Assembly (NCBI RefSeq): GCF_020012125.1
Contig: NZ_JAIFAG010000001.1
Coordinates: forward strand, 2,976,001 to 3,040,000
Origin: Hymenobacter psoromatis
GTDB taxonomy: Bacteria; Bacteroidota; Bacteroidia; Cytophagales; Hymenobacteraceae
Length of the DNA stretch: 64,000 bases
Reading direction: 5' to 3'
Shown here: piece after piece, positions 1-64,000 of the stretch
How the letters are laid out: each line of letters starts with the position of its first letter
Numbering within the stretch: position 1 is the first letter of the stretch
Notes under the pieces: generated by a model
Told to the model about the DNA's origin: nothing
The model's database searches: none
What the model saw: the letters and a program-made list of their open reading frames with translations, nothing else
Program-made: the position numbers and the translations under genes

Positions 1-424
1 CGGCCCCCGGCGCGGCCTCGAGGTAGCCGCAGGCCCACCAGCCGCTCATACCGTGCGAGAAGTTGAGCTGGTCCAGGTCGAGGTTGGCGAGCAGGTGGTG
101 GCGGTCGGTGCCGGGCGCGTAGCGCACGTCCTGGGTGCGGCGCGAGTTGTCCATCACCCACTGGTTGCCGGGCACCCAGGCCGTAAAAAAGCCGTCGCAG
201 CACACCAGCGCCCGGCCCGCATCCAGAAAAGCCCGCACCTTGTCCCTAATTTTGAGCATTGCCACGTGGTCGGAGCCGTTGGGCACCACCAGCAAGTCGT
301 AGGGTAGTAAATCGGGGTCGAAATCCTGGGTGATGAGGCAGGTAGTGTACTGCACCAGCTCGTTCGAGACGTAGTATTTCTCCAGCCCCTGAAGGCCGTT
401 GGAAATGAGGAGGGCTTGCAGCAT
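1..424 (-). CDS. Class I glutamine amidotransferase-fold protein, N-terminal part
   Basis: The gene runs off the left edge, so only about the first 141 residues are present, read from an ATG at 424. They begin MLQALLISNG, then YDLLVVPNGSDH and a GRALVCCDGFF stretch, followed by a Trp/His-rich part. This alternation of short hydrophobic strands ending in Asn/Gly turns is typical of ThuA-like or beta-galactosidase-trimerisation-type domains with the class I glutamine amidotransferase fold. No signal peptide is visible, and the nucleophile region cannot be judged from this fragment. It lies downstream of the ABC transporter operon on the same strand, but a 200-bp gap with a large inverted repeat separates them, so co-transcription is doubtful. 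The function is not recognised beyond the fold. Confidence 0.55.
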   Translation of the reverse strand, partial: MLQALLISNGLQGLEKYYVSNELVQYTTCLITQDFDPDLLPYDLLVVPNGSDHVAMLKIRDKVRAFLDAGRALVCCDGFFTAWVPGNQWVMDNSRRTQDVRYAPGTDRHHLLANLDLDQLNFSHGMSGWWACGYLEAAPGA

Positions 425-464
425 GAGGGAGGGGTAAGGATAAGGGGAGAGAGTAAATACTAAT

Positions 465-573
465 AGAACGTCATGCAGACCGCAGGGAAGCATCTCGCTC
501 GCATCGTCGGGATACTTATTTCAACGGCAGCAACGAGGCGGGCGAAATGCTTCCTTCGTCAGCATGACGTTCT
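465..573. repeat. Long inverted repeat, copy 1
   Basis: Imperfect inverted repeat with ends AGAACGTCATGC / GCATGACGTTCT and an inner AAGCATCTCGC motif facing GCGAAATGCTT. It belongs to a family of eight copies in this window. It starts 51 bp beyond the stop codon of the permease gene at 625 and ends before the gene that starts at 424. The two arms have several mismatches, so this copy looks partly decayed. Confidence 0.85.
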
Positions 574-624
574 TTTTGTTCGCTTTGCCTGACTGTTCCT
601 AAGCTTATCTACGCGCAAAAGCCC

Positions 625-1401
625 TCACTCAGTCTTGCGCAGCAGGGCATTTTTATTAGCCCACAGCAATAGCGCCGGGGGTAGCAGCAGCAGCAGCGAA
701 GCCACGGCGGCCAGCGGCGCGTTGGCTTCACCCACATACGTAAACACCTGCACCGTGAGGGTACGCACCTTGCCCACGCTCAATAAGTTAGTCAGCCCAA
801 AATCAAACCAACTGAGCAAAAACGTCTGGAACAGCGCCGTGCGCAGCAGCGGCCCCGCCAGCGGCAGCAGCACCCGCCCCAGCGCCTGCTGGGGCGTGCA
901 GCCCAGGGTGCGGGCCAGCTGCTCGTACTCGCGGGCCTGCGGCGTCCAGAAGCTGCGCAGCAGCAGCGTGGCAAAGGGCACAGCGATGAGCAACAGCCCC
1001 AGCAGCACCCCACCCACCGAGCCCGACAAATGCAGCCGGATAATAAACGGCTGAATGAGCACCGCCAGCAGCACCGGCGGCAGCGCGTAGGGTAGGTAGC
1101 TGAGGGCTTCCCAGCGCGCAGGCCGGGCGGCGCGGGACACGGCCCGCGCCAGCCAAAAGCCGCTGGCCGTAGCCACTACGGCCACCACGCTGGCCAGCAG
1201 CAGGCTACGCCCCAGGCCGGCCAATAGCTCACTGTCGGCCGCCAGCAGGTCGCGCAGCGCACCTAGCGAATAAGTGGGGGGTAGGGCGGCCGGAAAACGC
1301 CAGGCCGGGGCCACGGCCAGCAGCACCAGCAGCCCAAACGGCAACGCAAACAGCAGCACCAGCGCCGTGGCAAGCAGCTTAGAGCGTGAGCTAAAGCGCA
1401 T
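625..1401 (-). CDS. ABC transporter permease (YnjC C-terminal half-like)
   Basis: A 258-residue inner-membrane protein with about six hydrophobic helices. It carries the binding-protein-dependent permease EAA loop, seen as EYEQLARTLG followed by a VLLPLAGP stretch around residues 160-185, which contacts the ATPase. It is the last gene of a three-gene operon and its ATG overlaps the end of the upstream permease gene by 11 bp. In Escherichia coli the YnjC protein is a single fused permease of double length; here the two halves are separate genes. With the YnjB-like binding protein upstream, this is an uptake system sometimes annotated as a putative thiamine transporter, although the substrate is not established. 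No ATPase gene is adjacent. Confidence 0.82.
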   Translation of the reverse strand: MRFSSRSKLLATALVLLFALPFGLLVLLAVAPAWRFPAALPPTYSLGALRDLLAADSELLAGLGRSLLLASVVAVVATASGFWLARAVSRAARPARWEALSYLPYALPPVLLAVLIQPFIIRLHLSGSVGGVLLGLLLIAVPFATLLLRSFWTPQAREYEQLARTLGCTPQQALGRVLLPLAGPLLRTALFQTFLLSWFDFGLTNLLSVGKVRTLTVQVFTYVGEANAPLAAVASLLLLLPPALLLWANKNALLRKTE

Positions 1402-2245
1402 GGCGGCGGGTGAGGCGGGTAAGCACCAGAATCAGCGCGAGCAGCCCCACGGCCACCAGGAAGCCCGCCAGGTAGGCCGCCGGCAGCTCGCGCAGGTCGA
1501 AGCGTTGGAGGCGGGTGGCAATGTACACGCTTAGCATCTGGGGGTAGGGCCGGCCCAGCAGCAGCGGAATATCGTAGGCCCCGAGCGTGGCAATGAAGCT
1601 GAGCAGCACCGTGGGCGCGGCCCGGCGCAGCAGCACCGGCAGGGCCACCCGCCACCGAAACTGGCCCAGGCTGGCTCCCAGCGTCTGGGCCAGCTGCGCA
1701 TAGTCGGGCAGCCGGCTTTCCTGGTAAATGGCCTGAAAAAGCAGGGTCAGGAACGGGAACAGCAGCAGCACGTGGGCCAAAATAATGCCCGCGCCGGCCG
1801 CATCCTGCACCAGCTCCGGGAAGCCCTCTACCCCCCGCGTGAGTCTCAGCCCAAAGCTGAGGCGCGAAAGCCAGCCGGCCCGGCTCAGCAATTGAAACAA
1901 ATAAAAGCCCAGCACCAGCGACGGCATGAGCAGCGGCACGTAGAGCAGCGTCGGAAACGGCCGCCGCCGCAGCGTGGCCTGCGCCCCCAGCACCAAGGCC
2001 AGCGCCAGGCCCACCGCCAGCGCCAGCGAAACGCCGGCTATCCACAGGCTGAACAGCGCGGCTTTCAGCAGGCCGGCATCGGTACCCAGCACCTGCCAGT
2101 GCCGGGCGGTGAAGCCGGTAGCCAGCGGCCCCACGATGCCCAGGCTACCCAGCAGCGCATAGCCCAGCCCGGCCAGCGGCAGGCCGGCCACCAGCAGGGC
2201 GTAGAGGCCCAGCAACAGCCTAGTGGGCAGGCGCTTCGATAACAT
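1391..2245 (-). CDS. ABC transporter permease (YnjC N-terminal half-like)
   Basis: A 284-residue inner-membrane permease with about six transmembrane helices and an EAA loop seen as DYAQLAQTLG followed by VALPVLLRRA near residues 180-205. Its ATG at 2245 lies inside the end of the binding-protein gene (26-bp overlap), and its own end overlaps the next permease by 11 bp, so the three genes are almost certainly translationally coupled. The pair should form the heterodimeric channel that receives substrate from the lipoprotein encoded upstream. Family membership is clear from the EAA motif and context; substrate specificity cannot be read from the sequence. Confidence 0.82.
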   Translation of the reverse strand: MLSKRLPTRLLLGLYALLVAGLPLAGLGYALLGSLGIVGPLATGFTARHWQVLGTDAGLLKAALFSLWIAGVSLALAVGLALALVLGAQATLRRRPFPTLLYVPLLMPSLVLGFYLFQLLSRAGWLSRLSFGLRLTRGVEGFPELVQDAAGAGIILAHVLLLFPFLTLLFQAIYQESRLPDYAQLAQTLGASLGQFRWRVALPVLLRRAAPTVLLSFIATLGAYDIPLLLGRPYPQMLSVYIATRLQRFDLRELPAAYLAGFLVAVGLLALILVLTRLTRRHAL

Positions 2246-3443
2246 AGGTGCGAAAATCCTTGAATAGCCGGGTCATGTACTCGGGGTCGGGTTCCATTAC
2301 GGCCAAGCCCTCCAGGGCGGCGCGCCGAGGGGCGTAGCGGCGCGAGGGCAGCTGCTCAAACTGCCGGCGCTCGGCCGGGGGTAGGGCGGCCAGATTTAGC
2401 ACCGTGTGGTCGCCCCACACATTGGGGTCCATTTTCTTTAGCTGGGCCGCCGGCGAAATCAGGAAGTTGATGGCCAGCATGGCCGCCTCGGGGTGCTGCG
2501 CCCCGCGCACAATGCCCAGGTAGTGCGAGTTGCGGATGGTGCCCGGCAGTGGCACGTAGGCGCGGGCCGTGGCCGGAAACACGCCCTGGTTCACCTTATT
2601 ATCCACCTCGGCATCATTATTGGAAAACGTGAAGGCCACCTCGCCGTTGGCAAAAAGCTGGTGCAACGGGGCCAGCTGCTCGGGAAACGTCTGGCCCTGC
2701 TTCCAGAAGTAGGGCCGGCTGGCATTCACCTGCTTCCACAGCTCACCCGACCACTTTTTATATACTGCCTCATTAAACTTGCCCTGGAACAGCTTCGGGT
2801 CACCGGACAGCGCTATCATCCACGATTTGAGCAGGGTCATGCCCGTAAACTCGTTCGGGATGGTGAACTGGCCGGGGTGCGCCCGCACGTAGGCCGGCAG
2901 CTCGGCCCACGTGCGGGGCGGCCGCGCCACCCGCGCCGAATCGTAGATAAACGTGAACTGCACGTTGCCCCAGGGGCACTCCATGCCGGCAATCGGCTGC
3001 TGAAAATCGGTGTTGATAAACGGGTTTTGTAGGTCGAGCAAACGAGCGTTGGGCAACTTGCCCACGAAGGGGCCGAGCAGGGCATCCACCTGCCGCAGCT
3101 GGTAGAAGGTCTCACCGTTTATCCACACCATATCCACCTGGCTGGGCTGGCCGGCCTGCTGCTCGGCGGCCAGCGTCTGGGCCAGGCCCGCGCCCTGCCC
3201 GGCCGAGATTTGCAGGTCGATGCCGTAGCGCCGCTTCAGCTCAGGCTTCACGTAGGTGCTCATGTACTTGTTAATGAGCGGGTCGCCCATCCACATCAGC
3301 ATACTCACCGGCTGGCTTTTGCCGCGGGCCTCGATTTGGGGCCAGGTCTGGGCCAGAGTTTGCTGCGGGGTGCGGGGCTGGTCGGCCTGGCAGCCGGCCA
3401 GTAGGGCAAGGGTAGGGAGGAAAAGAAGGAGGATTTTTTTCAT
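2220..3443 (-). CDS. YnjB-type substrate-binding lipoprotein of ABC transporter
   Basis: A 407-residue extracytoplasmic binding protein. I start it at the ATG at 3443 (MKKILLLFLP), which gives a lipoprotein signal with lipobox LLAGC and Cys18 as the lipidated residue. The open frame continues about 11 codons further upstream, but that DNA lies partly in the inverted repeat at 3461-3578 and would spoil the signal. Family features are the WINGETFY segment, the GMECPWGNVQF segment and the FTFSNNDAEVD segment, as in YnjB proteins. It is first in an operon with two permeases and presumably delivers substrate to them. The family is often called a putative thiamine binding protein, but the ligand is uncertain. 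No TPP riboswitch was seen upstream. Confidence 0.82.
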   Translation of the reverse strand: MKKILLLFLPTLALLAGCQADQPRTPQQTLAQTWPQIEARGKSQPVSMLMWMGDPLINKYMSTYVKPELKRRYGIDLQISAGQGAGLAQTLAAEQQAGQPSQVDMVWINGETFYQLRQVDALLGPFVGKLPNARLLDLQNPFINTDFQQPIAGMECPWGNVQFTFIYDSARVARPPRTWAELPAYVRAHPGQFTIPNEFTGMTLLKSWMIALSGDPKLFQGKFNEAVYKKWSGELWKQVNASRPYFWKQGQTFPEQLAPLHQLFANGEVAFTFSNNDAEVDNKVNQGVFPATARAYVPLPGTIRNSHYLGIVRGAQHPEAAMLAINFLISPAAQLKKMDPNVWGDHTVLNLAALPPAERRQFEQLPSRRYAPRRAALEGLAVMEPDPEYMTRLFKDFRTYVIEAPAH

Positions 3444-3460
3444 GGAGAATGCGAAATCGA

Positions 3461-3578
3461 AGAACGTCATGCTCATCTAGCGTCCGCTTGTCGAAGCATC
3501 TCTACCGCTTCAGCCACGCCGTCCAATGATACGGTAGAGATGCTTCGACAAGCGGACGCTAGATGAGCATGACGTTCT
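3461..3578. repeat. Long inverted repeat, copy 2 (47-bp perfect arms)
   Basis: The first 47 bp and the last 47 bp are exact reverse complements, with about 24 bp between them. The ends are AGAACGTCATGC and the inner part reads TTGTCGAAGCATCTCTACCG. Compared with other copies, this one has extra arm sequence (ATCTAGCGTCCG) duplicated in both arms. It lies 44 bp beyond the stop codon of the TonB-dependent receptor gene and directly upstream of the binding-protein gene, so it could act as a terminator or spacer between two transcription units. Confidence 0.92.
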
Positions 3579-3621
3579 TATTTACTCAGTAACCGCTTTA
3601 CGTTTAAGCAACTACCTACCC

Positions 3622-6600
3622 TCACAGCGCGTAGCGCAGCCCGAACTGAAACTGGCGCGGCGCGCTGGCATTGCGCTGCATGATGCCCGAGCCGGCCGGC
3701 CCTACCTGAATCTGGTTGCTCTGAGTGGCGTTGTTGGAGTAGCCGCTCAGGTTTTGGGTATTAAGCACATTGAAGACGTCGGCGGTCAGCTCCACGCGGC
3801 TCGTGCCTTCGCCGAGGTGCAGCGTGTACTGCGCCGCCACGTCGAAGGTCTTGGACCAGGGTAGGCGGTCGGAATTGCGGCTTTCGCCAGGGTAGCGGTC
3901 GGCGTTGCCGAGGTAGGCGGTGCTGAACGAGCTGCCGTCGCCGTTCAGGTCGTTGGTGTAAACGTTGGTGGTGCCGGGCACCAGGTAGGCCCCGGTCACG
4001 CGGTTCACGGGCTGGCCGCTTTGCAGCAGCGCCGCCAGCGTAAAGCGCAGGGCCTTAGTGGGATAGTAGCTACCGATGGCGTTAATAACGTGGGTACGGT
4101 CGTTGATGGAGTTGGCAAACTCGGGGCCGTAGTTGTTGGCGTCGGCGGCCCGGAAGTTCACGTCCTCGGTGTCGTTTTTCAGGTTCGAGAGCGTGTAGAC
4201 TAACCGGTAGCCATACTTATCGTCGCCGGCCGTTTTCTGTAAATTGAAGCTGGCGGCCACGTAGCGCGAGCGGCCCGCCGACTCGGTTTCGACCACGTTT
4301 TGGGCCACGCCCGCCACCCGCTGGCCCCCGATAATGGCGCTGCCATCGGCCTGAATGGGCACCGGCCGGGTAGCGTCGGCCTGCGCCGCGGTGCGCACCA
4401 CCACGTTATTGGGGTCGGTCTGGGCGTATTCCGACACGGCGTTCACGTTGCGCAGCCGGAACAGGTCGGAGGAGCGGTTGTACATGGCATCCACGTAAAA
4501 CAGCGTTTTCTCGCTCACCTGGTACTGATAGCCCAGCGTGCTTTGCAGCGAGTACGGGTTCTGGTAGCCGTTGGGGTTCAGGATGCGGCGCTCGGTGCTG
4601 GGCACCGTAGCGCGCTGGCCTTGCAGGCTGGCCGCCGAGGGGCCCTGGAGGTAGGGTACATTACCCGCTTTGCCCAGGCTGGCCGTCAGGTTGCCGTCGA
4701 AGGTGATGCGGTCCACGTCGGTGCCGGGGGGTAGGGCACCCACCCGCACCAGCTCGCGGAGCTGGGTTTTGTAGTCGGCCGAGGTCGTGTTCTGCTGCAG
4801 CGCGTCGCTGTACACGGTGTACAGAATCTTGTCGTAGAACACGCCGTAGCCGCCGCGCAGGCTGCTGCGCTCGGTGAGCCGGTAGTTGAAATTGGCCCGC
4901 GGGCCGATGTTGTTGCGGTCGCCGTGCGCGGCCCCGCCTTTCGAAAGGTTGTCGTAGTCGTAGCGCACGCCCAGCGTCACGTTCAGGCGGTCGGTCACGG
5001 CCACCAGGTCTTCCACGTAAATATTATACAGGTTCTGGGTCGTGCCGAAAGCGGCCGGGCGCAGCTCCACATTGTAACTATTTACCTGCACGCTCGCCGG
5101 AATATCGGTAATGCTCAGGCCCGGCCCCAGGTTGCGGGCGCGCAGCGCATCGAGCTGGCCCTGCGTCAGCTGCACGCCGTAGCTGCCGTTGGGGTTGCCG
5201 CCGCCGTAGAGCTGGTGCGCGGTGCTGATGAGGCCCAGGCCGCCCTTGAAGGTATTGCGGCCCTTCACGAGGGTGAATTTCTGTTGAGCCTGCCAGGTTT
5301 TCTGGTGCGAGTCGAACAGGTAGCCGGGGTTGCCCAGCACGGCTATGGGCTGGCCGTTGGGGTCGTTCACCGTCACGTCGGGGCTGCTGGGGTTGTCGGC
5401 GCGGGCGTAGTTCCAGCGAAACGTGGCGTATTGCAGGTCGGTTTCGGAGGTGAAGTTTCGGCCCACGTACACGTTCTGGCTGGCAATGTTCACCGAGTTG
5501 CGGTCCTGATAATTACCCGACGACGGAAACGCCACGCCGCCATCCAGCCCGCCGCCCTGGCGCTCGATGCTCACGTAGCCCACGTTGGCCCGCAGCGACG
5601 ACCGGAACCGGTCCGTCCAGCGCTGGTCGAGCTTGCCCGAGAGATAAGTGAAGCGGTTGTGGCCGCGCACCGTAGCGGCCACGCCCAGCTCAGGCGATGT
5701 CAGGGCGTTGTCCTTGCGGTCGAAAGTCTGCTCGGCATCCAGGTAAAAAAACGTCTTGTCTTTCACCAGCGCCCCGCCCACGGCAAAGCCAAACTGCTGG
5801 CGCTGGAACCCGTTCTGCACCTGGTTGCCCGACAAGTCACGCTGCGGAAAAGCGGTTTTGCCATCGATGCCCGGGCCGGGCCGGGTGAGGTAAAACGCCT
5901 CGGCCGTGAGGTTGTTGGAGCCCGACTTGGTCGTCACGTTCACGATGCCGTTGGCCGAGTTGCCAAACTCCGTGGAGAAGTTGTTGGTGAGCACGCTCAC
6001 ATTCTGGGCAAAGCCCACCGGAATGGCGAAGCGCTGCCCGCCCAGGAAGTTCTCGTTGTTGTCGAGCCCATCAATCAGGTAGTTGGTATACAAGCCATTG
6101 GCCCCGTTGATGCTCACGTTGGGCGCTTCGGCAAAAAAGCCGGTGGCCTGCGTCACGTTGGGCAGGCGGTAGAGGGCGCGGGTAATGTCGCGCGCCTCAA
6201 TCGGAATCTCGCGCAGCTCGCGGGCCGAAAGCTGCGAGGCCACCTCGGCGTTCTGGGTGTTGATGGTCGTGGCGTTGGGGGCGCGCACCACCACGCCGGC
6301 CAGCGCCTGGGTGCTGACCTGGGGTAGGACCAGCGTGACACTGGGGCTGGAGTTGGCGCGCAGCGTCAGGTTGGCCTCGCGCACGGCCTGGTACTGGTCG
6401 GTCACGGTGGTGCTCACGGCGTAGCTACCAGCCGTGCTCAGGCCCCGAAACCGCACCTTGCCCTGCGCATCGGTAGTCTGCTCGGTGCTAAAGCCGATGC
6501 CGGCATTGTCAAGGTGCACCGGCAGCCCCACCACGGCCTGGCGAGCCGCGTTCTGCACCGACACTACTAAGTCAACCTGCGCCCAAGCCTGGCGCAACGG

Positions 6601-6648
6601 CCCAAAAAACAGCAAAAGGCACCCTAAAAAAGTGGAAATATTCTTCAT
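3622..6648 (-). CDS. TonB-dependent receptor with carboxypeptidase-regulatory-like (Oar-type) N-terminal domain
   Basis: A 1008-residue outer-membrane protein. Residues 1-24 form a signal peptide ending WAQ. Residues 25-120 look like a carboxypeptidase-regulatory-like beta-sandwich (LVVSVQNAARQAVVGLPVHL). Residues 125-260 are the plug domain, with RELREIPIEARD, LIDGLDNNENF and FSTEFGNSANGIVNVTTKSG. The rest is a beta-barrel of short aromatic-rich strands that ends FQFGLRYAL. This matches Oar/CarA-type receptors of Bacteroidota, which import bulky ligands or assist protein secretion. There is no SusD-like partner next to it. The ABC operon lies downstream on the same strand, but the perfect inverted repeat between them makes one transcript unlikely. 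The ligand is unknown. Confidence 0.9.
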   Translation of the reverse strand: MKNISTFLGCLLLFFGPLRQAWAQVDLVVSVQNAARQAVVGLPVHLDNAGIGFSTEQTTDAQGKVRFRGLSTAGSYAVSTTVTDQYQAVREANLTLRANSSPSVTLVLPQVSTQALAGVVVRAPNATTINTQNAEVASQLSARELREIPIEARDITRALYRLPNVTQATGFFAEAPNVSINGANGLYTNYLIDGLDNNENFLGGQRFAIPVGFAQNVSVLTNNFSTEFGNSANGIVNVTTKSGSNNLTAEAFYLTRPGPGIDGKTAFPQRDLSGNQVQNGFQRQQFGFAVGGALVKDKTFFYLDAEQTFDRKDNALTSPELGVAATVRGHNRFTYLSGKLDQRWTDRFRSSLRANVGYVSIERQGGGLDGGVAFPSSGNYQDRNSVNIASQNVYVGRNFTSETDLQYATFRWNYARADNPSSPDVTVNDPNGQPIAVLGNPGYLFDSHQKTWQAQQKFTLVKGRNTFKGGLGLISTAHQLYGGGNPNGSYGVQLTQGQLDALRARNLGPGLSITDIPASVQVNSYNVELRPAAFGTTQNLYNIYVEDLVAVTDRLNVTLGVRYDYDNLSKGGAAHGDRNNIGPRANFNYRLTERSSLRGGYGVFYDKILYTVYSDALQQNTTSADYKTQLRELVRVGALPPGTDVDRITFDGNLTASLGKAGNVPYLQGPSAASLQGQRATVPSTERRILNPNGYQNPYSLQSTLGYQYQVSEKTLFYVDAMYNRSSDLFRLRNVNAVSEYAQTDPNNVVVRTAAQADATRPVPIQADGSAIIGGQRVAGVAQNVVETESAGRSRYVAASFNLQKTAGDDKYGYRLVYTLSNLKNDTEDVNFRAADANNYGPEFANSINDRTHVINAIGSYYPTKALRFTLAALLQSGQPVNRVTGAYLVPGTTNVYTNDLNGDGSSFSTAYLGNADRYPGESRNSDRLPWSKTFDVAAQYTLHLGEGTSRVELTADVFNVLNTQNLSGYSNNATQSNQIQVGPAGSGIMQRNASAPRQFQFGLRYAL

Positions 6649-6688
6649 AAAAACGAGAAAAGTAAGCTGAAACCCGACGCGCGCCTAT

Positions 6689-6740
6689 CCCCGGCCACGG
6701 GCGGCAAGCGCTCCGTGGACCTTGCCGCCCGTGGCCGGGG
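6689..6740. terminator. Strong GC-rich hairpin, possible terminator
   Basis: Two perfect 20-bp arms (6689-6708 and 6721-6740, outer bases CCCCGGCCAC) enclose a 12-base loop. It lies 20 bp past the stop codon of the DUF2064 gene and 40 bp before the receptor gene on the same strand. No T-run follows on the minus strand, so a rho-independent terminator is not proven. An mRNA-stabilising or attenuating hairpin is equally possible. Confidence 0.55.
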
Positions 6741-6760
6741 GTAGCACTTTCCGAAATGGT

Positions 6761-7462
6761 TTAACAGGCCGGCGGACCCCGGCGCGGGCAGGCGGCCGCG
6801 CCACCGCGCGGGTCGGCCAGCCGAACGGCCGGACGGCCGACGAGCCGGGGCCGGGCGGCGCGCAGCCGGCACAAGGCGCGGCGCAGGGGTAGGGCAACCA
6901 GCTGCCGCAGCACTCGCGCCAGCCCAGCCTCGTCGTCAATGTCGGCCAGGGCAGGTAGCTGATACACGGTAGCCCCGGCCTGGCGCAGCTGCTGACGCAG
7001 CGCCGCACCCAGCCGCCGGGTTTGCCAGGGTAGGGCCAGCCAGTCGGCTTGCTCAAAAAAGGCGCGCGAGATGCCCAGCAGGTACACGCCGCCGTCGGTA
7101 GCCGGCCCCAGCACCGCGCCACCGGCCCGCACTGCTGTCACGGCCCGCCGCAGCGTGGCCCCGGCCAGCTGCGGGCAGTCATTGCCAATAATGAGTAGGC
7201 TCTCGTAGCCCAGCGCAAACGTCTGGCGCACGGCCCCGTGCAGCCGCTGGCCAAATGTGGTCCCGGCCTGGCCCGCCGAATTCACGCACACTACCTCGAT
7301 ACCCGCCTCGTGGGCCGTGGCCGTGGCGTGCGCGATGAGGCGGGCGGCCACCGCCGCGTTCGCTGCTCGTGAGCCGTGGCTCACGAACCGCTTGCGGACC
7401 CCTTCCTCCCGCGCCGAGCGGGTGAAAAGCAGGATGGCAACGCGGGCGGGGGTAGCAGGCAC
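6761..7462 (-). CDS. DUF2064 / TIGR04282-type nucleotidyltransferase-fold protein
   Basis: A 233-residue protein read from a GTG at 7462 (no ATG is available before the first conserved strand). It has the DUF2064 signature set: a start VAILLFTRSAREEGVRKR, GNDCP near residue 128, GPATDGGVYLLG near 148 and DIDDEAGL near 190. The fold is that of GT-A nucleotide-sugar or NTP transferases. Members are named for arsenosugar biosynthesis in some genomes, but many occur without arsenic genes, and none is visible here. The last 40 residues are Arg/Pro/Ala-rich and unlike the compact family end, which suggests a drifted or read-through tail. It probably forms a single-gene unit ending at the hairpin at 6689-6740. 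Confidence 0.72.
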   Translation of the reverse strand: MPATPARVAILLFTRSAREEGVRKRFVSHGSRAANAAVAARLIAHATATAHEAGIEVVCVNSAGQAGTTFGQRLHGAVRQTFALGYESLLIIGNDCPQLAGATLRRAVTAVRAGGAVLGPATDGGVYLLGISRAFFEQADWLALPWQTRRLGAALRQQLRQAGATVYQLPALADIDDEAGLARVLRQLVALPLRRALCRLRAARPRLVGRPAVRLADPRGGAAACPRRGPPAC

Positions 7463-7794
7463 GGCAGGAAAAGGAGAAAATAATAGGAAGCGGCGGGGAC
7501 GAGGGCCAGTCTTAGTGCGACTTCGAGGTTAGTGCACCAAAATTGACAGCTGCCATAGCGGTTGACCCCGGTGGCCCGGTAACCCTACGAGAAAAAAATA
7601 CTTCCTGGTTGGCAGCCCGCACAATAAAATCTCAACATACTACCTGGCTGGCCCCGGCAATACCCCCGCAAGTTACCGCAAGCCTCCGCCAGGGCTACTA
7701 CCACGGGCGTGGGCCGCTCAAGCTGGGGCAACTTCCACCCGGTCCCGGTGCGCCCGGCTGTCAGGCGCGTAAATGGGCTTATTTTTGACCCTTA
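7463..7794. other. 332-bp intergenic region without a gene
   Basis: The region lies between the start of the DUF2064 gene (minus) and the start of the small secreted protein (plus), so it must hold both promoters. The only open frame of note (7543-7788, plus) has no domain-like pattern and no start context, and I do not call it. A candidate -7 box lies at its right end. Confidence 0.6.
7780..7787 (+). promoter_or_regulatory. Candidate Bacteroidota -7 box (TATTTTTG)
   Basis: An exact match to TAnnTTTG ends 7 bp before the ATG at 7795. If used, the transcript would be nearly leaderless. No convincing -33 TTG is found at the usual spacing. Confidence 0.3.
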
Positions 7795-8307
7795 ATGAGC
7801 ATCTTTAACAAACTGATTTTCGGGGGCCTGCTGGGCTTGCCGCTACTGGCCGCGCCGGCCCAGGCCCAGAAAGCGCCCAAGGAGCCCCCTACCCTGCTCG
7901 GCTACTGGCAAACCCGCCAAATCGGCTTTAGCGTCACAGCAGCCACGCCCGACTCGGTGCGCAACAAGCTCGACGACCCCGACATCGCCGACCTCAACCG
8001 GGCCATGTTTACGGGCGAAGCGCAGCTGCTGGTCGAATTTCGGGCCGATAGCAGCTACCAATTCACCATTACCCGCGCCGGCAAGCGGCTACGCACCGAA
8101 ACTGGCACCTACTCCTTGGCCCACGGACACCTGCAAGCCAGCAGTCCCGCCAGCCCCGACGGTTCCTCTTTCCACGACCAGCAGGTACAGAAACTTACCC
8201 GCCGCGGGCTGGTACTAGTGTTCCCGGCCGGCCCCGAACTGCCCGGCGCCAGCGAAGAGGTAGAGTACCACCGGGTAGGCCCCTATCCCCCTACCGCCGA
8301 AAAATAA
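7795..8307 (+). CDS. Small secreted protein, lipocalin-like
   Basis: A 170-residue protein with a signal peptide (residues 1-25, ending AQAQ). The mature part starts LLGYWQTRQIGF and has alternating strands such as LLVEFRADSSYQFTI and GTYSLAHGHLQAS, a pattern seen in small Bacteroidota lipocalin-like proteins in which the conserved Gly-x-Trp opens the barrel. It is likely periplasmic or surface-located. It stands alone between the DUF2064 gene and mocA. I do not recognise a specific family, and lipocalin-like is an inference from the Gly-Tyr-Trp start and the strand pattern. Confidence 0.6.
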   Translation: MSIFNKLIFGGLLGLPLLAAPAQAQKAPKEPPTLLGYWQTRQIGFSVTAATPDSVRNKLDDPDIADLNRAMFTGEAQLLVEFRADSSYQFTITRAGKRLRTETGTYSLAHGHLQASSPASPDGSSFHDQQVQKLTRRGLVLVFPAGPELPGASEEVEYHRVGPYPPTAEK

Positions 8308-8365
8308 TAGGACCACCGAAGTTCGGCGCACCTGTTGCATGTAGCTAAAAGCCGAAGCCGCGCCC

Positions 8366-8971
8366 CTACCCCCCCAGCGCGGCGTATTGCGCCTCGGTGT
8401 CCACGTCAGTAGCACCGCCGGGGAAGTCTACGGTGGGCAAATGCGCATACTGCTGCAACAATTCACGTGCGCCGCTGGCCCCGCGCAGCGCCAGCAGCTG
8501 CGGAAATACTTCGCGGCCGAAGAGTGCGGGCACACCCTGCGTGCCCGCGTAAGTAGAGGCTACCACCGGCTGCCCGGTGGCCTGAAACTGCACGATGAGC
8601 CGGCCCAGCACGTCTTCCGTCAGTAGAGGCTGGTCGCAGAGGATGACGATAACCGCGTCTACGCGGGCGGCTTCGGCGGCGGTTTCCAGCTCGGCGAGGC
8701 CGGCGGCGATGCTGCCGCCCATGCCATCGGCCCAGGCATCGTTACGGACCACGTGGAAGGGCAGGCCCTCGATTTCGGGCAGCAGCTCATCGTGCAGCGC
8801 GCCGGTTACGAGCACCAGCGGGCGGCAGGGCGAGGCCACAGCCACCTCGGCGGCGTGGCGCAGGAGCGTCTGGCCCTGGTAGGGCAGCAGTTGCTTGGGC
8901 CGTGCTAGGCGTGAGGATGAGCCGGCGGCCAGTAGTAAAAGGCCCACCTGGGCAATGGGGTCGTGGTGCAT
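8366..8971 (-). CDS. mocA: Molybdenum cofactor cytidylyltransferase (MocA-like)
   Basis: A 201-residue nucleotidyltransferase with a pyrophosphorylase loop (LLAAGSSSRLARPKQLL, residues 13-29), a metal-binding VILCDQPLL segment near residue 110, and VPALFGREVF and GASGARELL further on. This is the MocA/MobA-like family that joins CTP to molybdopterin to make the MCD cofactor used by xanthine oxidase-family enzymes. It lies just downstream of the molybdenum oxidoreductase genes on the same strand, separated by inverted repeat copy 3, which supports the assignment. The stop codon TAG is part of a CCCTACCC octamer. A purine or sugar nucleotide pyrophosphorylase is a less likely alternative. Confidence 0.8.
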   Translation of the reverse strand: MHHDPIAQVGLLLLAAGSSSRLARPKQLLPYQGQTLLRHAAEVAVASPCRPLVLVTGALHDELLPEIEGLPFHVVRNDAWADGMGGSIAAGLAELETAAEAARVDAVIVILCDQPLLTEDVLGRLIVQFQATGQPVVASTYAGTQGVPALFGREVFPQLLALRGASGARELLQQYAHLPTVDFPGGATDVDTEAQYAALGG

Positions 8972-8994
8972 AATTGGTGATTGAGCGGATTAAA

Positions 8995-9097
8995 AGAACG
9001 TCATGCTGATGAAGGAAGCATCTCGCCCGCGTAACTATCCTCAAACGTTAGGATTACTTACGCGGGCGAGATGCTTCCTTCATCAGCATGACGTTCT
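8995..9097. repeat. Long inverted repeat, copy 3 (40-bp perfect arms)
   Basis: The first and last 40 bp are perfect reverse complements; ends AGAACGTCATGC, inner part GGAAGCATCTCGCCCGCGTAA. The right end falls 1 bp before the stop codon of the molybdopterin subunit gene at 9099, and the left end lies 23 bp above the mocA start. A transcript of the oxidoreductase operon would fold it into a very stable stem. Confidence 0.92.
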
Positions 9098-9098
9098 T

Positions 9099-11429
9099 TT
9101 AGCTTACCACCTCTCCCGTCAGCACCTTATCGGGCGTGAGGGGCAGCTCGCGCAGGCGCTTGCCGGTGGCGTTGAAGACGGCGTTGGCCACAGCGGCGGC
9201 CACGCCCACAATGCCCACTTCGCCGATACCTTTCACGCCCATCGCGTTGATGTAAGGGTCATGCTCGTCCACGAATTCTACAGTCATGTCGGGGATGTCG
9301 GCATTGACGGGGATGTGGTAGCTGGCCAGGTCGGCGTTGGTGTAACGGGCCAGGTGCGGGTCGCGGCGGGTGTCTTCCATCAGCACTGAGCCGATGCCGA
9401 AGATGGCCCCGCCCAGAATTTGCGAGCGGGCGGTTTGGGCATTCAGAATGCGGCCCGCCCCGATAACGCTCACCCACTTGCTCACGCGCACCGTGCCCAG
9501 GTCGGCATCGACCCGCACTTCGCAGAAGTGTGCCCCGAACGAGTGCATGGAGTGCTCGGCTTCGGGCTGCTTGCTACCCTGGTTGCCGGTGTCGGCGGGA
9601 CTGCCCGAGCGGCCGGTTTCGTAGCCCGCGCCGTACTTGCCCTCGGCCATCCCCTCAATGTCACTCATCTCAGCGCGGTGCATGAGGTCGGCGTAGCTTT
9701 CACCTTTGTTAGGGTGTTTTTTAAGAAATAAGCGGCCTTTCTCTACCCCTACCTCATCAGGCTGGGCGCGGTGCAGAGGCGATTTTTTATCGGCCACGGC
9801 AATCTTGATTAGCTTCTGCCACACGTCGTTACACGCCAGAAAGACGCTCGACGACACCGTGCCCGCCGCCGTGGAGCCGCCCGAGCCGGTAGTGGACGGG
9901 AATTGCGTATCACCCAGCTCGAAGCGCACTTTTTCGAGGGGTAGGCCCAGCGAGTCGGCGGCTACCTGCGTCATCACGGTGTAGGTGCCGGTGCCGAGGT
10001 CGGTGGCGCCGGCCTGCACCACGGCGTGGCCATCGGCGTAGAGGCGGGCGCGGGCCGTGCCTTTGGTGCTGTGCACGGGGTAACTGGCCGTGGCCATGCC
10101 AATGCCCACTAGGTAGCGCCCGTCGCGGGTTTGGCCGGGGGTAGGGTTGCGCTTGCTCCAACCAATCAGCTCGGCCCCGCGGGCGTAGCACTGCTTCAGG
10201 CTCTTGCTGCTCCAGGGCTGGCCGGTGCTGTAGTCGTGGTCGGCGTAGTTGCGCAGCCGGATTTCAATCGGGTCTACCCCCACTTTATGGGCCAGGTCAT
10301 CCATCGACGACTCAATGGCAAATGAGCCGGGCGCTTCGCCCGGTGCGCGCATAAAGGTGGCCGTCATCACGTTGGCCCGCGCCAGCTCGTACTGCGCCTC
10401 AAAAGCGGGCGTGGCGTAAAGCATATCCACGATTTTCGAGTTCGACTCGGCGTAGTCGTCCCAGGGCGAGGTGGTAGATTTTTTGGTGTGCAGCAGGGCG
10501 GTCAACTTGCCGTCGGCAGTCGCGCCCAGGCGCACGGTTTGCTGCTGGTCTTCGCGCTGGCCCATGCTCGTAAACATCTGGGGCCGGGTCAGCATCAGCT
10601 TCACTGGGCGGCCCACGGCCTTGGCGGCCTGCACCGTGAGGATAGTGTGCGGCCAGGTCGAGCCCTTGCAGCCGAAGCCGCCGCCGATAAACTTGGTTAT
10701 GACGCGTACTTGCTCCTGGGGCAAACCGGTCATGGCAGCCAGCGTTTTCTGAGTGCGCGTAATGCCCTGCGACGACTCGTACACCGTGAGGCGGTCGGGC
10801 GCGTCCCACACGGCGGTAGTCGAGCCGGGCTCCATCGGGTTGTGGTTGTGCACCGGATGGTGGTAGGTGGCAGTCAGCTGGATAGCCGATTTATCAAAGG
10901 CCGCCTGCGCCCCGCCGCGCTGGGTGTGGCCGTCGGTTTTGCCGTCCTGCACCTTCTGCGGGTCAAACAGCTGCGCCCGCGGGTCGGTGAAATACGCGAT
11001 GGGCTCGCCCTTTTGGTACGTCACTTTCACCAGGGTAGCGGCGTGGGTGGCGTGCTCCAGGGTGTCGGCCACGACCATTGCCACAGGCTGGGCAGCGTAG
11101 AAAATCTCGTCGCCGGTGAGGGGCATGAAGCCCATCGGCGCGCTGGTTTTCTTCTTGCCCTCGGGCGTGTCGGGGGTCACGGCCAGCTTGGGCAGGTTCT
11201 GGTGCGTGAGCACCGCAATAACCCCCGGCTCGCGGGCGGCAGCGGCGGTTTCAATGCTCAGTATCTTACCCTTGGCAATGGGGCTGGTGGCCAGCACGCC
11301 GTAGGTGAGGCCGGGCAGCGGAAACTCCGCCGAGTATTTGGCCTTGCCGGTCACCTTGTCGCGCCCATCCACGCGGACAATCGGCTTGCCCACCACGCCA
11401 CCAGGCTGCTCAGAAAATTGGGGGTCCAT
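9099..11429 (-). CDS. Xanthine dehydrogenase family molybdopterin-binding subunit (PaoC/YagR-like)
   Basis: A 776-residue large subunit that binds the molybdenum cofactor and oxidises aldehydes or N-heterocycles. The N-terminal hammerhead domain starts near residue 10 (VGKPIVRVDGRDKVTG). The cofactor domains show GGGFGCKG around residue 250, MRAPGEAPG around 357, and KGIGEVG near the C-terminus with Glu737 as the expected catalytic base. No Tat or Sec signal is present, so it would be exported as a complex with the Tat-bearing iron-sulfur subunit. It is the last gene of a three-subunit set, in the order iron-sulfur, FAD, molybdopterin as in paoABC. A 149-bp inverted-repeat spacer separates it from the FAD subunit. 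Substrate range cannot be read from the sequence. Confidence 0.88.
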   Translation of the reverse strand: MDPQFSEQPGGVVGKPIVRVDGRDKVTGKAKYSAEFPLPGLTYGVLATSPIAKGKILSIETAAAAREPGVIAVLTHQNLPKLAVTPDTPEGKKKTSAPMGFMPLTGDEIFYAAQPVAMVVADTLEHATHAATLVKVTYQKGEPIAYFTDPRAQLFDPQKVQDGKTDGHTQRGGAQAAFDKSAIQLTATYHHPVHNHNPMEPGSTTAVWDAPDRLTVYESSQGITRTQKTLAAMTGLPQEQVRVITKFIGGGFGCKGSTWPHTILTVQAAKAVGRPVKLMLTRPQMFTSMGQREDQQQTVRLGATADGKLTALLHTKKSTTSPWDDYAESNSKIVDMLYATPAFEAQYELARANVMTATFMRAPGEAPGSFAIESSMDDLAHKVGVDPIEIRLRNYADHDYSTGQPWSSKSLKQCYARGAELIGWSKRNPTPGQTRDGRYLVGIGMATASYPVHSTKGTARARLYADGHAVVQAGATDLGTGTYTVMTQVAADSLGLPLEKVRFELGDTQFPSTTGSGGSTAAGTVSSSVFLACNDVWQKLIKIAVADKKSPLHRAQPDEVGVEKGRLFLKKHPNKGESYADLMHRAEMSDIEGMAEGKYGAGYETGRSGSPADTGNQGSKQPEAEHSMHSFGAHFCEVRVDADLGTVRVSKWVSVIGAGRILNAQTARSQILGGAIFGIGSVLMEDTRRDPHLARYTNADLASYHIPVNADIPDMTVEFVDEHDPYINAMGVKGIGEVGIVGVAAAVANAVFNATGKRLRELPLTPDKVLTGEVVS

Positions 11430-11431
11430 AG

Positions 11432-11578
11432 TTTCAATTATCAGTTATCAATCATCAGTTAGCATTCGGTAGCCAGCCAGTTGGCTTCAAGTATCAATCA
11501 CTGGTCAGCAATTACCAATTACCCTACCCCTACCGGGCAAGCGAATGATAACTGATAATTGATGACTAATAATTGAAA
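11432..11578. repeat. AT-rich imperfect inverted repeat filling an operon gap
   Basis: The gap between the FAD and molybdopterin subunit genes consists almost wholly of an imperfect inverted repeat with arms of about 35 bp (TTTCAATTATCAG at the left, facing GATAATTGATGAC and AATAATTGAAA at the right). Its ends fall 2 bp from the start codon and directly at the stop codon of the flanking genes. It is AT-rich in a GC-rich operon and contains a CCCTACCC octamer in the loop. It differs in sequence from the eight-copy family. Confidence 0.75.
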
Positions 11579-12559
11579 TCAAGCTATTTCCAGAAAGGCC
11601 CGCGTAAGGGTGCTCTGGGCCAATTCGATTTTAAATTTATTGTGCTCGCGGGGCGCGGCCTCGCGCACAGCCAGGGCGGCAGCGGCGCGGAAATTATCTT
11701 CCGAAACGGGCTTGCCCACGAGGTATTTTTCCACGGCGGGCACGCGCCAGGGCACGGTGCCTACCCCCCCCAGTGCGGCGCGGGCCGACTTGATGACACC
11801 ATTCTGCACGTCCAGGCCCACAGCGGCCGACACCAGCGCGTAGGCATACGAAGCGCGGTCGCGCACCTTGAGGTAGTGCGAGCGGCGGGCGTGCGCGGCG
11901 GCCGGCACTGTGATGGCGATTATCAATTCGCCGGGAGCCAGGTGATTTTCGAGCTGCGGCGTTGCGCCGGGCAGCTTATAAAAATCGAGTAGCGGCACCA
12001 CGCGGGTCGTGCCTTTGGGGCTTTCCAGGGTCAATTTGGCATCGAGCGCCACCAGGGCCACGGCCAGGTCGGAGGCATGGGTAGCGATGCAGTTGGGGCT
12101 GCCGCCCAGGATGGCCAGCGTGCGGTTGTCGCCGGTTTGGGCCGGGCAGCCCGAGCCGGGCACTCGCTTATTGCACGGAAAGGCCACGTCGCGGTAGTAG
12201 CCGCAACGGGTCTTTTGCAGCAGGTTGCCGCCCATGCTGGCCATGTTGCGTAGTTGCGGCGAAGCCGAAGCCAGCAGCGATTCCGAAATAACGGGGTAGC
12301 CCTGCACTACCAGCGGGTGCTCGCCCACGGCGCTCATGCGCTCGAGCGCGCCGATGCGGAGGCCAGTGGCCGCGTCGTCGGCAATGCCCAGCAGCGCCAG
12401 CTTGTTGATATCAATCAGCAAGGAATGCTGCTCGATATCGGACTTCATAATATCAATCAGCGTGGTGCCACCGCCGATAAACGCGGCCTGCTTATCGGCC
12501 GCTTTGGCGGTGGTAGCTTCCTTCGTAGAAGCCACCTGGATATAGCTAAAATTATTCAT
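11579..12559 (-). CDS. FAD-binding subunit of molybdenum oxidoreductase (PaoB/YagS-like)
   Basis: A 326-residue subunit that passes electrons to FAD. It begins with MNNFSYIQVAS and has the FAD-binding loop AAFIGGGTTLIDIMK near residue 30 and SMGGNLLQ near 110. Cysteines in KTRCGYYRD, FPCNKRVPGSGC and the following residues match the extra [4Fe-4S] cluster site described for PaoB, which plain xanthine dehydrogenase FAD subunits lack. The gene starts 4 bp after the stop codon of the iron-sulfur subunit gene, so the two are translationally close. No export signal is visible, consistent with export together with the Tat subunit. Confidence 0.88.
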   Translation of the reverse strand: MNNFSYIQVASTKEATTAKAADKQAAFIGGGTTLIDIMKSDIEQHSLLIDINKLALLGIADDAATGLRIGALERMSAVGEHPLVVQGYPVISESLLASASPQLRNMASMGGNLLQKTRCGYYRDVAFPCNKRVPGSGCPAQTGDNRTLAILGGSPNCIATHASDLAVALVALDAKLTLESPKGTTRVVPLLDFYKLPGATPQLENHLAPGELIIAITVPAAAHARRSHYLKVRDRASYAYALVSAAVGLDVQNGVIKSARAALGGVGTVPWRVPAVEKYLVGKPVSEDNFRAAAALAVREAAPREHNKFKIELAQSTLTRAFLEIA

Positions 12560-12563
12560 CGGA

Positions 12564-13211
12564 CTAGCCTTTTGCTTGTTGGCCGGCCACTTCGCGCACG
12601 GCGGCCAGAATATTAGGGTAGGCCCCGCAGCGGCAGAGGTTGCCGCTCATCCACTCGCGGGTTTGGGCATCGGTGGTAGCGTGGCCTTCTTTCACGCAGG
12701 CCACGCCGCTCATAATCTGGCCGGGCGTGCAGTAGCCGCACTGGAAGCCGTCGTGCTTGAGAAATGCCTCCTGCATGGGGTGCAGGTCGTCGCCTTTGGC
12801 CAGGCCCTCGATGGTGGTGATGGGCTTGCCCTGGGCCATGATGGCCAGGGTGAGGCAGCTGTTCACGCGCTGGCCATCCACGAGCACCGTGCAGGCCCCG
12901 CATTGGCCGTGGTCGCAGCCTTTCTTGGAGCCGGTCAGGTCCAGGTACTCGCGCAGGGTGTCGAGCAGGGTGGTGCGGGGCTCCAGGCGCAGGTTTTTGG
13001 TCTGGCCATTGATGGTGAGGCTCACGTTAGTCGGCCCCGACAGAATGGGGCTGGCCGGGGCCATTTTATCAGCGATGGCTTCGGCCTGGCCCGCCAGGGG
13101 CGGAGCCAGGGCCACGCCGAGCAGGCCGCCGGTTTGCTTGAGAAAAGTCCGGCGCGAAGGGCCGGCGGCGGCCGAGTTAGCCGCGTCGGAAGATTGGTCG
13201 GGGGGTAGCAT
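12564..13211 (-). CDS. [2Fe-2S] subunit of molybdenum oxidoreductase with Tat signal (PaoA/YagT-like)
   Basis: A 215-residue electron-transfer subunit. It begins with a twin-arginine signal (SRRTFLK at residues 19-25, then a hydrophobic stretch ending in Ala-rich sequence), so the folded, cofactor-loaded complex should go to the periplasm. The first cluster motif is CDHGQCGACTVL around residue 100 with a fourth Cys in VNSCLTL. The second is CGYCTPGQ with a later CRCG. It opens the operon and a possible promoter lies 38 bp or more upstream. The combination of a Tat iron-sulfur subunit, a PaoB-type FAD subunit and a signal-less large subunit marks a periplasmic aldehyde oxidoreductase of PaoABC type. 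Confidence 0.9.
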   Translation of the reverse strand: MLPPDQSSDAANSAAAGPSRRTFLKQTGGLLGVALAPPLAGQAEAIADKMAPASPILSGPTNVSLTINGQTKNLRLEPRTTLLDTLREYLDLTGSKKGCDHGQCGACTVLVDGQRVNSCLTLAIMAQGKPITTIEGLAKGDDLHPMQEAFLKHDGFQCGYCTPGQIMSGVACVKEGHATTDAQTREWMSGNLCRCGAYPNILAAVREVAGQQAKG

Positions 13212-13248
13212 GGGCCAGGAAATAGGAGATAACGCTTATCTGATACGT

Positions 13249-13279
13249 TAAAAGTAAGAAGACTTTCGCGCTTTTTCAA
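13249..13279 (-). promoter_or_regulatory. Candidate Bacteroidota promoter of the molybdenum oxidoreductase operon
   Basis: Read on the minus strand, a TTG at 13277-13279 is followed after 20 bases by TACTTTTA (13249-13256), a 7 of 8 match to TAnnTTTG. The spacing fits the Bacteroidota primary sigma factor. The ATG at 13211 lies 38 bases further downstream. Confidence 0.4.
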
Positions 13280-13472
13280 CCTGACAAGCCGCCTTTAGTT
13301 TACCGGCTTTTGCCCAATGCTCAGCCGCAGTTACCTGCTAACTTACTAATTGCCTGGGCCTACTACGAGCGTATCAAAGAAGTGCGGGGCAATTCTGTCC
13401 TCAGTTGTTTCAAGAACGAATAAAGCAGAAAGCTGCTCCGCTCAGCATAAACCCACCCTCACTTTTGAGGCT

Positions 13473-14924
13473 CTACCACTTGCCCGCCGCGCCCCCGCCC
13501 CCCGACACACCCCCGCCCCCGGCTATCCCCTCCAAATCGGGCTGGTCGTCGTCATCACTGGAAGAGGAGGAAGTTGAGCTACCGGAGGACACCGTTAGCC
13601 ACGCCCAGGCCACCGGCCGGTGGTCACCCCGCAAGAAGCGGTAGGCGCGGTGCAAAAAGTAAAGCAAAGCGCTCAACACCACCGATAAGAGGATATTAAT
13701 CAGTACGCCTACTACGTGGGTGCCAAACCAGCCGTAGGGGTACTCCTCGTGGTGGTCGCGCGCCTGCTGTTCCACCGCGGGGGCCTGCCAGCGCGCGTAC
13801 TCCTGGTGGTTGAACGTTACCGTGTCCCCGGCGGCCCGGACGGGGCGGGGGGCCGCCCGCAGCGGGGGTAGGGCCGGCAAAAGCCCGGTGGGCGGGGCGG
13901 GGTGGGCGGCCCGCAGCAGCGGCGCGCACGCGGGGTGCTGGGCCACGGCCAGGTCGAGCGCCGTTTCGCCGGTTTTCAGGCGTAGCGTGCGGTCGGGGTG
14001 GCCGGCTAGCAGCACCGGCAGCAGGTCGCACTGGCCGTTGGTGGCGGCCAGCATCAGGGGCGTATACGAGTTGTCGCGCACGTTGAGCTGAGCCCCGGCG
14101 GCCACCAGGGCGGCCACTATCTGGCGGCGGGCCTCGGCGCGGCGGGGGCTAATGGGGCTAGAATCCTCGCTGGGAGCCGGATAAACCGCATCGAAGATGG
14201 GCAGGTTGTCCGCCGCCAGCGACGGATTGGCCCCGGCGGCCAGCAGCAGGCGCACGTCGGCCACGTCGAAATTATCAATGGCAATAAGCAGCGGCGTGTA
14301 TTGGCCGGGTGCGTGCGCATCGGCAGTGGCCCCCGCCGCCAAGAGCGTGCGCACGGTGTCGGGGCGGTGGGCTTCGACCAGGCTCGACAGCATGGTGCTG
14401 CCGTTGCCCAGGTCCTCATTCAGCTCCACCGCCCCGGCCCGCACGTAGCTCAGATACAGGCCGGGCGACATCGCCAGCGAGTCGTTACCCAGGTGGCGGC
14501 GCAGGTCTTCGCATTGCTGCTGGATGGCTTCCTGCTGCACCTTCGGCCGGATGTAGAGGAGCGGCATCCAGACGAAATAACCCCCCAATACCACGAATAG
14601 CACGCCTTGTGGAATCGAATAGCGAGGGGGAGTGGCCGGTTTGGTTACCGGGAGGCCAGCCGCCTGTTGGCGGCGTCGGGAAGTTGGGGCCGGGGCCGCC
14701 GCCGCGGGCGGCTGATGCCCCCAGAGCACAATGTAGAAATGCATGAGCCCGCTCAACACGGCGACCATACCCGCCGCGCCCGCTACCCACAAAGCAATAC
14801 CTTCCCCCGAGTCCAGGTGCGGCTGCATAATCTGGTCGGGGGGCAGCACCACTTGAGCCGCCACGACCGCGGCGTGAGCGACCAACGCAACAGTAGCCGC
14901 CAGGCAAAGGAGAACTTTACGCAT
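13473..14924 (-). CDS. Ankyrin-repeat membrane protein
   Basis: A 483-residue protein started at the ATG at 14924 because it opens a clean signal peptide or anchor (MRKVLLCLAATVALV) and has an AGGAGG site 7 bases upstream; the open frame runs 21 codons further. Two hydrophobic helices follow near residues 45-70 and 110-135, then at least five ankyrin-like repeats between about 180 and 360 (examples: TVRTLLAAGATADAHAP, VRLLLAAGANPSLAADN, IVAALVAAGAQLNVRDNSY). Another membrane helix lies near 425. The tail is low-complexity: a Ser run, four Asp, then Gly-rich sequence. It probably presents a protein-binding ankyrin domain in the periplasm or cytoplasm; partner unknown. It is a single-gene unit. 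Confidence 0.8.
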   Translation of the reverse strand: MRKVLLCLAATVALVAHAAVVAAQVVLPPDQIMQPHLDSGEGIALWVAGAAGMVAVLSGLMHFYIVLWGHQPPAAAAPAPTSRRRQQAAGLPVTKPATPPRYSIPQGVLFVVLGGYFVWMPLLYIRPKVQQEAIQQQCEDLRRHLGNDSLAMSPGLYLSYVRAGAVELNEDLGNGSTMLSSLVEAHRPDTVRTLLAAGATADAHAPGQYTPLLIAIDNFDVADVRLLLAAGANPSLAADNLPIFDAVYPAPSEDSSPISPRRAEARRQIVAALVAAGAQLNVRDNSYTPLMLAATNGQCDLLPVLLAGHPDRTLRLKTGETALDLAVAQHPACAPLLRAAHPAPPTGLLPALPPLRAAPRPVRAAGDTVTFNHQEYARWQAPAVEQQARDHHEEYPYGWFGTHVVGVLINILLSVVLSALLYFLHRAYRFLRGDHRPVAWAWLTVSSGSSTSSSSSDDDDQPDLEGIAGGGGVSGGGGAAGKW

Positions 14925-14931
14925 GGAGAAG

Positions 14932-14937
14932 CCTCCT
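14932..14937 (-). promoter_or_regulatory. Strong Shine-Dalgarno site deciding the ankyrin gene start
   Basis: AGGAGG on the minus strand, 7 bases before the ATG at 14924. Strong sites of this kind are uncommon in this window and this one settles the start against the longer frame. Confidence 0.7.
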
Positions 14938-15163
14938 GGGAATGGGTTCGGCAGTGGGGACAGCCGCGAACTGCGGCCAGTACGCAAGGTAGCAGTAGAG
15001 CAGAAGTCGAACTGCCTGCCAGGTTTAAACGAGCATTTATTTACTATTGGAGAGCATCGAAAAGTATGGGACAGTTCTTCCTTTAGTCAGTCTGGCAAAA
15101 AAAGAGCATCTAGCGTCATACTGGGCACCTGCATCGCCCCGCACTTTTCGAGGCTCTCATCTA

Positions 15164-15574
15164 CTACGGGCGGGTAGCCCACCGCGAGTCATAGCGCGTG
15201 CCGCCAAACAAATACAGCATCACGGCCCGCGAGTAGCGAAAGGTCAGCGGCGTGGTTACCAGCGTGACGACCGCCACGGCCACCACGTACACCCACACGT
15301 CCGGGTCGCCGGCCAGGTAATATAGCCCCACCCCGCACACCGCAAAAATGGCCACCGCGAAGCCGAAGCTGATGTACATCGCCCCGAAATAAAAGCCCGG
15401 CTCCGGTTCAAACGTCTGGCTACACACCGGGCACACGTCCGGCATATCCATAAACTTGGTTATGTTAGTGGCCGGGTACGAAAACAGCTTGCCCCGGTGG
15501 CAGCGCGGGCAGCGCAGCGCCAGCAGGGCTAGGGTAGAAGACTCGATGGGCGCGGCAGCGGCAGAAGTAGACAT
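15164..15574 (-). CDS. DUF983 membrane protein with zinc-ribbon-like cysteines
   Basis: A 136-residue protein started at the ATG at 15574 (MSTSAAAAPIESS); the longer frame upstream would be a shadow over the promoter. A CPRC pair near residue 22 and a CPVC pair near 52 form a probable zinc ribbon, followed by the FYFGAMYISFGFA segment and two transmembrane helices. This is the DUF983 pattern common in Bacteroidota and Alphaproteobacteria; its function is unknown. A TACCTTTG box lies 28 bp upstream of the chosen start. Confidence 0.82.
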   Translation of the reverse strand: MSTSAAAAPIESSTLALLALRCPRCHRGKLFSYPATNITKFMDMPDVCPVCSQTFEPEPGFYFGAMYISFGFAVAIFAVCGVGLYYLAGDPDVWVYVVAVAVVTLVTTPLTFRYSRAVMLYLFGGTRYDSRWATRP

Positions 15575-15601
15575 GGCAAACGGACAGTTAAAATGACCCG
15601 G

Positions 15602-15609
15602 CAAAGGTA
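15602..15609 (-). promoter_or_regulatory. Candidate -7 box (TACCTTTG) for the DUF983 gene
   Basis: An exact TAnnTTTG match on the minus strand, 28 bp before the ATG at 15574. A TTTG is found 27 bases upstream of it, which is longer than the usual spacing. Confidence 0.35.
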
Positions 15610-15661
15610 CCGGCCCCCTACCCCCCCTACCAGCGCCAAACGCGGGCAAAGACCGCACAAA

Positions 15662-16540
15662 TCAACGCGGGCGGCGAAAGGCTTCGGGGGTCATGCCTAC
15701 GTGCTTTTTGAAGGCCCGACTGAAATACGACGCTTCGGCGTAGCCCAACGCCTCGGCCAGCTGGGCCACCGAATCGGCGGAGTAGTGCAGCCGACGCTGC
15801 GCCTCGGCCATCACGCGGGCCAGGATGAGGCTGCGGGCGGGGCGGCCCACTACGCGCTGGCACACGGCCGTGAGGTGGTTGGGACTCACATGCAGCGCAT
15901 TGGCGTAAAAAGCTACCGTTTTCTCGTGCCAGAAATGCTGATTGAGCAACTGGCTGAACCGGCGTACCTGTTGGCGGCCCAGCGCCGCGGCCGGGCCTGA
16001 GGCCACGGGGTAGCCGCGCGCGGCTAGCTCCAGCACTAGGAACAGATAGGCGGCTACCACCTCCTCGTCGGGTTCGGGGCGGGGCGGCGCTACCTCGGCC
16101 CACAGCTGGGCCAGCAGCGGCGCAATGTCGTTGTGGCCCGGCGGCAGGTACACCACCGGCAGCTGGCCGGGGTCGAAGAAGGGGTAGCCGTGCAGGCGGC
16201 CGGCCGGGTAGCGTTGCTGGTAGAAGCCAGCCTCGAAAAACACGATGTAGCCCGCCGCGTCGGCGCTCAGCGTCCAGCCGTGCACCTGCCCCGGTGCCAG
16301 AAAAAACAGCGCCCCCGGCCGCAGCTCATACGCCTGCAAATCAATGGTGTGCGTGCCCCCGCCCCGCGTGAGGTAGAGCAGCAGGTAAAAATCGTGCGTG
16401 TGCGGCGCGCTCACCCCCGGAAACCGCGCCGCGTGGGTTTCGAGCTGCTGCACGTAGTAGGGCCGGCGGCTGGCCGGGCCGGTGGCCTCGGCGGGCGGAA
16501 AGGCGGCCAGCGGCAGCACGGGGAGGGTAGCGGCTTTCAT
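15662..16540 (-). CDS. AraC-family transcriptional regulator
   Basis: A 292-residue regulator. The N-terminal half has a cupin-like ligand-binding part (PHTHDFYLLLYLTRGGGTHTI, then LRPGALFFLAPGQVHGW). The C-terminal 100 residues have two helix-turn-helix motifs (FYANALHVSPNHLTAVCQ and SVAQLAEALGYAEASYFSRAFKKHVGMTPEAFR), the AraC/XylS DNA-binding domain. It is a cytoplasmic activator or repressor with an unknown effector. The nearest gene downstream on the same strand is DUF983, 87 bp away with its own candidate promoter, so there is no obvious target next door. Confidence 0.9.
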   Translation of the reverse strand: MKAATLPVLPLAAFPPAEATGPASRRPYYVQQLETHAARFPGVSAPHTHDFYLLLYLTRGGGTHTIDLQAYELRPGALFFLAPGQVHGWTLSADAAGYIVFFEAGFYQQRYPAGRLHGYPFFDPGQLPVVYLPPGHNDIAPLLAQLWAEVAPPRPEPDEEVVAAYLFLVLELAARGYPVASGPAAALGRQQVRRFSQLLNQHFWHEKTVAFYANALHVSPNHLTAVCQRVVGRPARSLILARVMAEAQRRLHYSADSVAQLAEALGYAEASYFSRAFKKHVGMTPEAFRRPR

Positions 16541-16608
16541 AGCGGACGCAAGAAACTACTTCGCCCGGCAACTACCGCTCCCCGGTTTTTTGTAGCGCCG
16601 GCCGCCAG

Positions 16609-16616
16609 TAGCTTTG
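16609..16616 (+). promoter_or_regulatory. Candidate -7 box (TAGCTTTG) of the decayed gene
   Basis: An exact TAnnTTTG match 24 bp upstream of the orphan ATG at 16640, with a TTTG ending at 16592 (16-base spacing, rather short). It appears to be the surviving promoter of the truncated gene that follows. Confidence 0.35.
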
Positions 16617-16639
16617 CCCCCGCCCCTACCCCCCCTCCC

Positions 16640-16681
16640 ATGCTCGAACGCCTCCGCATCCAAAACTTCAAGTCCTGGTAG
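16640..16681 (+). pseudogene. 5-prime remnant of an SMC/RecF-like ATPase gene (13 codons)
   Basis: The ATG opens MLERLRIQNFKSW and then meets TAG. This is the typical start of AAA/RecF-like ATP-binding proteins, in which the first strand (LRIQNFKSW) leads within about 25 residues to a P-loop. Here no P-loop or further coding follows; only a terminator and the next gene's end remain. A -7 box and a leader with a CCCTACCCCC run precede the ATG, so promoter, leader and first codons are kept while the rest of the gene is gone. The family is inferred from a very short peptide, so only moderate confidence is justified. Confidence 0.5.
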
Positions 16682-16723
16682 GATACCAGAAGAAATGTCC
16701 CGGCTCCGCAGCAAATAATCACT

Positions 16724-16760
16724 AAAAAAGCACCTGCCGAACCCGGCAGGTGCTTTTTTT
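16724..16760. terminator. Bidirectional rho-independent terminator
   Basis: A stem of GCACCTGCC pairing with GGCAGGTGC is flanked by an A-run on the left and a T-run on the right, giving a perfect intrinsic terminator in both directions. It ends 19 bp from the stop codon of the aminopeptidase gene (minus) and would also stop transcription from the gene remnant on the plus strand. Confidence 0.92.
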
Positions 16761-16778
16761 AACTGAATTAAATTCCCT

Positions 16779-19205
16779 TTAGCGAGTGCCCCTGGCCGGG
16801 CGGCCATCGGGGTTGGGCTTGTCTTCCTTGCGCTGCATAGGCGAGGGTGGGGCGGGCTTATCCACGGTGCCGGGGGTAGCCACGGCTGCCTGCTGCATGG
16901 GGTTGAGCGGCTGCTGGGCGTTGTTACCCGCTTGCCCGGCCTGGAACATCTCGAAGCGCGAGGCCACCGGCTGGCGGGGGTAGGCGTTGTTACTCAAATC
17001 GGTGTCGGCGGTTTGCTGGTAAGGGTCAATCACGAACGACACCACGTTTTTGGGCGACACGATAATCTTGGTCACCTCCTCATTATTCTTGCGCCAGATT
17101 TCGGCCGGAATATTCACCAAATCCTGCGTGCCGTCGTCGTAGGTCATCTGAATGACTACCGGCATTACCAGGCCACCCACGTTGCGCAGGCTCAGCTCGT
17201 AGAGGTTCAGGTTGCCGTTGAGGCGCTGCTGCTGCTGGGGGCTGAGCGTTTTCAGGTACTGGAAGTAGCGCTGCTTGTCGGCCTCCGTCACGGCTAGTGG
17301 GTCGTAGCCGTTGTAGAAATCCTTCAACTCGGGCTTCTCGTCCACAGCGGTTTGCTTGATGTCGGTGGCGTTGCGCTGGGCCGAGAGGGTAGGCACCTGC
17401 GCCTGGCGCTCCTGCTGAAGACGGGCGTTTTCGAGGCCGGGATTCTTGGTGTTGGCGCGGTAATACTTCACGCCTTCCAGCGAGATATCGCAGCGGTCGG
17501 TGCCGTAAAACCAGCCGCGCCAGAACCAGTCCAGGTCCACGGCCGAGGCGTCCTCCATCGTGCGGAAAAAGTCGGCTGGCTGCGGGTGCTTGTAGGCCCA
17601 GCGCGTGGCGTAGGTCTTGAAGGCGTAGTCGAACAGCTCGCGGCCCATCACCGTCTCGCGCAGGATGTTGAGGGCCGTAGCGGGCTTACCGTAGGCATTA
17701 TTACCAAACTGCAACACCGACTCCGAGTTGGTCATAATCGGCGTTTGCAGGCTCTTATCGGTGCGCATGTAGGCCACGATGTTCTGGGGCTCGCCGCGCC
17801 GGCTGGGGTAGCCGCGCTCCCATTCCTGCTCGGTCAGGTACTGGCAAAAGGTATTCAGGCCCTCGTCCATCCAGGTCCACTGGCGCTCGTCCGAGTTCAC
17901 AATCATCGGGAAGAAGTTATGGCCCACTTCGTGGATAATCACCGAAATCATCCCATATTTCCGGTCGGCCGAGTAAGTGCCGTCTTTCTCGGGCCGGCCG
18001 CCGTTGAAGCAAATCATCGGGTACTCCATGCCGCCCACCGGCCCGTGCACCGAGATGGCCACCGGGTAGGCGTAGGGAATGGTGAACTTAGAATACGTCT
18101 TGATGGTGTGGGCCACCACCTCCGTCGAGTATTGGCCCCACAGCGGGTTGCCCTCCTTGGGGTAGTAGCTCATGCAAAGCACCGACTTGCCGCTTTCGGT
18201 AATGCCCATCGCATCCCAGATGAATTTGCGCGAGGAGCACCAGGCAAAGTCGCGCACGTTTTGGGCGGCGAAGGTCCAGGTTTTGGTGCCGGTGGCGCGG
18301 CTGCTTTCGTTGCGCGTGGCCTCGTCCTGGCTCACGATGAGCACCGGCTTTTTGGCCCCGCGGGCCTGCACCAGGCGCTGGCGCTGGGCGCTGGTCAGCA
18401 CCTGGTCGGGGTTTTGGAGCGTGCCGGTGGCCCCCACGATGTGGTCGGCGGGCGCGGTAATGCTCACCTTATAATTACCGAAGGGCAGCGTAAACTCGCC
18501 ATTGCCCAAAAACTGCTTGTTCTGCCAGCCCGTCGCGTCCGAATACACCGCCATGCGGGGGTAAAACTGCGCGATTTCGTAGAGGTAGTTCTTATCAGTC
18601 GGAAAGTACTCGTAGCCGCTGCGCTCATTTATCTTGAGCTGGTCGTTGATGTTGTAGCTCCACTTGATGCCGAAGGCCACCGACTGCCCCGGCCGCAGGG
18701 GGGTAGGCAGGTCGATGCGCATCATGGTGTGGTTGATGACGTGCTGGAGCGGCTGCCCGCCGGCCGTGGTCACGGCCGTTATTTTGTAGCCACCATCAAA
18801 CTCGGCCGTGGCCAGCTGGTTGTCCAGCTCCTGAAACGAGAAGCGACCGGTGGTAACCTGCGCCACGTTGGTGGCCGTCGTCATCGAGTTCTTGGCCAGA
18901 ATGTTCTGGTCGAGCTGCACCCAGAGGTAGGTCAGCACGTCGGGCGAGAGGTTGGCGTAGGTAATCGTCTCCGAGCCGGTGATGGCCTGCTTCTGGTCAT
19001 CGAGGCTCACCTTGATGTTGTAGTCGGCGCGCTGCTGCCAGTACCGCGGGCCGGGCGCGCCGCTGGCGGTGCGGTACTCGTTGGGGGTCGGCAGCAGCGT
19101 TTCGAGCTGCGCGAACTTATCGGTACCCGAGTTGGTGGTCTGGGCCCGGCCCAGCAGCGGGGCCAGCAGCAGCCCCAGCCCGGCGGCTAGTAGCGAAATG
19201 CGCAT
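16779..19205 (-). CDS. M1-family (gluzincin) metallopeptidase
   Basis: An 808-residue secreted zinc peptidase. Residues 1-22 are a signal peptide ending GRAQ. The N-terminal beta domain covers about 50-300. The catalytic domain has the GAMEN-like GGMEYP at 391-396, the zinc site HEVGH at 425-429 and the third ligand Glu448 in WMDEGLN. A long C-terminal part ends in a Pro/Gln-rich low-complexity tail (MQQAAVATPG, then KPAPPSPMQRKEDKPNPDGR). The family removes N-terminal residues from peptides; Bacteroidota have several secreted forms of this length. The gene is a single unit ending in the strong terminator at 16724-16760. Confidence 0.9.
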   Translation of the reverse strand: MRISLLAAGLGLLLAPLLGRAQTTNSGTDKFAQLETLLPTPNEYRTASGAPGPRYWQQRADYNIKVSLDDQKQAITGSETITYANLSPDVLTYLWVQLDQNILAKNSMTTATNVAQVTTGRFSFQELDNQLATAEFDGGYKITAVTTAGGQPLQHVINHTMMRIDLPTPLRPGQSVAFGIKWSYNINDQLKINERSGYEYFPTDKNYLYEIAQFYPRMAVYSDATGWQNKQFLGNGEFTLPFGNYKVSITAPADHIVGATGTLQNPDQVLTSAQRQRLVQARGAKKPVLIVSQDEATRNESSRATGTKTWTFAAQNVRDFAWCSSRKFIWDAMGITESGKSVLCMSYYPKEGNPLWGQYSTEVVAHTIKTYSKFTIPYAYPVAISVHGPVGGMEYPMICFNGGRPEKDGTYSADRKYGMISVIIHEVGHNFFPMIVNSDERQWTWMDEGLNTFCQYLTEQEWERGYPSRRGEPQNIVAYMRTDKSLQTPIMTNSESVLQFGNNAYGKPATALNILRETVMGRELFDYAFKTYATRWAYKHPQPADFFRTMEDASAVDLDWFWRGWFYGTDRCDISLEGVKYYRANTKNPGLENARLQQERQAQVPTLSAQRNATDIKQTAVDEKPELKDFYNGYDPLAVTEADKQRYFQYLKTLSPQQQQRLNGNLNLYELSLRNVGGLVMPVVIQMTYDDGTQDLVNIPAEIWRKNNEEVTKIIVSPKNVVSFVIDPYQQTADTDLSNNAYPRQPVASRFEMFQAGQAGNNAQQPLNPMQQAAVATPGTVDKPAPPSPMQRKEDKPNPDGRPARGTR

Positions 19206-19336
19206 AGGTTAAGAGGCAAAAAGAGTCCGTTGTTAAAGTCGGCGAAGATAAGGCCAGGGTTGCGGCAATGGGTGCTGGCGGCCGTGTGAGGGCTGGTATT
19301 CCTGCTATTTCACCATTTTGGCTTCCCTACCCTCCC

Positions 19337-19939
19337 CTATTTTCTGAGCTGCAGTAACAGCAGCGCGGCAACGCCCAGCGCCGCGCCACTGGTCACGAGT
19401 ACCCAGTCGCGGCGGGCCACCCGAAAGCCACGCAGCACAATAAAGCCCAGCAGCAGAATAGCGCTGACGACCAGCAGCTGCCCCAGCTCTACGCCCAAGT
19501 TAAACGACAGCAGTTCGACTACCGGCCGGCTTTGCGTGCCCAGCAGCTCGCGCAGGTAGGTCGAAAATCCTAGCCCGTGAATCAGCCCAAAGGCCACCGC
19601 CAGCGCATTGGGAGCCGCCCAGATAATAGACGCCGGGCGGGCGGGCCGCCGCGCCAGCGCCGGGCCTGCCCGCCACATATCCAGCAGTGCCGTAAGCATA
19701 ATCGTGACCGGAATGAGGGCCTCCACCACCGGCGCGTTTACCTGCACCAGGCCCAGCGTGGCCAGCGCCAGCGTGAGGGAATGGCCCACCGTGAAGCTCG
19801 TGACCAGCGCCAGCACCCGCCGCCAGTCGGCCAGCACGTAGGGCGCGCACAAAGCCAGCAGGAAGGTCAGATGGTCGGTGGCCTGCCAGCTGCAAATATG
19901 CCGGAAGCCTAACTCAAGGTAGGTGGTGAAGACGGACAT
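19337..19939 (-). CDS. HupE/UreJ-family membrane protein
   Basis: A 200-residue protein with about six transmembrane helices, started at the ATG at 19939 (MSVFTTYLELGFRHI) in preference to a TTG three codons upstream. The HupE/UreJ_2 family features are GFRHICSWQATDHLTFLLAL near the start, FTVGHSLTLALA around residue 50 and FGLIHGLGFSTYLREL near 120. Their histidines suggest metal handling; characterised relatives carry Ni or Co in hydrogenase and urease systems. No hydrogenase or urease genes are here, so the substrate is open. Confidence 0.82.
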   Translation of the reverse strand: MSVFTTYLELGFRHICSWQATDHLTFLLALCAPYVLADWRRVLALVTSFTVGHSLTLALATLGLVQVNAPVVEALIPVTIMLTALLDMWRAGPALARRPARPASIIWAAPNALAVAFGLIHGLGFSTYLRELLGTQSRPVVELLSFNLGVELGQLLVVSAILLLGFIVLRGFRVARRDWVLVTSGAALGVAALLLLQLRK

Positions 19940-19974
19940 CGCCCGCAAAGTTGGCTAAAATCTCCGTAAAGCAC

Positions 19975-20006
19975 CAAAGCGCCCGCCGCGAACGACAGGC
20001 GCTTTG
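19975..20006. terminator. Hairpin after dnaJ, possible terminator
   Basis: The 9-bp arms CAAAGCGCC and GGCGCTTTG enclose a 14-base loop, 33 bp past the dnaJ stop codon. No clear T-run follows on the minus strand, so it is a weak candidate. Confidence 0.4.
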
Positions 20007-20039
20007 AGTAGCTACTCCGGGGAAACAATTTCCTTCCTC

Positions 20040-21179
20040 CTAAGCGAAATACTCCTTCACTTTCTCAAAAAAGCCCTTCTCGTTCTTGCCGGGATGCGGC
20101 GTGAAATTATCCGAATCACGCAGCTTTTCCAGCATTTCGCGCTCCTGGCTGCTCACGTTTTTGGGCGTCCACACATTGAGGTGAATGAGTTGGTCACCGC
20201 GGCCGTAGCCGTTCAGGTCCTTGATGCCTTTGCCGCGCAGGCGCAGAATTTTACCGGGCTGCGTGCCGGGCTCTACCTTGATTTTGACTTTGCCCTCGAT
20301 GGTGGGCACCTCCAGGCTCGCGCCCAGCGCCGCATCAACGAACGAGATATACTGCTCAAACATGATGTTGTTGCCGTCGCGCTTCAGAAATTCGTGCGGC
20401 TCCTCCTCAATCTGAATGAGCAGGTCGCCGGGCACGCCACCGCGCTCCGGAAAATTCCCTTTTCCGCTCATGCTCAGCTGCATATCGTTGGCTACGCCGG
20501 CCGGAATATTAATCGGAATCACTTCCTCATGCAGCTGCCGCCCCTCGCCCTTGCACACGTCGCAAGTCGTACTGATGGTTTTGCCCTCGCCGTGGCAGGT
20601 GGGGCAGGTGCTGGCGCTCACCATCTGGCCCAGCATGGTATTCACTACCCGCTTGGTTTGGCCGCTGCCCTGGCAGGTGGCGCAGGTTTTCAGCTCAGTG
20701 CCGTTTTTGGCCCCGGTGCCGCTACACGGCTGGCAGGCCACGTAGCGCTTCACCTTGATTTTTTTCTCCACGCCGTTGGCGATTTCCTCCAAATCAAGCT
20801 TAAGCTTGATGCGCAGGTTGGAGCCTTTTTTCACGCGCCGACCCTGCCCGCGCCCGCCGCCAAAAAAGCCCTCGAAGCCGCCACCGCCGCCGAAAATATC
20901 GCCGAACTGCGAGAAGATATCCTCCATGTTCTGCGCGTGGCCGCCTCCGCCGCCCGCTTGGTGACCAAACCGGTCGTAGCGCGCCCGCTTGTCGCCATCG
21001 CTGAGCACCTCATACGCTTCGGCCGCCTCCTTAAACTTGTCCTCGGCCGTAGGGTCGTCGGGGTTTTTATCGGGGTGATACTTGATAGCCATCTTGCGGT
21101 AAGCCGACTTAATAACGTCGCCCTCCGCGTTTTTTGCTATACCTAATACTTCGTAATAATCGCGCTTTCCGGTTGCCAT
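20040..21179 (-). CDS. dnaJ: Chaperone protein DnaJ
   Basis: A 379-residue type I Hsp40 co-chaperone that delivers unfolded proteins to DnaK and stimulates its ATPase. The J domain is residues 1-70 with HPD at 35-37. A Gly/Phe-rich linker runs from about 75 to 120 ([13 protein letters not shown]). The four zinc-binding CxxCxGxG repeats have cysteines at 149/152, 166/169, 192/195 and 206/209. The two C-terminal substrate-binding domains follow to the end. It lies downstream of grpE on the same strand, with inverted repeat copy 4 in the 141-bp gap. dnaK is not adjacent. Confidence 0.97.
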
Positions 21180-21196
21180 TGTTGCTTGCTACATTT

Positions 21197-21303
21197 GACC
21201 GTCATGCGGAGCCTGCCAAAGCATCATCTACCGTGCGAGTAATCCTAACGATTTAAGTTAGTTGTGCGGCAGAGATGCTTCGGCAGGCTCAGCCTGACCG
21301 TTC
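21197..21303. repeat. Long inverted repeat, copy 4
   Basis: Imperfect arms (GTCATGCGGAGCCTGCC at the left, facing GGCAGGCTCAGCCTGAC at the right) with an AAGCATC core and a TAACG-containing loop. It sits in the grpE-dnaJ gap, 17 bp past the grpE stop codon. This arm variant (GAGCCTGCC) differs from the others and has a few mismatches between arms. Confidence 0.85.
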
Positions 21304-21320
21304 TGTATGATTGTTCTTTT

Positions 21321-21917
21321 CTATTGACCTAACACCACTTTCGCGTGGCGGATAACTTTATCGCCCAGGTAGTAGCCTTTTTCAATCTCCTCAACAATCT
21401 TGCCGCGCAAATCGTCGCTGGGCGCGGGTATTTGCGTGATGGCCTCGTGCAACTCAGCATCAAAGTCGCCACCCTTGGCGTTCATCGCCGTTAATCCCTT
21501 CTGCTGCAAGGTTTTGTTGAGCTTGGTATAAGTAATATCGAGCGCATTTTGCAGCGCGGCGGGGTCCTGGGTATCGTGGGTGTGCAGTCGGGCGCGGTCG
21601 AAATCGTCCAGCACGGGTAGCAAAGCCACCATCAGTTCCTGATTGGCGGTTTTGAAGAGGTCGCTCCGCTCCTTGGCGGTGCGGCGCTTGTAGTTCTCAA
21701 ACTCGGCGGCCAGGCGCAAGTACTTGTCTTTCAAGTCAGCCAGCTCCATTTCGGTGCGGCTGCCAGCTTCATTGGCCCCGTCTTCGGCGGCAAGAGGCTG
21801 CTCGGCGGCATGCTCGGCAGTAGGGTCAGTCAGCGGCTGGTCTTCGGGATTCATAGGATTATCGTCAGTCATTTTCTGGAAAAAATGGCGGAATTTGCGG
21901 GCGAAAGAATTTCCCAT
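21321..21917 (-). CDS. grpE: Nucleotide exchange factor GrpE
   Basis: A 198-residue cytoplasmic dimeric exchange factor for DnaK. The first 55 residues are acidic and probably disordered, then comes a coiled coil (ELADLKDKYLRLAAEFENYK) and the conserved RRTAKERSDLFKTAN and LLPVLDDFDRA segments. The C-terminal beta domain contains HEAITQIPAP and ends VIRHAKVVLGQ. A start at MTDDNPMNPE (21872) is possible and would remove 15 basic residues. A CACCTTTG box 32 bp upstream of the ATG at 21917 is a near match to the -7 consensus. dnaJ follows on the same strand. Confidence 0.95.
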   Translation of the reverse strand: MGNSFARKFRHFFQKMTDDNPMNPEDQPLTDPTAEHAAEQPLAAEDGANEAGSRTEMELADLKDKYLRLAAEFENYKRRTAKERSDLFKTANQELMVALLPVLDDFDRARLHTHDTQDPAALQNALDITYTKLNKTLQQKGLTAMNAKGGDFDAELHEAITQIPAPSDDLRGKIVEEIEKGYYLGDKVIRHAKVVLGQ

Positions 21918-22003
21918 ACGGGCAGCCCGTCAGGGACAAGGAGTTTGCCAAAGGTGGGAAGGGTGACAAGTTGACACAAGATTCTAATTTAATCAGGCAA
22001 ATT

Positions 22004-22582
22004 ATGCTAAATCAAAATCTTGACTTTGCCACCTTAAATAAAGATGCAGGCAATGAGACATGGAATAATACCTTTACTTACTGGTTATTACTGCTGCGTG
22101 ATTTGCAGAATCCGATTGCGCGACAAGCCAAAGAAGCTTGTGCTATCATGTCATTTCAATATGATATCGAAGACCAAGCCGAGGATGAGGAGAGTCTAAT
22201 CGGCGACCCTGACTTGATACCCGCCGTTTTTATACCGATTGCACCTGTAACACTAGCCCTTGAATGGTCTCCTTTCCCGGCTGCCATTAACGCACTTGGT
22301 AATCCCCTACATTTCGATACTGATGGTGGCGAAACTCTCGCTATTTTTACACCAGCAACAGACTTTGACGCGCCCAATGCAACACCTGATGAAAGGCATT
22401 TCGGCTTTTTGCTTCAGCACGCTTGTAAGCGAGCAATCAATACAAAATCCTTGATTTTGTTGGTTGGTTCGCCGGGATGGTCTTATGCATCCGAAGATTT
22501 TCTTGAGAGCGCGCCGGATATACAAGAGCTAATGAAAAATTTCGGTTTTGTCTATACACTGCGCAAGCCGCAAAGCTCGTAG
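22004..22582 (+). CDS. Unrecognised protein, low-GC orphan
   Basis: A 192-residue acidic, soluble protein started at the ATG at 22004 (MLNQNLDFATL); a TTG 11 codons upstream is possible. It is on the strand opposite to its neighbours, and its base composition is clearly more AT-rich than that of grpE and obg on either side. Visible segments are NTFTYWLLLLRDLQNP, an acidic DIEDQAEDEESL stretch, and GSPGWSYASEDFLESAPD near the C-terminus. No signal peptide or membrane segment is present. I do not recognise the family. The convergent stop codon of obg lies 1 bp away. The composition suggests recent acquisition. Confidence 0.6.
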   Translation: MLNQNLDFATLNKDAGNETWNNTFTYWLLLLRDLQNPIARQAKEACAIMSFQYDIEDQAEDEESLIGDPDLIPAVFIPIAPVTLALEWSPFPAAINALGNPLHFDTDGGETLAIFTPATDFDAPNATPDERHFGFLLQHACKRAINTKSLILLVGSPGWSYASEDFLESAPDIQELMKNFGFVYTLRKPQSS

Positions 22583-22583
22583 C

Positions 22584-23579
22584 TTACTCGTGCAACGCCC
22601 CCCAAATCATATCCTTCAGCCGTTGGATGTTCTTATTAGTGAGGCTGGAGATGAAGACGGTCGGCGGCAAGTCGGGGGGTAGGGAGGCGAGTAGCTCGGC
22701 TTCCAGCTCCTCGTCCAGCAGGTCGGCTTTGGTGATGGCGAGCAGGCGCTTTTTGTCCAGCAGCTCGGGGTTGTGCTGTTCCAACTCGTTGAGCAGCACG
22801 CGGTATTCGGCGGCGAGGTCGGGGCTGTCGCAGGCTATCATAAAGAGCAGCATGGAGTTGCGCTCGATGTGGCGCAGGAAGCGGGTGCCCAGGCCCCTAC
22901 CCTCGGCCGCGCCCTCGATGATGCCCGGAATGTCGGCCATCACGAACGATTGGTATTCGCGGTAGGCCACTACCCCCAGGTTGGGCACGAGGGTGGTGAA
23001 GGCGTAATCAGCAATCTTGGGCTTGGCCGCCGACACTACCGAAAGCAGCGTGCTCTTGCCGGCATTGGGGAAGCCCACGAGGCCCACGTCGGCGAGCAGT
23101 TTCAGCTCTAATATTACCTGCTCCTCCACGGCCGGCTCGCCGGGCTGGGCGTACTGCGGGGCCTGGTTGGTGGAGGTTTTGAAGTGGTCGTTGCCGAGGC
23201 CACCGCGCCCGCCCGGCGTGAGGATGCGGCGCTCGCCCTCCTGGGTTATTTCGAGCTTGATTTCGCCGGTTTCGGCATCGCGGGCCACGGTACCCAGCGG
23301 CACCTGAATCACAATATCTTCGCCCTGCGCGCCGGTGCGCAGGTTTTCGGCCCCGCCCTGGCCGTCCTGAGCGAAAAGGTGCTTGCGGTATTGCAGGTGC
23401 AGCAGGGTCCAGAGCTGGGCGCTGCCTTCCAGGATAATGTGGCCGCCCCTACCCCCATCGCCGCCGTCGGGGCCGCCGTTGGGCAGGCCCTTAGCCCGGA
23501 AAAAGTGGTGCGAGCCCGCCCCACCCTTACCCGAGCGGCAGGTGATTTTAACGTAATCGATGAAGTTATTATTAGCCAC
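22584..23579 (-). CDS. obg: GTPase Obg/CgtA
   Basis: A 331-residue ribosome-associated GTPase involved in 50S maturation and stress control. I start it at the GTG at 23579 (then [11 protein letters not shown]), because Obg proteins begin at this strand; the open frame runs 36 codons further upstream only because it reads through inverted repeat copy 5. The Gly-rich Obg fold is residues 1-160 ([27 protein letters not shown]). The G domain has GFPNAGKS (169-176), DIPGIIEG, and TKADLL. The C-terminal OCT domain is missing, as in many Bacteroidota. adk lies upstream on the same strand. Confidence 0.95.
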
Positions 23580-23623
23580 GGGGGTAAGGAATTGATGATT
23601 AAGCGATTGAGTGAATAACACAA

Positions 23624-23728
23624 AACGGTCATGCTGAGCTTGTCGAAGCATCTCTACCGCGTAACTAACCTCAATGGCAGAAGTCACTTACGCGGTAGAG
23701 ATGCTTCGACAAGCTCAGCATGACCGTT
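23624..23728. repeat. Long inverted repeat, copy 5 (41-bp perfect arms)
   Basis: The outer 41 bp on each side are perfect reverse complements; ends AACGGTCATGCTGAGC, inner TTGTCGAAGCATCTC and TACCGCGTAA. It lies 26 bp past the adk stop codon and just upstream of obg. Read in frame with obg it encodes a spurious LRQAQHD peptide. Confidence 0.93.
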
Positions 23729-23754
23729 CTTTTAAGCGTCGGCCGGCCGCGCCA

Positions 23755-24378
23755 CTAGGCGCGCACTTCTTTAGTAGCGGCGGCGGGCGTTTCAGCTTTA
23801 GCCACCGGATGCTGGTCAATAATATCGGAAATTTGCCCGAAAATCGTTTCGATTTCGCCGATGCCGTTGAGGGAGTGAAACTTCTGCTGAACATCGTAGA
23901 AGCCAGCTACTTGTGCGGTTTCGGTATTGTATACCTGCACGCGGCGGCGGATTTTGGCTTCGTCCTGGTCATCGGGTCGGCCGCTGGTTTTGCCGCGCTC
24001 CAGCAGGCGCTTCACCAACTCCTGCTCGCCCACTTCGAGGGCCACCATGCAAGCCACGCCGGTGCTATGCTTAGCCAGCAGGCGGTCGAGGCTTTCGGCC
24101 TGGGCCACGGTGCGCGGAAAGCCATCGAAGATGAAACCGGTAGCTTGTTTATTTTTCTCCAACGCACTATCAATCATGCCGATAACTACCTCATCGGGCA
24201 CCAAAAAACCTTCATCCATCAGTTTTTTGGCTTGCAGGCCCAGGGCGGTGCCTTCGGCAATCTGGGCACGCAACAGGTCGCCGGTACTCAGGTGCACGAG
24301 CTTATACTTGGCGATGAGCTTCTGGCTTTGAGTGCCTTTGCCCGCGCCGGGCGGGCCGAAGAGGACGATGTTGAGCAT
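23755..24378 (-). CDS. adk: Adenylate kinase
   Basis: A 207-residue enzyme that interconverts ATP + AMP and 2 ADP. The P-loop is GPPGAGKGT at residues 8-16, followed by the AMP-binding HLSTGDLLRAQ segment and GFIFDGFPRTVAQAE around residue 82. The LID is the short form (GKTSGRPDD, no zinc cysteines), as usual in Bacteroidota. The last 15 residues are an Ala/Glu-rich extension. It lies between hpt and obg on the same strand, a common arrangement in this phylum. Confidence 0.97.
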   Translation of the reverse strand: MLNIVLFGPPGAGKGTQSQKLIAKYKLVHLSTGDLLRAQIAEGTALGLQAKKLMDEGFLVPDEVVIGMIDSALEKNKQATGFIFDGFPRTVAQAESLDRLLAKHSTGVACMVALEVGEQELVKRLLERGKTSGRPDDQDEAKIRRRVQVYNTETAQVAGFYDVQQKFHSLNGIGEIETIFGQISDIIDQHPVAKAETPAAATKEVRA

Positions 24379-24445
24379 AGAAAAAAGAGGGGTAGGGCGC
24401 GAAGGCCGGGGCGGGAAAGATAGCGTAACCTACGAAAAAGCCACC

Positions 24446-24985
24446 TTACGCGGCTACGTACACGTCGGGCAGGTTGCGACCCAGGCCGTCGTAGTCGAGG
24501 CCATAGCCCACCACGAAGTCGTTGGGAATCTCCATAGCCATGTACTTCAAATCCAAGGGGTAGCGTAGGCTGGCGGGCTTAAAGAACATGGCCGCGATTT
24601 CAATAGAAGCTGGCTGGTTGGCGCGCAGCGTGGGCAGTAAGTAGTGCACGGTAGTACCGGTATCTACGATGTCTTCGACCAAGATGAGGTCGCGGCCCTG
24701 CACATCTTCGCGCAGGCCCATAATTTCCTGCACCTGCCCGGTGCTATCGGTACCCTCGTAGGAAGCCACGCGGATAAACACGATTTCGCAGTCGCCCCGG
24801 TAGCGTTTGAGCAGGTCAGTGGCAAACATGAAGCCGCCCGTGAGCACCACCACGAACAGCGGCCGGCGGCCAGCGTAGTCAGCGTTGAGGCGGGCGGCCA
24901 CCCGGTCGATGGCCGTGGCGATGTCGGCGGCGGCGAGATAAGGCCGGAAAGCCTTGTTGTGGAGCGTAATAAGGGCTTGACCCAT
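24446..24985 (-). CDS. hpt: Hypoxanthine phosphoribosyltransferase
   Basis: A 179-residue purine-salvage enzyme that makes IMP or GMP from the base and PRPP. I start it at the ATG at 24985 (MGQALITLHNK), which gives the usual family length; the frame extends 30 codons upstream but a -7 box at 25022-25029 lies inside that extension. Family features are LTGGFMFATDLLKR near residue 50, SYEGTDSTGQV near 77 and the PRPP motif LILVEDIVDTGTT near 102. It is followed by adk on the same strand. Confidence 0.93.
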   Translation of the reverse strand: MGQALITLHNKAFRPYLAAADIATAIDRVAARLNADYAGRRPLFVVVLTGGFMFATDLLKRYRGDCEIVFIRVASYEGTDSTGQVQEIMGLREDVQGRDLILVEDIVDTGTTVHYLLPTLRANQPASIEIAAMFFKPASLRYPLDLKYMAMEIPNDFVVGYGLDYDGLGRNLPDVYVAA

Positions 24986-25021
24986 GCGGTGGGGAACGGC
25001 CGGGGTAGCCGTTTCGGGCTG

Positions 25022-25029
25022 CAAAGGTA
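25022..25029 (-). promoter_or_regulatory. Candidate -7 box (TACCTTTG) for hpt
   Basis: An exact TAnnTTTG match on the minus strand, 37 bp before the ATG at 24985. Its position supports the short start of hpt. No clear -33 partner is seen. Confidence 0.4.
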
Positions 25030-25186
25030 CGGCGAGCACCAGCACTGCTTCGGCCTCGGCCCTCACCAGGTCCACATCGGCTTAAAAATTAGCTAATCCT
25101 GGCTTTTTTTGGGCAATACGCGGCATTCGTGGCCGCCCGGCTAGCCGGGCTCCTTACTTTGCAGCCTACCCTACCCCCCGCCAGCC

Positions 25187-26233
25187 ATGCCTACTCCCGC
25201 CCGCTTTCTCACGCCCTTGCTTGCCGCGGCCCTGCTGCTATCGGCGGCCGCCCTACCCCCGGCTAGGCCTGTGGCCCGGCCGACAGCCTTTCCACCCATT
25301 GCGCGCCCCGCCGGGCAGGCGACGGCCGACGGATTCGTACGCCGCCACGGCCGGCTGCGGGTGGCCGGCACCCAGCTCGTGGACCAGCACGGGGCTAAGG
25401 TGATGCTGCGGGGTGTGAGCTTCGGTTGGCACAGCCTGTGGCCGCGCTTCTACAACGAGGCGGCCGTGGGGTGGCTGCAAAAGGATTTTAGCTGCAACGT
25501 GGTGCGGGCGGCGATGGGCATCGAGGTGGGCGAGCGCAACTATAAGCAGGACCCCGCCTTCTCGAAGGCTAAGGTGGAGGCCGTGGTGGCGGGGGCCATC
25601 AAGGCCGATATCTACGTGATTATCGACTGGCACAGCCACAACATCAACTTAGCGGAAGCCAAGGGCTTCTTCGCCGAGATGTCGAAAAAATACGCGAAGT
25701 ACCCGAACATTATCTACGAGGTTTTCAACGAGCCCGACCAGGAAAGCTGGCCCGAGGCGAAGGCTTATTCGGAGGAAATCATCAAGGTGATTCGGGCCAA
25801 TGACCCGTCCAATATTATCCTAGTGGGCTGCCCGCACTGGGACCAAGACATCAACCTGCCCGCCGCCGACCCCATCAAGGGCTACGCTAACCTGATGTAT
25901 ACCATGCACTTCTACGCCGCCACGCACGGCAAGTGGCTGCGCGACCGCACCGATGCAGCGCTGGCCAGCGGCCTGCCGGTATTCGTGTCGGAGTCGGCGG
26001 GTATGGAAGCCTCCGGCGACGGCCCCCTTAACAACGAAGCTTGGCAAGCATATATTGACTGGATGGAGGCCAAGGGCCTAAGCTGGATTGTGTGGTCGGT
26101 TTCGGATAAGGACGAAACATGCTCGATGCTCCAGAAATCGGCCAGCTCGACCGGCCCGTGGCAGGACGCGGACCTGAAGGAATCGGGCTTGAAAACGCGG
26201 ACGTACCTGCGCCAGTACAACGCGGCGAAATAG
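25187..26233 (+). CDS. Secreted glycoside hydrolase family 5 (endoglucanase-like)
   Basis: A 348-residue protein. Residues 1-45 hold a signal peptide followed by a Pro/Ala-rich linker. The (beta/alpha)8 barrel begins with LRVAGTQLVDQHGAKVMLRG and shows GVSFGWH, a VIIDWHSH segment, and YEVFNEP near residue 182, whose Glu is the expected acid/base. LMYTMHFYAATHG follows, and the nucleophile Glu is expected in PVFVSESAG near residue 265, where cellulases more often have a Trp after the Glu. A TRP-bearing IVWSVSDKDE closes the barrel. It most resembles GH5 subfamily 2 cellulases; the substrate is likely a beta-glucan. It is a single plus-strand gene with a CCCTACCCCC run just before the ATG. Confidence 0.88.
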   Translation: MPTPARFLTPLLAAALLLSAAALPPARPVARPTAFPPIARPAGQATADGFVRRHGRLRVAGTQLVDQHGAKVMLRGVSFGWHSLWPRFYNEAAVGWLQKDFSCNVVRAAMGIEVGERNYKQDPAFSKAKVEAVVAGAIKADIYVIIDWHSHNINLAEAKGFFAEMSKKYAKYPNIIYEVFNEPDQESWPEAKAYSEEIIKVIRANDPSNIILVGCPHWDQDINLPAADPIKGYANLMYTMHFYAATHGKWLRDRTDAALASGLPVFVSESAGMEASGDGPLNNEAWQAYIDWMEAKGLSWIVWSVSDKDETCSMLQKSASSTGPWQDADLKESGLKTRTYLRQYNAAK

Positions 26234-26282
26234 CCGGCCCCTACCCCCCGCCGGATGGCTGGGACGTGAGGATAATTCGCCC

Positions 26283-26388
26283 AGAAGGAAGTCATGCAGA
26301 CCGAAGGGAAGCATCTCGCCTGAATCGTTGGTTACTATTCCAACGACTCGGACGAGATGCTTCCCTTCGGTCTGCATGACTTCCTTCT
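26283..26388. repeat. Long inverted repeat, copy 6 (36-bp perfect arms)
   Basis: The outer 36 bp on each side are perfect reverse complements; ends AGAAGGAAGTCATGCAGACC, inner GAAGGGAAGCATCTCG. It lies between two convergent genes, 49 bp from the GH5 stop codon and 59 bp from the pyrophosphatase stop codon, the place for a shared terminator. Its arms carry the GAAGG variant, also seen in copies 1 and 3. Confidence 0.92.
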
Positions 26389-26447
26389 GAGCTATAAATG
26401 GCCCTGCTGGCTGAGTATCCTCACGCCCTATTTAATTGAAAATCACC

Positions 26448-28685
26448 TTAGCGTAACTGCCGCAGGGCCGTGAGTAGCACGGCCTCCACAGCGGGGGTAG
26501 GGTTTTGGGCGAAGCGCACGTGCGGCTGGCGCAGCTCTACCCGGTCGTGGGTTGGGGCCGGCGCGGCGACGCGCTCGCTACCTACGCGGGCAATGTGCGG
26601 GGCGATAACGAGCGAAACGATGCTCATGAGCTTGATAAGAATGTTCATGCTCGGGCCGCTGGTGTCCTTAAAGGGGTCGCCCACGGTGTCACCGGTGACG
26701 CTGGCTTTGTGAGCCTCGGAGCCTTTGAATTGCATCACGCCATCGACTAGCACACCTTTTTCAAATGACTTTTTGGCATTATCCCAGGCCCCGCCGGCGT
26801 TGCTCTGAAACATGGCCATGAGCACGCCGCTGACCGTGACGCCCGCCAGCGTGCCGCCCAGCACTTCGGGGCCAAAGGCGAAGCCGATAATAATGGGCGT
26901 GAGCAACGCGATGGCCCCTGGTGCCACCATCTTGCGGATGGCCGCCTCAGTACTGATGGCTACGCACTTCTCGTACTCGGGCCGCCCGGTGCCTTCCATA
27001 ATACCCGGAATCTCGCGAAACTGTCGCCGCACTTCCTGCACCATTGCCATCGCTGCCTGTCCTACGGCCTTGATGGCTAGGGCCGAGAAGATGAACGGAA
27101 TCATGGCCCCCACGAACAAGCCGGCCAGCACGTTGGCGTTGGAAATATCGATGGTGGTAATATTAGCCGTGCCCATGAAGGCCGCGAATAGCGCCAGCGA
27201 AGTGAGGGCCGCCGAAGCAATGGCGAAGCCCTTGCCGGTGGCGGCCGTGGTGTTGCCCACGGCATCTAAAATGTCGGTGCGCTCGCGCACTTCCTTAGGT
27301 AGCTCGCTCATTTCGGCGATGCCGCCCGCGTTGTCGGCAATGGGGCCGAAGGCATCAATGGCAAGCTGCATGGCGGTGGTGGCCATCATGCCGGCCGCCG
27401 CAATGGCCACGCCGTAGAGGCCGGCGAAGCGGTAGCTCAGCACAATGCCGGCCGCCAGCACCAGGATAGGCAGCACGGTACTTTCCATGCCCACCGCCAG
27501 CCCACCGATAACGGTGGTGGCGTGGCCGGTACTGCTCTGCTGCACGATGCTATTCACCGGGGGCTTGCCCATCGCAGTGTAGTATTCGGTAATGGTGCTC
27601 ATCAAAAAGCCTACCCCCAGGCCCACCAGTACGGCGTAAAAAACGTGGTTGGCATCGAAGGTATAGCCGCGGATGGTGATGTCACCGGCCGGCAACAGCC
27701 ACTTAATCAAGAAGAAAGAGAAAATACCCGATACGATGATGGACACGTTATTGCCCAAGTTGAGCGCGCCCTGCACGCTACCCCCCTCTTTCACCCGCAC
27801 CGACAGGATGCCCACCAACGAGGCCACGATGCCCAGCCCGGCAATGGCCATCGGCAGCAGAATGGGCGAGAGGCCGCCAAATTGGTCCATGTTGCCCAGG
27901 CGCACTTCGCGGCCCAGCACCATCGTGGCCAGGATGGTGGCCACGTAGGAGCCGAAGAGGTCGGCCCCCATGCCGGCCACGTCGCCCACGTTATCGCCCA
28001 CGTTGTCAGCGATGGTGGCGGGGTTGCGCGGGTCATCCTCCGGGATGCCGGCTTCCACCTTGCCCACGAGGTCGGCCCCCACGTCGGCGGCTTTGGTATA
28101 AATGCCGCCCCCTACTCTGGCAAACAGCGCGATGCTCTCGGCTCCCAGCGAGAAGCCGGTGAGCACTTCGAGTGCCTTTTCCATTTCTGCGCCCGTAGCT
28201 AAGCCGCTTGGCACGAACAGTTTATAAAAGATAATAAACAGCGTGCCCAGCCCCAGCACGGCCAGCCCCGCTACCCCCATGCCCATCACGGAGCCGCCCG
28301 AGAACGACACGTTCAGGGCCTGCGTGAGGGAGGTGCGGGCCGCCTGCGCCGTGCGGACGTTAGCCTTGGTGGCAATTTTCATCCCGATGTAGCCCGCTGT
28401 GGCCGAAAATATCGCCCCAATCAGAAAGGCAATAATGATGACCGGGCTGGATTTCTCGCCCGTAAAACCCAGGTAGCCCAGAAACAGCGAGGCAATGAGC
28501 GCAAACAGCGCCAGCACCCGGTATTCGGCCTTGAGAAAGGCAATGGCCCCGTCGGCGATGTAGCCGGCAATGGTTTGCATTCGGGCATCGCCGGCATCTT
28601 GCCGGGCCACCCAGCCCGAGCGCAGCCAGGTATAAAGCAAGGCAAAAATACCCAGCGCGGGCACCGCGTAGAGAATGGTAGGCAT
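26448..28685 (-). CDS. hppA: Membrane-bound K+-dependent pyrophosphatase
   Basis: A 745-residue polytopic enzyme that couples pyrophosphate hydrolysis to H+ or Na+ pumping. Catalytic loops are DVGADLVGKVE at 201-211 and DNVGDNVGD at 227-235. The K+-dependence signature is Ala rather than Lys in GNTTAATGKG (477-486), which marks the K+-requiring class. About 16 membrane helices are visible. The last 40 residues form a Pro/Arg-rich polar tail beyond the usual end. H+ versus Na+ specificity cannot be fixed by eye. A TACATTTG box at 28747-28754 lies 61 bp upstream. Confidence 0.95.
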   Translation of the reverse strand: MPTILYAVPALGIFALLYTWLRSGWVARQDAGDARMQTIAGYIADGAIAFLKAEYRVLALFALIASLFLGYLGFTGEKSSPVIIIAFLIGAIFSATAGYIGMKIATKANVRTAQAARTSLTQALNVSFSGGSVMGMGVAGLAVLGLGTLFIIFYKLFVPSGLATGAEMEKALEVLTGFSLGAESIALFARVGGGIYTKAADVGADLVGKVEAGIPEDDPRNPATIADNVGDNVGDVAGMGADLFGSYVATILATMVLGREVRLGNMDQFGGLSPILLPMAIAGLGIVASLVGILSVRVKEGGSVQGALNLGNNVSIIVSGIFSFFLIKWLLPAGDITIRGYTFDANHVFYAVLVGLGVGFLMSTITEYYTAMGKPPVNSIVQQSSTGHATTVIGGLAVGMESTVLPILVLAAGIVLSYRFAGLYGVAIAAAGMMATTAMQLAIDAFGPIADNAGGIAEMSELPKEVRERTDILDAVGNTTAATGKGFAIASAALTSLALFAAFMGTANITTIDISNANVLAGLFVGAMIPFIFSALAIKAVGQAAMAMVQEVRRQFREIPGIMEGTGRPEYEKCVAISTEAAIRKMVAPGAIALLTPIIIGFAFGPEVLGGTLAGVTVSGVLMAMFQSNAGGAWDNAKKSFEKGVLVDGVMQFKGSEAHKASVTGDTVGDPFKDTSGPSMNILIKLMSIVSLVIAPHIARVGSERVAAPAPTHDRVELRQPHVRFAQNPTPAVEAVLLTALRQLR

Positions 28686-28746
28686 AAGCAGCAGCAGTTT
28701 GGGGTGGGAAAGGAAATCTAAGCTTGTGACAATGAGCCTAGATGGG

Positions 28747-28754
28747 CAAATGTA
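28747..28754 (-). promoter_or_regulatory. Candidate -7 box (TACATTTG) for hppA
   Basis: An exact TAnnTTTG match on the minus strand, 61 bp before the hppA ATG and just past the end of the M42 gene. No -33 TTG is found at normal spacing. Confidence 0.3.
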
Positions 28755-28765
28755 GGCGACTGGGC

Positions 28766-29701
28766 CTATAATTCGCGCAGTAAAGCCTGATAAAGCGCTA
28801 CCATGCTGGTAATGTCGGCCTTAGCCACTATTTCATTGGGCGTGTGTACGTGGTCTTCGGGCGCGCCCACGAAGCACCAGTCCCAGGCAATATCGCTGCG
28901 CTGCAAGTCCTGAGCATCGGAACTCCCTACCCCCTCCACTTCCACCTGGTGCGCGATGCCCGCTGCCCGCGCAATGGCCCGGATGCGCTCGACGTAGCCG
29001 CGGCGCGGAATGAGCGAGTCGCGCAGCGAAATCACGCAGCCGGCACCGGGCCTTACCCCCTCCGTGACCCAGGTAATGTCGCAGATGAGGGCCTGCCGCA
29101 CGCCGTAGGTATCATAGATAAACCGGGCCAGGTAGGGCACCGAGCCGCCGCCGTGCTCCTCGCCGCACGAAAACGCGATAATGCCGTGTTCCAGGGTTTC
29201 GGCCAGGCGCAGGGCGGCCCACACGCCCAGGCGATTGTCGAGGTAGCAGCTTTGCACAGTGGTGTCAGTTTCGCGAAAGTCGCAGGCAAAGGTCAGGCTT
29301 GTGCCGGGGTCAATAACTCGGCTGAACTCATAGCCAAGCCCCTCGGTTTCGTCTTCATCGTGAGCCACTTCCTCCACCGTCAGCGTACAAGCAATCTCGT
29401 CTTGCGAATCGCGCCCCACCAGCTGGTAGCCCGCCGCGCACTCGGGCCCGCCGATGGGCACCAGCCCGCGCCCGTAGCGCACCGTGAAGCCGATGCTATC
29501 GAGGTGCGCAAACACGGCCGTGCGCGGCTGCCCGAACACCAGCAGCAGACAGTCTTGAAACCGGGCTTCGTCGTGCACCACCAGCGGCGGCTGCCGCCAG
29601 CCAGGGCCGTGGGCATGCACGTAGTCGAGCAAAAAGCGCGTCAGGGCGGCTTCTTCGCCCGACGGGGCCGGAATTTGGCAAAGCGTGCGGAGCAGCTGCA
29701 T
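28766..29701 (-). CDS. M42-family (glutamyl aminopeptidase/endoglucanase-like) metallopeptidase
   Basis: A 311-residue cytoplasmic peptidase of the co-catalytic two-zinc type. Expected ligands are His66 and Asp68 in AHLDSIG, Asp155 in YLDNRLG, the catalytic Glu181 and Glu182 in SCGEEHGGG, Asp208 in CDITWVTEG, and His284 or His286 in EDHVHTPNE. The start PAPSGEE is typical of this clan. It removes N-terminal residues from peptides, probably as a large oligomer. It is transcribed towards hppA, and divergently from the TPR gene at 29815. Confidence 0.85.
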   Translation of the reverse strand: MQLLRTLCQIPAPSGEEAALTRFLLDYVHAHGPGWRQPPLVVHDEARFQDCLLLVFGQPRTAVFAHLDSIGFTVRYGRGLVPIGGPECAAGYQLVGRDSQDEIACTLTVEEVAHDEDETEGLGYEFSRVIDPGTSLTFACDFRETDTTVQSCYLDNRLGVWAALRLAETLEHGIIAFSCGEEHGGGSVPYLARFIYDTYGVRQALICDITWVTEGVRPGAGCVISLRDSLIPRRGYVERIRAIARAAGIAHQVEVEGVGSSDAQDLQRSDIAWDWCFVGAPEDHVHTPNEIVAKADITSMVALYQALLREL

Positions 29702-29720
29702 CGGCGGGGGGTAGGGGGAG

Positions 29721-29754
29721 TTTGGATAAAGCTAAGACCGCCGCCGTACTTTCG
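29721..29754 (+). promoter_or_regulatory. Candidate promoter of the TPR-protein gene
   Basis: TTTG at 29721-29724 and TACTTTCG at 29747-29754 (7 of 8 to TAnnTTTG) are separated by 22 bases. The ATG at 29815 lies 60 bp downstream. Confidence 0.4.
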
Positions 29755-29814
29755 TAAGTCTATTGTCTATTCGCAAGCAGTTCCGGCTGGTTGCCCAAGT
29801 GCTTTTTTGCCTGC

Positions 29815-31095
29815 ATGTCCACTCCCGTTTGGTTTTTCCGGTTGCTGTTGGTAATGGTGGGGGTTTTAGGACTTGGCCTCCCCGGCTGGGCCCAGCAAAC
29901 GCCCGATACTACCCGCCTGCGCGTGGGCGAGGTACCCGCCATGCGCACCATTGAGGTCGATACGGTGAACGTGCTGCCCACCGCCGCCGACACCAAAGGC
30001 TGGCTTTTATTGGATAAGGACATTCAATTGGAGCTGGACGGCGCAGTGCAGAACCTCTACAATTTCAAGTACGAAAAGGCAGAAAAGCAATTTCGCTCGT
30101 TGCGCCGCCGCTACCCCCACCACCCCATGCCCTACTTCCTGCTGGGCCTGAGCACCTGGTGGAAAATAATGCCCACCAACTTCGACAGTAAGCAGTACGA
30201 CCGACTTTTCTTCGCTTACATGGATACGGCCAACACCTACGCCGAGCGCATGATAAAGGAGGACCCGCACAACTACGAAGCCTATTTTTTCCTTTCGGCC
30301 GCCAACGGTTTCGATGCCCGCCTCAACGCCGAGCGCCACAACTGGCGTAAGGCTACCTTCAGCAGCAAGCGCTCGCTCACCTACCTCCAGAAAAGCAGCG
30401 AGGCCAACGGCCTGAGCCCCGAGTTTTTATTCGGCGAAGCACTGTTTAATTATTACGCCGTCTGGATTCCCGAAAACTACCCGCTGCTCAAGCCAGTCCT
30501 ACTATTTTTTCCAAAGGGTAATAAGCAATTGGGCTTAAGCCAATTGCGCACGGTAGCCAACAATGCGTTCTACACCGGAGTCGAGGCCAAGGTATTCCTG
30601 ATGAAGCTGCTGCACAACGATGAGCACCAGACGGCCGCCGCCATGCCCGTAGCCCGCGGCCTAGCCCTCAAGTACCCCGACAATGGCTACTTTGCCCGCT
30701 TCTACGCCCTGCTCTGTTTTGACCAAGCCGATTTTACGGAGTGCGAGCGTGTAAGCCACGATATTCTCGATAAAATCAACGCGGGAATGCCCGGTTATGA
30801 AGCCAGCAGCGGCCGTTACGCCGCCTACTTCATGGGCTACCTCATGCAGTATAAGTACCGCGACTTGGAGAAAGCCAAGGATTACTACCAGCGCTGCATC
30901 GTCTTCGCCGAAAGCAACGGCGAAACCGACGGCGGCTTTTACCTTTTCGCCAACGCCAACCTGGCCCGCATGGCCGACCACGACCGCGACCTGGTAGCCG
31001 CCCGCCGCTACTACGAGGTAGTAGCCGACAAAGCCGACCACAAGTCGGACCAGTACAAGGAAGCCAAGGCGTGGCTAAAAAAGCATAGAGAATAA
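29815..31095 (+). CDS. Secreted TPR-like protein
   Basis: A 426-residue protein started at the ATG at 29815 (MSTPVWFFRLLL), preferred over an upstream TTG because it opens a clean signal peptide ending GWAQQ. The mature part is helical with TPR-like spacing: YNFKYEKAEKQFRSLRRRYP, FYALLCFDQADFTECERVS, and KYRDLEKAKDYYQRCIVFAE. It is likely periplasmic or outer-membrane-associated and acts as a scaffold. It is followed after 11 bp by a polytopic membrane protein on the same strand, so the two are probably one operon at the edge of the polysaccharide locus. The precise family is not recognised. Confidence 0.72.
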   Translation: MSTPVWFFRLLLVMVGVLGLGLPGWAQQTPDTTRLRVGEVPAMRTIEVDTVNVLPTAADTKGWLLLDKDIQLELDGAVQNLYNFKYEKAEKQFRSLRRRYPHHPMPYFLLGLSTWWKIMPTNFDSKQYDRLFFAYMDTANTYAERMIKEDPHNYEAYFFLSAANGFDARLNAERHNWRKATFSSKRSLTYLQKSSEANGLSPEFLFGEALFNYYAVWIPENYPLLKPVLLFFPKGNKQLGLSQLRTVANNAFYTGVEAKVFLMKLLHNDEHQTAAAMPVARGLALKYPDNGYFARFYALLCFDQADFTECERVSHDILDKINAGMPGYEASSGRYAAYFMGYLMQYKYRDLEKAKDYYQRCIVFAESNGETDGGFYLFANANLARMADHDRDLVAARRYYEVVADKADHKSDQYKEAKAWLKKHRE

Positions 31096-31106
31096 CAGGT
31101 TAGCAA

Positions 31107-32462
31107 ATGGCCCTCGGATTAAATGATTTATTTCTAACGCCGCTGTATCTGGCGCTGTTTTATGGACTGGCCTATGCGGTCCGTCCACGAGTCACTAATG
31201 TATATACTCGGCCCTATTTTATTCCGGCTCTTACATTAAAATTTATTGGTGCTATTTCAGTAGGACTCATTTACACGTTTTATTACAGCGGTGGTGATAC
31301 CATTAATTATTATAACCATGCCAGCTTGGTTTATCAAGCTTTCGGCGATTCTTTCCCTATAGGCTGGAAATTGCTTACTACTAATGGCTACCCGGACCCG
31401 GCTATTTCGAAATATACGAGTCAGATGTTTTGGTTTGGCCACGATTCCAATGAGTATTTTATTGTACGGGTCGCGGGTGTTTGTGCTTTACTAGATTTTG
31501 ATACTTACACCGTAACAGCTTTGATTTTTGCGCTGCTTAGCTTCAGTGGCATTTGGGCAATGTACATGACATTTGCAAAAATTCGCCCCGCCATATACAA
31601 GCAGTTAGGTATCGCCGTTTTTTTCATTCCCTCCGTCTTCTTCTGGGGTTCGGGTTTAATGAAAGACTCTCTCTGCCTAGGTGCCCTAGGCTGGGTCTTT
31701 TATGCTTTTTATAGGGGAGCTATAGAGAAGCGGAATATACTACGTGCCCTTCTCATTGGAGGCTTAGCTGCGGTTCCGCTGGTGGCCACTAAAATTTATA
31801 TCCTCCTGGCGTTCCTACCCCCCGCACTATTGTGGGTATTCAATGAGAATAGCGCCCGCATCCGCAACCCGACGCTGCGCATAGCTGCTCGCCCACTCCT
31901 GTTAGGTATTGGCGGAGTCTTGGGTTTCTTTGCCGCTACTCACCTCACGGCTGGCGATGCGCGCTTTGATGTTGATAAAATTGGGGCACGCAGCAAGATT
32001 ACAGCTGATTACCTCTATGAGGTCAGTCAAAAGCAGGAAGGGTCCGGCTACAAACTCGGCGAGTTGGACGGTAGTATCGGCAGCATCATCAAGCTTGGCC
32101 CCCAGGCAATAGTGGTGACTTTATTTCGCCCGTTCATTTGGGAAGCTCGCAACCCAGTTATGCTTCTTTCCGCGCTCGAGGCCGCTTATTTTTTGTTTTT
32201 TACACTGCGTATCTTTTACCGAAACGGTTTCTTTCGCACGCTTCGCTTAATTGCTTCCACTCCTATTCTCACGCTTTGCTTCGTATTTGTCCTCGTTTTT
32301 GCCGTGGCAGTAGGTACGTCAACGTCGAATTTTGGCACGCTGGTACGCTATAAGATTCCACTTATTCCCTTCTACATGTGCGGCTTGCTCATTACCGAGA
32401 GTATGAGCCAGCCGCAACGAAAGCAGGCTGCGGTCAAGGCACTACGCCCAGCGTGGCGGTAG
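31107..32462 (+). CDS. Polytopic membrane protein of the polysaccharide locus
   Basis: A 451-residue protein with about 10-12 hydrophobic helices (MALGLNDLFLTPLYLALFYG at the start) and one hydrophilic loop near residues 280-330 (DARFDVDKIGARSKITADY). Proteins of this shape occur in surface polysaccharide loci of Bacteroidota and may act on lipid-linked sugars, as O-antigen polymerases or ligases do, but I see no decisive motif. Its GC content is lower than that of the TPR gene upstream. It converges with the formyltransferase gene, with 3 bp between stop codons. Confidence 0.6.
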   Translation: MALGLNDLFLTPLYLALFYGLAYAVRPRVTNVYTRPYFIPALTLKFIGAISVGLIYTFYYSGGDTINYYNHASLVYQAFGDSFPIGWKLLTTNGYPDPAISKYTSQMFWFGHDSNEYFIVRVAGVCALLDFDTYTVTALIFALLSFSGIWAMYMTFAKIRPAIYKQLGIAVFFIPSVFFWGSGLMKDSLCLGALGWVFYAFYRGAIEKRNILRALLIGGLAAVPLVATKIYILLAFLPPALLWVFNENSARIRNPTLRIAARPLLLGIGGVLGFFAATHLTAGDARFDVDKIGARSKITADYLYEVSQKQEGSGYKLGELDGSIGSIIKLGPQAIVVTLFRPFIWEARNPVMLLSALEAAYFLFFTLRIFYRNGFFRTLRLIASTPILTLCFVFVLVFAVAVGTSTSNFGTLVRYKIPLIPFYMCGLLITESMSQPQRKQAAVKALRPAWR

Positions 32463-32465
32463 CGG

Positions 32466-33257
32466 TTATTTAATACCGTTGCGGCGGCGATTAGTCAGAT
32501 ACTCGCGTAGGGTTGGGTGCGACCACAGGCGTGAAGTACCTTCCGGGGCGGGTTGTAGCTGCACTTTATTAGTCAGGGCGGCTCGTATGGCTCTCTTCAG
32601 CAGGGGTAGGCCGGCAATGAGTTGGAGCAAGGGGTAGGTAGCGAATGTGTCTTCCTCGCTCGGCTGAATAAGGGCTTGTGCAATAATACCGCCCGTATCA
32701 ATGCCCGCATCTACCAAGTGCACGGATACCCCACAGTGAGCGGCATCATGGTTAGCCAGCGCCCAGTAGCCACCGTGCACCCCGCGGTAGAGAGGCGTAA
32801 TACCCGCGTGCGTATTAATAAAAGGGCAGGATACACTGGTAAGCACCCGCTTGGCAATGATACGGGTACCATTTACCACCACTACATCCGGATTCAGCGC
32901 TTGCAGCGCTGCTATACATTCCGAGGAATTCACCGAGGCTACTTGAATGGTGCGGTCGGCGGGCAAGGGCTGGTCGCTAAGACAATGCGCGTTCTTGAGC
33001 GCCCGTAGCCGCGGCTGAGCGGCCCGCCCAAGTGGAATAGCTATCATTAACTTAAAGGCTATCTGGCCTAGCACGGTGCTCCACCCAAGCTTCTGGGCCC
33101 GCCGCCTCAGGAGCTGCTGCTGACTTACCGGCGCTTCAACAATAATGCGATGCACGCCAAATTCGGCATCTAGGGCATGAAATAGTATATCGGTTGATTC
33201 GCCATTACCAGCTAACAGCACAATTTTCTTACCGGCAAACTCAGGGTCAGTACTCAT
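32466..33257 (-). CDS. Formyltransferase-family protein
   Basis: A 263-residue protein with a methionyl-tRNA formyltransferase-type catalytic domain. A nucleotide-fold start (KKIVLLAGNGESTD) is followed by the catalytic PFINTHAGITPLYRGVHG (Asn/His pair) around residue 150 and VHLVDAGIDTGGII (Asp) around 180. It is too short for tRNA formyltransferase, lacks its C-terminal domain, and sits in a sugar locus, so N-formylation of an amino sugar from formyl-tetrahydrofolate is the best guess. A VioA-like aminotransferase elsewhere in the locus could supply the substrate. It ends a minus-strand run of glycan genes and follows the deacetylase gene by 5 bp. Confidence 0.75.
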   Translation of the reverse strand: MSTDPEFAGKKIVLLAGNGESTDILFHALDAEFGVHRIIVEAPVSQQQLLRRRAQKLGWSTVLGQIAFKLMIAIPLGRAAQPRLRALKNAHCLSDQPLPADRTIQVASVNSSECIAALQALNPDVVVVNGTRIIAKRVLTSVSCPFINTHAGITPLYRGVHGGYWALANHDAAHCGVSVHLVDAGIDTGGIIAQALIQPSEEDTFATYPLLQLIAGLPLLKRAIRAALTNKVQLQPAPEGTSRLWSHPTLREYLTNRRRNGIK

Positions 33258-33262
33258 ATAGT

Positions 33263-34267
33263 TTAGGCGCTAGCTAGTAATTGGAGATAGGCTGCTACTT
33301 CACTCATACTTTGACTCACCATGCCGTAGCGGGCCTGTAAGTACCAAAAATGTTCGGCAATACGTTGCAATACAAGCATATTTTGAGTCAGGTTCGCCCC
33401 AAAATTGTGCGGATGCCACCACAAATGAAATACTTCCTTATGGCGGGCCGCGTGTTCCATGCCATTCAGAATTCGGCGCAGGCGCAAGCCTTCCAACAAC
33501 TGAAGCCGCCCAGACCAAGGCCGCAAAAAACGACTAGCGGGAATATTGAATGGCTGCTGCTGAGCAAGTTGGGTGAGTGAGTAAGTATTAGAGCCCGAAA
33601 CGTTTAAATAGGCATCTAGCAGCCGGGCACCGCGCTGCCAGCGCGTTTGGGCCGCTTCGCTCTGCTTCTGATACATCCAGGCAGCTTCATTGCCCCGATA
33701 GCACGTGATGCCTAACTCGCGGCAAATAGCTAGATAGGAGGTATTGTACTGGTTGCGCGGAAACACTAGGCTCTGAAGGTGGTACCCCTGCCGCTGGGCC
33801 ACGGCCACGGCCGCCGCCAGGTCGGCCCGAAAATCGTCGGCGTTCTGACCTGGCTCCAAGCAGTAGTAGTGCGAAAAGGTATGGGTAGCAACTTCCTGCC
33901 CCGGTACTCGCCTGATTTGCTCAAGCAGACTATGGCCGTAGTAATACGGGTCGGCGGCCTCATCGGGGCCAAGTTCGGGCAGGGCTACGTAGTTAGATAG
34001 ATTAGCATCCGCATAAGCGGGCTGCTGGCTGGGCAGGCCTACTAGCAGGTCAGTTCGATTACCAAAGAAAAGTAGTCCCACCGTAGCCCAGGTTGCATGT
34101 AGGTTGAATTTCTCGAATAGCGCCAGCATGGCCGGAATGGCTCGCCGGGCTCCTAGAATATTGGCGCCGTAGCCAGCTTTGGTTTGCAGGTCGCGCACTC
34201 CCCAAAACAATTCAAAATCCAGAGAGATTACGAACGAGCCGGGCGGGTTAGAACTAGGGTTTGACAT
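33263..34267 (-). CDS. Polysaccharide deacetylase-like (NodB/CE4-type) protein
   Basis: A 334-residue protein with CE4-like features: the motif-1 Asp in VISLDFELFWG (residue 17) and motif 2 in EVATHTFSHYYC, where His-x3-His binds metal. It continues with SLVFPRNQYNTSYLAIC. No signal peptide is visible, so it probably acts on a cytoplasmic or membrane-attached glycan intermediate. It is in a tight minus-strand run with a glycosyltransferase gene upstream (17-bp gap) and the formyltransferase gene downstream. Removal of an N-acetyl group followed by formylation would be a logical pair, but this is inference. Confidence 0.8.
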   Translation of the reverse strand: MSNPSSNPPGSFVISLDFELFWGVRDLQTKAGYGANILGARRAIPAMLALFEKFNLHATWATVGLLFFGNRTDLLVGLPSQQPAYADANLSNYVALPELGPDEAADPYYYGHSLLEQIRRVPGQEVATHTFSHYYCLEPGQNADDFRADLAAAVAVAQRQGYHLQSLVFPRNQYNTSYLAICRELGITCYRGNEAAWMYQKQSEAAQTRWQRGARLLDAYLNVSGSNTYSLTQLAQQQPFNIPASRFLRPWSGRLQLLEGLRLRRILNGMEHAARHKEVFHLWWHPHNFGANLTQNMLVLQRIAEHFWYLQARYGMVSQSMSEVAAYLQLLASA

Positions 34268-34284
34268 TAAGAATGCAACGTTGG

Positions 34285-35364
34285 CTAGCCACCGAATAAG
34301 GCGAGAAAGTTGGGAGTATTGGCTTCTACTGAGTAACGCTCCACGATGGTACGGCGGGCGGCCGCGCCCAATTCAGCCCGCAAACCTGGTTGCGCCAGCA
34401 GCCGTTGCAGGGCAGTATACCACTGGTCGGGCGTTGCGCATACGAAACCGTTCCGGCCATCAGCTACTACCTCCGTGTTCATGCCAACCGGCGACACCAG
34501 TGCCGGGATACCCAACGCCATGTACTGGAGCGCCTTAAATGCGCACTTGCCGCGCGCCCAAGGGTCGTCCACAAGTGGCATCAGCCCCACGTGAAAAGTT
34601 AGCAGGTCGGCAATTTCCGTATCTCTGCGCCAAGGCCGGAAACGAAAGCCCCGTAGCCCTGGGTCATCGGGCGGCTGGTTGGCAATCACGCAAAACTCAA
34701 AGTCATGCCCTTCCGCTTCGAGCCGGCGCAGCACGGGCCATATTAGGTCGAGGTGCCGCAGGGTGGTATGCGTACCGGTCCAGCCGATAACGAGGGGGCC
34801 AGGCTGTAGCTGGTAACGTACCTGGTTGTGCAGCCGGTTGGTATCGAGGGTAGTGGGGTTTATACTAGCAGACGGGTTGAATTGCCGGGCGAAGTCCCGC
34901 AGGTAAGCATTACCACAACTGTTCTTCCAGGCCCAGCGGCAGAGACTGCTTACCTTTTGCTGCCATTTCAGCCGGCCAATAAATCCTGCCTCCCCCGCGG
35001 GGTCCTTTAACCAGATAGCATCATCAAAATCGTAGATAATGCGTTTGCGCAGCACCTTGGCAATAATCCATTCCAGTATGGGCGGCCCAATGGGCGCTGC
35101 CTCGCGGTGAATAAACACTACGTCGTAGCCCGGCACGGCAAATAGCAGACCCAACCGCCGCATAAATCCCAGTAGAATACCTACTACCTTTTCCCCAGTG
35201 TGCCCCGGCTTGTAGAGAATGGCCCAGGTAGCCGGTGATAAGAAGGACTCTTGGCGATACGTGTGCCCCTCCGCCGCTAGCGCCGGCAGGTACTGCTCAA
35301 ACCGAAACCGCTGCGATGGAGCTTGCCCAGGGGGGTAGGGAGCGAGAAAGAGAATGCTGCTCAT
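34285..35364 (-). CDS. Glycosyltransferase, GT-B fold (GT4-like)
   Basis: A 359-residue protein started at the ATG at 35364 (MSSILFLAPYPPGQAPS); the frame runs 17 codons upstream only by overlapping the previous gene. The N-terminal Rossmann half has GQAPSQRFRFEQY. The C-terminal half has VIGWTGTHTTLRHLD, GLMPLVDDPWARGKCAFK and ALGIPALVSPVGMNTEVV, the retaining GT4 donor-binding pattern with the conserved E replaced by a K-x-x-K-x-L-like region. Cytoplasmic, peripheral to the membrane. Donor and acceptor unknown. It lies 7 bp downstream of another glycosyltransferase gene. Confidence 0.82.
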   Translation of the reverse strand: MSSILFLAPYPPGQAPSQRFRFEQYLPALAAEGHTYRQESFLSPATWAILYKPGHTGEKVVGILLGFMRRLGLLFAVPGYDVVFIHREAAPIGPPILEWIIAKVLRKRIIYDFDDAIWLKDPAGEAGFIGRLKWQQKVSSLCRWAWKNSCGNAYLRDFARQFNPSASINPTTLDTNRLHNQVRYQLQPGPLVIGWTGTHTTLRHLDLIWPVLRRLEAEGHDFEFCVIANQPPDDPGLRGFRFRPWRRDTEIADLLTFHVGLMPLVDDPWARGKCAFKALQYMALGIPALVSPVGMNTEVVADGRNGFVCATPDQWYTALQRLLAQPGLRAELGAAARRTIVERYSVEANTPNFLALFGG

Positions 35365-35371
35365 AATCAGG

Positions 35372-36577
35372 TTAGAGCCTGGAACTAGCAGGCAACAAAG
35401 CAGTATAGGCCTCACGGGCGCGCTCCACTGAGCGGTATCGCACGGCTAGCCGTTGGATAATAACCCGGTGTAGGGGGTTAGTTAACTGCTCCTGGATACT
35501 AGCTAGCGCCGCGCTCACACTGTCTGGCCGGGCGAGGTTAAACACGGCCCCACCACCCTCGGCCGTTATAATGCCCGAGTCGTCACCTACGCCTTCGGTC
35601 AGCAGCACGGGTAAGCCGCTGGCCCAGTACTCACCTATTTTAATAGGCGACACATAAGGCGTAGGCCGATGTAGGCCAAAGGCAAAATCGGCCGCCGATA
35701 GATAGGCCGGTACTTCGGCAAAGGGCACTTTGGTAATGGTGACGCGGACAGAGTCTAGGTCGACAGCGGCTAGCCGGGCACGCACCTCAGCCGGGGCTTG
35801 GGGCGTGAGCAGCAATAGCCGAAAATTCGGCCCAAAAAATTCGGCTACCTCTTTAAACAGCCCGTAGGCTTCCTCATCGTAGTAGATACCCCCAAACTTC
35901 CCGACGTAGACCCCACCTACCGTGTCGGCTGTCCAGGCTAACTGCTGCCGCACCTTGGTGCGGGCTATGGGGTCATAGGCAAAATCGGTGAGACTAACCG
36001 AGCACGGCACCGTGACGACGCGCTCAGCCGGCACGCCCTCGCGCAATAATTGGCGACGGTAGCTCTCGGCCACTGGCATTAAACCAGCTGCCCGCTTCTT
36101 CTGTTGATTTTCCCAATATTGCTGAAAAATATAGCGTGGGTCATACCACCGCCACACGCCTGCTTTTCGCATATATTCGGCGTGCGGCTCGAACGACTCC
36201 ACATAAAAGGGCAATCCTGTGCGCCGCTGAACCAGGTAAGCAAGTGCCCCCGCTGGTGCACCCCGCGCCAAAATAATATCGGCACCAAACTGCCGCGCCT
36301 GTTCGGCCAGCTCACGCGGGAAGCGCCGGAAATCATTAGTTTTTGTCACCAATACCCTTTGTCCAGGCGGCGATAGCAGCGGCTCAAAACTTATTTTATT
36401 ATTGGCGAAAGGTAGCGTTAGCAGGGGCGGACATAAGGCCGCTTGGCCGCGCTCCACCGTCACCAACCGGATGGCGGCCACATCGGGGCGTGCTTGCAAC
36501 ACATGCAAGTGGGGCAGCACGGTGGCCGTAGTGAGGGGGTCCTCGAAGCCCCAGTAGCTCAAAAATAGAATACGCAT
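35372..36577 (-). CDS. Glycosyltransferase, GT-B fold
   Basis: A 401-residue protein starting MRILFLSYWGFEDPL. An N-terminal segment ADIILARGAPAGALAYL and a C-terminal donor-binding part (GVYVGKFGGIYYDEEA, then YVSPIKIGEYWASGLPVLLTEGVGDDSG) fit GT4-like enzymes. The conserved KIGEYWASGLPVL segment contacts the nucleotide sugar. It belongs to the minus-strand run between gmd and the formyltransferase, with a 20-bp gap from the upstream GT2 gene. The donor is not assignable. Confidence 0.8.
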   Translation of the reverse strand: MRILFLSYWGFEDPLTTATVLPHLHVLQARPDVAAIRLVTVERGQAALCPPLLTLPFANNKISFEPLLSPPGQRVLVTKTNDFRRFPRELAEQARQFGADIILARGAPAGALAYLVQRRTGLPFYVESFEPHAEYMRKAGVWRWYDPRYIFQQYWENQQKKRAAGLMPVAESYRRQLLREGVPAERVVTVPCSVSLTDFAYDPIARTKVRQQLAWTADTVGGVYVGKFGGIYYDEEAYGLFKEVAEFFGPNFRLLLLTPQAPAEVRARLAAVDLDSVRVTITKVPFAEVPAYLSAADFAFGLHRPTPYVSPIKIGEYWASGLPVLLTEGVGDDSGIITAEGGGAVFNLARPDSVSAALASIQEQLTNPLHRVIIQRLAVRYRSVERAREAYTALLPASSRL

Positions 36578-36597
36578 GGGTAGCAGTTAGGCAGGGG

Positions 36598-37518
36598 CTA
36601 GCGGCCCAGCAGGCGCTTAGCCCACTGCACTACGCCGGGTGGTGTGGCGCAACGCAGTAGTAGTGCCGCCCCGGCCTGGCCCGGCAGCCCCGGCATGGCC
36701 CGCCAAGCAAAGCGTAAGGCCTGGGCCTGATAACCATCAATATGGGCGTGAATGGCACAAAGGTAGTGGAGCCGCCCCAGCAGCACCTGGCGCTGGGCAG
36801 CCGTGAGGGTCAGGTGCTGCTGCATCCAGCCTACCGCCAGTTCCAGCCGCCGAATGAAGCCCTGATTATCTGCGCGCATCGAGCGCTGGTCGTGGTCGTT
36901 CATTGTCAGTGTCAGGGCATCCACGAGTTGCACCGCGTCACCATGCTGGGTATTTTCGAGCATAAACATCCAATCCTCGATGGCTGCGTAGCGTCGGTCC
37001 TCCTCAAAACGGCGTAGGTCGGGGTTTTCACGCCGCACGCACACGTTGCAAGCCAGCGCATTACCCTGCAAAAAGGTATCAAAACCCAATGGCCCGGTCG
37101 GTAGGAAAGCAAGGTCGCTGGGCCGTCGCCTCCCCGCGCGGTCAAAGTCGTATTTAGTAGCAATAAAGTTCGGCCAAGTGGGACTGGCTTCGATAGCTGC
37201 GTGCAGCGTAGCTAAGTGCTCGGGGTGAAACAGGTCGTCGGAGTCCAAAAAAACGGCGTATTCACCCTGAGCGTGGTCAAGGCCGTAGTTGCGGGCCGCG
37301 CCGCGCTCGGCGTTTTGTTTAAGCAGATAGTGAAAGCGGAGGTCGGCCAGAAAAGGCTGCACTATTTCGGCCGTGTGGTCACGGCTGCCATCATCTACCA
37401 CCAGCACCTCGAAGGTTGCGAACTCCTGCTGGCGTACAGATTCCAGCGTCTTACCAATAAGGTCGGCCCGGTTATAAGTGGGAATAATAACACTGAAAAA
37501 AGGCTTTACTGACCGCAT
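36598..37518 (-). CDS. Family 2 glycosyltransferase
   Basis: A 306-residue GT-A enzyme started at the ATG at 37518 (MRSVKPFFSVIIPTYNR); the 24 codons upstream overlap the gmd-side terminator hairpin and are not real. Motifs are SVIIPTYNRADLIGKTLES, VLVVDDGSRDHT near residue 47, and EYAVFLDSDDLFHPEH around 88, the metal-binding DxD equivalent. No membrane helices. Inverting sugar transfer to the growing glycan is expected. Confidence 0.85.
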   Translation of the reverse strand: MRSVKPFFSVIIPTYNRADLIGKTLESVRQQEFATFEVLVVDDGSRDHTAEIVQPFLADLRFHYLLKQNAERGAARNYGLDHAQGEYAVFLDSDDLFHPEHLATLHAAIEASPTWPNFIATKYDFDRAGRRRPSDLAFLPTGPLGFDTFLQGNALACNVCVRRENPDLRRFEEDRRYAAIEDWMFMLENTQHGDAVQLVDALTLTMNDHDQRSMRADNQGFIRRLELAVGWMQQHLTLTAAQRQVLLGRLHYLCAIHAHIDGYQAQALRFAWRAMPGLPGQAGAALLLRCATPPGVVQWAKRLLGR

Positions 37519-37554
37519 CTGACAGACACAAAAATAAAACGTAAAAATACGGGC

Positions 37555-37586
37555 ATAAAAAAGGACTGACCGATTGGTCAGTCCTT
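37555..37586 (-). terminator. Rho-independent terminator after gmd
   Basis: An 11-bp stem AAGGACTGACC pairing with GGTCAGTCCTT with a 4-base loop. On the minus strand it is followed by a T-run. It starts 22 bp past the gmd stop codon at 37609. Confidence 0.9.
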
Positions 37587-37608
37587 CCATGTTAGGCAGG
37601 AACTTAGC

Positions 37609-38721
37609 CTATTCGTGGTAGTTATACACCTTGTGCCCGCCTTTGAGCAGGTAAGCATCGCGGCGAAATAGCTCTACATCAGCAGTCATCATATCCTTCA
37701 CCAAAGATGCTAGGTCGTGCTTGGGTACCCAGCCAAGTTTGGTCTTAGCTTTGGTAGGGTCGCCAATCAGCAACTCTACTTCGGTGGGACGGAAGTAGCG
37801 GGGGTCTATTTCGAGCACTACGTCGCCGGGCTGCACTTTAGCGGCGGGATTATTGACGCTCACTACGTGGCCTTTTTCGTCTACACCGTCGCCCGTGAAG
37901 GCCACCTCAATGCCAACTTCAGCAAAAGCCATTTTCACGAAGTCGCGCACGGTCGTGGTCACGCCGGTTGCAATAACAAAATCCTCCGGTTCGTCTTGTT
38001 GCAAGATGCGCCACATGGCATCTACGTAGTCCTGGGCATGGCCCCAGTCACGCTTTGAGTCGATGTTGCCCAAGAAAATCTTGCTCTGTAAGCCCAGCGA
38101 AATGCGGGCTACTCCACGGGTAATTTTGCGCGTTACAAAAGTTTCACCACGCAGCGGGCTCTCGTGGTTGAAGAGGATACCGTTGCAGGCAAACATGCCG
38201 TAAGCCTCGCGGTAATTTACCGTAATCCAGTAGGCGTACATTTTGGCCACCGCATAGGGTGAGCGAGGGTAGAAAGGCGTAGTCTCGCTCTGTGGCACGG
38301 CCTGCACTAGTCCATAAAGCTCCGAAGTAGACGCCTGGTAAATGCGCGTCTTATCCGTAAGTCCCAATATGCGAATGGCTTCGAGCAGGCGTAGCGTACC
38401 GATGCCATCAGCATTGGCTGTGTACTCGGGTGTATCGAATGACACCTTCACGTGTGACATAGCCCCGAGATTGTAAATCTCGTCGGGCTGAATCTCCTGC
38501 ACAATGCGAATTAGGTTCGTCGAGTCATTCAAGTCACCGTAATGCAGCGTGAAGCGCACGTTGCTCTCGTGGGGGTCCTGATACAGGTGGTCAATACGGT
38601 CGGTGTTGAATAGCGATGAGCGGCGCTTAAGACCATGTACCTCGTAGCCCTTTTTGAGTAGCAATTCAGCTAAGTACGCGCCATCTTGACCCGTAATACC
38701 CGTGATGAGTGCAACTTTCAT
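37609..38721 (-). CDS. gmd: GDP-mannose 4,6-dehydratase
   Basis: A 370-residue short-chain dehydrogenase that converts GDP-D-mannose to GDP-4-keto-6-deoxymannose, the first step to GDP-L-fucose. The NADP-binding start is [15 protein letters not shown], then [22 protein letters not shown], and the catalytic Tyr/Lys in [15 protein letters not shown] around residue 157. The [15 protein letters not shown] segment is characteristic. The next step, GDP-L-fucose synthase, is encoded at 50585 in the same locus. It has its own terminator, and a 262-bp AT-rich gap precedes it. Confidence 0.96.
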
Positions 38722-38983
38722 GAAAAGTATGGTTGAATGAGTGATGTCTTAAAGAAAAAGTTAGTATAATTTAAATCTATTTTATGCGATAATTAGCCTA
38801 CCATTTAAGTGAACTGTCAAGGATACTTAATCTACGCCATGACTTTAGCGTAGAACATCCCCAAATTAGGAATAAGACTTTTCGCAGTTTACTTGCGTAA
38901 CAAGTTAGCTTATTAAGTAAGCTAACTGCTAAATTCTGAACTCAAATTGTAGTAGCTCTTCTGTTGAAGGTATTATCTTTTAT

Positions 38984-40021
38984 CTAGACTGGCTGCTTCA
39001 CTTGCCAGCTTATCAAACATTTGGTTAGCAGCTTTAAGAGGCGCCCAGAAGCAATATGCTTACGCAACGGTTGGCGCATTACGAAAGGTATTAACGCGAG
39101 CCTATACTGCTGGGTGGCCTCCAATATCCGTGCCCATTGTTGACTCAGGACTTGATAAACAATGTGAACGGGCATTGCCGACTGCCGTGCCTGTCGACCA
39201 AAATCTTCGAGTAGGGTAGCTACCTGCTCGTATTCGTTGGAGGTGAAAGTGTGCGGTTCACCGATTGTTAGCAATTCGAACGCTGAAGTTTGCGCTGGCT
39301 CCAGCCGAATATTCAGACGTTCCATTTGCTCCCGCTGAATGCGGGCGCTGACCTGCCGTTGCGCCAAACTACGACGACGGCTAATTTGGTGCGGATGAAT
39401 GCGATAATCCAGTAACACTTCAGAAAGATTGTGTACTTCAGTCACGCTGCACATATCCGCCCAAAGCTTATAGTCTTCCGCACATTCATAAGCTACATTG
39501 TAGCGCAGGTTATTATCTAGTAATACCTGCGTGCGAATAATAACTGCTGGCTGAAAAAACGAATTTTGCAGCCACATCGTGTATTGAATTGTACCGTTGT
39601 CCGTTGGCACAAGTTTGATGGCTTTGCTCGCGCCGATGTAACGCACGGCACTGCCGCATAGGCCTACCTCCGGGTGTGCCTCCATATAAGCTAGTTGCCT
39701 AGCAATTCGCTCAGGGTGAGCAATATCGTCCCCGTCCATACGCACAATGTATCGCCCCCGTGCCCGGTCAATACCTTCGTTCATGTTCGGCGATACGCTA
39801 CGGTTTACCGGATTGTCGAAAAAAATAATGCGCGGGTCAGTATAACTTCTTACTATCTCGGCAGTAGTATCCGTCGAACCATCGTTATAAATCAGAAATT
39901 CAAAATCAGTAAACGTCTGGTGCAGAATACTGTCGATAGATTCGTGAAGGTAAGTAGCCGCATTATAAACCCCCATAAGCACCGTTACAAGTGGCGGAGA
40001 GATATAGTTATTAAGTATCAT
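38984..40021 (-). CDS. Family 2 glycosyltransferase
   Basis: A 345-residue GT-A enzyme started at the ATG at 40021 (MILNNYISPPLVTVLMGVYN); the 24 codons upstream look like non-coding AT-rich sequence. Motifs are VTVLMGVYNAATYLHESIDS, FLIYNDGSTDTT and RYIVRMDGDDIAHPERI (DxD-like). It stands alone between two gaps of more than 200 bp (38722-38983 and 40022-40240) in which I see no gene. A small inverted repeat at 38903-38927 lies past its stop codon. Confidence 0.83.
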   Translation of the reverse strand: MILNNYISPPLVTVLMGVYNAATYLHESIDSILHQTFTDFEFLIYNDGSTDTTAEIVRSYTDPRIIFFDNPVNRSVSPNMNEGIDRARGRYIVRMDGDDIAHPERIARQLAYMEAHPEVGLCGSAVRYIGASKAIKLVPTDNGTIQYTMWLQNSFFQPAVIIRTQVLLDNNLRYNVAYECAEDYKLWADMCSVTEVHNLSEVLLDYRIHPHQISRRRSLAQRQVSARIQREQMERLNIRLEPAQTSAFELLTIGEPHTFTSNEYEQVATLLEDFGRQARQSAMPVHIVYQVLSQQWARILEATQQYRLALIPFVMRQPLRKHIASGRLLKLLTKCLISWQVKQPV

Positions 40022-40240
40022 TACATTAAATTTTACAGTATTATTTTTTATGTTTATCAATCCAACGTCGCATGCATTTGAACTTTCAATCACCTACGGT
40101 AAACTTGCAAGCTAACTACTCACGCACCGCTGGTTCACATAAAGTTTCATATTAATGTTCTGGTAAATAATACGGAATTTTGCAGAAAATTACTTTAATT
40201 TCTACGCGTAAAAAGCTTGCAGATTAATTTAAAGACTGTT

Positions 40241-41338
40241 TCAACTGCTTAGATAAAGTAGTAATTTATTCATTTGCTTACCTAGTAGCGAACTAAACCG
40301 TTTCTCAATAAACACATGAACTAAATACGAAGCGACTAACATCAACCCAATAATGCTTATTAATAAAAAATATTTATTAACTGAATAATTTATTTTTTGA
40401 AATAAAATATATCCAATATTACTATGCAATAAGTATAATGGATAGGTAATTGCTCCTAACCGATTTAGCCAGGGAAAACGGCTCATATCTATTTTACGCT
40501 TAACTATCAGCCAAAAAAATACGAAGATAAAAGCAATAACTAGAGCAACAATAGTTACTGAGTGAGGCTGATGAAAAACCCTTGTGTGAACTTGTGCTTC
40601 AATCCACGCACTACGCACACATAATATAAATGACGCAATTAATAAGCCATAAATTTTCCATAGTGGCATCAGATTATTTTGAAGGACGTAAAAAAGCATT
40701 CCCGCAATAAAAAAAGAGCTGTATTCTGGAATGAGTAAATAATGAAAAGGAGTATCTGTAGCAGCTGATAATTGTGCAGCACCTGTATATATAATCCAAA
40801 TAAGTATGAAAATATCTATTTCTTTAAATATTTTATAAGACATAAGTAAACTTATTAAAAAATAAAAATTAATTTCCGTAGCAAGTGTCCAGTAGGCCCC
40901 GTCTATATCACTATAGCCTAAGAAATGCTGGAGCATTGTCATATTCACAATGTATTGCATCTTGGTGACATGCATATTCTCTGACCAAGCTAAGCTTTGT
41001 AGTGTTGGCCCAAAAAAAAGAATAATTATGAAAGTAAGTGTACAGGCTACCCAGAAGGCTGGATACAGACGGGTAATTCGTGATATAAGAAATTGCTTCA
41101 ATGTTTTCTTATAAGCCGACATTAATACCACGTAACCTGAAATAACAAAAAAGAGCTCTACCCCTAGGTAAAAATACTTAGTAATTGGTTCAAAATATTC
41201 ATATCGTACTGGACTAAGATTAGATAAATTATATACAATAAATGTATAATGATATATCACTACTAAAATAGCAGCTAAGAAACGTAGCAAGTCTATCTCG
41301 TAAAATCTAGTATGTATATCTTTTGGCTCTGGTTCCAT
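40241..41338 (-). CDS. Acyltransferase 3 family membrane protein
   Basis: A 365-residue polytopic enzyme. Features are RFYEIDLLRFLAAILVVIYH at the start with the conserved Arg and His, ELFFVISGYVVLMS around residue 80, and TRLYPAFW near 120, followed by about ten helices. The family O-acetylates cell-surface sugars using acetyl-CoA. Its composition is very AT-rich. It is flanked upstream by a GT2 gene (58-bp gap) and probably decorates the exported glycan. Confidence 0.9.
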   Translation of the reverse strand: MEPEPKDIHTRFYEIDLLRFLAAILVVIYHYTFIVYNLSNLSPVRYEYFEPITKYFYLGVELFFVISGYVVLMSAYKKTLKQFLISRITRLYPAFWVACTLTFIIILFFGPTLQSLAWSENMHVTKMQYIVNMTMLQHFLGYSDIDGAYWTLATEINFYFLISLLMSYKIFKEIDIFILIWIIYTGAAQLSAATDTPFHYLLIPEYSSFFIAGMLFYVLQNNLMPLWKIYGLLIASFILCVRSAWIEAQVHTRVFHQPHSVTIVALVIAFIFVFFWLIVKRKIDMSRFPWLNRLGAITYPLYLLHSNIGYILFQKINYSVNKYFLLISIIGLMLVASYLVHVFIEKRFSSLLGKQMNKLLLYLSS

Positions 41339-41396
41339 TTGAAATACTCAAATACAAAATAGGTTAATAAACATTTGTACTTAGTGGCAAATAACA

Positions 41397-42341
41397 TTAA
41401 TATTTTTTAGGAAACATTCGGTGCAATAACACTTTCGCATAGCTCCGTTTGCCCATTATTTGGTATGCACTGGGGCTTAATAACTGATTACCTAACTCAT
41501 CGTGGTATAATGCACTAATTTCCGAAACAAAAGATTGCTCGACGCGGCTATCCCACAGCAACTCATTAAATTTCAGAATGAGCAGCCGTACCCGTTCTTC
41601 ATAACTAATAATACCGTGTTTCTGCAAAATGTGCAGGGTGCGTAGGTACTCGCGGTAGGCCATGCCATTTTTAAGTGAAGGGCTGGTTACATCCTTATCA
41701 TGCTTGCGAAAGTAATTGAGATACTTGCCCACTACGAATACCTCGCCATGCTGGGCCACCAACATCCAGAATAAGTAATCGCCCGTGAACTTATAGGTGG
41801 TGAAGCACTTATCAATCTTATAGTACGTTTCCTTGCGGAAAATAGCTTGACTGGCATTGGATATGGCCGTTATGCGAAGCATCTTTTCCCGCACAAAACT
41901 CAGGCCTTGGTATGTCTTGTACAAAAACTTATTTTCGTTGACGTATAGAATATCGTTACCTTTAATAGCCACCGACATGCAAAAGGAGATGCACGTTTGG
42001 GGCGTGATGCCAGCCACTAAGGTTTCGAGTAGTGTAGGCTCACACCAGTCATCACTTTCGGCCAGCCATATCCACTCATATTGGGCCAGCTCGATGCCTT
42101 TAGCCCATTGCTTGAAAGTAGTTCCGCTGTTTTCAGTATTAATCAATATCTGACTGACACGGGGGTGATTCCGGTATTGCTCGATGACGGTTACACTACC
42201 GTCTGTTGAGCAATCATCAAGGATGATAAGTTCGAAGTGCTGGTATGTTTGCTCCAATATAGAATCTAGCCGCTCTTTCAAGTAAGGGCAATGATTATAG
42301 TTTGGGACAATAACCGAGATTTGTATGGGCAATGTATCCAT
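41397..42341 (-). CDS. Family 2 glycosyltransferase (first of three related copies)
   Basis: A 314-residue GT-A enzyme. Motifs are ISVIVPNYNHCPYLKERLDS, ELIILDDCSTDGS, SGTTFKQWAKG and WIWLAESDDWCEPT. The NSGxTFKQWxKG segment and the ESDD motif are shared with the genes at 42409 and 44383, so these three form one subfamily, probably from old duplications. The related copies have clearly different base composition. It should add one sugar to the repeat unit; the donor is unknown. Confidence 0.87.
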   Translation of the reverse strand: MDTLPIQISVIVPNYNHCPYLKERLDSILEQTYQHFELIILDDCSTDGSVTVIEQYRNHPRVSQILINTENSGTTFKQWAKGIELAQYEWIWLAESDDWCEPTLLETLVAGITPQTCISFCMSVAIKGNDILYVNENKFLYKTYQGLSFVREKMLRITAISNASQAIFRKETYYKIDKCFTTYKFTGDYLFWMLVAQHGEVFVVGKYLNYFRKHDKDVTSPSLKNGMAYREYLRTLHILQKHGIISYEERVRLLILKFNELLWDSRVEQSFVSEISALYHDELGNQLLSPSAYQIMGKRSYAKVLLHRMFPKKY

Positions 42342-42408
42342 TAGAATGGCGGCCTGGTATCGGTTCAGCGCTAATTAAATGCGCTTAATCACCTATGCTG
42401 CTCGTAAC

Positions 42409-43443
42409 TTATTTTCCACTTTTTTTTAGCCAGCGGTACAGGAGTCGGTCGCCCAATAAAATTCTAAATCCGCTGGCTTTGCTAAAGAATTTGCGACCGA
42501 ACGTTCGAAAAATCAACTTCCTTGTTCGAGGGTCTATTACTATAAAATTTCGAAATATTGTCCGTTGGCGAGACCAAGGAATAAAGAAATGGATAGTGGC
42601 ATTGTACCACAATTCCAACAGAAACCGGATGGCCTTCTCGACAAACACGGGGTCAAGTTCGCCGTATGCGCGCAACAGTATTGGCACGCGACTGGCTTCT
42701 TCCACGGTCGTGCCATTTTCATAGTTTTTGCTGCGGGCGTTCTGGCGGTGCGTGCGGAAATAATTGAGCGGCTGAGCCACGTAGGCCATCTTACCTCTGG
42801 CTAGTAACCTTGCCCAAAATATCACATCCCCTACCAGCCGATAGCTTTCGTCGGCGGGACCAGCGGCACGCAGGGCGCTGGCCCGCATCAGCACGGCGCT
42901 GGCATTGGGGATGAAGTTGCGAAACGATAGATACCGCAACACAAGCGGTAGACCCTCAGCCACGAAGTCATGCTGCCACTGAGGTCCTAGCTCTGTCAGG
43001 AAGCTTTCCCAGGTGCCACTCACGTGCCCGTACTCATCTACATCGAATGAGTTGCAATATGCTAGTACTACCGCTTCGTCAGCTAGCAGCGGGACCAACA
43101 GCTTTTCCAACAGGTCGGGTTCGGCAAAGTCGTCGCTCTCGGCTACCCATACGTACTCACCTCGGATTAGGGCAAAGCCTTTGTTCCACTGTTTGAAAGT
43201 ACTGCCACTATTTTGCGCATTGAGCACTACCCGGATGCGGGTGTCCTGAGCCGCATACTTAGCAATTACCGCTCTGCTGTCGTCGGGCGAACAATCGTCA
43301 AGCAACAGCACCTCGAGGTCACGGAAGGTCTGGTTCAGCACGCTTTCGATGCGTTGTGGCAAATACCGGGCGTGGTTGTAGTTGGGGATGATAACCGATA
43401 CCCGCGGCGTAGAGATAGAAGAATTTGGGGTCATGACGTCCAT
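42409..43443 (-). CDS. Family 2 glycosyltransferase (second related copy, GC-rich)
   Basis: A 344-residue enzyme; ATGs at 43443 and 43434 are both possible starts. Motifs: VSVIIPNYNHARYLPQRIES, EVLLLDDCSPDDSR, SGSTFKQWNKGFAL and YVWVAESDDFAEPD. It is closely similar along its length to the product at 44383 but is encoded with much higher GC, so the two have probably been in different genomic backgrounds. The gene for a PF13712-type glycosyltransferase lies 43 bp upstream. Confidence 0.87.
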   Translation of the reverse strand: MDVMTPNSSISTPRVSVIIPNYNHARYLPQRIESVLNQTFRDLEVLLLDDCSPDDSRAVIAKYAAQDTRIRVVLNAQNSGSTFKQWNKGFALIRGEYVWVAESDDFAEPDLLEKLLVPLLADEAVVLAYCNSFDVDEYGHVSGTWESFLTELGPQWQHDFVAEGLPLVLRYLSFRNFIPNASAVLMRASALRAAGPADESYRLVGDVIFWARLLARGKMAYVAQPLNYFRTHRQNARSKNYENGTTVEEASRVPILLRAYGELDPVFVEKAIRFLLELWYNATIHFFIPWSRQRTIFRNFIVIDPRTRKLIFRTFGRKFFSKASGFRILLGDRLLYRWLKKSGK

Positions 43444-43486
43444 CTTGGCGGTGTGAAGAGGCTGACAACGTTGCGGCATTACTCGC

Positions 43487-44350
43487 TTATTTCGTTGCTT
43501 TCTTCAGGTGTTGCTTTACCAGCCACCAAGTATCCCGGTTTCCAAAATCCAGCGCCAGGCATTGCCCTAGACTATATACCACATCGCCCGCGCTTACCCT
43601 GAAATCTAGCATCATGCGCACTATATGCTGAAACGATACCAGCTGCCGCTTTTTTATTTCGGTTTGGTCAACAGTAATTACTCCGAATGGTAGCCGGTCC
43701 TTCCAGCGCTTATAGTAGTTTACCGCGTTGTGCAGCCAGTCGGCCCCATACGTACCCATCGAAAAGTGTTCTATCAGCAGTTCAAACGTGACCAGGTTTT
43801 TATATTTAGTCTGCACCCTACTGCAAAAATCAATGTCGTAGAAGTGAAAATGCGGAAAATGCTCGCTGTCAAATGGAAACTCCTGCCATACGGCCTTGCG
43901 GCAACACAACCACAGTCCGTCCAAGGTAGCAACTTCTGCCGTTTTCTCGGCATCCGGGTTCCAGTGGTCATACTGTGCTACCGAATGCTTGGTTGTGTGT
44001 AGTACATTAATGCGGAGAGTATCAGCTCCCCCCCCCGTCCAGCCTGCCGGGGCTTTGGCCTGGTAAGTGCCGCCAGCTACCCCTAACACACCTACGTCTG
44101 GGTCTGCTAGGGTGTTAGCCACGATAGCGCCCCAGTCCTGGGTGTGAAACTTGAGGTCTTCATGCATAAAGCATAGGTACTCGTACTTTGCCCGGAAAGC
44201 CCCGATGTTGTAGGCTTCGCAGATGCCATATTGTCCCTGGCTGTTATCAATGGCAATAATTTCGTAAGGAATACCGATAGTGGCTTGAACATTTTTTTTG
44301 ACCTGCTCAAGTTGATAAAAATCACGGGAGCATATTATTAATGAAATCAT
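43487..44350 (-). CDS. Glycosyltransferase-like protein (GT2-like, PF13712 type)
   Basis: A 287-residue protein starting MISLIICSRDFYQLEQV. It shows the compact GT-A pattern IIAIDNSQGQYGICEAYNIG, YEYLCFMHEDLKF (DxD equivalent HED) and DGLWLCCRKAVW, then HFHFYDIDFCSRV, as in the single-domain glycosyltransferase-like family found in Bacteroidota polysaccharide loci. No signal or membrane segment is visible. It lies between the two closely related GT2 genes. Confidence 0.75.
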   Translation of the reverse strand: MISLIICSRDFYQLEQVKKNVQATIGIPYEIIAIDNSQGQYGICEAYNIGAFRAKYEYLCFMHEDLKFHTQDWGAIVANTLADPDVGVLGVAGGTYQAKAPAGWTGGGADTLRINVLHTTKHSVAQYDHWNPDAEKTAEVATLDGLWLCCRKAVWQEFPFDSEHFPHFHFYDIDFCSRVQTKYKNLVTFELLIEHFSMGTYGADWLHNAVNYYKRWKDRLPFGVITVDQTEIKKRQLVSFQHIVRMMLDFRVSAGDVVYSLGQCLALDFGNRDTWWLVKQHLKKATK

Positions 44351-44382
44351 AATCCACTGTTTACTATCAGAATACAGTACAG

Positions 44383-45402
44383 TTATTTTTTTGGACGTTT
44401 TTTAATAATTCGGTACAAGATGCCGTCTCCCAAAAATTGCCGTAAGCCGCTCATCCTATTGGAAAACATACGACTGGAAAAATTACGCCGAAATCGTGAA
44501 TAAAATTGTTTATCAATTACTTTTAGGTTGCGGAAAATTTGCCGATGCCTGGTTAGTGAAACGTCATATTCTATCATGCTTGTAAACCAGATATTATGAA
44601 GCTTGTCAAGCATTATATCAAAAAAATATGGCTCAAATTTAGTAAAACCATTTAATAAACTCACCATCCGAGTAAGTTCTAATAAAGCCGTTCCATCCGT
44701 TATTGTCTTACTACGTACATTGTTTGAGTGCTGGCGGAAATAATTGAGCGGACGCGCCACAAAGGCAACTTTGGAGATAGCTAGAATTTTTGCCCAAAAT
44801 ACCCAATCACCATTTAATCGAAAGGTTTCATCAGCTAGCCCAATCTGCTGTATTATTGATTTTCGAATAACTACTGCACTCGCATTAGGTATAATATTGC
44901 GAAAACTCATAAATTTATTTAATAATTCTTCACCAGACCTAACAAAATCTTTTGTCCATAGGGTAGTATCCAGTTCTTCATAAAATAATTTCCAGTCTCC
45001 AATAATGGCATTTTTTTCGTCAATACTCCAAGAGTCACTATAAACAAGTCCTATTTCAGCATCAGCCTCTAGGCGAGTTACCAACGTTTCTAAGAATTCA
45101 GTATCAGCATAATCGTCGCTTTCCGCAATCCATATGTATTTGCCCTGAGCTAATGCAATACCTTTGTTCCATTGCTTGAATGTGCTACCGCTGTTCTGCT
45201 CGTTGAAAGCTAATTGAATGCGGGCGTCCTGCGTGGCATACCGGCTGATAACCTCGCGGCTATTATCGGGCGAACAATCATCCAAAATTATTACTTCTAT
45301 ATCTCTAAACGTCTGATTGAGCACACTTTTGATGCGCTGCGGTAGATACCGGGCGTGGTTATAATTAGGAATAATAACAGAAATATAGGGTAAATTACGC
45401 AT
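44383..45402 (-). CDS. Family 2 glycosyltransferase (third related copy, AT-rich)
   Basis: A 339-residue enzyme with ISVIIPNYNHARYLPQRIKS, EVIILDDCSPDNSR, SGSTFKQWNKGIAL and YIWIAESDDYADTE. It aligns from end to end with the product at 42409, including FRNIIPNASAV and the tail with IFRNLKVID. Its DNA is AT-rich while that gene is GC-rich. It starts 15 bp after the upstream gene. Confidence 0.87.
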   Translation of the reverse strand: MRNLPYISVIIPNYNHARYLPQRIKSVLNQTFRDIEVIILDDCSPDNSREVISRYATQDARIQLAFNEQNSGSTFKQWNKGIALAQGKYIWIAESDDYADTEFLETLVTRLEADAEIGLVYSDSWSIDEKNAIIGDWKLFYEELDTTLWTKDFVRSGEELLNKFMSFRNIIPNASAVVIRKSIIQQIGLADETFRLNGDWVFWAKILAISKVAFVARPLNYFRQHSNNVRSKTITDGTALLELTRMVSLLNGFTKFEPYFFDIMLDKLHNIWFTSMIEYDVSLTRHRQIFRNLKVIDKQFYSRFRRNFSSRMFSNRMSGLRQFLGDGILYRIIKKRPKK

Positions 45403-45417
45403 TAATTAAAAAGTTTA

Positions 45418-46500
45418 TTACTCGAATACAAAATAATGTTTATTATAAAAATCTTTTACTCTACTAGTATATGCCTGGTAACTGTAATCCTGTTCTAAGC
45501 GGCTTCTTAGTATGTTATTATACTCACTATAATTCAGCATGTTATCATATCTCATAATGTCTTCAACTATAGTTTTTTCCATCTCATCATAAGACTTATA
45601 AAAATTAGGAAATTTTTCATAGGCAGAATCGAAGAAAGTCTCGTTATATACAGCGAAACTAATTCCACCTTTGAGTACTGGAAATATAGTGTAACCGTCA
45701 AAACCTTCGCCGAATGATAGAGACCATTTCGCTTGTTTCTCTAGAAGCTTATAATCATCATACTGCATGCCTTTAACAATTACCTGTTTTATATGTGGCA
45801 AATTATACTTAATTTTATTAAGAATTGCTGTTTTACGTGGGTGCTCATCTGGGGATACGATTAGAATATCTTTTTTCTTGCTGTAATGTTCAACCAGCAA
45901 AGAATTCTGTTCAAACCAAGCTGATAAATAGTGAACTGGAACTTGGTATTTTTGGCTTAGCTTCTTATTGGCATATTGTTTATGTGCAGCCGTGATAGTA
46001 ACTGTATTTGTTAATTTTTTTAAATTATCAAACACAGTTACTGTTGGCATCAGCTCATTATTTTGATTCATTACATTTATTTGAAGGTTTCGAACGGCTT
46101 TCAACTTATCTATTTGCTTTGTAGTCAAATTATCGAGAAAATCTGAAATGAAGCATTCTGGCAAGTGAATAACCAAATCATTTATAATAAATAGATTATT
46201 TAGTATAACATTTAACTTAATCAAGTTAACATTATTCATAAACCAATCATATTTTCGTAATGCCGGCTGCTCCGAGGAAGTACAGATAAATACGCTACTA
46301 TTTTTTAGTATACTTTTAGAAACATAATATAGTGAATAAATAGATAATATTCCACCACTAATCATATTATTTGCTGGTATGTACATAATTATGCTATTCC
46401 GTTTATTAATAAGCGAAAAATAGAAGATAAAGGTTTGGACGACCCGATAAATAAATCGTCTCATCAATCTTTTAATTCTTGTTTCAAATGCAGAAACCAT
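45418..46500 (-). CDS. Probable glycosyltransferase, family not recognised
   Basis: A 360-residue, Asn/Lys/Ile-rich protein from very AT-rich DNA. A short N-terminal hydrophobic segment (FIYRVVQTFIFYFSL) may tether it to the membrane. Then MYIPANNMISGGILSIYSL looks like the Gly-rich opening of a GT-B fold, and the C-terminal LLEKQAKWSLSFGEGFDGY with FPVLKGGISFAVYN resembles the donor-binding half of GT4 enzymes. These are shape similarities only. It is placed between a GT2 gene and the acetyltransferase gene, 10 bp from the latter. Confidence 0.5.
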   Translation of the reverse strand: MVSAFETRIKRLMRRFIYRVVQTFIFYFSLINKRNSIIMYIPANNMISGGILSIYSLYYVSKSILKNSSVFICTSSEQPALRKYDWFMNNVNLIKLNVILNNLFIINDLVIHLPECFISDFLDNLTTKQIDKLKAVRNLQINVMNQNNELMPTVTVFDNLKKLTNTVTITAAHKQYANKKLSQKYQVPVHYLSAWFEQNSLLVEHYSKKKDILIVSPDEHPRKTAILNKIKYNLPHIKQVIVKGMQYDDYKLLEKQAKWSLSFGEGFDGYTIFPVLKGGISFAVYNETFFDSAYEKFPNFYKSYDEMEKTIVEDIMRYDNMLNYSEYNNILRSRLEQDYSYQAYTSRVKDFYNKHYFVFE

Positions 46501-46510
46501 AGCAAAAAAT

Positions 46511-47134
46511 TCAAATTAATTTTGCAGGTACACCTACTACCTTGTTATTGGAAGGAACGTCTTTCGTAACAACAGCTCCTGCGCCTACAATAACATTATC
46601 TCCGATTTTAATTCTAGGAAGTATGATTGCTCCAGTTCCTACGTAAGTATTATTACCAATCTCAACATTTCCAGTGATAGTAGCATTAGGAGAAATTTCA
46701 CAAAATGCGCCTACCGTAACATCATGATGAATTGTGCTTGCGGCATTAATAATGCTTCCTATTCCAATACTTACCGAACTTGATATTACAGTTTGGTGCA
46801 TAATATTAACACCACCTGCTATTTCAACGTTAAATTTCCCAATCTTAGATGATTGAGCAATTATAGTTTCAACTTTGCCACCTAATTCGGTCATTTTGTG
46901 ATAGAGCATCTTACGAGCATATACCCCTCCAATACCTAGTATGCAAGAAGGATTAAAACTTAGATAATGAGTCACTTCTGGCAAAGTACGAATAATAGGA
47001 AACCTGTTGAAGAGTTTATTAGGTAAATCGATTGAAATATCGTCAAAAAAATAAATTTCTTCTAAAGTATATTCATTATAAATTAGTATATCTAAAATTT
47101 CTTTTGCATGACCTTTAGCACCTATAACAAGCAT
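46511..47134 (-). CDS. Sugar O/N-acetyltransferase (NeuD/PglD family)
   Basis: A 207-residue protein. The first 75 residues form the small PglD-type nucleotide-sugar domain (MLVIGAKGHAKEILDIL). The remainder is a left-handed parallel beta-helix with hexapeptide repeats, seen in VSIGIGSIINAASTIHHDVTV (split repeats) and NVEIGNNTYVGTGA, ending DVPSNNKVVGVPAKLI. These trimeric enzymes use acetyl-CoA to acetylate 4-amino-sugar nucleotides. Directly after the VioA-like aminotransferase gene (15-bp gap), it is a good candidate for the matching N-acetyltransferase. Confidence 0.87.
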   Translation of the reverse strand: MLVIGAKGHAKEILDILIYNEYTLEEIYFFDDISIDLPNKLFNRFPIIRTLPEVTHYLSFNPSCILGIGGVYARKMLYHKMTELGGKVETIIAQSSKIGKFNVEIAGGVNIMHQTVISSSVSIGIGSIINAASTIHHDVTVGAFCEISPNATITGNVEIGNNTYVGTGAIILPRIKIGDNVIVGAGAVVTKDVPSNNKVVGVPAKLI

Positions 47135-47149
47135 ATTTTTAAAATAAAT

Positions 47150-48235
47150 TTACGCTACTACAAAATTAATTCGAACAACATTAGCAATCCAACGAACTAT
47201 ATCTTCACTTAATTCTTGGTAAAAAGGTAAACAGAGTACTCGACTAGCAATATCTTCCGATACAGGACAAATTTGACCTTTAACGTAAGGTAATCTATTA
47301 AGTGAAGGAAAAAAATATCGTCTGGTATAAATAGAATGTGCAGCTAAAGCTTCTTTCACTTTCAACATTTGCGTTTCTGACTGAAATATTATTGGAAAAT
47401 AAGCATAATTATATACCAAAGATTTCGCTTGTGGCATAGGATATATTATAGGTAATCCCACTAATTCGCTATGGTAAAGCTCGGCTAGTTTTTTGCGCGA
47501 AGCAATAAAACTATTCACTCGCGGAAAATTACATAGACCCATTGCAGCATGAAATTCAGAATTTTTTCCATTCACTCCAAGCGAAAAATAATCGTCGCCG
47601 ATATGTCCAAAAGATTTTAGCAACCAAATATCATTAGCTAAGCTGCTATCATTCACTACAATGCACCCTCCTTCTATCGTATGAAATAGTTTGGTAGCAT
47701 GAAAGCTACACGTAGCTAAATCGCCATATGTGAGTAATTGCCGCCCATGCACCTCCGTGCCAAAGGCATGTGCACCATCGTAAATCACTTTTAAATTATG
47801 CTTCTGAGCTATCTGCTCAATAGCTTCGACGTCACATGGATAACCATAAACATGAGTGGCAAGAATAGCTGATGTTTGTTCAGTAATTGCCTCCTCAATT
47901 TTTTGTGCATTAATACAAAAGGTTTGTGATTCGATATCTACGAATACCGGGCTACAATTTTCCCATATAATAGAAGTTGTAGTAGCCACATAAGAGAAAG
48001 GCGTAGTAACTATTTCTCCTGATAATTTCAGTGCTTTAATAGCAATTTGAATTGCAATAGTACCATTACTGGTAAACTGTACAGGTACACCATGCAAAAA
48101 AGCACTAAGCTGCGCTTCTAACTGCTGAACCAGAGGGCCATTATTAGTTAGCCACCCTCGCTCCCAAATACCGCGTAAGTAATTGGTATATTCTTCAAAC
48201 GGCGGCAGATACGCCTTAGTAACATTAATATTCAT
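47150..48235 (-). CDS. DegT/DnrJ/EryC1/StrS aminotransferase, VioA-like
   Basis: A 361-residue PLP enzyme. The start VTKAYLPPFEEYTNYLRGIW followed by LTNNGP closely follows the VioA pattern. PLP-binding Asp is in VIYDGAHAFG and Lys in FHATKLFHTIEGG near residue 185; GEIVTTPFSYVATTTSI is also as in VioA. VioA moves an amino group to dTDP-4-keto-6-deoxyglucose to make dTDP-viosamine. With the PglD-like acetyltransferase this would give an N-acylated 4-amino-4,6-dideoxy sugar. RmlA and RmlB, needed for the precursor, are not in the window. Its start overlaps the Wzt gene by 11 bp. Confidence 0.85.
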   Translation of the reverse strand: MNINVTKAYLPPFEEYTNYLRGIWERGWLTNNGPLVQQLEAQLSAFLHGVPVQFTSNGTIAIQIAIKALKLSGEIVTTPFSYVATTTSIIWENCSPVFVDIESQTFCINAQKIEEAITEQTSAILATHVYGYPCDVEAIEQIAQKHNLKVIYDGAHAFGTEVHGRQLLTYGDLATCSFHATKLFHTIEGGCIVVNDSSLANDIWLLKSFGHIGDDYFSLGVNGKNSEFHAAMGLCNFPRVNSFIASRKKLAELYHSELVGLPIIYPMPQAKSLVYNYAYFPIIFQSETQMLKVKEALAAHSIYTRRYFFPSLNRLPYVKGQICPVSEDIASRVLCLPFYQELSEDIVRWIANVVRINFVVA

Positions 48236-49526
48236 TAGCTAGAGTTATATTCCAAGGAATATCGTTAATTTTTACAACACCCTCTTTTGCACCTTGCCAA
48301 CCAAATCCACCTTGTGTAACAGGCAATATTTCAAATGATAAAACATCATACCATTCAGTTAAAATCTGATTTTTATTATAAACTAGTATTAAACGGTTAA
48401 CAGTATATATACCTTGTTCTAGAATGTTACCAGGGAACTGCGTACTTACAGCTAAGATACCATTACGCAAACGGTACGTGCTGGATGTGAACACCGAAGA
48501 CGAAACGGTAACTAAAATTCCACGCTCATCAGTTAAATGATATGTCACATCTAATTGCTTTTCCTCGAGTTGGAGCAATTCGATACTAAATTCAAGTCTA
48601 AAGCCATCATGCGTATTCAAATTGCTTGCATCCTTTGTGACTGGATTAGTCACCCGTGCTGCTAGAAGGCGAGACGCATAATTACCAGGAGCTTCAGAAG
48701 GTGTCCAAGTACGCTCTGTTTGTTGCTTTGTATACTGTGCAATATAACGAGACACGATAACATGGGGTGTACCATTATCCACAAGTAAGCCTTGGTGCAT
48801 TGAGATGATACGGTTGCATAAGTTTTGAACCGCTTCCATATTATGACTAACAAATAATACTGTCCTCCCATCATTTACACTCACATCTTTCATACGGCCT
48901 AAGCACTTCTTTTGAAACTCTGCATCACCCACAGCTAGCACCTCATCCACAATTAGAATTTCGGGTTCTAAGAAAGCCGCTACGGCAAAAGCTAGTCGCA
49001 CATACATGCCGCTACTGTAACGTTTCACCGGAGTGTCAATATACCGCTCCACGCCCGAAAAGTCTACAATCTCATCGAATTTGCTGCGGATTTCGGCCTT
49101 GGTCATGCCGAGAATAGCCCCGTTAAGAAAAATATTTTCCCGTCCCGTTAGCTCCGGGTGAAAGCCCGTGCCTACTTCCAGCAGCGAAGCGATGCGCCCG
49201 TTCACCTTAATATTCCCGGTAGTAGGGGCCGTTACTTTCGATAGTATCTTGAGCAGCGTAGATTTACCGGCCCCATTGCGGCCGATGATGCCAAGCACCT
49301 CGCCCTGCTTCACTTCAAAATTAATGTCCTTGAGCGACCATACATAGTCACTACCTCTCCCTTTAGCAGCGCGGTCGTTCGTTTCACCAACTTTGGCAAA
49401 GGGGTCTTCCTTACCCCGCAGCTGGGCCCACCACCGGTTCAGGTCGTGGCTTATGGTCCCAGTGCCTATCTCGCCTAGGCGATACAGTTTGCCCAGGCCC
49501 TCTACTTTAATGGCGATATCACCCAT
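48225..49526 (-). CDS. wzt: Polysaccharide ABC exporter ATPase with substrate-recognition C-terminal domain (Wzt-like)
   Basis: A 433-residue protein. ATPase domain: Walker A GRNGAGKST (82-90), signature YSSGM (170-174), Walker B ILIVDE (190-195), switch His228. Residues about 270-430 form a beta-sandwich like the Wzt C-terminal domain that recognises the finished glycan end. Base composition changes sharply: the part coding for residues 1-190 (49526 to about 48960) has backbone-like GC, the rest is AT-rich like the neighbouring sugar genes. This points to a recombination joint just after Walker B. It partners the permease at 49607 to export lipid-linked polysaccharide to the periplasm. Confidence 0.92.
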   Translation of the reverse strand: MGDIAIKVEGLGKLYRLGEIGTGTISHDLNRWWAQLRGKEDPFAKVGETNDRAAKGRGSDYVWSLKDINFEVKQGEVLGIIGRNGAGKSTLLKILSKVTAPTTGNIKVNGRIASLLEVGTGFHPELTGRENIFLNGAILGMTKAEIRSKFDEIVDFSGVERYIDTPVKRYSSGMYVRLAFAVAAFLEPEILIVDEVLAVGDAEFQKKCLGRMKDVSVNDGRTVLFVSHNMEAVQNLCNRIISMHQGLLVDNGTPHVIVSRYIAQYTKQQTERTWTPSEAPGNYASRLLAARVTNPVTKDASNLNTHDGFRLEFSIELLQLEEKQLDVTYHLTDERGILVTVSSSVFTSSTYRLRNGILAVSTQFPGNILEQGIYTVNRLILVYNKNQILTEWYDVLSFEILPVTQGGFGWQGAKEGVVKINDIPWNITLANEY

Positions 49527-49606
49527 ACCTATTAACTGCTACAATAGCTTATTACGAACAAAGAAGAAACTTGCCAGCCAGTGGGCAACGTTCCCCGGCC
49601 GGAAAA

Positions 49607-50509
49607 TTATACCGTATCGGTAAAGCTCTTTTCTACTTTATTGAAGATAATAGTTCCAGCCAGCAAAATGATTAGGGTAGTTAAGGTGCTATACCCTAAA
49701 TACAGCCAGCTAAAAGTACCCGAACCTAAAAAAGCAGCCCTGAACGTTTCCGTAATGGCGGTCATCGGGTTGGCCACGATGAGCCACATGTATTGGGCCG
49801 GCACCTTAGATAGCGGGTAGATAACCGGGGTAGCGTACATCGCCAGCTGCACCCCGAAAGTGAGCAGCATGGCCAGGTCACGGTATTTGGTAGTCAGGGC
49901 GCTGAATATCATGCCCAAACCCAGCGAAAGTAACCCCATTAGCACCACCAGCAACGGAGTAAGGGCTATCAGCCAATTGGGGTGTAAGGCATTGCTAGTA
50001 AAGAGATAATACGCCCATACGACCAGAAATAAGGCCATTTGGATACCAAACCGCACCAGGTTGGATAGCACAATGGACAAGGGCATCGTCAGGCGCGGAA
50101 AGTACACCTTGCTAAACATGGCCGCGTTGGTCGTGAACACGGTGGCCACGGCGGTCAGGCTCTGGGAAAAGTAGCCCCAAACGGTAATACCGGCCAAGTA
50201 GAATACGAAGGGGGGTAGGCCGTCCGTATCAAGCTTAGCTACCCGGCCAAAGATGATATAATAAGTAAGCGTAGTGAGCAGGGGCTGGATGAAAAACCAG
50301 ATAGGCCCCAGAATAGTCTGCTTGTAATTGGAAACGAAATCGCGCCGCACGAACAGCATGACCAGGTCGCGGTAGCGCCACACGTCGCCGAGGCGTAAGT
50401 CGAGCAGACTAGTACGTGGCTTAATAATCTCAGTCCACTGCCCACTCTCCTCATGAGCCGGCACGGAAGCAGCGGCTACAGTGGGCTTGGCGGTGTCAAT
50501 TGTTTGCAC
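49607..50509 (-). CDS. wzm: Polysaccharide ABC exporter permease (Wzm-like)
   Basis: A 300-residue ABC-2 type permease with six membrane helices, started at a GTG at 50509. Features are WRYRDLVMLFVRRDFVSNYKQTILGPIWF near the start, in pieces recognisable as the ABC-2 amphipathic entry (RRDFVSNYKQTILG), and VTKAxY-like LTTKYRDLAMLLTFG near residue 205. Its gene precedes wzt by 80 bp on the same strand. Together they would flip an undecaprenyl-linked polymer, an alternative to Wzx/Wzy, neither of which is seen in the window. Confidence 0.92.
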   Translation of the reverse strand: MQTIDTAKPTVAAASVPAHEESGQWTEIIKPRTSLLDLRLGDVWRYRDLVMLFVRRDFVSNYKQTILGPIWFFIQPLLTTLTYYIIFGRVAKLDTDGLPPFVFYLAGITVWGYFSQSLTAVATVFTTNAAMFSKVYFPRLTMPLSIVLSNLVRFGIQMALFLVVWAYYLFTSNALHPNWLIALTPLLVVLMGLLSLGLGMIFSALTTKYRDLAMLLTFGVQLAMYATPVIYPLSKVPAQYMWLIVANPMTAITETFRAAFLGSGTFSWLYLGYSTLTTLIILLAGTIIFNKVEKSFTDTV

Positions 50510-50584
50510 GTAGGTTAAGCTTTAAACGTAAAGTATAAATTTTTTATAACTTTGAAGATGCCGCAAGTATCTTAGTTCTGCTGA

Positions 50585-51511
50585 CTAGGCCTCAGTGAAT
50601 GCCCCTGCGTACACGGCAGTAACTCCTTCTTCTAAGCCAATAGTCGCTTGCCAGCCGTGGCCCGCCAGCTTACTCACGTCCATCAGCTTGCGCGGGGTGC
50701 CATCGGGATAGTCAGTATTAAAGCGGATGCGGCCCTCGTAGCCCACAGTACGCTGCACCAACTCGGCCAGCTCGCGGATGCTGAGGTCGGTGCCGGTGCC
50801 CACGTTCACCAGGCCGGCCTCGTTGTAATTTTCCAGCAGCCAGTAGCAGGCATCGGCCAAGTCGTCTACATGCAGAAACTCGCGGCGTGGGGTACCGGTG
50901 CCCCACACTTCTACTTCGGGCGCACCGCTTTTCTTGGCCTCGTGAAACTTGCGGATGAGCGCCGGCAGCACGTGCGAGTTCTTAAGGTCGTAATTATCGT
51001 GCGGCCCGTAGAGGTTGGTGGGCATGGCCGAGATGTAGTTGCAGCCGTACTGCGCCCGGTAGGCATCGCAGAGCTTAATGCCGGCAATCTTGGCGATGGC
51101 GTAGGGCTCGTTGGTGCTTTCCAGCTCCCCGGTGAGCAAGGCCGTTTCCTGCAAGGGCTGCGGCGCAAATTTGGGGTAAATGCACGACGACCCTAGAAAT
51201 AACAGCTTCTTCACTCCATTCAGATAAGAATGGTGAATGACGTTGTTCTGAATCATCAGGTTATCATACAGAAACTCCCCCCGGTAGGTATTATTGGCAT
51301 TGATGCCGCCCACCTTAGCGGCGGCCAGCACCACGTAATCGGGTTTTTCCTGAGCGAAGAAATCAGCTACGGCCTGCTGGTTGCGCAAATCCAGCTCGCT
51401 GGAGGTGCGCGTAACGAAGTTGGCAAAGCCGGCCTGTTCCAGGCGGCGTAGCATGGCGGAGCCCACCATTCCGCGGTGGCCGGCAACGTATATTTTAGCG
51501 TCTTTTTCCAT
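50585..51511 (-). CDS. fcl: GDP-L-fucose synthase
   Basis: A 308-residue epimerase/reductase that makes GDP-L-fucose from the Gmd product. I start it at the ATG at 51511 ([17 protein letters not shown]); a GTG six codons upstream is also open. Features are [10 protein letters not shown], the [12 protein letters not shown] segment, the catalytic Tyr/Lys in [16 protein letters not shown] and [16 protein letters not shown]. It belongs to the run of backbone-like genes beside wzm. gmd is 12 kb away in the same locus, on the other side of the AT-rich core. Confidence 0.95.
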
Positions 51512-51560
51512 GAAAGGAAGTTGATTCACGAGCGAATATGAGGGGGGTAGGGCGGCTTGG

Positions 51561-52535
51561 CTAAGCCTGCCACCAATCCAGGTCGGGCTTGGCGGCGGTA
51601 GTTGGCGCGGCCGGGCGCATGGTCTGCATCAGGCCCGTCGGCACCAGCTTTTTCAGCATGGGGTTGATGCTGGCCCCGAGTATCATGCGGCGGGTGCGGG
51701 GGCTGTAGCTGAGCAGGCCGGGCAGCTTGGCGAAGGCCAGTGGCCGGGCGGCAGCCATGTCGCGCTTGCCGGTCCAGTTGATTTCCCAGTAGGTGTAGAG
51801 GTTGCGGCGTTCGTCGTCGCGGAGGCGGAACTTGTCGCCGTAGCGGGGCTCAGCTTCGCACAGCTCCACCATCTTCACCAGGTTCGGGTACCATTTATCG
51901 CTGGTAACGGTGCGCTGGTCGGGGTGCAGCTGGTACACGGCCAGCATCTCGGGGGTGTAGTGGCCGGGGGCCAGGTGCGCTACCCGGTACCACTGGTCAA
52001 TGTCGGCGCACATATCCACTTCGAGGCGCATTCCGCCAGTTTCCTCGAAATAGCGGCGCTTCACGAACGTAGCGTGCTGGGGGGGGATGGTCTTAAACAG
52101 AATGGTGTGGGGCGTGATTTCGCCGGCCGGATTGCTGCTGCTCAGCACGTTACCTTGCAAGTCAATCGAATACTCCCCGCCCGAGATGAAGCTGGCCGCC
52201 GGATATTTCTGAAATGCCGCCGCCATTGCCCGGAATGCGCCCGGCAGGTAGTAGTCATCGGAGCTTTGCACGGCCAGGATTTCGCCGGTAGCCTGGGCTA
52301 CCCCTTTGGTTACGGCATCCACGAAGCCCTTATCACGGGCCGACCACCAGGTAAGGCGGTCGCCGTAGCTTTTGAGCACTTCCACCGTCTCGTCGGTCGA
52401 GCCGCCATCGGACACAATGACCTGCACCGCGCCGGGGTAGTCCTGCTTGAGAATGCTATCCAGGGTACGGCCGATAAAGCGCCCCTGATTCCAGGAGGGA
52501 ATGACGACCGAAACCGAAGGAAATTCCTGATTCAT
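51561..52535 (-). CDS. Family 2 glycosyltransferase
   Basis: A 324-residue GT-A enzyme: [35 protein letters not shown], and [17 protein letters not shown] as the DxD equivalent. The WNQGxFI start and [13 protein letters not shown] segment fit a GT2 subgroup common in Bacteroidota capsule loci. The gene follows the STELLO-type gene by 9 bp and precedes fcl, so these three probably form an operon. The C-terminal tail is Pro/Ala-rich. Confidence 0.85.
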
Positions 52536-52544
52536 ACTAGTGCG

Positions 52545-53543
52545 TTACGCGGTGAGCGTGGCAAGGTCGGCCAGCCAGAGGTCGAGCAATTCAATCTCCT
52601 GCGCGGTTACGATGTTTTCCTTGGCCAACTCGGCGTAGGCCCGGCGCAGGTTTTCCCCTACTGTATTGGTGGGAGCGACAGCGCGCTGCACGGCGGCAAT
52701 AACGCAGTTGGGGTGCAGGTAGCAAGGAATTTCCGACTCAAAATCCTTCACGTAGTCGTGCGGATTGCGCACCTGAATCACGGTAGCCTCCGTGAAGCCC
52801 AGCCGGTAGCCGTGCGCCCACATAATGGGTTGGGCCACCAGCCCGCGCAGAATATCGGTGAAGCGGAACGTGACGTAAGCTGGCAGGTAGAGCAACGGAA
52901 ATAGCTCGCGGCGCACCATCGTATTCTGCGAATTGAAAGGGCACAGCGTCCCTTCAGCCAGTACGATGGGGGCGCGCTTGTCGAAAAATACTTCCGTATT
53001 ATCCACCAGGCGATAGATGGCATCCACGTCGGGGTCCGAGTCGGCCAGCCCTTGCCAGATACCGATTTTGGCTTCCTGCTGGGTTAGCTCTGCCTCTTTC
53101 AGATTGTGGTCAGCGTTCAGAATCAGGTCAAGGGGGTAGCCGCGGGGCCAGATGTGGTGGCTGGTAAAGCTCTTATAGATATTTACGAAACCCATATCAG
53201 CCGGCGCGACGGCAAACGTACCTTCAGTGGCCGGGAACTGCCAGCCGTCATAGGGAATATTATCGTCGTCGGTATCAATAATAACTTGCGCGCCTTTCTG
53301 AATGGCGTGCAGGTAGCCCACCATCTTGCGGCCGTAGTGGTTGAAGGGCAGCTTCTCGCTTAGCCGGAAGCCAGCGGCCTCCTGGTCAGCTACCGAGAGG
53401 TACGTTACGTTGGGTTCGCTCCAATCGGCCGGCGACTTCTTATCACCCGCCACTACCAGCTGATAATCAGGCAGGGCCGCAAATTTAGTTACTGCCTCGG
53501 TAGGCGCAAAAATGGAGGTAATAACAATACTAGACGGTACCAT
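52545..53543 (-). CDS. STELLO/DUF288-like glycosyltransferase
   Basis: A 332-residue protein started at the ATG at 53543 (MVPSSIVITSIFAPT); an upstream TTG is less likely. Features are FAALPDYQLVVAGDKKSP, FNHYGRKMVGYLHAIQ, the acidic VIIDTDDDNIPYDGW near residue 90, and LCPFNSQNTMVRRELFP near 220. This series matches the DUF288 domain of STELLO proteins, which have a glycosyltransferase-like fold and occur in plants, nematodes and bacterial polysaccharide loci. A role in glycan assembly is likely; donor unknown. A TACCTTTG box lies 63 bp upstream. Confidence 0.78.
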   Translation of the reverse strand: MVPSSIVITSIFAPTEAVTKFAALPDYQLVVAGDKKSPADWSEPNVTYLSVADQEAAGFRLSEKLPFNHYGRKMVGYLHAIQKGAQVIIDTDDDNIPYDGWQFPATEGTFAVAPADMGFVNIYKSFTSHHIWPRGYPLDLILNADHNLKEAELTQQEAKIGIWQGLADSDPDVDAIYRLVDNTEVFFDKRAPIVLAEGTLCPFNSQNTMVRRELFPLLYLPAYVTFRFTDILRGLVAQPIMWAHGYRLGFTEATVIQVRNPHDYVKDFESEIPCYLHPNCVIAAVQRAVAPTNTVGENLRRAYAELAKENIVTAQEIELLDLWLADLATLTA

Positions 53544-53606
53544 GTACAAATTCTAAAAGCAAGTGCGGCCGCTAGTACGAGTCAACCGGCCAAGGGTTAG
53601 GGAGGG

Positions 53607-53614
53607 CAAAGGTA
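53607..53614 (-). promoter_or_regulatory. Candidate -7 box (TACCTTTG) upstream of the STELLO-type gene
   Basis: An exact TAnnTTTG match on the minus strand, 63 bp before the ATG at 53543 and just past the aminotransferase stop codon at 53636. No -33 motif is seen at standard spacing. Confidence 0.35.
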
Positions 53615-53635
53615 CGTCTTACGTCGCAGAACGGA

Positions 53636-54757
53636 CTACCGCAACCCGCTAACCTCAGCAGCAAACGACCGCACAACTCGTGCCACGGTAGCCACCATCG
53701 CCTCCGTCATCCCCGGCCACAGTGGCAAGCTCAAGCAAGTCGCGGCCAAATCTTCGGCGATTGGCAGTGCGCCGGCTGCCAAGTCGAGGTAGGCGTAGGC
53801 CGGCTGCAAGTGGGGTGGCACGGGGTAGTGCACCTGAGTACCGATACCTGCCGCGGCTAAGCGGCGCTGCAAAGCATTGCGGTGGGATGTGTGCACCACG
53901 TAGAGATGCCAGGCGGGTTCGGCCCCGGCCGCTACGGCGGGCAGCCGCAGGCCGGGTACGTCGGCCAGATATTCGTTGTACCAGGCCGCCAACTGGCGGC
54001 GCTGGCTAAGCCAGGCAGTCAGGTAGGGTAGCTTCACGCGCAGCACGGCGGCTTGCAGCTCATCGAGGCGCGAGTTGTAGCCGAGCAGCTCGTGGTGGTT
54101 TTTTTGCGTTGAACCATAGTTGCGCAGCTGTTGCAACCGCCGGGCCAGGTCGGCATCATCCGTCGTGATGGCCCCGGCATCGCCCAGGGCTCCCAGGTTT
54201 TTGGTGGGGTAGAAACTCGTGGCGCTGGCGTGGCCGAAGCTCCCCGTCAGTTGGCCCGCAAACGTAGCGCCCTGGGCCTGCGCGTTATCTTCTACTACAA
54301 ACAAGCCATGCTGCCCGGCAAAGGCTAGTATCTCCAGCATTCGGCAGGGCTGGCCATAAAGGTGTACGGGCAGCACGACGCGGGTACGGGACGTGAGCGC
54401 GGCGGCCAAGCGGGCGGGGTCGAGATTGCTGGTAGCGAGGTCGGGCTCGACGGGCACGGGCGTGGCGCCCACGTGCGACACAGCCAACCAGGTAGCAATG
54501 TACGTATTGGAGGGCACCAATACTTCGTCGCCAGGCCCGATGCTTAACCCGCGCAGCGCCAGCGTTAGTGCCTCCAGGCCGTTCCCTACCCCTACGGTAT
54601 GGCCTACCCCATTAAAAGCGCTGTATTCAGTCTCAAAAGCCCGCACTTGCTCTCCTAATACATACCAGTGCGTATCGTATACTTCCGCTAAGGCGGCCAG
54701 CACGTCCGCTCGTAGTGGGTCGTGTTGGGCAGTAAATGAGTAAAAGGGAATGAGCAT
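53636..54757 (-). CDS. DegT/DnrJ/EryC1/StrS sugar aminotransferase (FdtB/DesV-like)
   Basis: A 373-residue PLP enzyme started at the ATG at 54757 (MLIPFYSFTAQHDPLR); the seven upstream codons reach the edge of a long hairpin. PLP-binding residues are in FVVEDNAQAQGA (Asp) and SFYPTKNLGALGDAGA (Lys near 180). The GNGLEALTLALRGLSIGPGDE and PSNTYIATWLA segments fit the subgroup that aminates C3 of dTDP-keto-hexoses. The exact sugar is uncertain. It is GC-rich and backbone-like, unlike the VioA-like enzyme at 47150, so the two probably serve different sugars. Confidence 0.82.
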   Translation of the reverse strand: MLIPFYSFTAQHDPLRADVLAALAEVYDTHWYVLGEQVRAFETEYSAFNGVGHTVGVGNGLEALTLALRGLSIGPGDEVLVPSNTYIATWLAVSHVGATPVPVEPDLATSNLDPARLAAALTSRTRVVLPVHLYGQPCRMLEILAFAGQHGLFVVEDNAQAQGATFAGQLTGSFGHASATSFYPTKNLGALGDAGAITTDDADLARRLQQLRNYGSTQKNHHELLGYNSRLDELQAAVLRVKLPYLTAWLSQRRQLAAWYNEYLADVPGLRLPAVAAGAEPAWHLYVVHTSHRNALQRRLAAAGIGTQVHYPVPPHLQPAYAYLDLAAGALPIAEDLAATCLSLPLWPGMTEAMVATVARVVRSFAAEVSGLR

Positions 54758-54779
54758 AGCTGAGGTAGCGAACGCCAAA

Positions 54780-54823
54780 CGTCCCCGGTCAGCTAAAGCG
54801 ACTGCTTTAACTGACCGGGGACG
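54780..54823. terminator. Long hairpin between uxs and aminotransferase genes
   Basis: Arms of 20 bp with one mismatch (CGTCCCCGGTCAG facing CTGACCGGGGACG, extended by TAAAGC/GCTTTA) and a 4-base loop. It lies 30 bp past the uxs stop codon and 22 bp before the next start codon. No T-run follows on the minus strand, so it may attenuate or stabilise rather than terminate. Confidence 0.6.
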
Positions 54824-54853
54824 GTGACCACAATCATTAGTTTAGGCCGCAGC

Positions 54854-55798
54854 TTATTTCACGTGCTCCTTGAAATATTCCAGGGTGCGCTTCAGCCCCT
54901 CGGCGCGGTCCACTTTGGGTTCCCAGCCTAGAATATCCTTGGCCTTGGTAATGTCGGGACGGCGCTTCATCGGGTCGTTTTCAGGCAGCGCTTGGTAGGT
55001 GGGCTTAAACTCGACTCCCGTCAGCTTAGCGATTTCCTCGCCAAATTGCTTGATGGTAATCTCGGCCGGGTTGCCGATGTTCACGGGCATGTGGTAGTCA
55101 CTGAGCAACAGCCGGTAAATACCGTCCACCAGGTCATCCACGTAGCAGAACGAGCGCGTTTGCGAGCCATCACCGAATACGGTCAGGTTTTCGCCTTTCA
55201 GCGCCTGCGAAAGGAAGGCCGGTAGCACGCGGCCGTCATCGAGGCGCATCCGGGGGCCGTAGGTATTGAAGATGCGGATAATGCGCGTCTCCAAACCGTG
55301 GTGGTTATGGTAGGCCATCGTAATGGCTTCCTGGAAGCGCTTGGCCTCGTCGTAGCAGCCGCGCGGACCTACGGGGTTCACGTTGCCCCAGTATTCCTCC
55401 ACCTGCGGGTGCACCTCGGGGTCGCCGTATACTTCCGACGTGCTGGCAATCAGCATCCGGGCACCCTTCACCCGCGCCAGGCCCAGCAGGTTGTGCGTGC
55501 CTAGCGAGCCCACTTTCAGGGTCTGAATCGGAATCTTGAGGTAGTCAATCGGCGAAGCCGGTGAGGCGAAGTGCAGAATGTAATCAAGCTTACCCGGCAC
55601 GAACACGAACTTGCTTACGTCGTGGTGGTGAAACTCGAAATCCTCCCGCTTGAATAAGTGCTCAATATTGGCTAGGTTGCCCGTAATGAGGTTATCCATT
55701 GCGATAACGTGGTAGCCCTCGGCCAGAAACCGGTCGCAGAGGTGCGAGCCCAGGAAGCCGGCCCCGCCGGTGATGAGTACTCGTTTTTTGTCAGACAT
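54854..55798 (-). CDS. uxs: UDP-glucuronate decarboxylase (UDP-xylose synthase)
   Basis: A 314-residue extended short-chain dehydrogenase. NAD-binding [13 protein letters not shown] opens the protein, and [14 protein letters not shown] and the catalytic Tyr/Lys in [14 protein letters not shown] follow around residue 148. [17 protein letters not shown] is characteristic of UXS. It turns UDP-glucuronate into UDP-xylose; the Ugd enzyme that supplies UDP-glucuronate is encoded immediately upstream, with inverted repeat copy 7 in the 131-bp gap. L-arabinose or xylose in the exported glycan is therefore likely. Confidence 0.94.
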
Positions 55799-55812
55799 AG
55801 TGGAAGACTTAA

Positions 55813-55916
55813 ATCATTGTCATGCTGAGCCTGCCGAAGCAGCAAAGTAGGGTAAGAGTAATTCAATCGTTATAACGATTCAAGCGAGATGCTTCGACAA
55901 AATCAGCATGACCGTT
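55813..55916. repeat. Long inverted repeat, copy 7 (degenerate)
   Basis: GTCATGCTGAGCCTGCCGAAGC at the left side, in two blocks, faces GAGATGCTTCGACAAAATCAGCATGAC at the right. The arms are only partly complementary and the loop has its own AATCGTTATAACGATT palindrome. It lies 13 bp past the ugd stop codon. It looks like a decayed or hybrid family member. Confidence 0.8.
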
Positions 55917-55929
55917 TCGTTAGAAACTG

Positions 55930-57270
55930 CTAAGCAACCGACTCCTGATGGTCGGTCTTAACCCCGATGCAGTGGTAGGCGAAGCCCAGTTCTTTTAGTT
56001 CGGCGGCATCGTAGATATTACGGCCGTCAAAGATGGCTTTTTGCTTCAGCAGGCGGCCTACCACCTCAAATGAGGGCGAGCGAAACTCGGGCCACTCCGT
56101 TACGACCAGTAGCGCGTCAGCATCTACTAACGCTTCGAACTGGTCTTTGGCATAGGTGATAGTGTCGCCCAGCGAGTGCTTGGCTTCCGGAATGGCCACC
56201 GGGTCGTAGGCCGAAACGGTCGCACCTTCGGCCAGCAGCTTCTCGATGATGACCAGCGACGGAGCTTCGCGCATGTCGTCGGTCTTGGGCTTGAAGGACA
56301 GGCCCCAGATAGCGAATTTCTTACCCTTCAAGTCGCCGCCAAAGTGCTTCTTTACTTTGCTGAACAGCACTTCTTTCTGCGCCTCGTTCACACCCTCCAC
56401 GGCTTGCAGTACCTGCATCTGATAGCCGTTTTCCTGGGCCGTCTTGATAAGGGCTTTCACGTCCTTCGGGAAGCACGAGCCGCCATAGCCGATGCCGGGA
56501 TAGATAAACTTGTGGCCGATGCGGGCATCAGAACCAATGCCCTGCCGCACCTTATTGACATCGGCTCCCATGATTTCGCACAGGTTGGCAATGTCGTTCA
56601 TAAACGAGATTTTAGTCGCCAGCATGGAATTAGCGGCGTATTTCGTCATCTCGGCCGATGGAATATCCATGAAAATAATCGGGTGGCCATTAAGCAGAAA
56701 GGGCTTGTAGAGCCGGCGCATCATTTCCTCGGCCCGGTCAGAGCTGACGCCCACCACGATGCGGTCGGGCTTAAGGAAGTCGTCAATCGCCGCGCCTTCT
56801 TTCAGGAACTCGGGGTTAGAAGCTACGTCGAACTCCACGCTCGCGCCGCGCTTGGCCAGGGCCTGCTCAATTTCGGCGCGCACCTTAGCAGCGGTGCCCA
56901 CCGGCACGGTGCTCTTGGTTACGACCACCGTGTAGCTATCCATGTTTTCGCCCATGCCGCGGGCTACGGCCAGTACGTATTTCAGGTCGGCCGAGCCGTC
57001 TTCGCCGGGCGGGGTACCCACCGCGATAAAGGCCACGTCAGCGCCTTTTATGCTCTCAGCCAGCGAGGTAGAGAAATTTAGGCGGCCCGACTTCACATTA
57101 CGCGACACCATTTCCTCCAGCCCCGGCTCGTAGATGGGCAGGATGCCTTTGTGGAGGTTATCAATTTTTTTCTGGTCAATGTCAATGCACACGACATCGA
57201 TGCCCACTTCCGCGAAGCATGTGCCCGTGACCAGCCCGACGTAGCCGGTACCTACTACTGCTATTTTCAT
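55930..57270 (-). CDS. ugd: UDP-glucose 6-dehydrogenase
   Basis: A 446-residue NAD-dependent enzyme that oxidises UDP-glucose to UDP-glucuronate. The NAD site is AVVGTGYVGLVTGTCFAEVG at residues 4-23, the catalytic Cys is in GIGYGGSCFPKDV around 262, and GLSFKPKTDDMREAPS lies near 327. It lies upstream of uxs in the same orientation and downstream of asnB, forming a precursor module at the right end of the polysaccharide locus. Confidence 0.95.
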   Translation of the reverse strand: MKIAVVGTGYVGLVTGTCFAEVGIDVVCIDIDQKKIDNLHKGILPIYEPGLEEMVSRNVKSGRLNFSTSLAESIKGADVAFIAVGTPPGEDGSADLKYVLAVARGMGENMDSYTVVVTKSTVPVGTAAKVRAEIEQALAKRGASVEFDVASNPEFLKEGAAIDDFLKPDRIVVGVSSDRAEEMMRRLYKPFLLNGHPIIFMDIPSAEMTKYAANSMLATKISFMNDIANLCEIMGADVNKVRQGIGSDARIGHKFIYPGIGYGGSCFPKDVKALIKTAQENGYQMQVLQAVEGVNEAQKEVLFSKVKKHFGGDLKGKKFAIWGLSFKPKTDDMREAPSLVIIEKLLAEGATVSAYDPVAIPEAKHSLGDTITYAKDQFEALVDADALLVVTEWPEFRSPSFEVVGRLLKQKAIFDGRNIYDAAELKELGFAYHCIGVKTDHQESVA

Positions 57271-57334
57271 AAGGTATTGAAAGGTGAAGAACAGCTGGTG
57301 CGCTCGGCAAAAAACCTGCCTAATACCCGCCAGC

Positions 57335-59263
57335 TCAGGAAGTTTTTAGTTTTATAGGTTCGGCCATATAGTGCTTCCACCAGTACTGAAACACCAGCAG
57401 CGCCCAGATACGGGCGTGCGCGTCGCCGGGATTGCCGGAAAACAACTGTTTTTTTAGCTCTTGCACTGCCTCCACGGCAAAAATCCCTTGTCCGGCTACG
57501 AAATCGTCGGCCAGTAAATCCTGCTCAATGAGGGGGCGCAGCTCGCCGCGCATCCACTTAAGCAGCGGCACCTCGAAGCCGTGCTTGGGGCGGTCGTATA
57601 GCTCGGGTGGCAGCAGGGGGCGGAAGGCATCCTGCACAATTTTCTTTTTCATCGTGCCATCTACCTTGCTGCTAACGGGTAGAGAAAAGGCGAAGTTTAC
57701 AACGTGATAATCCAGGAATGGCGTTCTGACTTCCAGCGAATTAGCCATGCTCATCAGGTCCACCTTCGTCAGCATATCGTAGGGTAGTACGAGCTGCGTG
57801 TCGGTGAGTAAGACCTCATTGAGGTCGCCGTCGGCGTGGATATTTTCCAGGATATCCTTGCGGCGCTTGGCAGCCAGTTTTCTACCCACCTTCTGGCGGC
57901 TGGCGGGACTGAGCAGGTCCAGGGCCTGCTTTTCGGAGGCGAAGCTGGCCCAGTCCCAATACCGGTCCTTAGGGCCACTGAGCATGCCGCGCGAGAAGCG
58001 CTGAAACTGCCGGACTTTATTGCCGAAGTACGAGTTGCGAGACTTAGGCAGCACGTCCCAGAGCAGGTTCAGGCCCGTCACGGCTTCAGCCTTGAAGCCG
58101 CCCTGCCGCACCCGAAAATCGCCCTGATGCTTATTGTAGCCGCCAAATAGCTCGTCGGCCCCGTCGCCGCTCAGCGCCACCGTTACGTGCTGGCGGGTGC
58201 GCTGGCTAAGCACGTGCACGGCCAGCGCCGACGAGTCGGCAAAGGGCTCATCGAAGTAGTCCAGCATCTGAAACAGATGCTCGTAGAGGTCGTCGTTGCT
58301 CAGCGAAAACACCGTGTGGTTGGTGTTATGCATCTTCGCCACCAGGTTGGCGTACTTGGTTTCATCAAAGAATGGCTCGTCGCGGAAGCCGATGCTGAAC
58401 GTGTTGAGGTGGGGCGTGTGGCGGGTAGCCAGCGCCGTAATCACACTGGAATCGATGCCGCCGCTCAGGAAAGAGCCCAGCGGCACGTCGGCCACGAGGC
58501 GGCGCTCCACCGCCTCATCCAGCAGCGTTACCAGCTTTTTTTGCTGTTCGGCATAAGTGAGCTTGTTTTTGGCGACCTTTTTCGGGTCATACGGAATCTT
58601 GTACCAGCGCTTGCGCACCACCTTCTTACCCTGAATAAAGAGGTAGTAGCCTGGTAATACTTTCTTAATACCCTTGAAAATAGTGGCCGGCCCCGGAATG
58701 TAATTAAGCTGCAAATACTGGCTCAAAGCCACGTAATCGAGCTTGCGGGGGGCGCCCAGGGCTAGCAGCGACTTCAGCTCGGAGCCAAATAGCAGGTGGT
58801 CTTCGTCGCGGTACACGTGCAGGGGCTTGACCCCGTAGCGGTCGCGGGCGATAAACAGCGAGTCGTCTTCCTTATCGTAGATGGCGAAGCCGAAAAAGCC
58901 GTTGAGCTTCTTGATAAAGCTCCTGCCCTCGCTGATATACAGGTTGAGAATAACCTCTGTATCAGTCTGGGAATGAAACTGATAGCCTTTGCGCACCAGC
59001 TTTTCGCGCAGCTCGCGGAAGTTAAATATCTCGCCGTTGAAGACGATGGTGTAACGGCCCGAGGCATCGGTCATGGGCTGGTTGCCATCGGCCGAAAGGT
59101 CGAGGATAGCCAGCCGGCGAAAGCCCAGGCCCACGTTGTCGTACACAAAATGCCCTTGCGAATCGGGGCCACGGCGCACAATGGCGTCGGTGGACGCCTG
59201 CAGGCGGCTTAGGGCCAGGCGGCCCGAATCGGAGAAGGCGTAGAGGCCGGTTATTCCACACAT
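57335..59263 (-). CDS. asnB: Glutamine-dependent asparagine synthetase-type amidotransferase
   Basis: A 642-residue two-domain enzyme. The glutaminase domain begins MCGITGLYAF with nucleophile Cys2. The synthetase domain has the ATP-pyrophosphatase loop SFLSGGIDSSVITALA around residue 268 and ALSGDGADELFGGY around 373. True AsnB makes asparagine, but paralogues in glycan loci amidate uronic acids; its position next to ugd favours that reading without proving it. A TATCTTTG box lies 11 bp upstream of the ATG. Composition is backbone-like. Confidence 0.9.
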   Translation of the reverse strand: MCGITGLYAFSDSGRLALSRLQASTDAIVRRGPDSQGHFVYDNVGLGFRRLAILDLSADGNQPMTDASGRYTIVFNGEIFNFRELREKLVRKGYQFHSQTDTEVILNLYISEGRSFIKKLNGFFGFAIYDKEDDSLFIARDRYGVKPLHVYRDEDHLLFGSELKSLLALGAPRKLDYVALSQYLQLNYIPGPATIFKGIKKVLPGYYLFIQGKKVVRKRWYKIPYDPKKVAKNKLTYAEQQKKLVTLLDEAVERRLVADVPLGSFLSGGIDSSVITALATRHTPHLNTFSIGFRDEPFFDETKYANLVAKMHNTNHTVFSLSNDDLYEHLFQMLDYFDEPFADSSALAVHVLSQRTRQHVTVALSGDGADELFGGYNKHQGDFRVRQGGFKAEAVTGLNLLWDVLPKSRNSYFGNKVRQFQRFSRGMLSGPKDRYWDWASFASEKQALDLLSPASRQKVGRKLAAKRRKDILENIHADGDLNEVLLTDTQLVLPYDMLTKVDLMSMANSLEVRTPFLDYHVVNFAFSLPVSSKVDGTMKKKIVQDAFRPLLPPELYDRPKHGFEVPLLKWMRGELRPLIEQDLLADDFVAGQGIFAVEAVQELKKQLFSGNPGDAHARIWALLVFQYWWKHYMAEPIKLKTS

Positions 59264-59273
59264 AGCTAGGCCG

Positions 59274-59281
59274 CAAAGATA
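59274..59281 (-). promoter_or_regulatory. Candidate -7 box (TATCTTTG) for asnB
   Basis: An exact TAnnTTTG match on the minus strand, 11 bp before the asnB ATG, implying an almost leaderless transcript. No -33 TTG is found at normal spacing. Confidence 0.35.
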
Positions 59282-59376
59282 GGGCGGCGGCTAGGCTCGC
59301 GGGTAGGGCGGGCGCAACCTCAGCCGGCCGGGGCTAGTACAGTAAGCCAGTTCACTATTTTTCCTACCCCCACCCC

Positions 59377-59868
59377 ATGAGCTTACAGCAAGAATTTGAA
59401 GCCGCCGTGCAACAGGTTGACAACCTCCCCGCCAACGTGGCCGCCCAGCACATGACCGACCTCTACGGCCTCTATAAGCAGGCTACTGAAGGCGATGTGA
59501 ACATGAAATCTGATGAAGTAGACCCCGGCGGCGCAGACAAGCCCAGCGGCCCCGCCGGCCTCTCGCAGGCCCAGTGGGAGTCGTGGGACAAGTACAAAGG
59601 CGTTTCGGAGGAAGATGCCAAGCGCCGCTACGTGGCTCAGGTAACCCAGATTAATAACGCTGGCGCGGGCACCCAGGCCGGTGAGGTCCCTACCGACGCG
59701 CTCACCAATGCCCCAATGGCTCCCGAAATCCCCCAAGGCCAAGAGAATGACACGACTGCGCCGCAGCCCGGCTTCGGCCCCGGCGAGGCCACGGCCGGCG
59801 GCCTGCGCGGCGACATTACTGCCGGCGCGCCCTACGGCGGTGAGGATAAACTGAAGGGGAATCAATAA
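59377..59868 (+). CDS. Acyl-CoA-binding-like protein with disordered tail
   Basis: A 163-residue soluble protein. Residues 1-95 follow the acyl-CoA-binding protein pattern: EFEAAVQQVDNLPAN, LYGLYKQATEGDVN (Tyr30, Tyr33, Lys34 as ligand contacts), QWESWDKYKGVSEEDAKRRY with Tyr85. It departs from the family by about 15 extra residues rich in Asp, Gly and Pro between helices 2 and 3, and by Gln66 where a CoA-binding Lys usually precedes the first Trp. Residues 96-163 are Gly/Ala/Pro-rich, probably disordered. Such proteins carry acyl-CoA in the cytoplasm. It is a single gene with a TATTTTTC box and a CCTACCCCC run before the ATG. Confidence 0.78.
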   Translation: MSLQQEFEAAVQQVDNLPANVAAQHMTDLYGLYKQATEGDVNMKSDEVDPGGADKPSGPAGLSQAQWESWDKYKGVSEEDAKRRYVAQVTQINNAGAGTQAGEVPTDALTNAPMAPEIPQGQENDTTAPQPGFGPGEATAGGLRGDITAGAPYGGEDKLKGNQ

Positions 59869-59872
59869 TCTG

Positions 59873-59895
59873 GTAGGTGCGGGGCTTGCCCCTAC
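59873..59895. terminator. Compact hairpin in a 23-bp convergent gap
   Basis: GTAGGTGCGGGGC and GCCCCTAC form a short stem-loop that fills the whole gap between two convergent genes; the TAG stop codon of the amidase gene is part of its right arm. It may serve as a shared terminator. Confidence 0.4.
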
Positions 59896-60749
59896 AAGCT
59901 TTTGCGATAAATATTATATAAAATCCGCCGGTCCTGCTCGGTTAGCAACGGGCTCGGGTCAGTGGGCACGAAATGGCGCTTGAAGGCCAGAATAGCCGCG
60001 TTTAGGTCCTGCGTATCATAGCCGATGATGCGCAGGGCCTCGCGGGGGGTGAGGCCGGGTAGGAGCCGGCCCAGCGAGTCGGCGGCGAAGGGCACGGCAG
60101 TGGTATCAGTTAGCACGGCCGCATCGTACCAGAGGCCGTAGCCGCGGGCAGCTAACTTTTGCCAGGGAAAGAGCGCGCTCGGGTCGCTTTTGCGGGTTGG
60201 GGCAATGTCGCCGTGGCCGATGAAATTGGCGGCTGGAATGTTATAACTGCGTTTTAAATACCCCAGAATTTTCAGCAGGCTGGTCAGCTGCGCCGCCGCG
60301 AAAGGCTCGCGGCCATTATTATCCAATTCGATACCGATGGATATGGAATTGATATCGGTCACGCTGCCCCAGCGGGCTACCCCAGCGTGCCAGGCCCGCA
60401 GGTAGTCGCTCAGCATGTGGAACACCCGGCCGTTGCGGCCGATGACGTAATGTGCGCTTACCTGCGTTTTAGTTTGCGTAAAAGTCTTCAGAGTCTGCGC
60501 GGTACTATCCTGCGCGGTGTGATGAATAATGACGTAGTTGGGCTTGCGCAGATTAAAATTGACGGTGCCCACCCAGTAGGGGGTAGGCGGCAGCGTGTCG
60601 GGGGGTAGGGCCGGCTGCGCCTGAATTTGCTGCGCTAATAGCTTGACCTGCTGGCGATAAACCTTATTGGTAGTGGCGTAGGGGTTACGCACGCAGGCCG
60701 TAGCGAGCAGGCCAGCCGCAAGCAAAAAGGTAGTAGTCGCTTTAGTCAT
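59892..60749 (-). CDS. N-acetylmuramoyl-L-alanine amidase (amidase_2), lipoprotein
   Basis: A 285-residue cell-envelope enzyme that cleaves the amide between muramic acid and the stem peptide. The N-terminus is a lipoprotein signal (lipobox LATAC, Cys19). The amidase_2 domain has zinc ligands in YVIIHHTAQDS (His near 76), and FIGHGDIAPTRKSDP (His and Asp near 185), with SIGIELDNNG between them. A C-terminal helical extension of about 80 residues may bind the cell wall. It is downstream of rny, separated by inverted repeat copy 8. Confidence 0.9.
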   Translation of the reverse strand: MTKATTTFLLAAGLLATACVRNPYATTNKVYRQQVKLLAQQIQAQPALPPDTLPPTPYWVGTVNFNLRKPNYVIIHHTAQDSTAQTLKTFTQTKTQVSAHYVIGRNGRVFHMLSDYLRAWHAGVARWGSVTDINSISIGIELDNNGREPFAAAQLTSLLKILGYLKRSYNIPAANFIGHGDIAPTRKSDPSALFPWQKLAARGYGLWYDAAVLTDTTAVPFAADSLGRLLPGLTPREALRIIGYDTQDLNAAILAFKRHFVPTDPSPLLTEQDRRILYNIYRKSL

Positions 60750-60784
60750 TGGGCATTTCTTGAGCAGGATAAATTACCGTAAAT

Positions 60785-60886
60785 AAACAAGAACGTCATG
60801 CTGAGCTTGTCAAAGCATCTCTACCGAACGACACCCGAACGGCGTGGTAGAGATGCTTCGACAGGCTCAGCATGACGTTCTTGTTT
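60785..60886. repeat. Long inverted repeat, copy 8
   Basis: Arms of about 42 bp with two mismatches; ends AAACAAGAACGTCATGCTGA, inner AAGCATCTCTACC. It lies 26 bp past the rny stop codon and upstream of the amidase gene. The two mismatches are in the GCTTGTCAAAGC part, where the other arm reads as GCCTGTCGAAGC. Confidence 0.9.
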
Positions 60887-60912
60887 GGTTGCAGCAAATG
60901 CGAAGCCCTACC

Positions 60913-62613
60913 CTACTTAGCGTAAGCTACTGAGCGCATTTCGCGGATGACGGTCACCTTAATCTGACCGGGGTACTGCATTTCCTTCTCAATTTTTTGC
61001 GAAATCTCGAAGCTCAGCTCACCAGCACGCTCGTCGCTCACGTTTTCCGCATCCACTATCACGCGCAGCTCGCGGCCGGCCTGGATGGCGTAGGTCTGGT
61101 TCACGCCTTTGAAAGCTCCGGCGGTTTCTTCGAGCTGGCGCAGGCGCTTGATGTAGCTCTCCATCATTTCGCGGCGGGCACCGGGGCGCGAGCCAGAAAT
61201 GGCGTCGCACGCTTGCACGATGGGCGAGATAAGGGCCGTCATCTCCATTTCGTCGTGGTGCGCGCCAATAGCGTTCACCACGTCGGGGTGCTCTTTGTAT
61301 TTCTTGGCCATCTCCATGCCCAAGATGGCGTGAGGCAATTCGGGCTCTTCGGTGCTCACCTTGCCGATATCGTGGAGCAGGCCGGCGCGGCGGGCGTGCT
61401 TCACGTTGAGGCCCAACTCGGCAGCCATCGTGGCGCAGAGGTTGGCCACTTCGCGGCTGTGCTGGAGCAGATTTTGGCCGTAGGAAGAACGGAAGCGCAT
61501 CCGGCCTACCATCCGAATCAGCTCGGGGTGCAGGCCGTGAATGCCGAGGTCAATGACCGTGCGCTCGCCAATCTCGATGATTTCTTCTTCAATTTTCTTG
61601 GTCGTCTTGGCCACAATTTCTTCCACCCGCGCCGGGTGGATGCGGCCGTCTTTCACGAGCAAGTGCAGCGAGAGGCGCGCGATTTCGCGGCGCACCGGGT
61701 CGAAACCCGAGATGATAATGGCCTCCGGCGTGTCGTCCACGATAATCTCTACCCCCGTCGCGGCTTCCAACGCCCGGATGTTGCGGCCCTCGCGCCCAAT
61801 AATTTTGCCCTTCACGTCGTCGCTCTCAATGTTGAAAATCGAGACGCAGTTTTCAATGGCGTGCTCCGAGGCGGTGCGCTGAATGGTTTCCAGCACCACC
61901 TTCTTGGCGTCCTTGGTAGCCGTGAGCTTGGCCAGCGCCACGGTGTCCTTGATGTAGGAGCTGGCTTGGAGCTGCGCCTCGTTTTTAAGGCTTTCCACGA
62001 GCTGCTCGCGGGCCTCGGCAGCGGTGAGGCCGGCCACTTTCTCGAGCTGGTTTTGCACGTCGTGCAGTTGGGCTTCGGCTTCCTGCTGCTTGGCTTGCAG
62101 CTCAGCCAGGGCGGCTTCGTGCTTGCTCTGGCGCTTTTCTTCCTGCTGCTCGAAACGGGCGCGGTGGTGTTCGGTGTCGGCTTGCAGCTTTTCGCGGGTG
62201 GCTTCCAGCTCTTTTTCCTTGTGCTGCAGGGCTTCAAGCTGCTTTTGGGTGGTATCGGTTAGGTGCTTGATGCTTTGCTCCTGAACTAGCACGCCCTGCC
62301 GACGCTCGGTCAGCTCTTGGTCGAGGCCCGCTTTGAGACGCTGGCTTTCGGCCTCAAACTCGCGGCGCTGGCGCTTCTGCTCCTGCTCGTACTCGTTTTT
62401 GAGGTTACGAAACTTATCTTTCGATTGCTGAATGCGCTCGTCGCGGGTGCGGGTGGCTTCGGCCTCAGCTTCGGCGAGGAGCTGCTGGGCTTGGGCGCGG
62501 GCCGCGCCCTCGTGGTCTTGCCGGGCTTTGCCGGCCAGCTGGCGGCCTACCCCCACGCCCACCACGAGGGCGAGGACGGCGGCAATCGCGCAGTATAAAA
62601 TTATAAGAGACAT
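60913..62613 (-). CDS. rny: Ribonuclease Y
   Basis: A 566-residue membrane-anchored endoribonuclease that starts mRNA decay. Residues 1-25 form one membrane helix ([18 protein letters not shown]). Residues 30-200 are a long coiled coil rich in Glu, Gln and Lys. A KH RNA-binding domain follows ([17 protein letters not shown]) and then the HD phosphohydrolase domain with GLLHDIGK around residue 405. The order anchor, coiled coil, KH, HD and the length match the family. It is downstream of zapA with a possible 6S RNA in between. The stop codon overlaps a CCCTACCC octamer. Confidence 0.97.
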
Positions 62614-62639
62614 GGATTTTGGGAATTAGAAATGAACTA

Positions 62640-62738
62640 AGCCCATAGCCACGACAAAAACCCGAACCGAAACGCAGGAGAAGGCTACTTGCCTTCGATG
62701 CGCCCGGCCGGGCCAACAAAACTGGTGGGTGCTACCCC
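62640..62738 (-). ncRNA. ssrS: Candidate 6S-like RNA between zapA and rny
   Basis: The 129-bp zapA-rny gap can fold on the minus strand into one long imperfect rod. The outer stem is GTAGC...CAC with GTGGCTAT. The middle is an open U-rich bubble (CAGTTTTGTTGG facing TTTTTGTC). The distal arm is CCCGGCCGGG with CGGTTCGGG, then CGCA/TGCG, ending in the hairpin GAAGGC-AAGTA-GCCTTC. A closing stem, a central bubble and a terminal arm of about 100 nt is the 6S architecture that imitates an open promoter for RNA polymerase. In several phyla 6S lies next to zapA. The fold was drawn by hand and no covariance model was run. Confidence 0.45.
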
Positions 62739-62742
62739 GCCG

Positions 62743-63036
62743 CTAGGCGGCCAGCACCACGCCTGTTAGCAGCTCGTCGAGGCGCGCTAGGCGCTCGGTG
62801 AGGGCTGCATCGGTTCCATCCTTTTCCTTGCTGACTTTCAGGGAGTCCGCCATTGTGGCGAGGGCTACCATCGCCAGCAGGTCCTGTTTGTCCTGAATCC
62901 CGTATTGCTCCCGAAACTCCCGGAGCCGTTCGCTGAGCTGCCGGCCCGCCAGGCGCAGGCGCTCTTCGTCAGCCACTTCTACCCGCATGGGGTAGTCGCG
63001 CTCGGCAATGCGAATCTTGATGGCTAAGTCGTTCAT
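62743..63036 (-). CDS. zapA: Cell division protein ZapA
   Basis: A 97-residue protein that binds FtsZ and bundles filaments at midcell. Start MNDLAIKIRIAERDYPMRV forms the short beta-hairpin of the globular head, followed by EDEERLRLAGRQLSE-like sequence (here ADEERLRLAGRQLSERL) and a C-terminal coiled-coil helix with LLAMVALATMADSL. Length and pattern fit bacterial ZapA. Its gene lies 36 bp downstream of the small coiled-coil gene. Confidence 0.88.
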   Translation of the reverse strand: MNDLAIKIRIAERDYPMRVEVADEERLRLAGRQLSERLREFREQYGIQDKQDLLAMVALATMADSLKVSKEKDGTDAALTERLARLDELLTGVVLAA

Positions 63037-63072
63037 TCAGAGAGCAAATAAGAAAACGTATAAGAAGGTTTT

Positions 63073-63372
63073 TTAGTCCCTCAGATAGGCAAGGCACTTA
63101 TCTAGTTCGCGGATGTATTCGTTGAGGCGTTGTTTGAGCTCGTTGGCCTGGGTAGGTTCCCCGCCGGCTATAGTCTGCACAAGTTTAACAATGTTTTCCT
63201 GGTTTTGGTACTCGCGCAGCTGCTTTTCGCGCTCGCGGGCATCGGCGCGCAGGTGCTCGATGGTAACGTTAGCATCGGCCAGTTCCTCGCGTAGCTGCTG
63301 ATACGCAGCTACTAAGATGGTTACTTGTCGCTCCAGGCGGTCGAGTTGCGCGAGTTGCTGGGATGAAGCCAC
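63073..63372 (-). CDS. Small coiled-coil protein upstream of zapA
   Basis: A 99-residue protein read from a GTG at 63372 (then ASSQQLAQLDRLERQ). It is one long heptad-rich helix (QVTILVAAYQQLREEL, LRADAREREKQLREYQ) with a short C-terminal helix NEYIRELDKCLAYL. Small coiled-coil genes of this type precede zapA in many Bacteroidota, so a role in division with ZapA is a reasonable inference. The frame extends 37 codons upstream but that sequence is Arg/Pro-rich and out of character. Confidence 0.7.
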   Translation of the reverse strand: MASSQQLAQLDRLERQVTILVAAYQQLREELADANVTIEHLRADAREREKQLREYQNQENIVKLVQTIAGGEPTQANELKQRLNEYIRELDKCLAYLRD

Positions 63373-63488
63373 GGTAAAGTATTGTTGAGCCCGCGAAGGT
63401 AGGGCGCGAACGCGGCAAGCCCCTACCCCCAGCGGGTAGCGTGAACGCTGCGAGTCCGCGCATAGAAACGTTCCTGCTAGCAACTCAC

Positions 63489-63527
63489 TAAAAAAGAAAC
63501 CCCGGCTACTAGCGCGGCCGGGGTTTC
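63489..63527 (-). terminator. Rho-independent terminator of the M16 peptidase gene
   Basis: An 11-bp GC-rich stem (GAAACCCCGGC facing GCCGGGGTTTC) with a 10-base loop, followed on the minus strand by a T-run. It lies about 100 bp past the peptidase stop codon, with the second hairpin repeat in between. Confidence 0.85.
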
Positions 63528-63542
63528 GAGGCGGAACGGGCC

Positions 63543-63620
63543 GTAGAGACGCGACTCTTCGCGTCTCTCTCCGCGTGAATAACCCTTATTGCCGAGAGAC
63601 GCGAAGGGTCGTGTCTCTAC
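63543..63620. repeat. Second type of inverted repeat (GTAGAGACGCGA)
   Basis: Arms of 27 bp with three differences: GTAGAGACGCGACTCTTCGC and onwards face GCGAAGGGTCGTGTCTCTAC. Each arm is itself partly palindromic (GAGACGCGA...TCGCGTCTC). It lies 5 bp past the stop codon of the M16 peptidase gene. The sequence is unrelated to the eight-copy family but has the same placement. Confidence 0.8.
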
Positions 63621-63625
63621 AAGTT

Positions 63626-64000
63626 CTATCCCTTCTTCTTGGTCTTCACCTTGCGGCCGTCCTCATCCTTCTTAGTTTTACCATCGGGCATGGCGGGCAG
63701 CACGGTCGAAGTAGGTACGGCCGCTGGGGCGGGGGTAGGCGCGGCAGTCACAGGCGTGCCATTGGCATCCAGCTCCTGCACGTCGTAGCCCAGCTCCGAG
63801 AGGCCGGGGAAAGCCTTGGCGCGGTCGCCGACCACTACAATATACATCTTATCGGCGGGCAGGTATTTCTGGGCCGATGCCTGCACGTCCTCCTTCTTCA
63901 GCGCTTTCAGGATGGTGCTCTGTTGCTGCACGTAGTCGGGCTTGAGGTCATACTCGACCAGGCGCGAGAGAAAGTTCGCCTTCTGCTGACCGGTTTCGTA
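63626..64000 (-). CDS. M16-family (insulinase-like) peptidase, C-terminal end
   Basis: The gene enters from the right edge; 124 residues of its C-terminus are present. It reads YETGQQKANFLSRLVEYDLK, then LKALKKEDVQASAQKYLPADKMYIVVVGD, the typical last helix and strand of the inactive C-terminal lobe in M16 peptidases. The final 45 residues form a Pro/Ala-rich linker and a Lys-rich tail (KTKKDEDGRKVKTKKKG). The HxxEH catalytic site would be upstream, outside the window. Likely periplasmic. Confidence 0.75.
   Translation of the reverse strand, partial: YETGQQKANFLSRLVEYDLKPDYVQQQSTILKALKKEDVQASAQKYLPADKMYIVVVGDRAKAFPGLSELGYDVQELDANGTPVTAAPTPAPAAVPTSTVLPAMPDGKTKKDEDGRKVKTKKKG

Follow-up and report, generated by a model that had tools for sequence, protein, structure and literature searches.

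A short open reading frame lying between an AraC-family regulator gene and a convergent M1-family aminopeptidase gene of Hymenobacter psoromatis is very probably a scar left when the middle of a two-gene operon was deleted. This operon, a candidate module for phage defence, would have encoded an ATPase and a PIN-like protein. The frame was found in a stretch of 64,000 nucleotides, the whole of which is hereafter referred to as the window. Judged from the sequence, this is an ordinary loss event, since HEC-03, the family to which the operon would have belonged, is a known candidate defence system, and the event left an unusually clear footprint. So little remains of a lost defence operon that its scar is difficult to identify. 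In this case, the two operon edges and the copies at the same address in relatives document cleanly how one candidate system has been present, has decayed, and has disappeared within one genus.

Remnants of two genes in the window

The features of the locus are as follows.

15662-16540, minus strand: AraC-family regulator gene, the left flank of the scar (Pfam HTH_18 and AraC_binding).
16589-16616, plus strand: promoter-like element of the presumed lost operon, consisting of TTTG, 16 bases, and TAGCTTTG, with the -7 box at 16609-16616.
16640-16687, plus strand: 5' remnant (codons 1-16) of a HEC-03B-like ATPase gene, which shares 46 of 48 bases with G104 and the same number with G010.
16686-16718, plus strand: 3' remnant of a HEC-03A PIN-like gene, PEEMSRLRSK and the stop TAA, in a frame different from that of the ATPase remnant.
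16724-16759, no strand assigned: terminator-like hairpin from the terminator scan, separating the scar from the convergent M1 gene.
16779-19205, minus strand: M1-family aminopeptidase gene, the right flank of the scar (Pfam Peptidase_M1).

The first-pass annotation had described a -7 box, a C-rich leader, an ATG, a short peptide, and a stop, and these elements were confirmed in the sequence: downstream of the box and the leader, the ATG at 16640 is followed by MLERLRIQNFKSW and then by a TAG at 16679-16681. It had also likened the peptide to the start of RecF/SMC-like ATPases. This likeness held for the DNA, 46 of the first 48 bases being the same as in the full ATPase genes of two relatives, G010 and G104. 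The TAG, created by one of the two differences over these 48 bases, corresponds to a Gln codon in both relatives. When the segment 16541-16779 was used as the query of a DNA search against 120 genomes of the genus, 27 genomes were matched, including the window's own. The best foreign matches (G080, G010, and G104) span the start of the open frame, and many of the weaker matches fall in the hairpin part. The E-values of the start of the frame against the full ATPase genes were 2.5e-17 (G010) and 3.1e-17 (G104). The shortness of the frame, only 13 codons before the stop, might suggest a chance likeness to a RecF/SMC-like start. However, the existence of copies at this locus in relatives refuted a chance frame, and with 46 of 48 bases matching the genes of two relatives and the tail of the partner gene following, the probability left to this explanation is negligible.

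The second remnant overlaps the ATPase remnant by two bases (CC). The PIN-like gene of G010 ends with PEEMAKLRNK and a stop at the corresponding place, and 7 of the 10 residues are identical to those of the window. The decapeptide of the window, which was picked by eye before scoring, scored 40 when compared with the C-terminal ten residues of 16 PIN-like proteins, whereas the runner-up among the 2716 stop-anchored 10-mers in the six frames of the window scored 29. At the DNA level, 23 of the 33 bases of the tail agreed with G010, and the E-value of the match between the tail plus hairpin and the G010 DNA was only 8.9e-4. The length from the ATG to the last stop is 79 bases in the window, compared with 1844 bases in G104 and 1857 in G010, so that about 1.77 kb is absent between the two operon edges. 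Since the 3' end of the PIN-like gene thus adjoins the 5' end of the ATPase gene, the locus appears to be an operon with its middle removed rather than a truncated gene. Both ends are homologous to the operon that relatives carry at this locus, and the middle is absent, as in a deletion pseudogene. The genome of the window gave no ATPase match at an E limit of 1e-40 and no PIN-like match at an E limit of 1e-4. The proposal that the stub is the scar of a lost ATPase gene was accordingly supported, the ATPase being found at the same locus in relatives and missing from this genome, but it was incomplete: the PIN-like gene was lost as well, and its last 10 codons remain. Against a scar speak that the PIN-like tail is short (10 codons), that it was chosen ahead of testing, and that the upstream promoter box is not common to the relatives.

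The introduced stop was also considered as the sole lesion of an otherwise present gene, and this was rejected as no further ATPase or PIN-like sequence was found in the genome at the limits used.

We propose that one internal deletion by illegitimate recombination took out the middle of the operon, and the CC overlap is what such a joint might leave. A point change would have created the stop in the remaining ATPase start, either before or after the deletion. The lost operon would have been a phage defence module in which, as far as the families indicate, the ATPase would act as the sensor of infection and the PIN-like nuclease as the effector that it releases. The loss may have been recent, or may have concerned a copy acquired not long before, because the start of the scar keeps 46 of 48 bases, compared with an identity of only approximately 79-81% between two core genes of the window and their counterparts in these relatives (DNA identity of the two genes to the window, 0.807 for G010 and 0.790 for G104).

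The operon and its scars in relatives

A full-length ATPase gene between the AraC and aminopeptidase genes, which the first-pass annotation had proposed to look for in relatives, is present in G010 and G104, where it is directly followed by the PIN-like gene. The order in the gap is -7 box, ATPase (HEC-03B), PIN-like protein (HEC-03A), and hairpin. The ATPase begins with MLERLRIQNFKSWQDTGDMAFG, and the PIN-like gene has 164 or 162 codons and starts with MRYLIDTNV or MHYLIDTNV (G010/G104). The G104 ATPase matched AAA_15, AAA_21, and DUF3696 in Pfam, and with PADLOC it matched HEC-03B with an E-value of 7.6e-137 (residues 1-449 against positions 1-456 of the 458 of the model), whereas NCBIfam gave no match above cut-off. 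The suggestion that the lost gene was of a defence kind is borne out to the extent of this library label. The PIN-like partners of G010 and G104, the two scanned out of 16, matched HEC-03A with E-values of 1.5e-35 and 6.8e-30, respectively. G104 is the only carrier at the AraC-M1 locus with both frames whole. The G010 ATPase gene (L023:5726-6970) has a premature stop at codon 415 in an otherwise complete pair; hence, the G010 copy may be failing too.

The ATPase was found in 16 of the 120 genomes of the genus, and since the PIN-like gene adjoins it in all 16, the HEC-03 pair is a real unit. A PIN-like match was obtained in 17 of the 120, the 17th (G048) being a fragment of residues 96-162. This lone C-terminal piece of about 67 codons (L061:5006-5206) lies away from the M1 gene of its genome and is another scar of the same kind of operon. 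An order-wide HEC-03B scan detected 8 of 390 genomes, all of them Hymenobacter, at an E limit of 1e-60, a threshold that may hide distant members. Relatives of the ATPase at 39-43% identity were held by 8 of 72,556 plasmid records (Aeromonas, Azotobacter, and Rhodococcus). In viral contigs, a PIN-like gene stands beside an ATPase relative in 4 of 42 loci at about 40% identity (L155-L158); the four partners and the two ATPases that were scanned matched HEC-03, the L155 ATPase scoring 818 bits against HEC-03B. Among 80 M1 loci from named genomes, no ATPase, PIN-like, or AraC match was found, and the M1 control was positive in 80 of 80.

The M1 aminopeptidase itself was matched in 120 of 120 genomes of the genus. 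Its 3' neighbourhood was compared in 37 genomes, namely the window plus 36 of the 119 relatives, which were selected mainly for the similarity of their M1 protein. AraC (at least 74% identity) was located near the end of M1 in 11 of the 37 neighbourhoods, the window counted, and the AraC query gave nothing at an E-value of 1e-4 in the other 26 within the stretch examined. At these 11 AraC-M1 loci, the pair is present in G010 and G104 and scars are present in the window, G080, and G078. G082, G107, G083, G028, and G027 are without trace, or six genomes counting G101, whose gap holds a different gene homologous to one in G104. The scar of G080 retains about 43 codons' worth of the ATPase start, with the ATG gone and an internal loss of 12 bases. 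That of G078 retains ten bases of the ATPase start (ATGCTCGAAC) before other sequence. As this other sequence is also found in G080, the two scars probably descend from one decaying scar.

A tree was built from two core genes in 15 taxa, of which three were represented by a single gene, and rooted at the midpoint. G078 and G080, G010 and the empty G082, and G104 and the empty G083 were sisters with a support of 100 each, the window formed a branch of its own, and several of the supports were weak (45-80). Because the carriers G010 and G104 have empty sisters, the pair appears to have undergone several losses or gains, between which the tree does not discriminate. The case for a former pair in the lineage of the window comes from the scar itself, since the pair is patchy and the sister genomes of the carriers are without it.

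In another explanation, the lineage of the window never had a working pair, and an already broken copy arrived when its AraC-M1 segment recombined with that of a relative. The start of the scar is indeed closer to G010 and G104 than the core genes are, and the G104 locus looks like two versions joined by recombination. Between the 554-codon gene and the ATPase of G104 (L024:6378-6576) lie a fragment of the M1 3' end (97 columns, 87.6% identical to its own M1) and a fragment of the AraC start (90 columns, 82% identical to its own AraC), and a complete AraC gene and the 554-codon gene precede both fragments. We infer that such a layout would result if two versions of the AraC-M1 segment were joined head to tail. 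However, the flanks of the window were not unusually close to those of G010, G104, and G080 (76-85% DNA identity), and among the matches listed for the 120 genomes, both scar edges were found in one place only in the window. We consider the import of a broken copy improbable, and deletion within a resident operon is preferred.

The retained promoter-like box bears on a further explanation, that of a functional leader peptide or small transcript acting, for example, over the divergent AraC gene. A promoter-like box, an ATG, and a hairpin are all in place in the window. The -7 box lies 31 bases ahead of the ATG in the window, G010, and G104, and each of the three scars (those of the window, G080, and G078) has retained it. 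Among the other 14 copies of the genus, examined with a relaxed pattern, a similar box was found at 28-30 bases in 7 and at other distances only in 4, and none was found in 3. The upstream TTTG occurs in the window only and is absent from G010, G104, G080, and G078. The two-box motif (TTTG, 16 bases, and TAnnTTTG) had 3 matches in 64 kb against 0.90 expected in shuffles, and is weak taken alone because this count of 3 was reached in 6 of 100 shuffles.

As for the strong terminator that had been proposed next to the peptide, a strong hairpin is present at 16724-16759, but in the scan it counted as a terminator for the minus strand alone; a T run follows on the plus strand too. Two terminator-like sites were found in the 501 bases scanned, compared with 1.0 expected in shuffles. 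As hairpins of the same type are present in relatives without any trace of the operon, the predicted hairpin works for the convergent aminopeptidase gene no less than for the presumed lost operon. Any transcript from the box would stop at the hairpin after about 140 bases and would code for nothing conserved.

The proposed short leader peptide was not upheld by the relatives: the start codon is lost in G080, G078 keeps only ATGCTCGAAC and differs after these ten bases, and six of the 11 AraC-M1 genomes show no trace. Neither the peptide nor its ATG was conserved among relatives, and a conserved leader peptide was therefore rejected. A functional leader or small transcript is thus a very remote alternative to the deletion scar.

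The ATPase centre and the PIN-like partner

The 16 HEC-03B ATPases (L023, L024, L026-L033, and L055-L060) have conserved ends and a divergent middle. The mean pairwise amino acid identity was 0.85 in columns 1-72 and 0.81 in columns 241-420, but only 0.22 in columns 73-240 (0.40 for the DNA), where the alignment is uncertain. The middle is AT-rich, with a GC content of 0.31-0.39 compared with 0.34-0.56 and 0.38-0.60 in the two ends; the ATPases of G050 and G012 are AT-rich throughout, and the contrast hardly holds there. With pairs that are not independent, the pairwise identities of the N end and the C end (the latter taken to column 494) were correlated with a rho of 0.70, whereas the middle gave 0.17 and 0.16 against either end. 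In G025, G064, and G103, the N segments are identical in protein, yet any two of the middles differ by at least two thirds. This pattern may reflect exchange of the middle segment or, alternatively, very fast change in place.

A broader reading would make the AraC-M1 gap an exchange site of Hymenobacter, into which allelic recombination repeatedly brings HEC-03 and from which deletions remove it, while a swappable AT-rich centre of HEC-03B sets recognition, so that species swap specificities and keep the machine. We put this forward as a tentative idea, on balance a doubtful one. The set of 16 copies with conserved ends and a hypervariable centre makes the question of what the ATPase senses testable.

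In Pfam, the PIN-like partners matched PIN_3 below cut-off. The residues invariant in the 16 PIN-like copies include D6, E51, D112, D133, and D135, which, by comparison with PIN motifs, may form the catalytic set. The fold was modelled, with four sequences as input, for a HEC-03A relative from a viral contig, and the mean pLDDT was 90 for the best of five models and 44 for the worst. With VIA-align, mostly PIN/VapC chains were placed on top at Z 7-8.8 (best VapC chains, 8.8 and 8.7), where by the program's own note Z under 8 may be common and Z 8 was reached by 4 of 997 chains. The rows other than PIN were a chain of a Cas9-PcrIIC1 complex (row 3) and cyclodehydratase (rows 16 and 21). Foldseek gave no hit with an E-value below 0.001 for this model and placed PIN chains at ranks 5 and 8. 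When solved structures were searched by sequence, the 16-row PIN-like alignment yielded 7 matches, none of them useful; the best, with an E-value of 0.064, was a designed TIM barrel. The partner is likely a nuclease.

Comparison with known systems

HEC stands for Hma-embedded candidate (PMC12988326), and the HEC systems were defined in a preprint (doi 10.1101/2024.01.29.577857, as cited by PMC12988326). In the relevant passage of PMC12988326, several HECs are described as active in assays; HEC-06 is named there and HEC-03 is not. In a passage of PMC13356809, HEC-03 is described as a subtype that was encountered exclusively in rumen genomes from a single cattle breed. The pair found in the relatives fits HEC-03A and HEC-03B over nearly the whole length, with the genes adjacent and the ATPase gene first. 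In contrast, the window itself holds no member of HEC-03 and no working system, but only the two outer edges, namely 16 ATPase codons and the last 10 PIN-like codons.

In the literature, nothing was found that joins DUF3696, a PIN domain, and defense, or Hymenobacter, a defense system, and a pseudogene, and the only match for DUF3696 was unrelated by its title. With PADLOC, NsnB and PDC-M55A were second and third to HEC-03B for the ATPase (E-values of 2.4e-63 and 1.3e-57); the literature matches listed for NsnB concerned unrelated uses.

PARIS (AriA), AbiLi, GajA, PtuA, and MADS3 contain an ATPase of the same broad AAA_15/AAA_21 kind as HEC-03B. Their PADLOC scores for the ATPase were much weaker than that of HEC-03B (AriA, 1.2e-26; AbiLi, 8e-14; GajA, 4.9e-10), and MADS3 and PtuA were far below the NCBIfam cut-offs. 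The effectors of these systems differ from the PIN-like partner of HEC-03. On the side of the partner, VapC-type PIN toxins provided the chains that VIA-align placed best against the predicted fold of the viral HEC-03A relative. VapC is paired with a small VapB-like antitoxin, whereas the partner of HEC-03A is a large ATPase encoded upstream.
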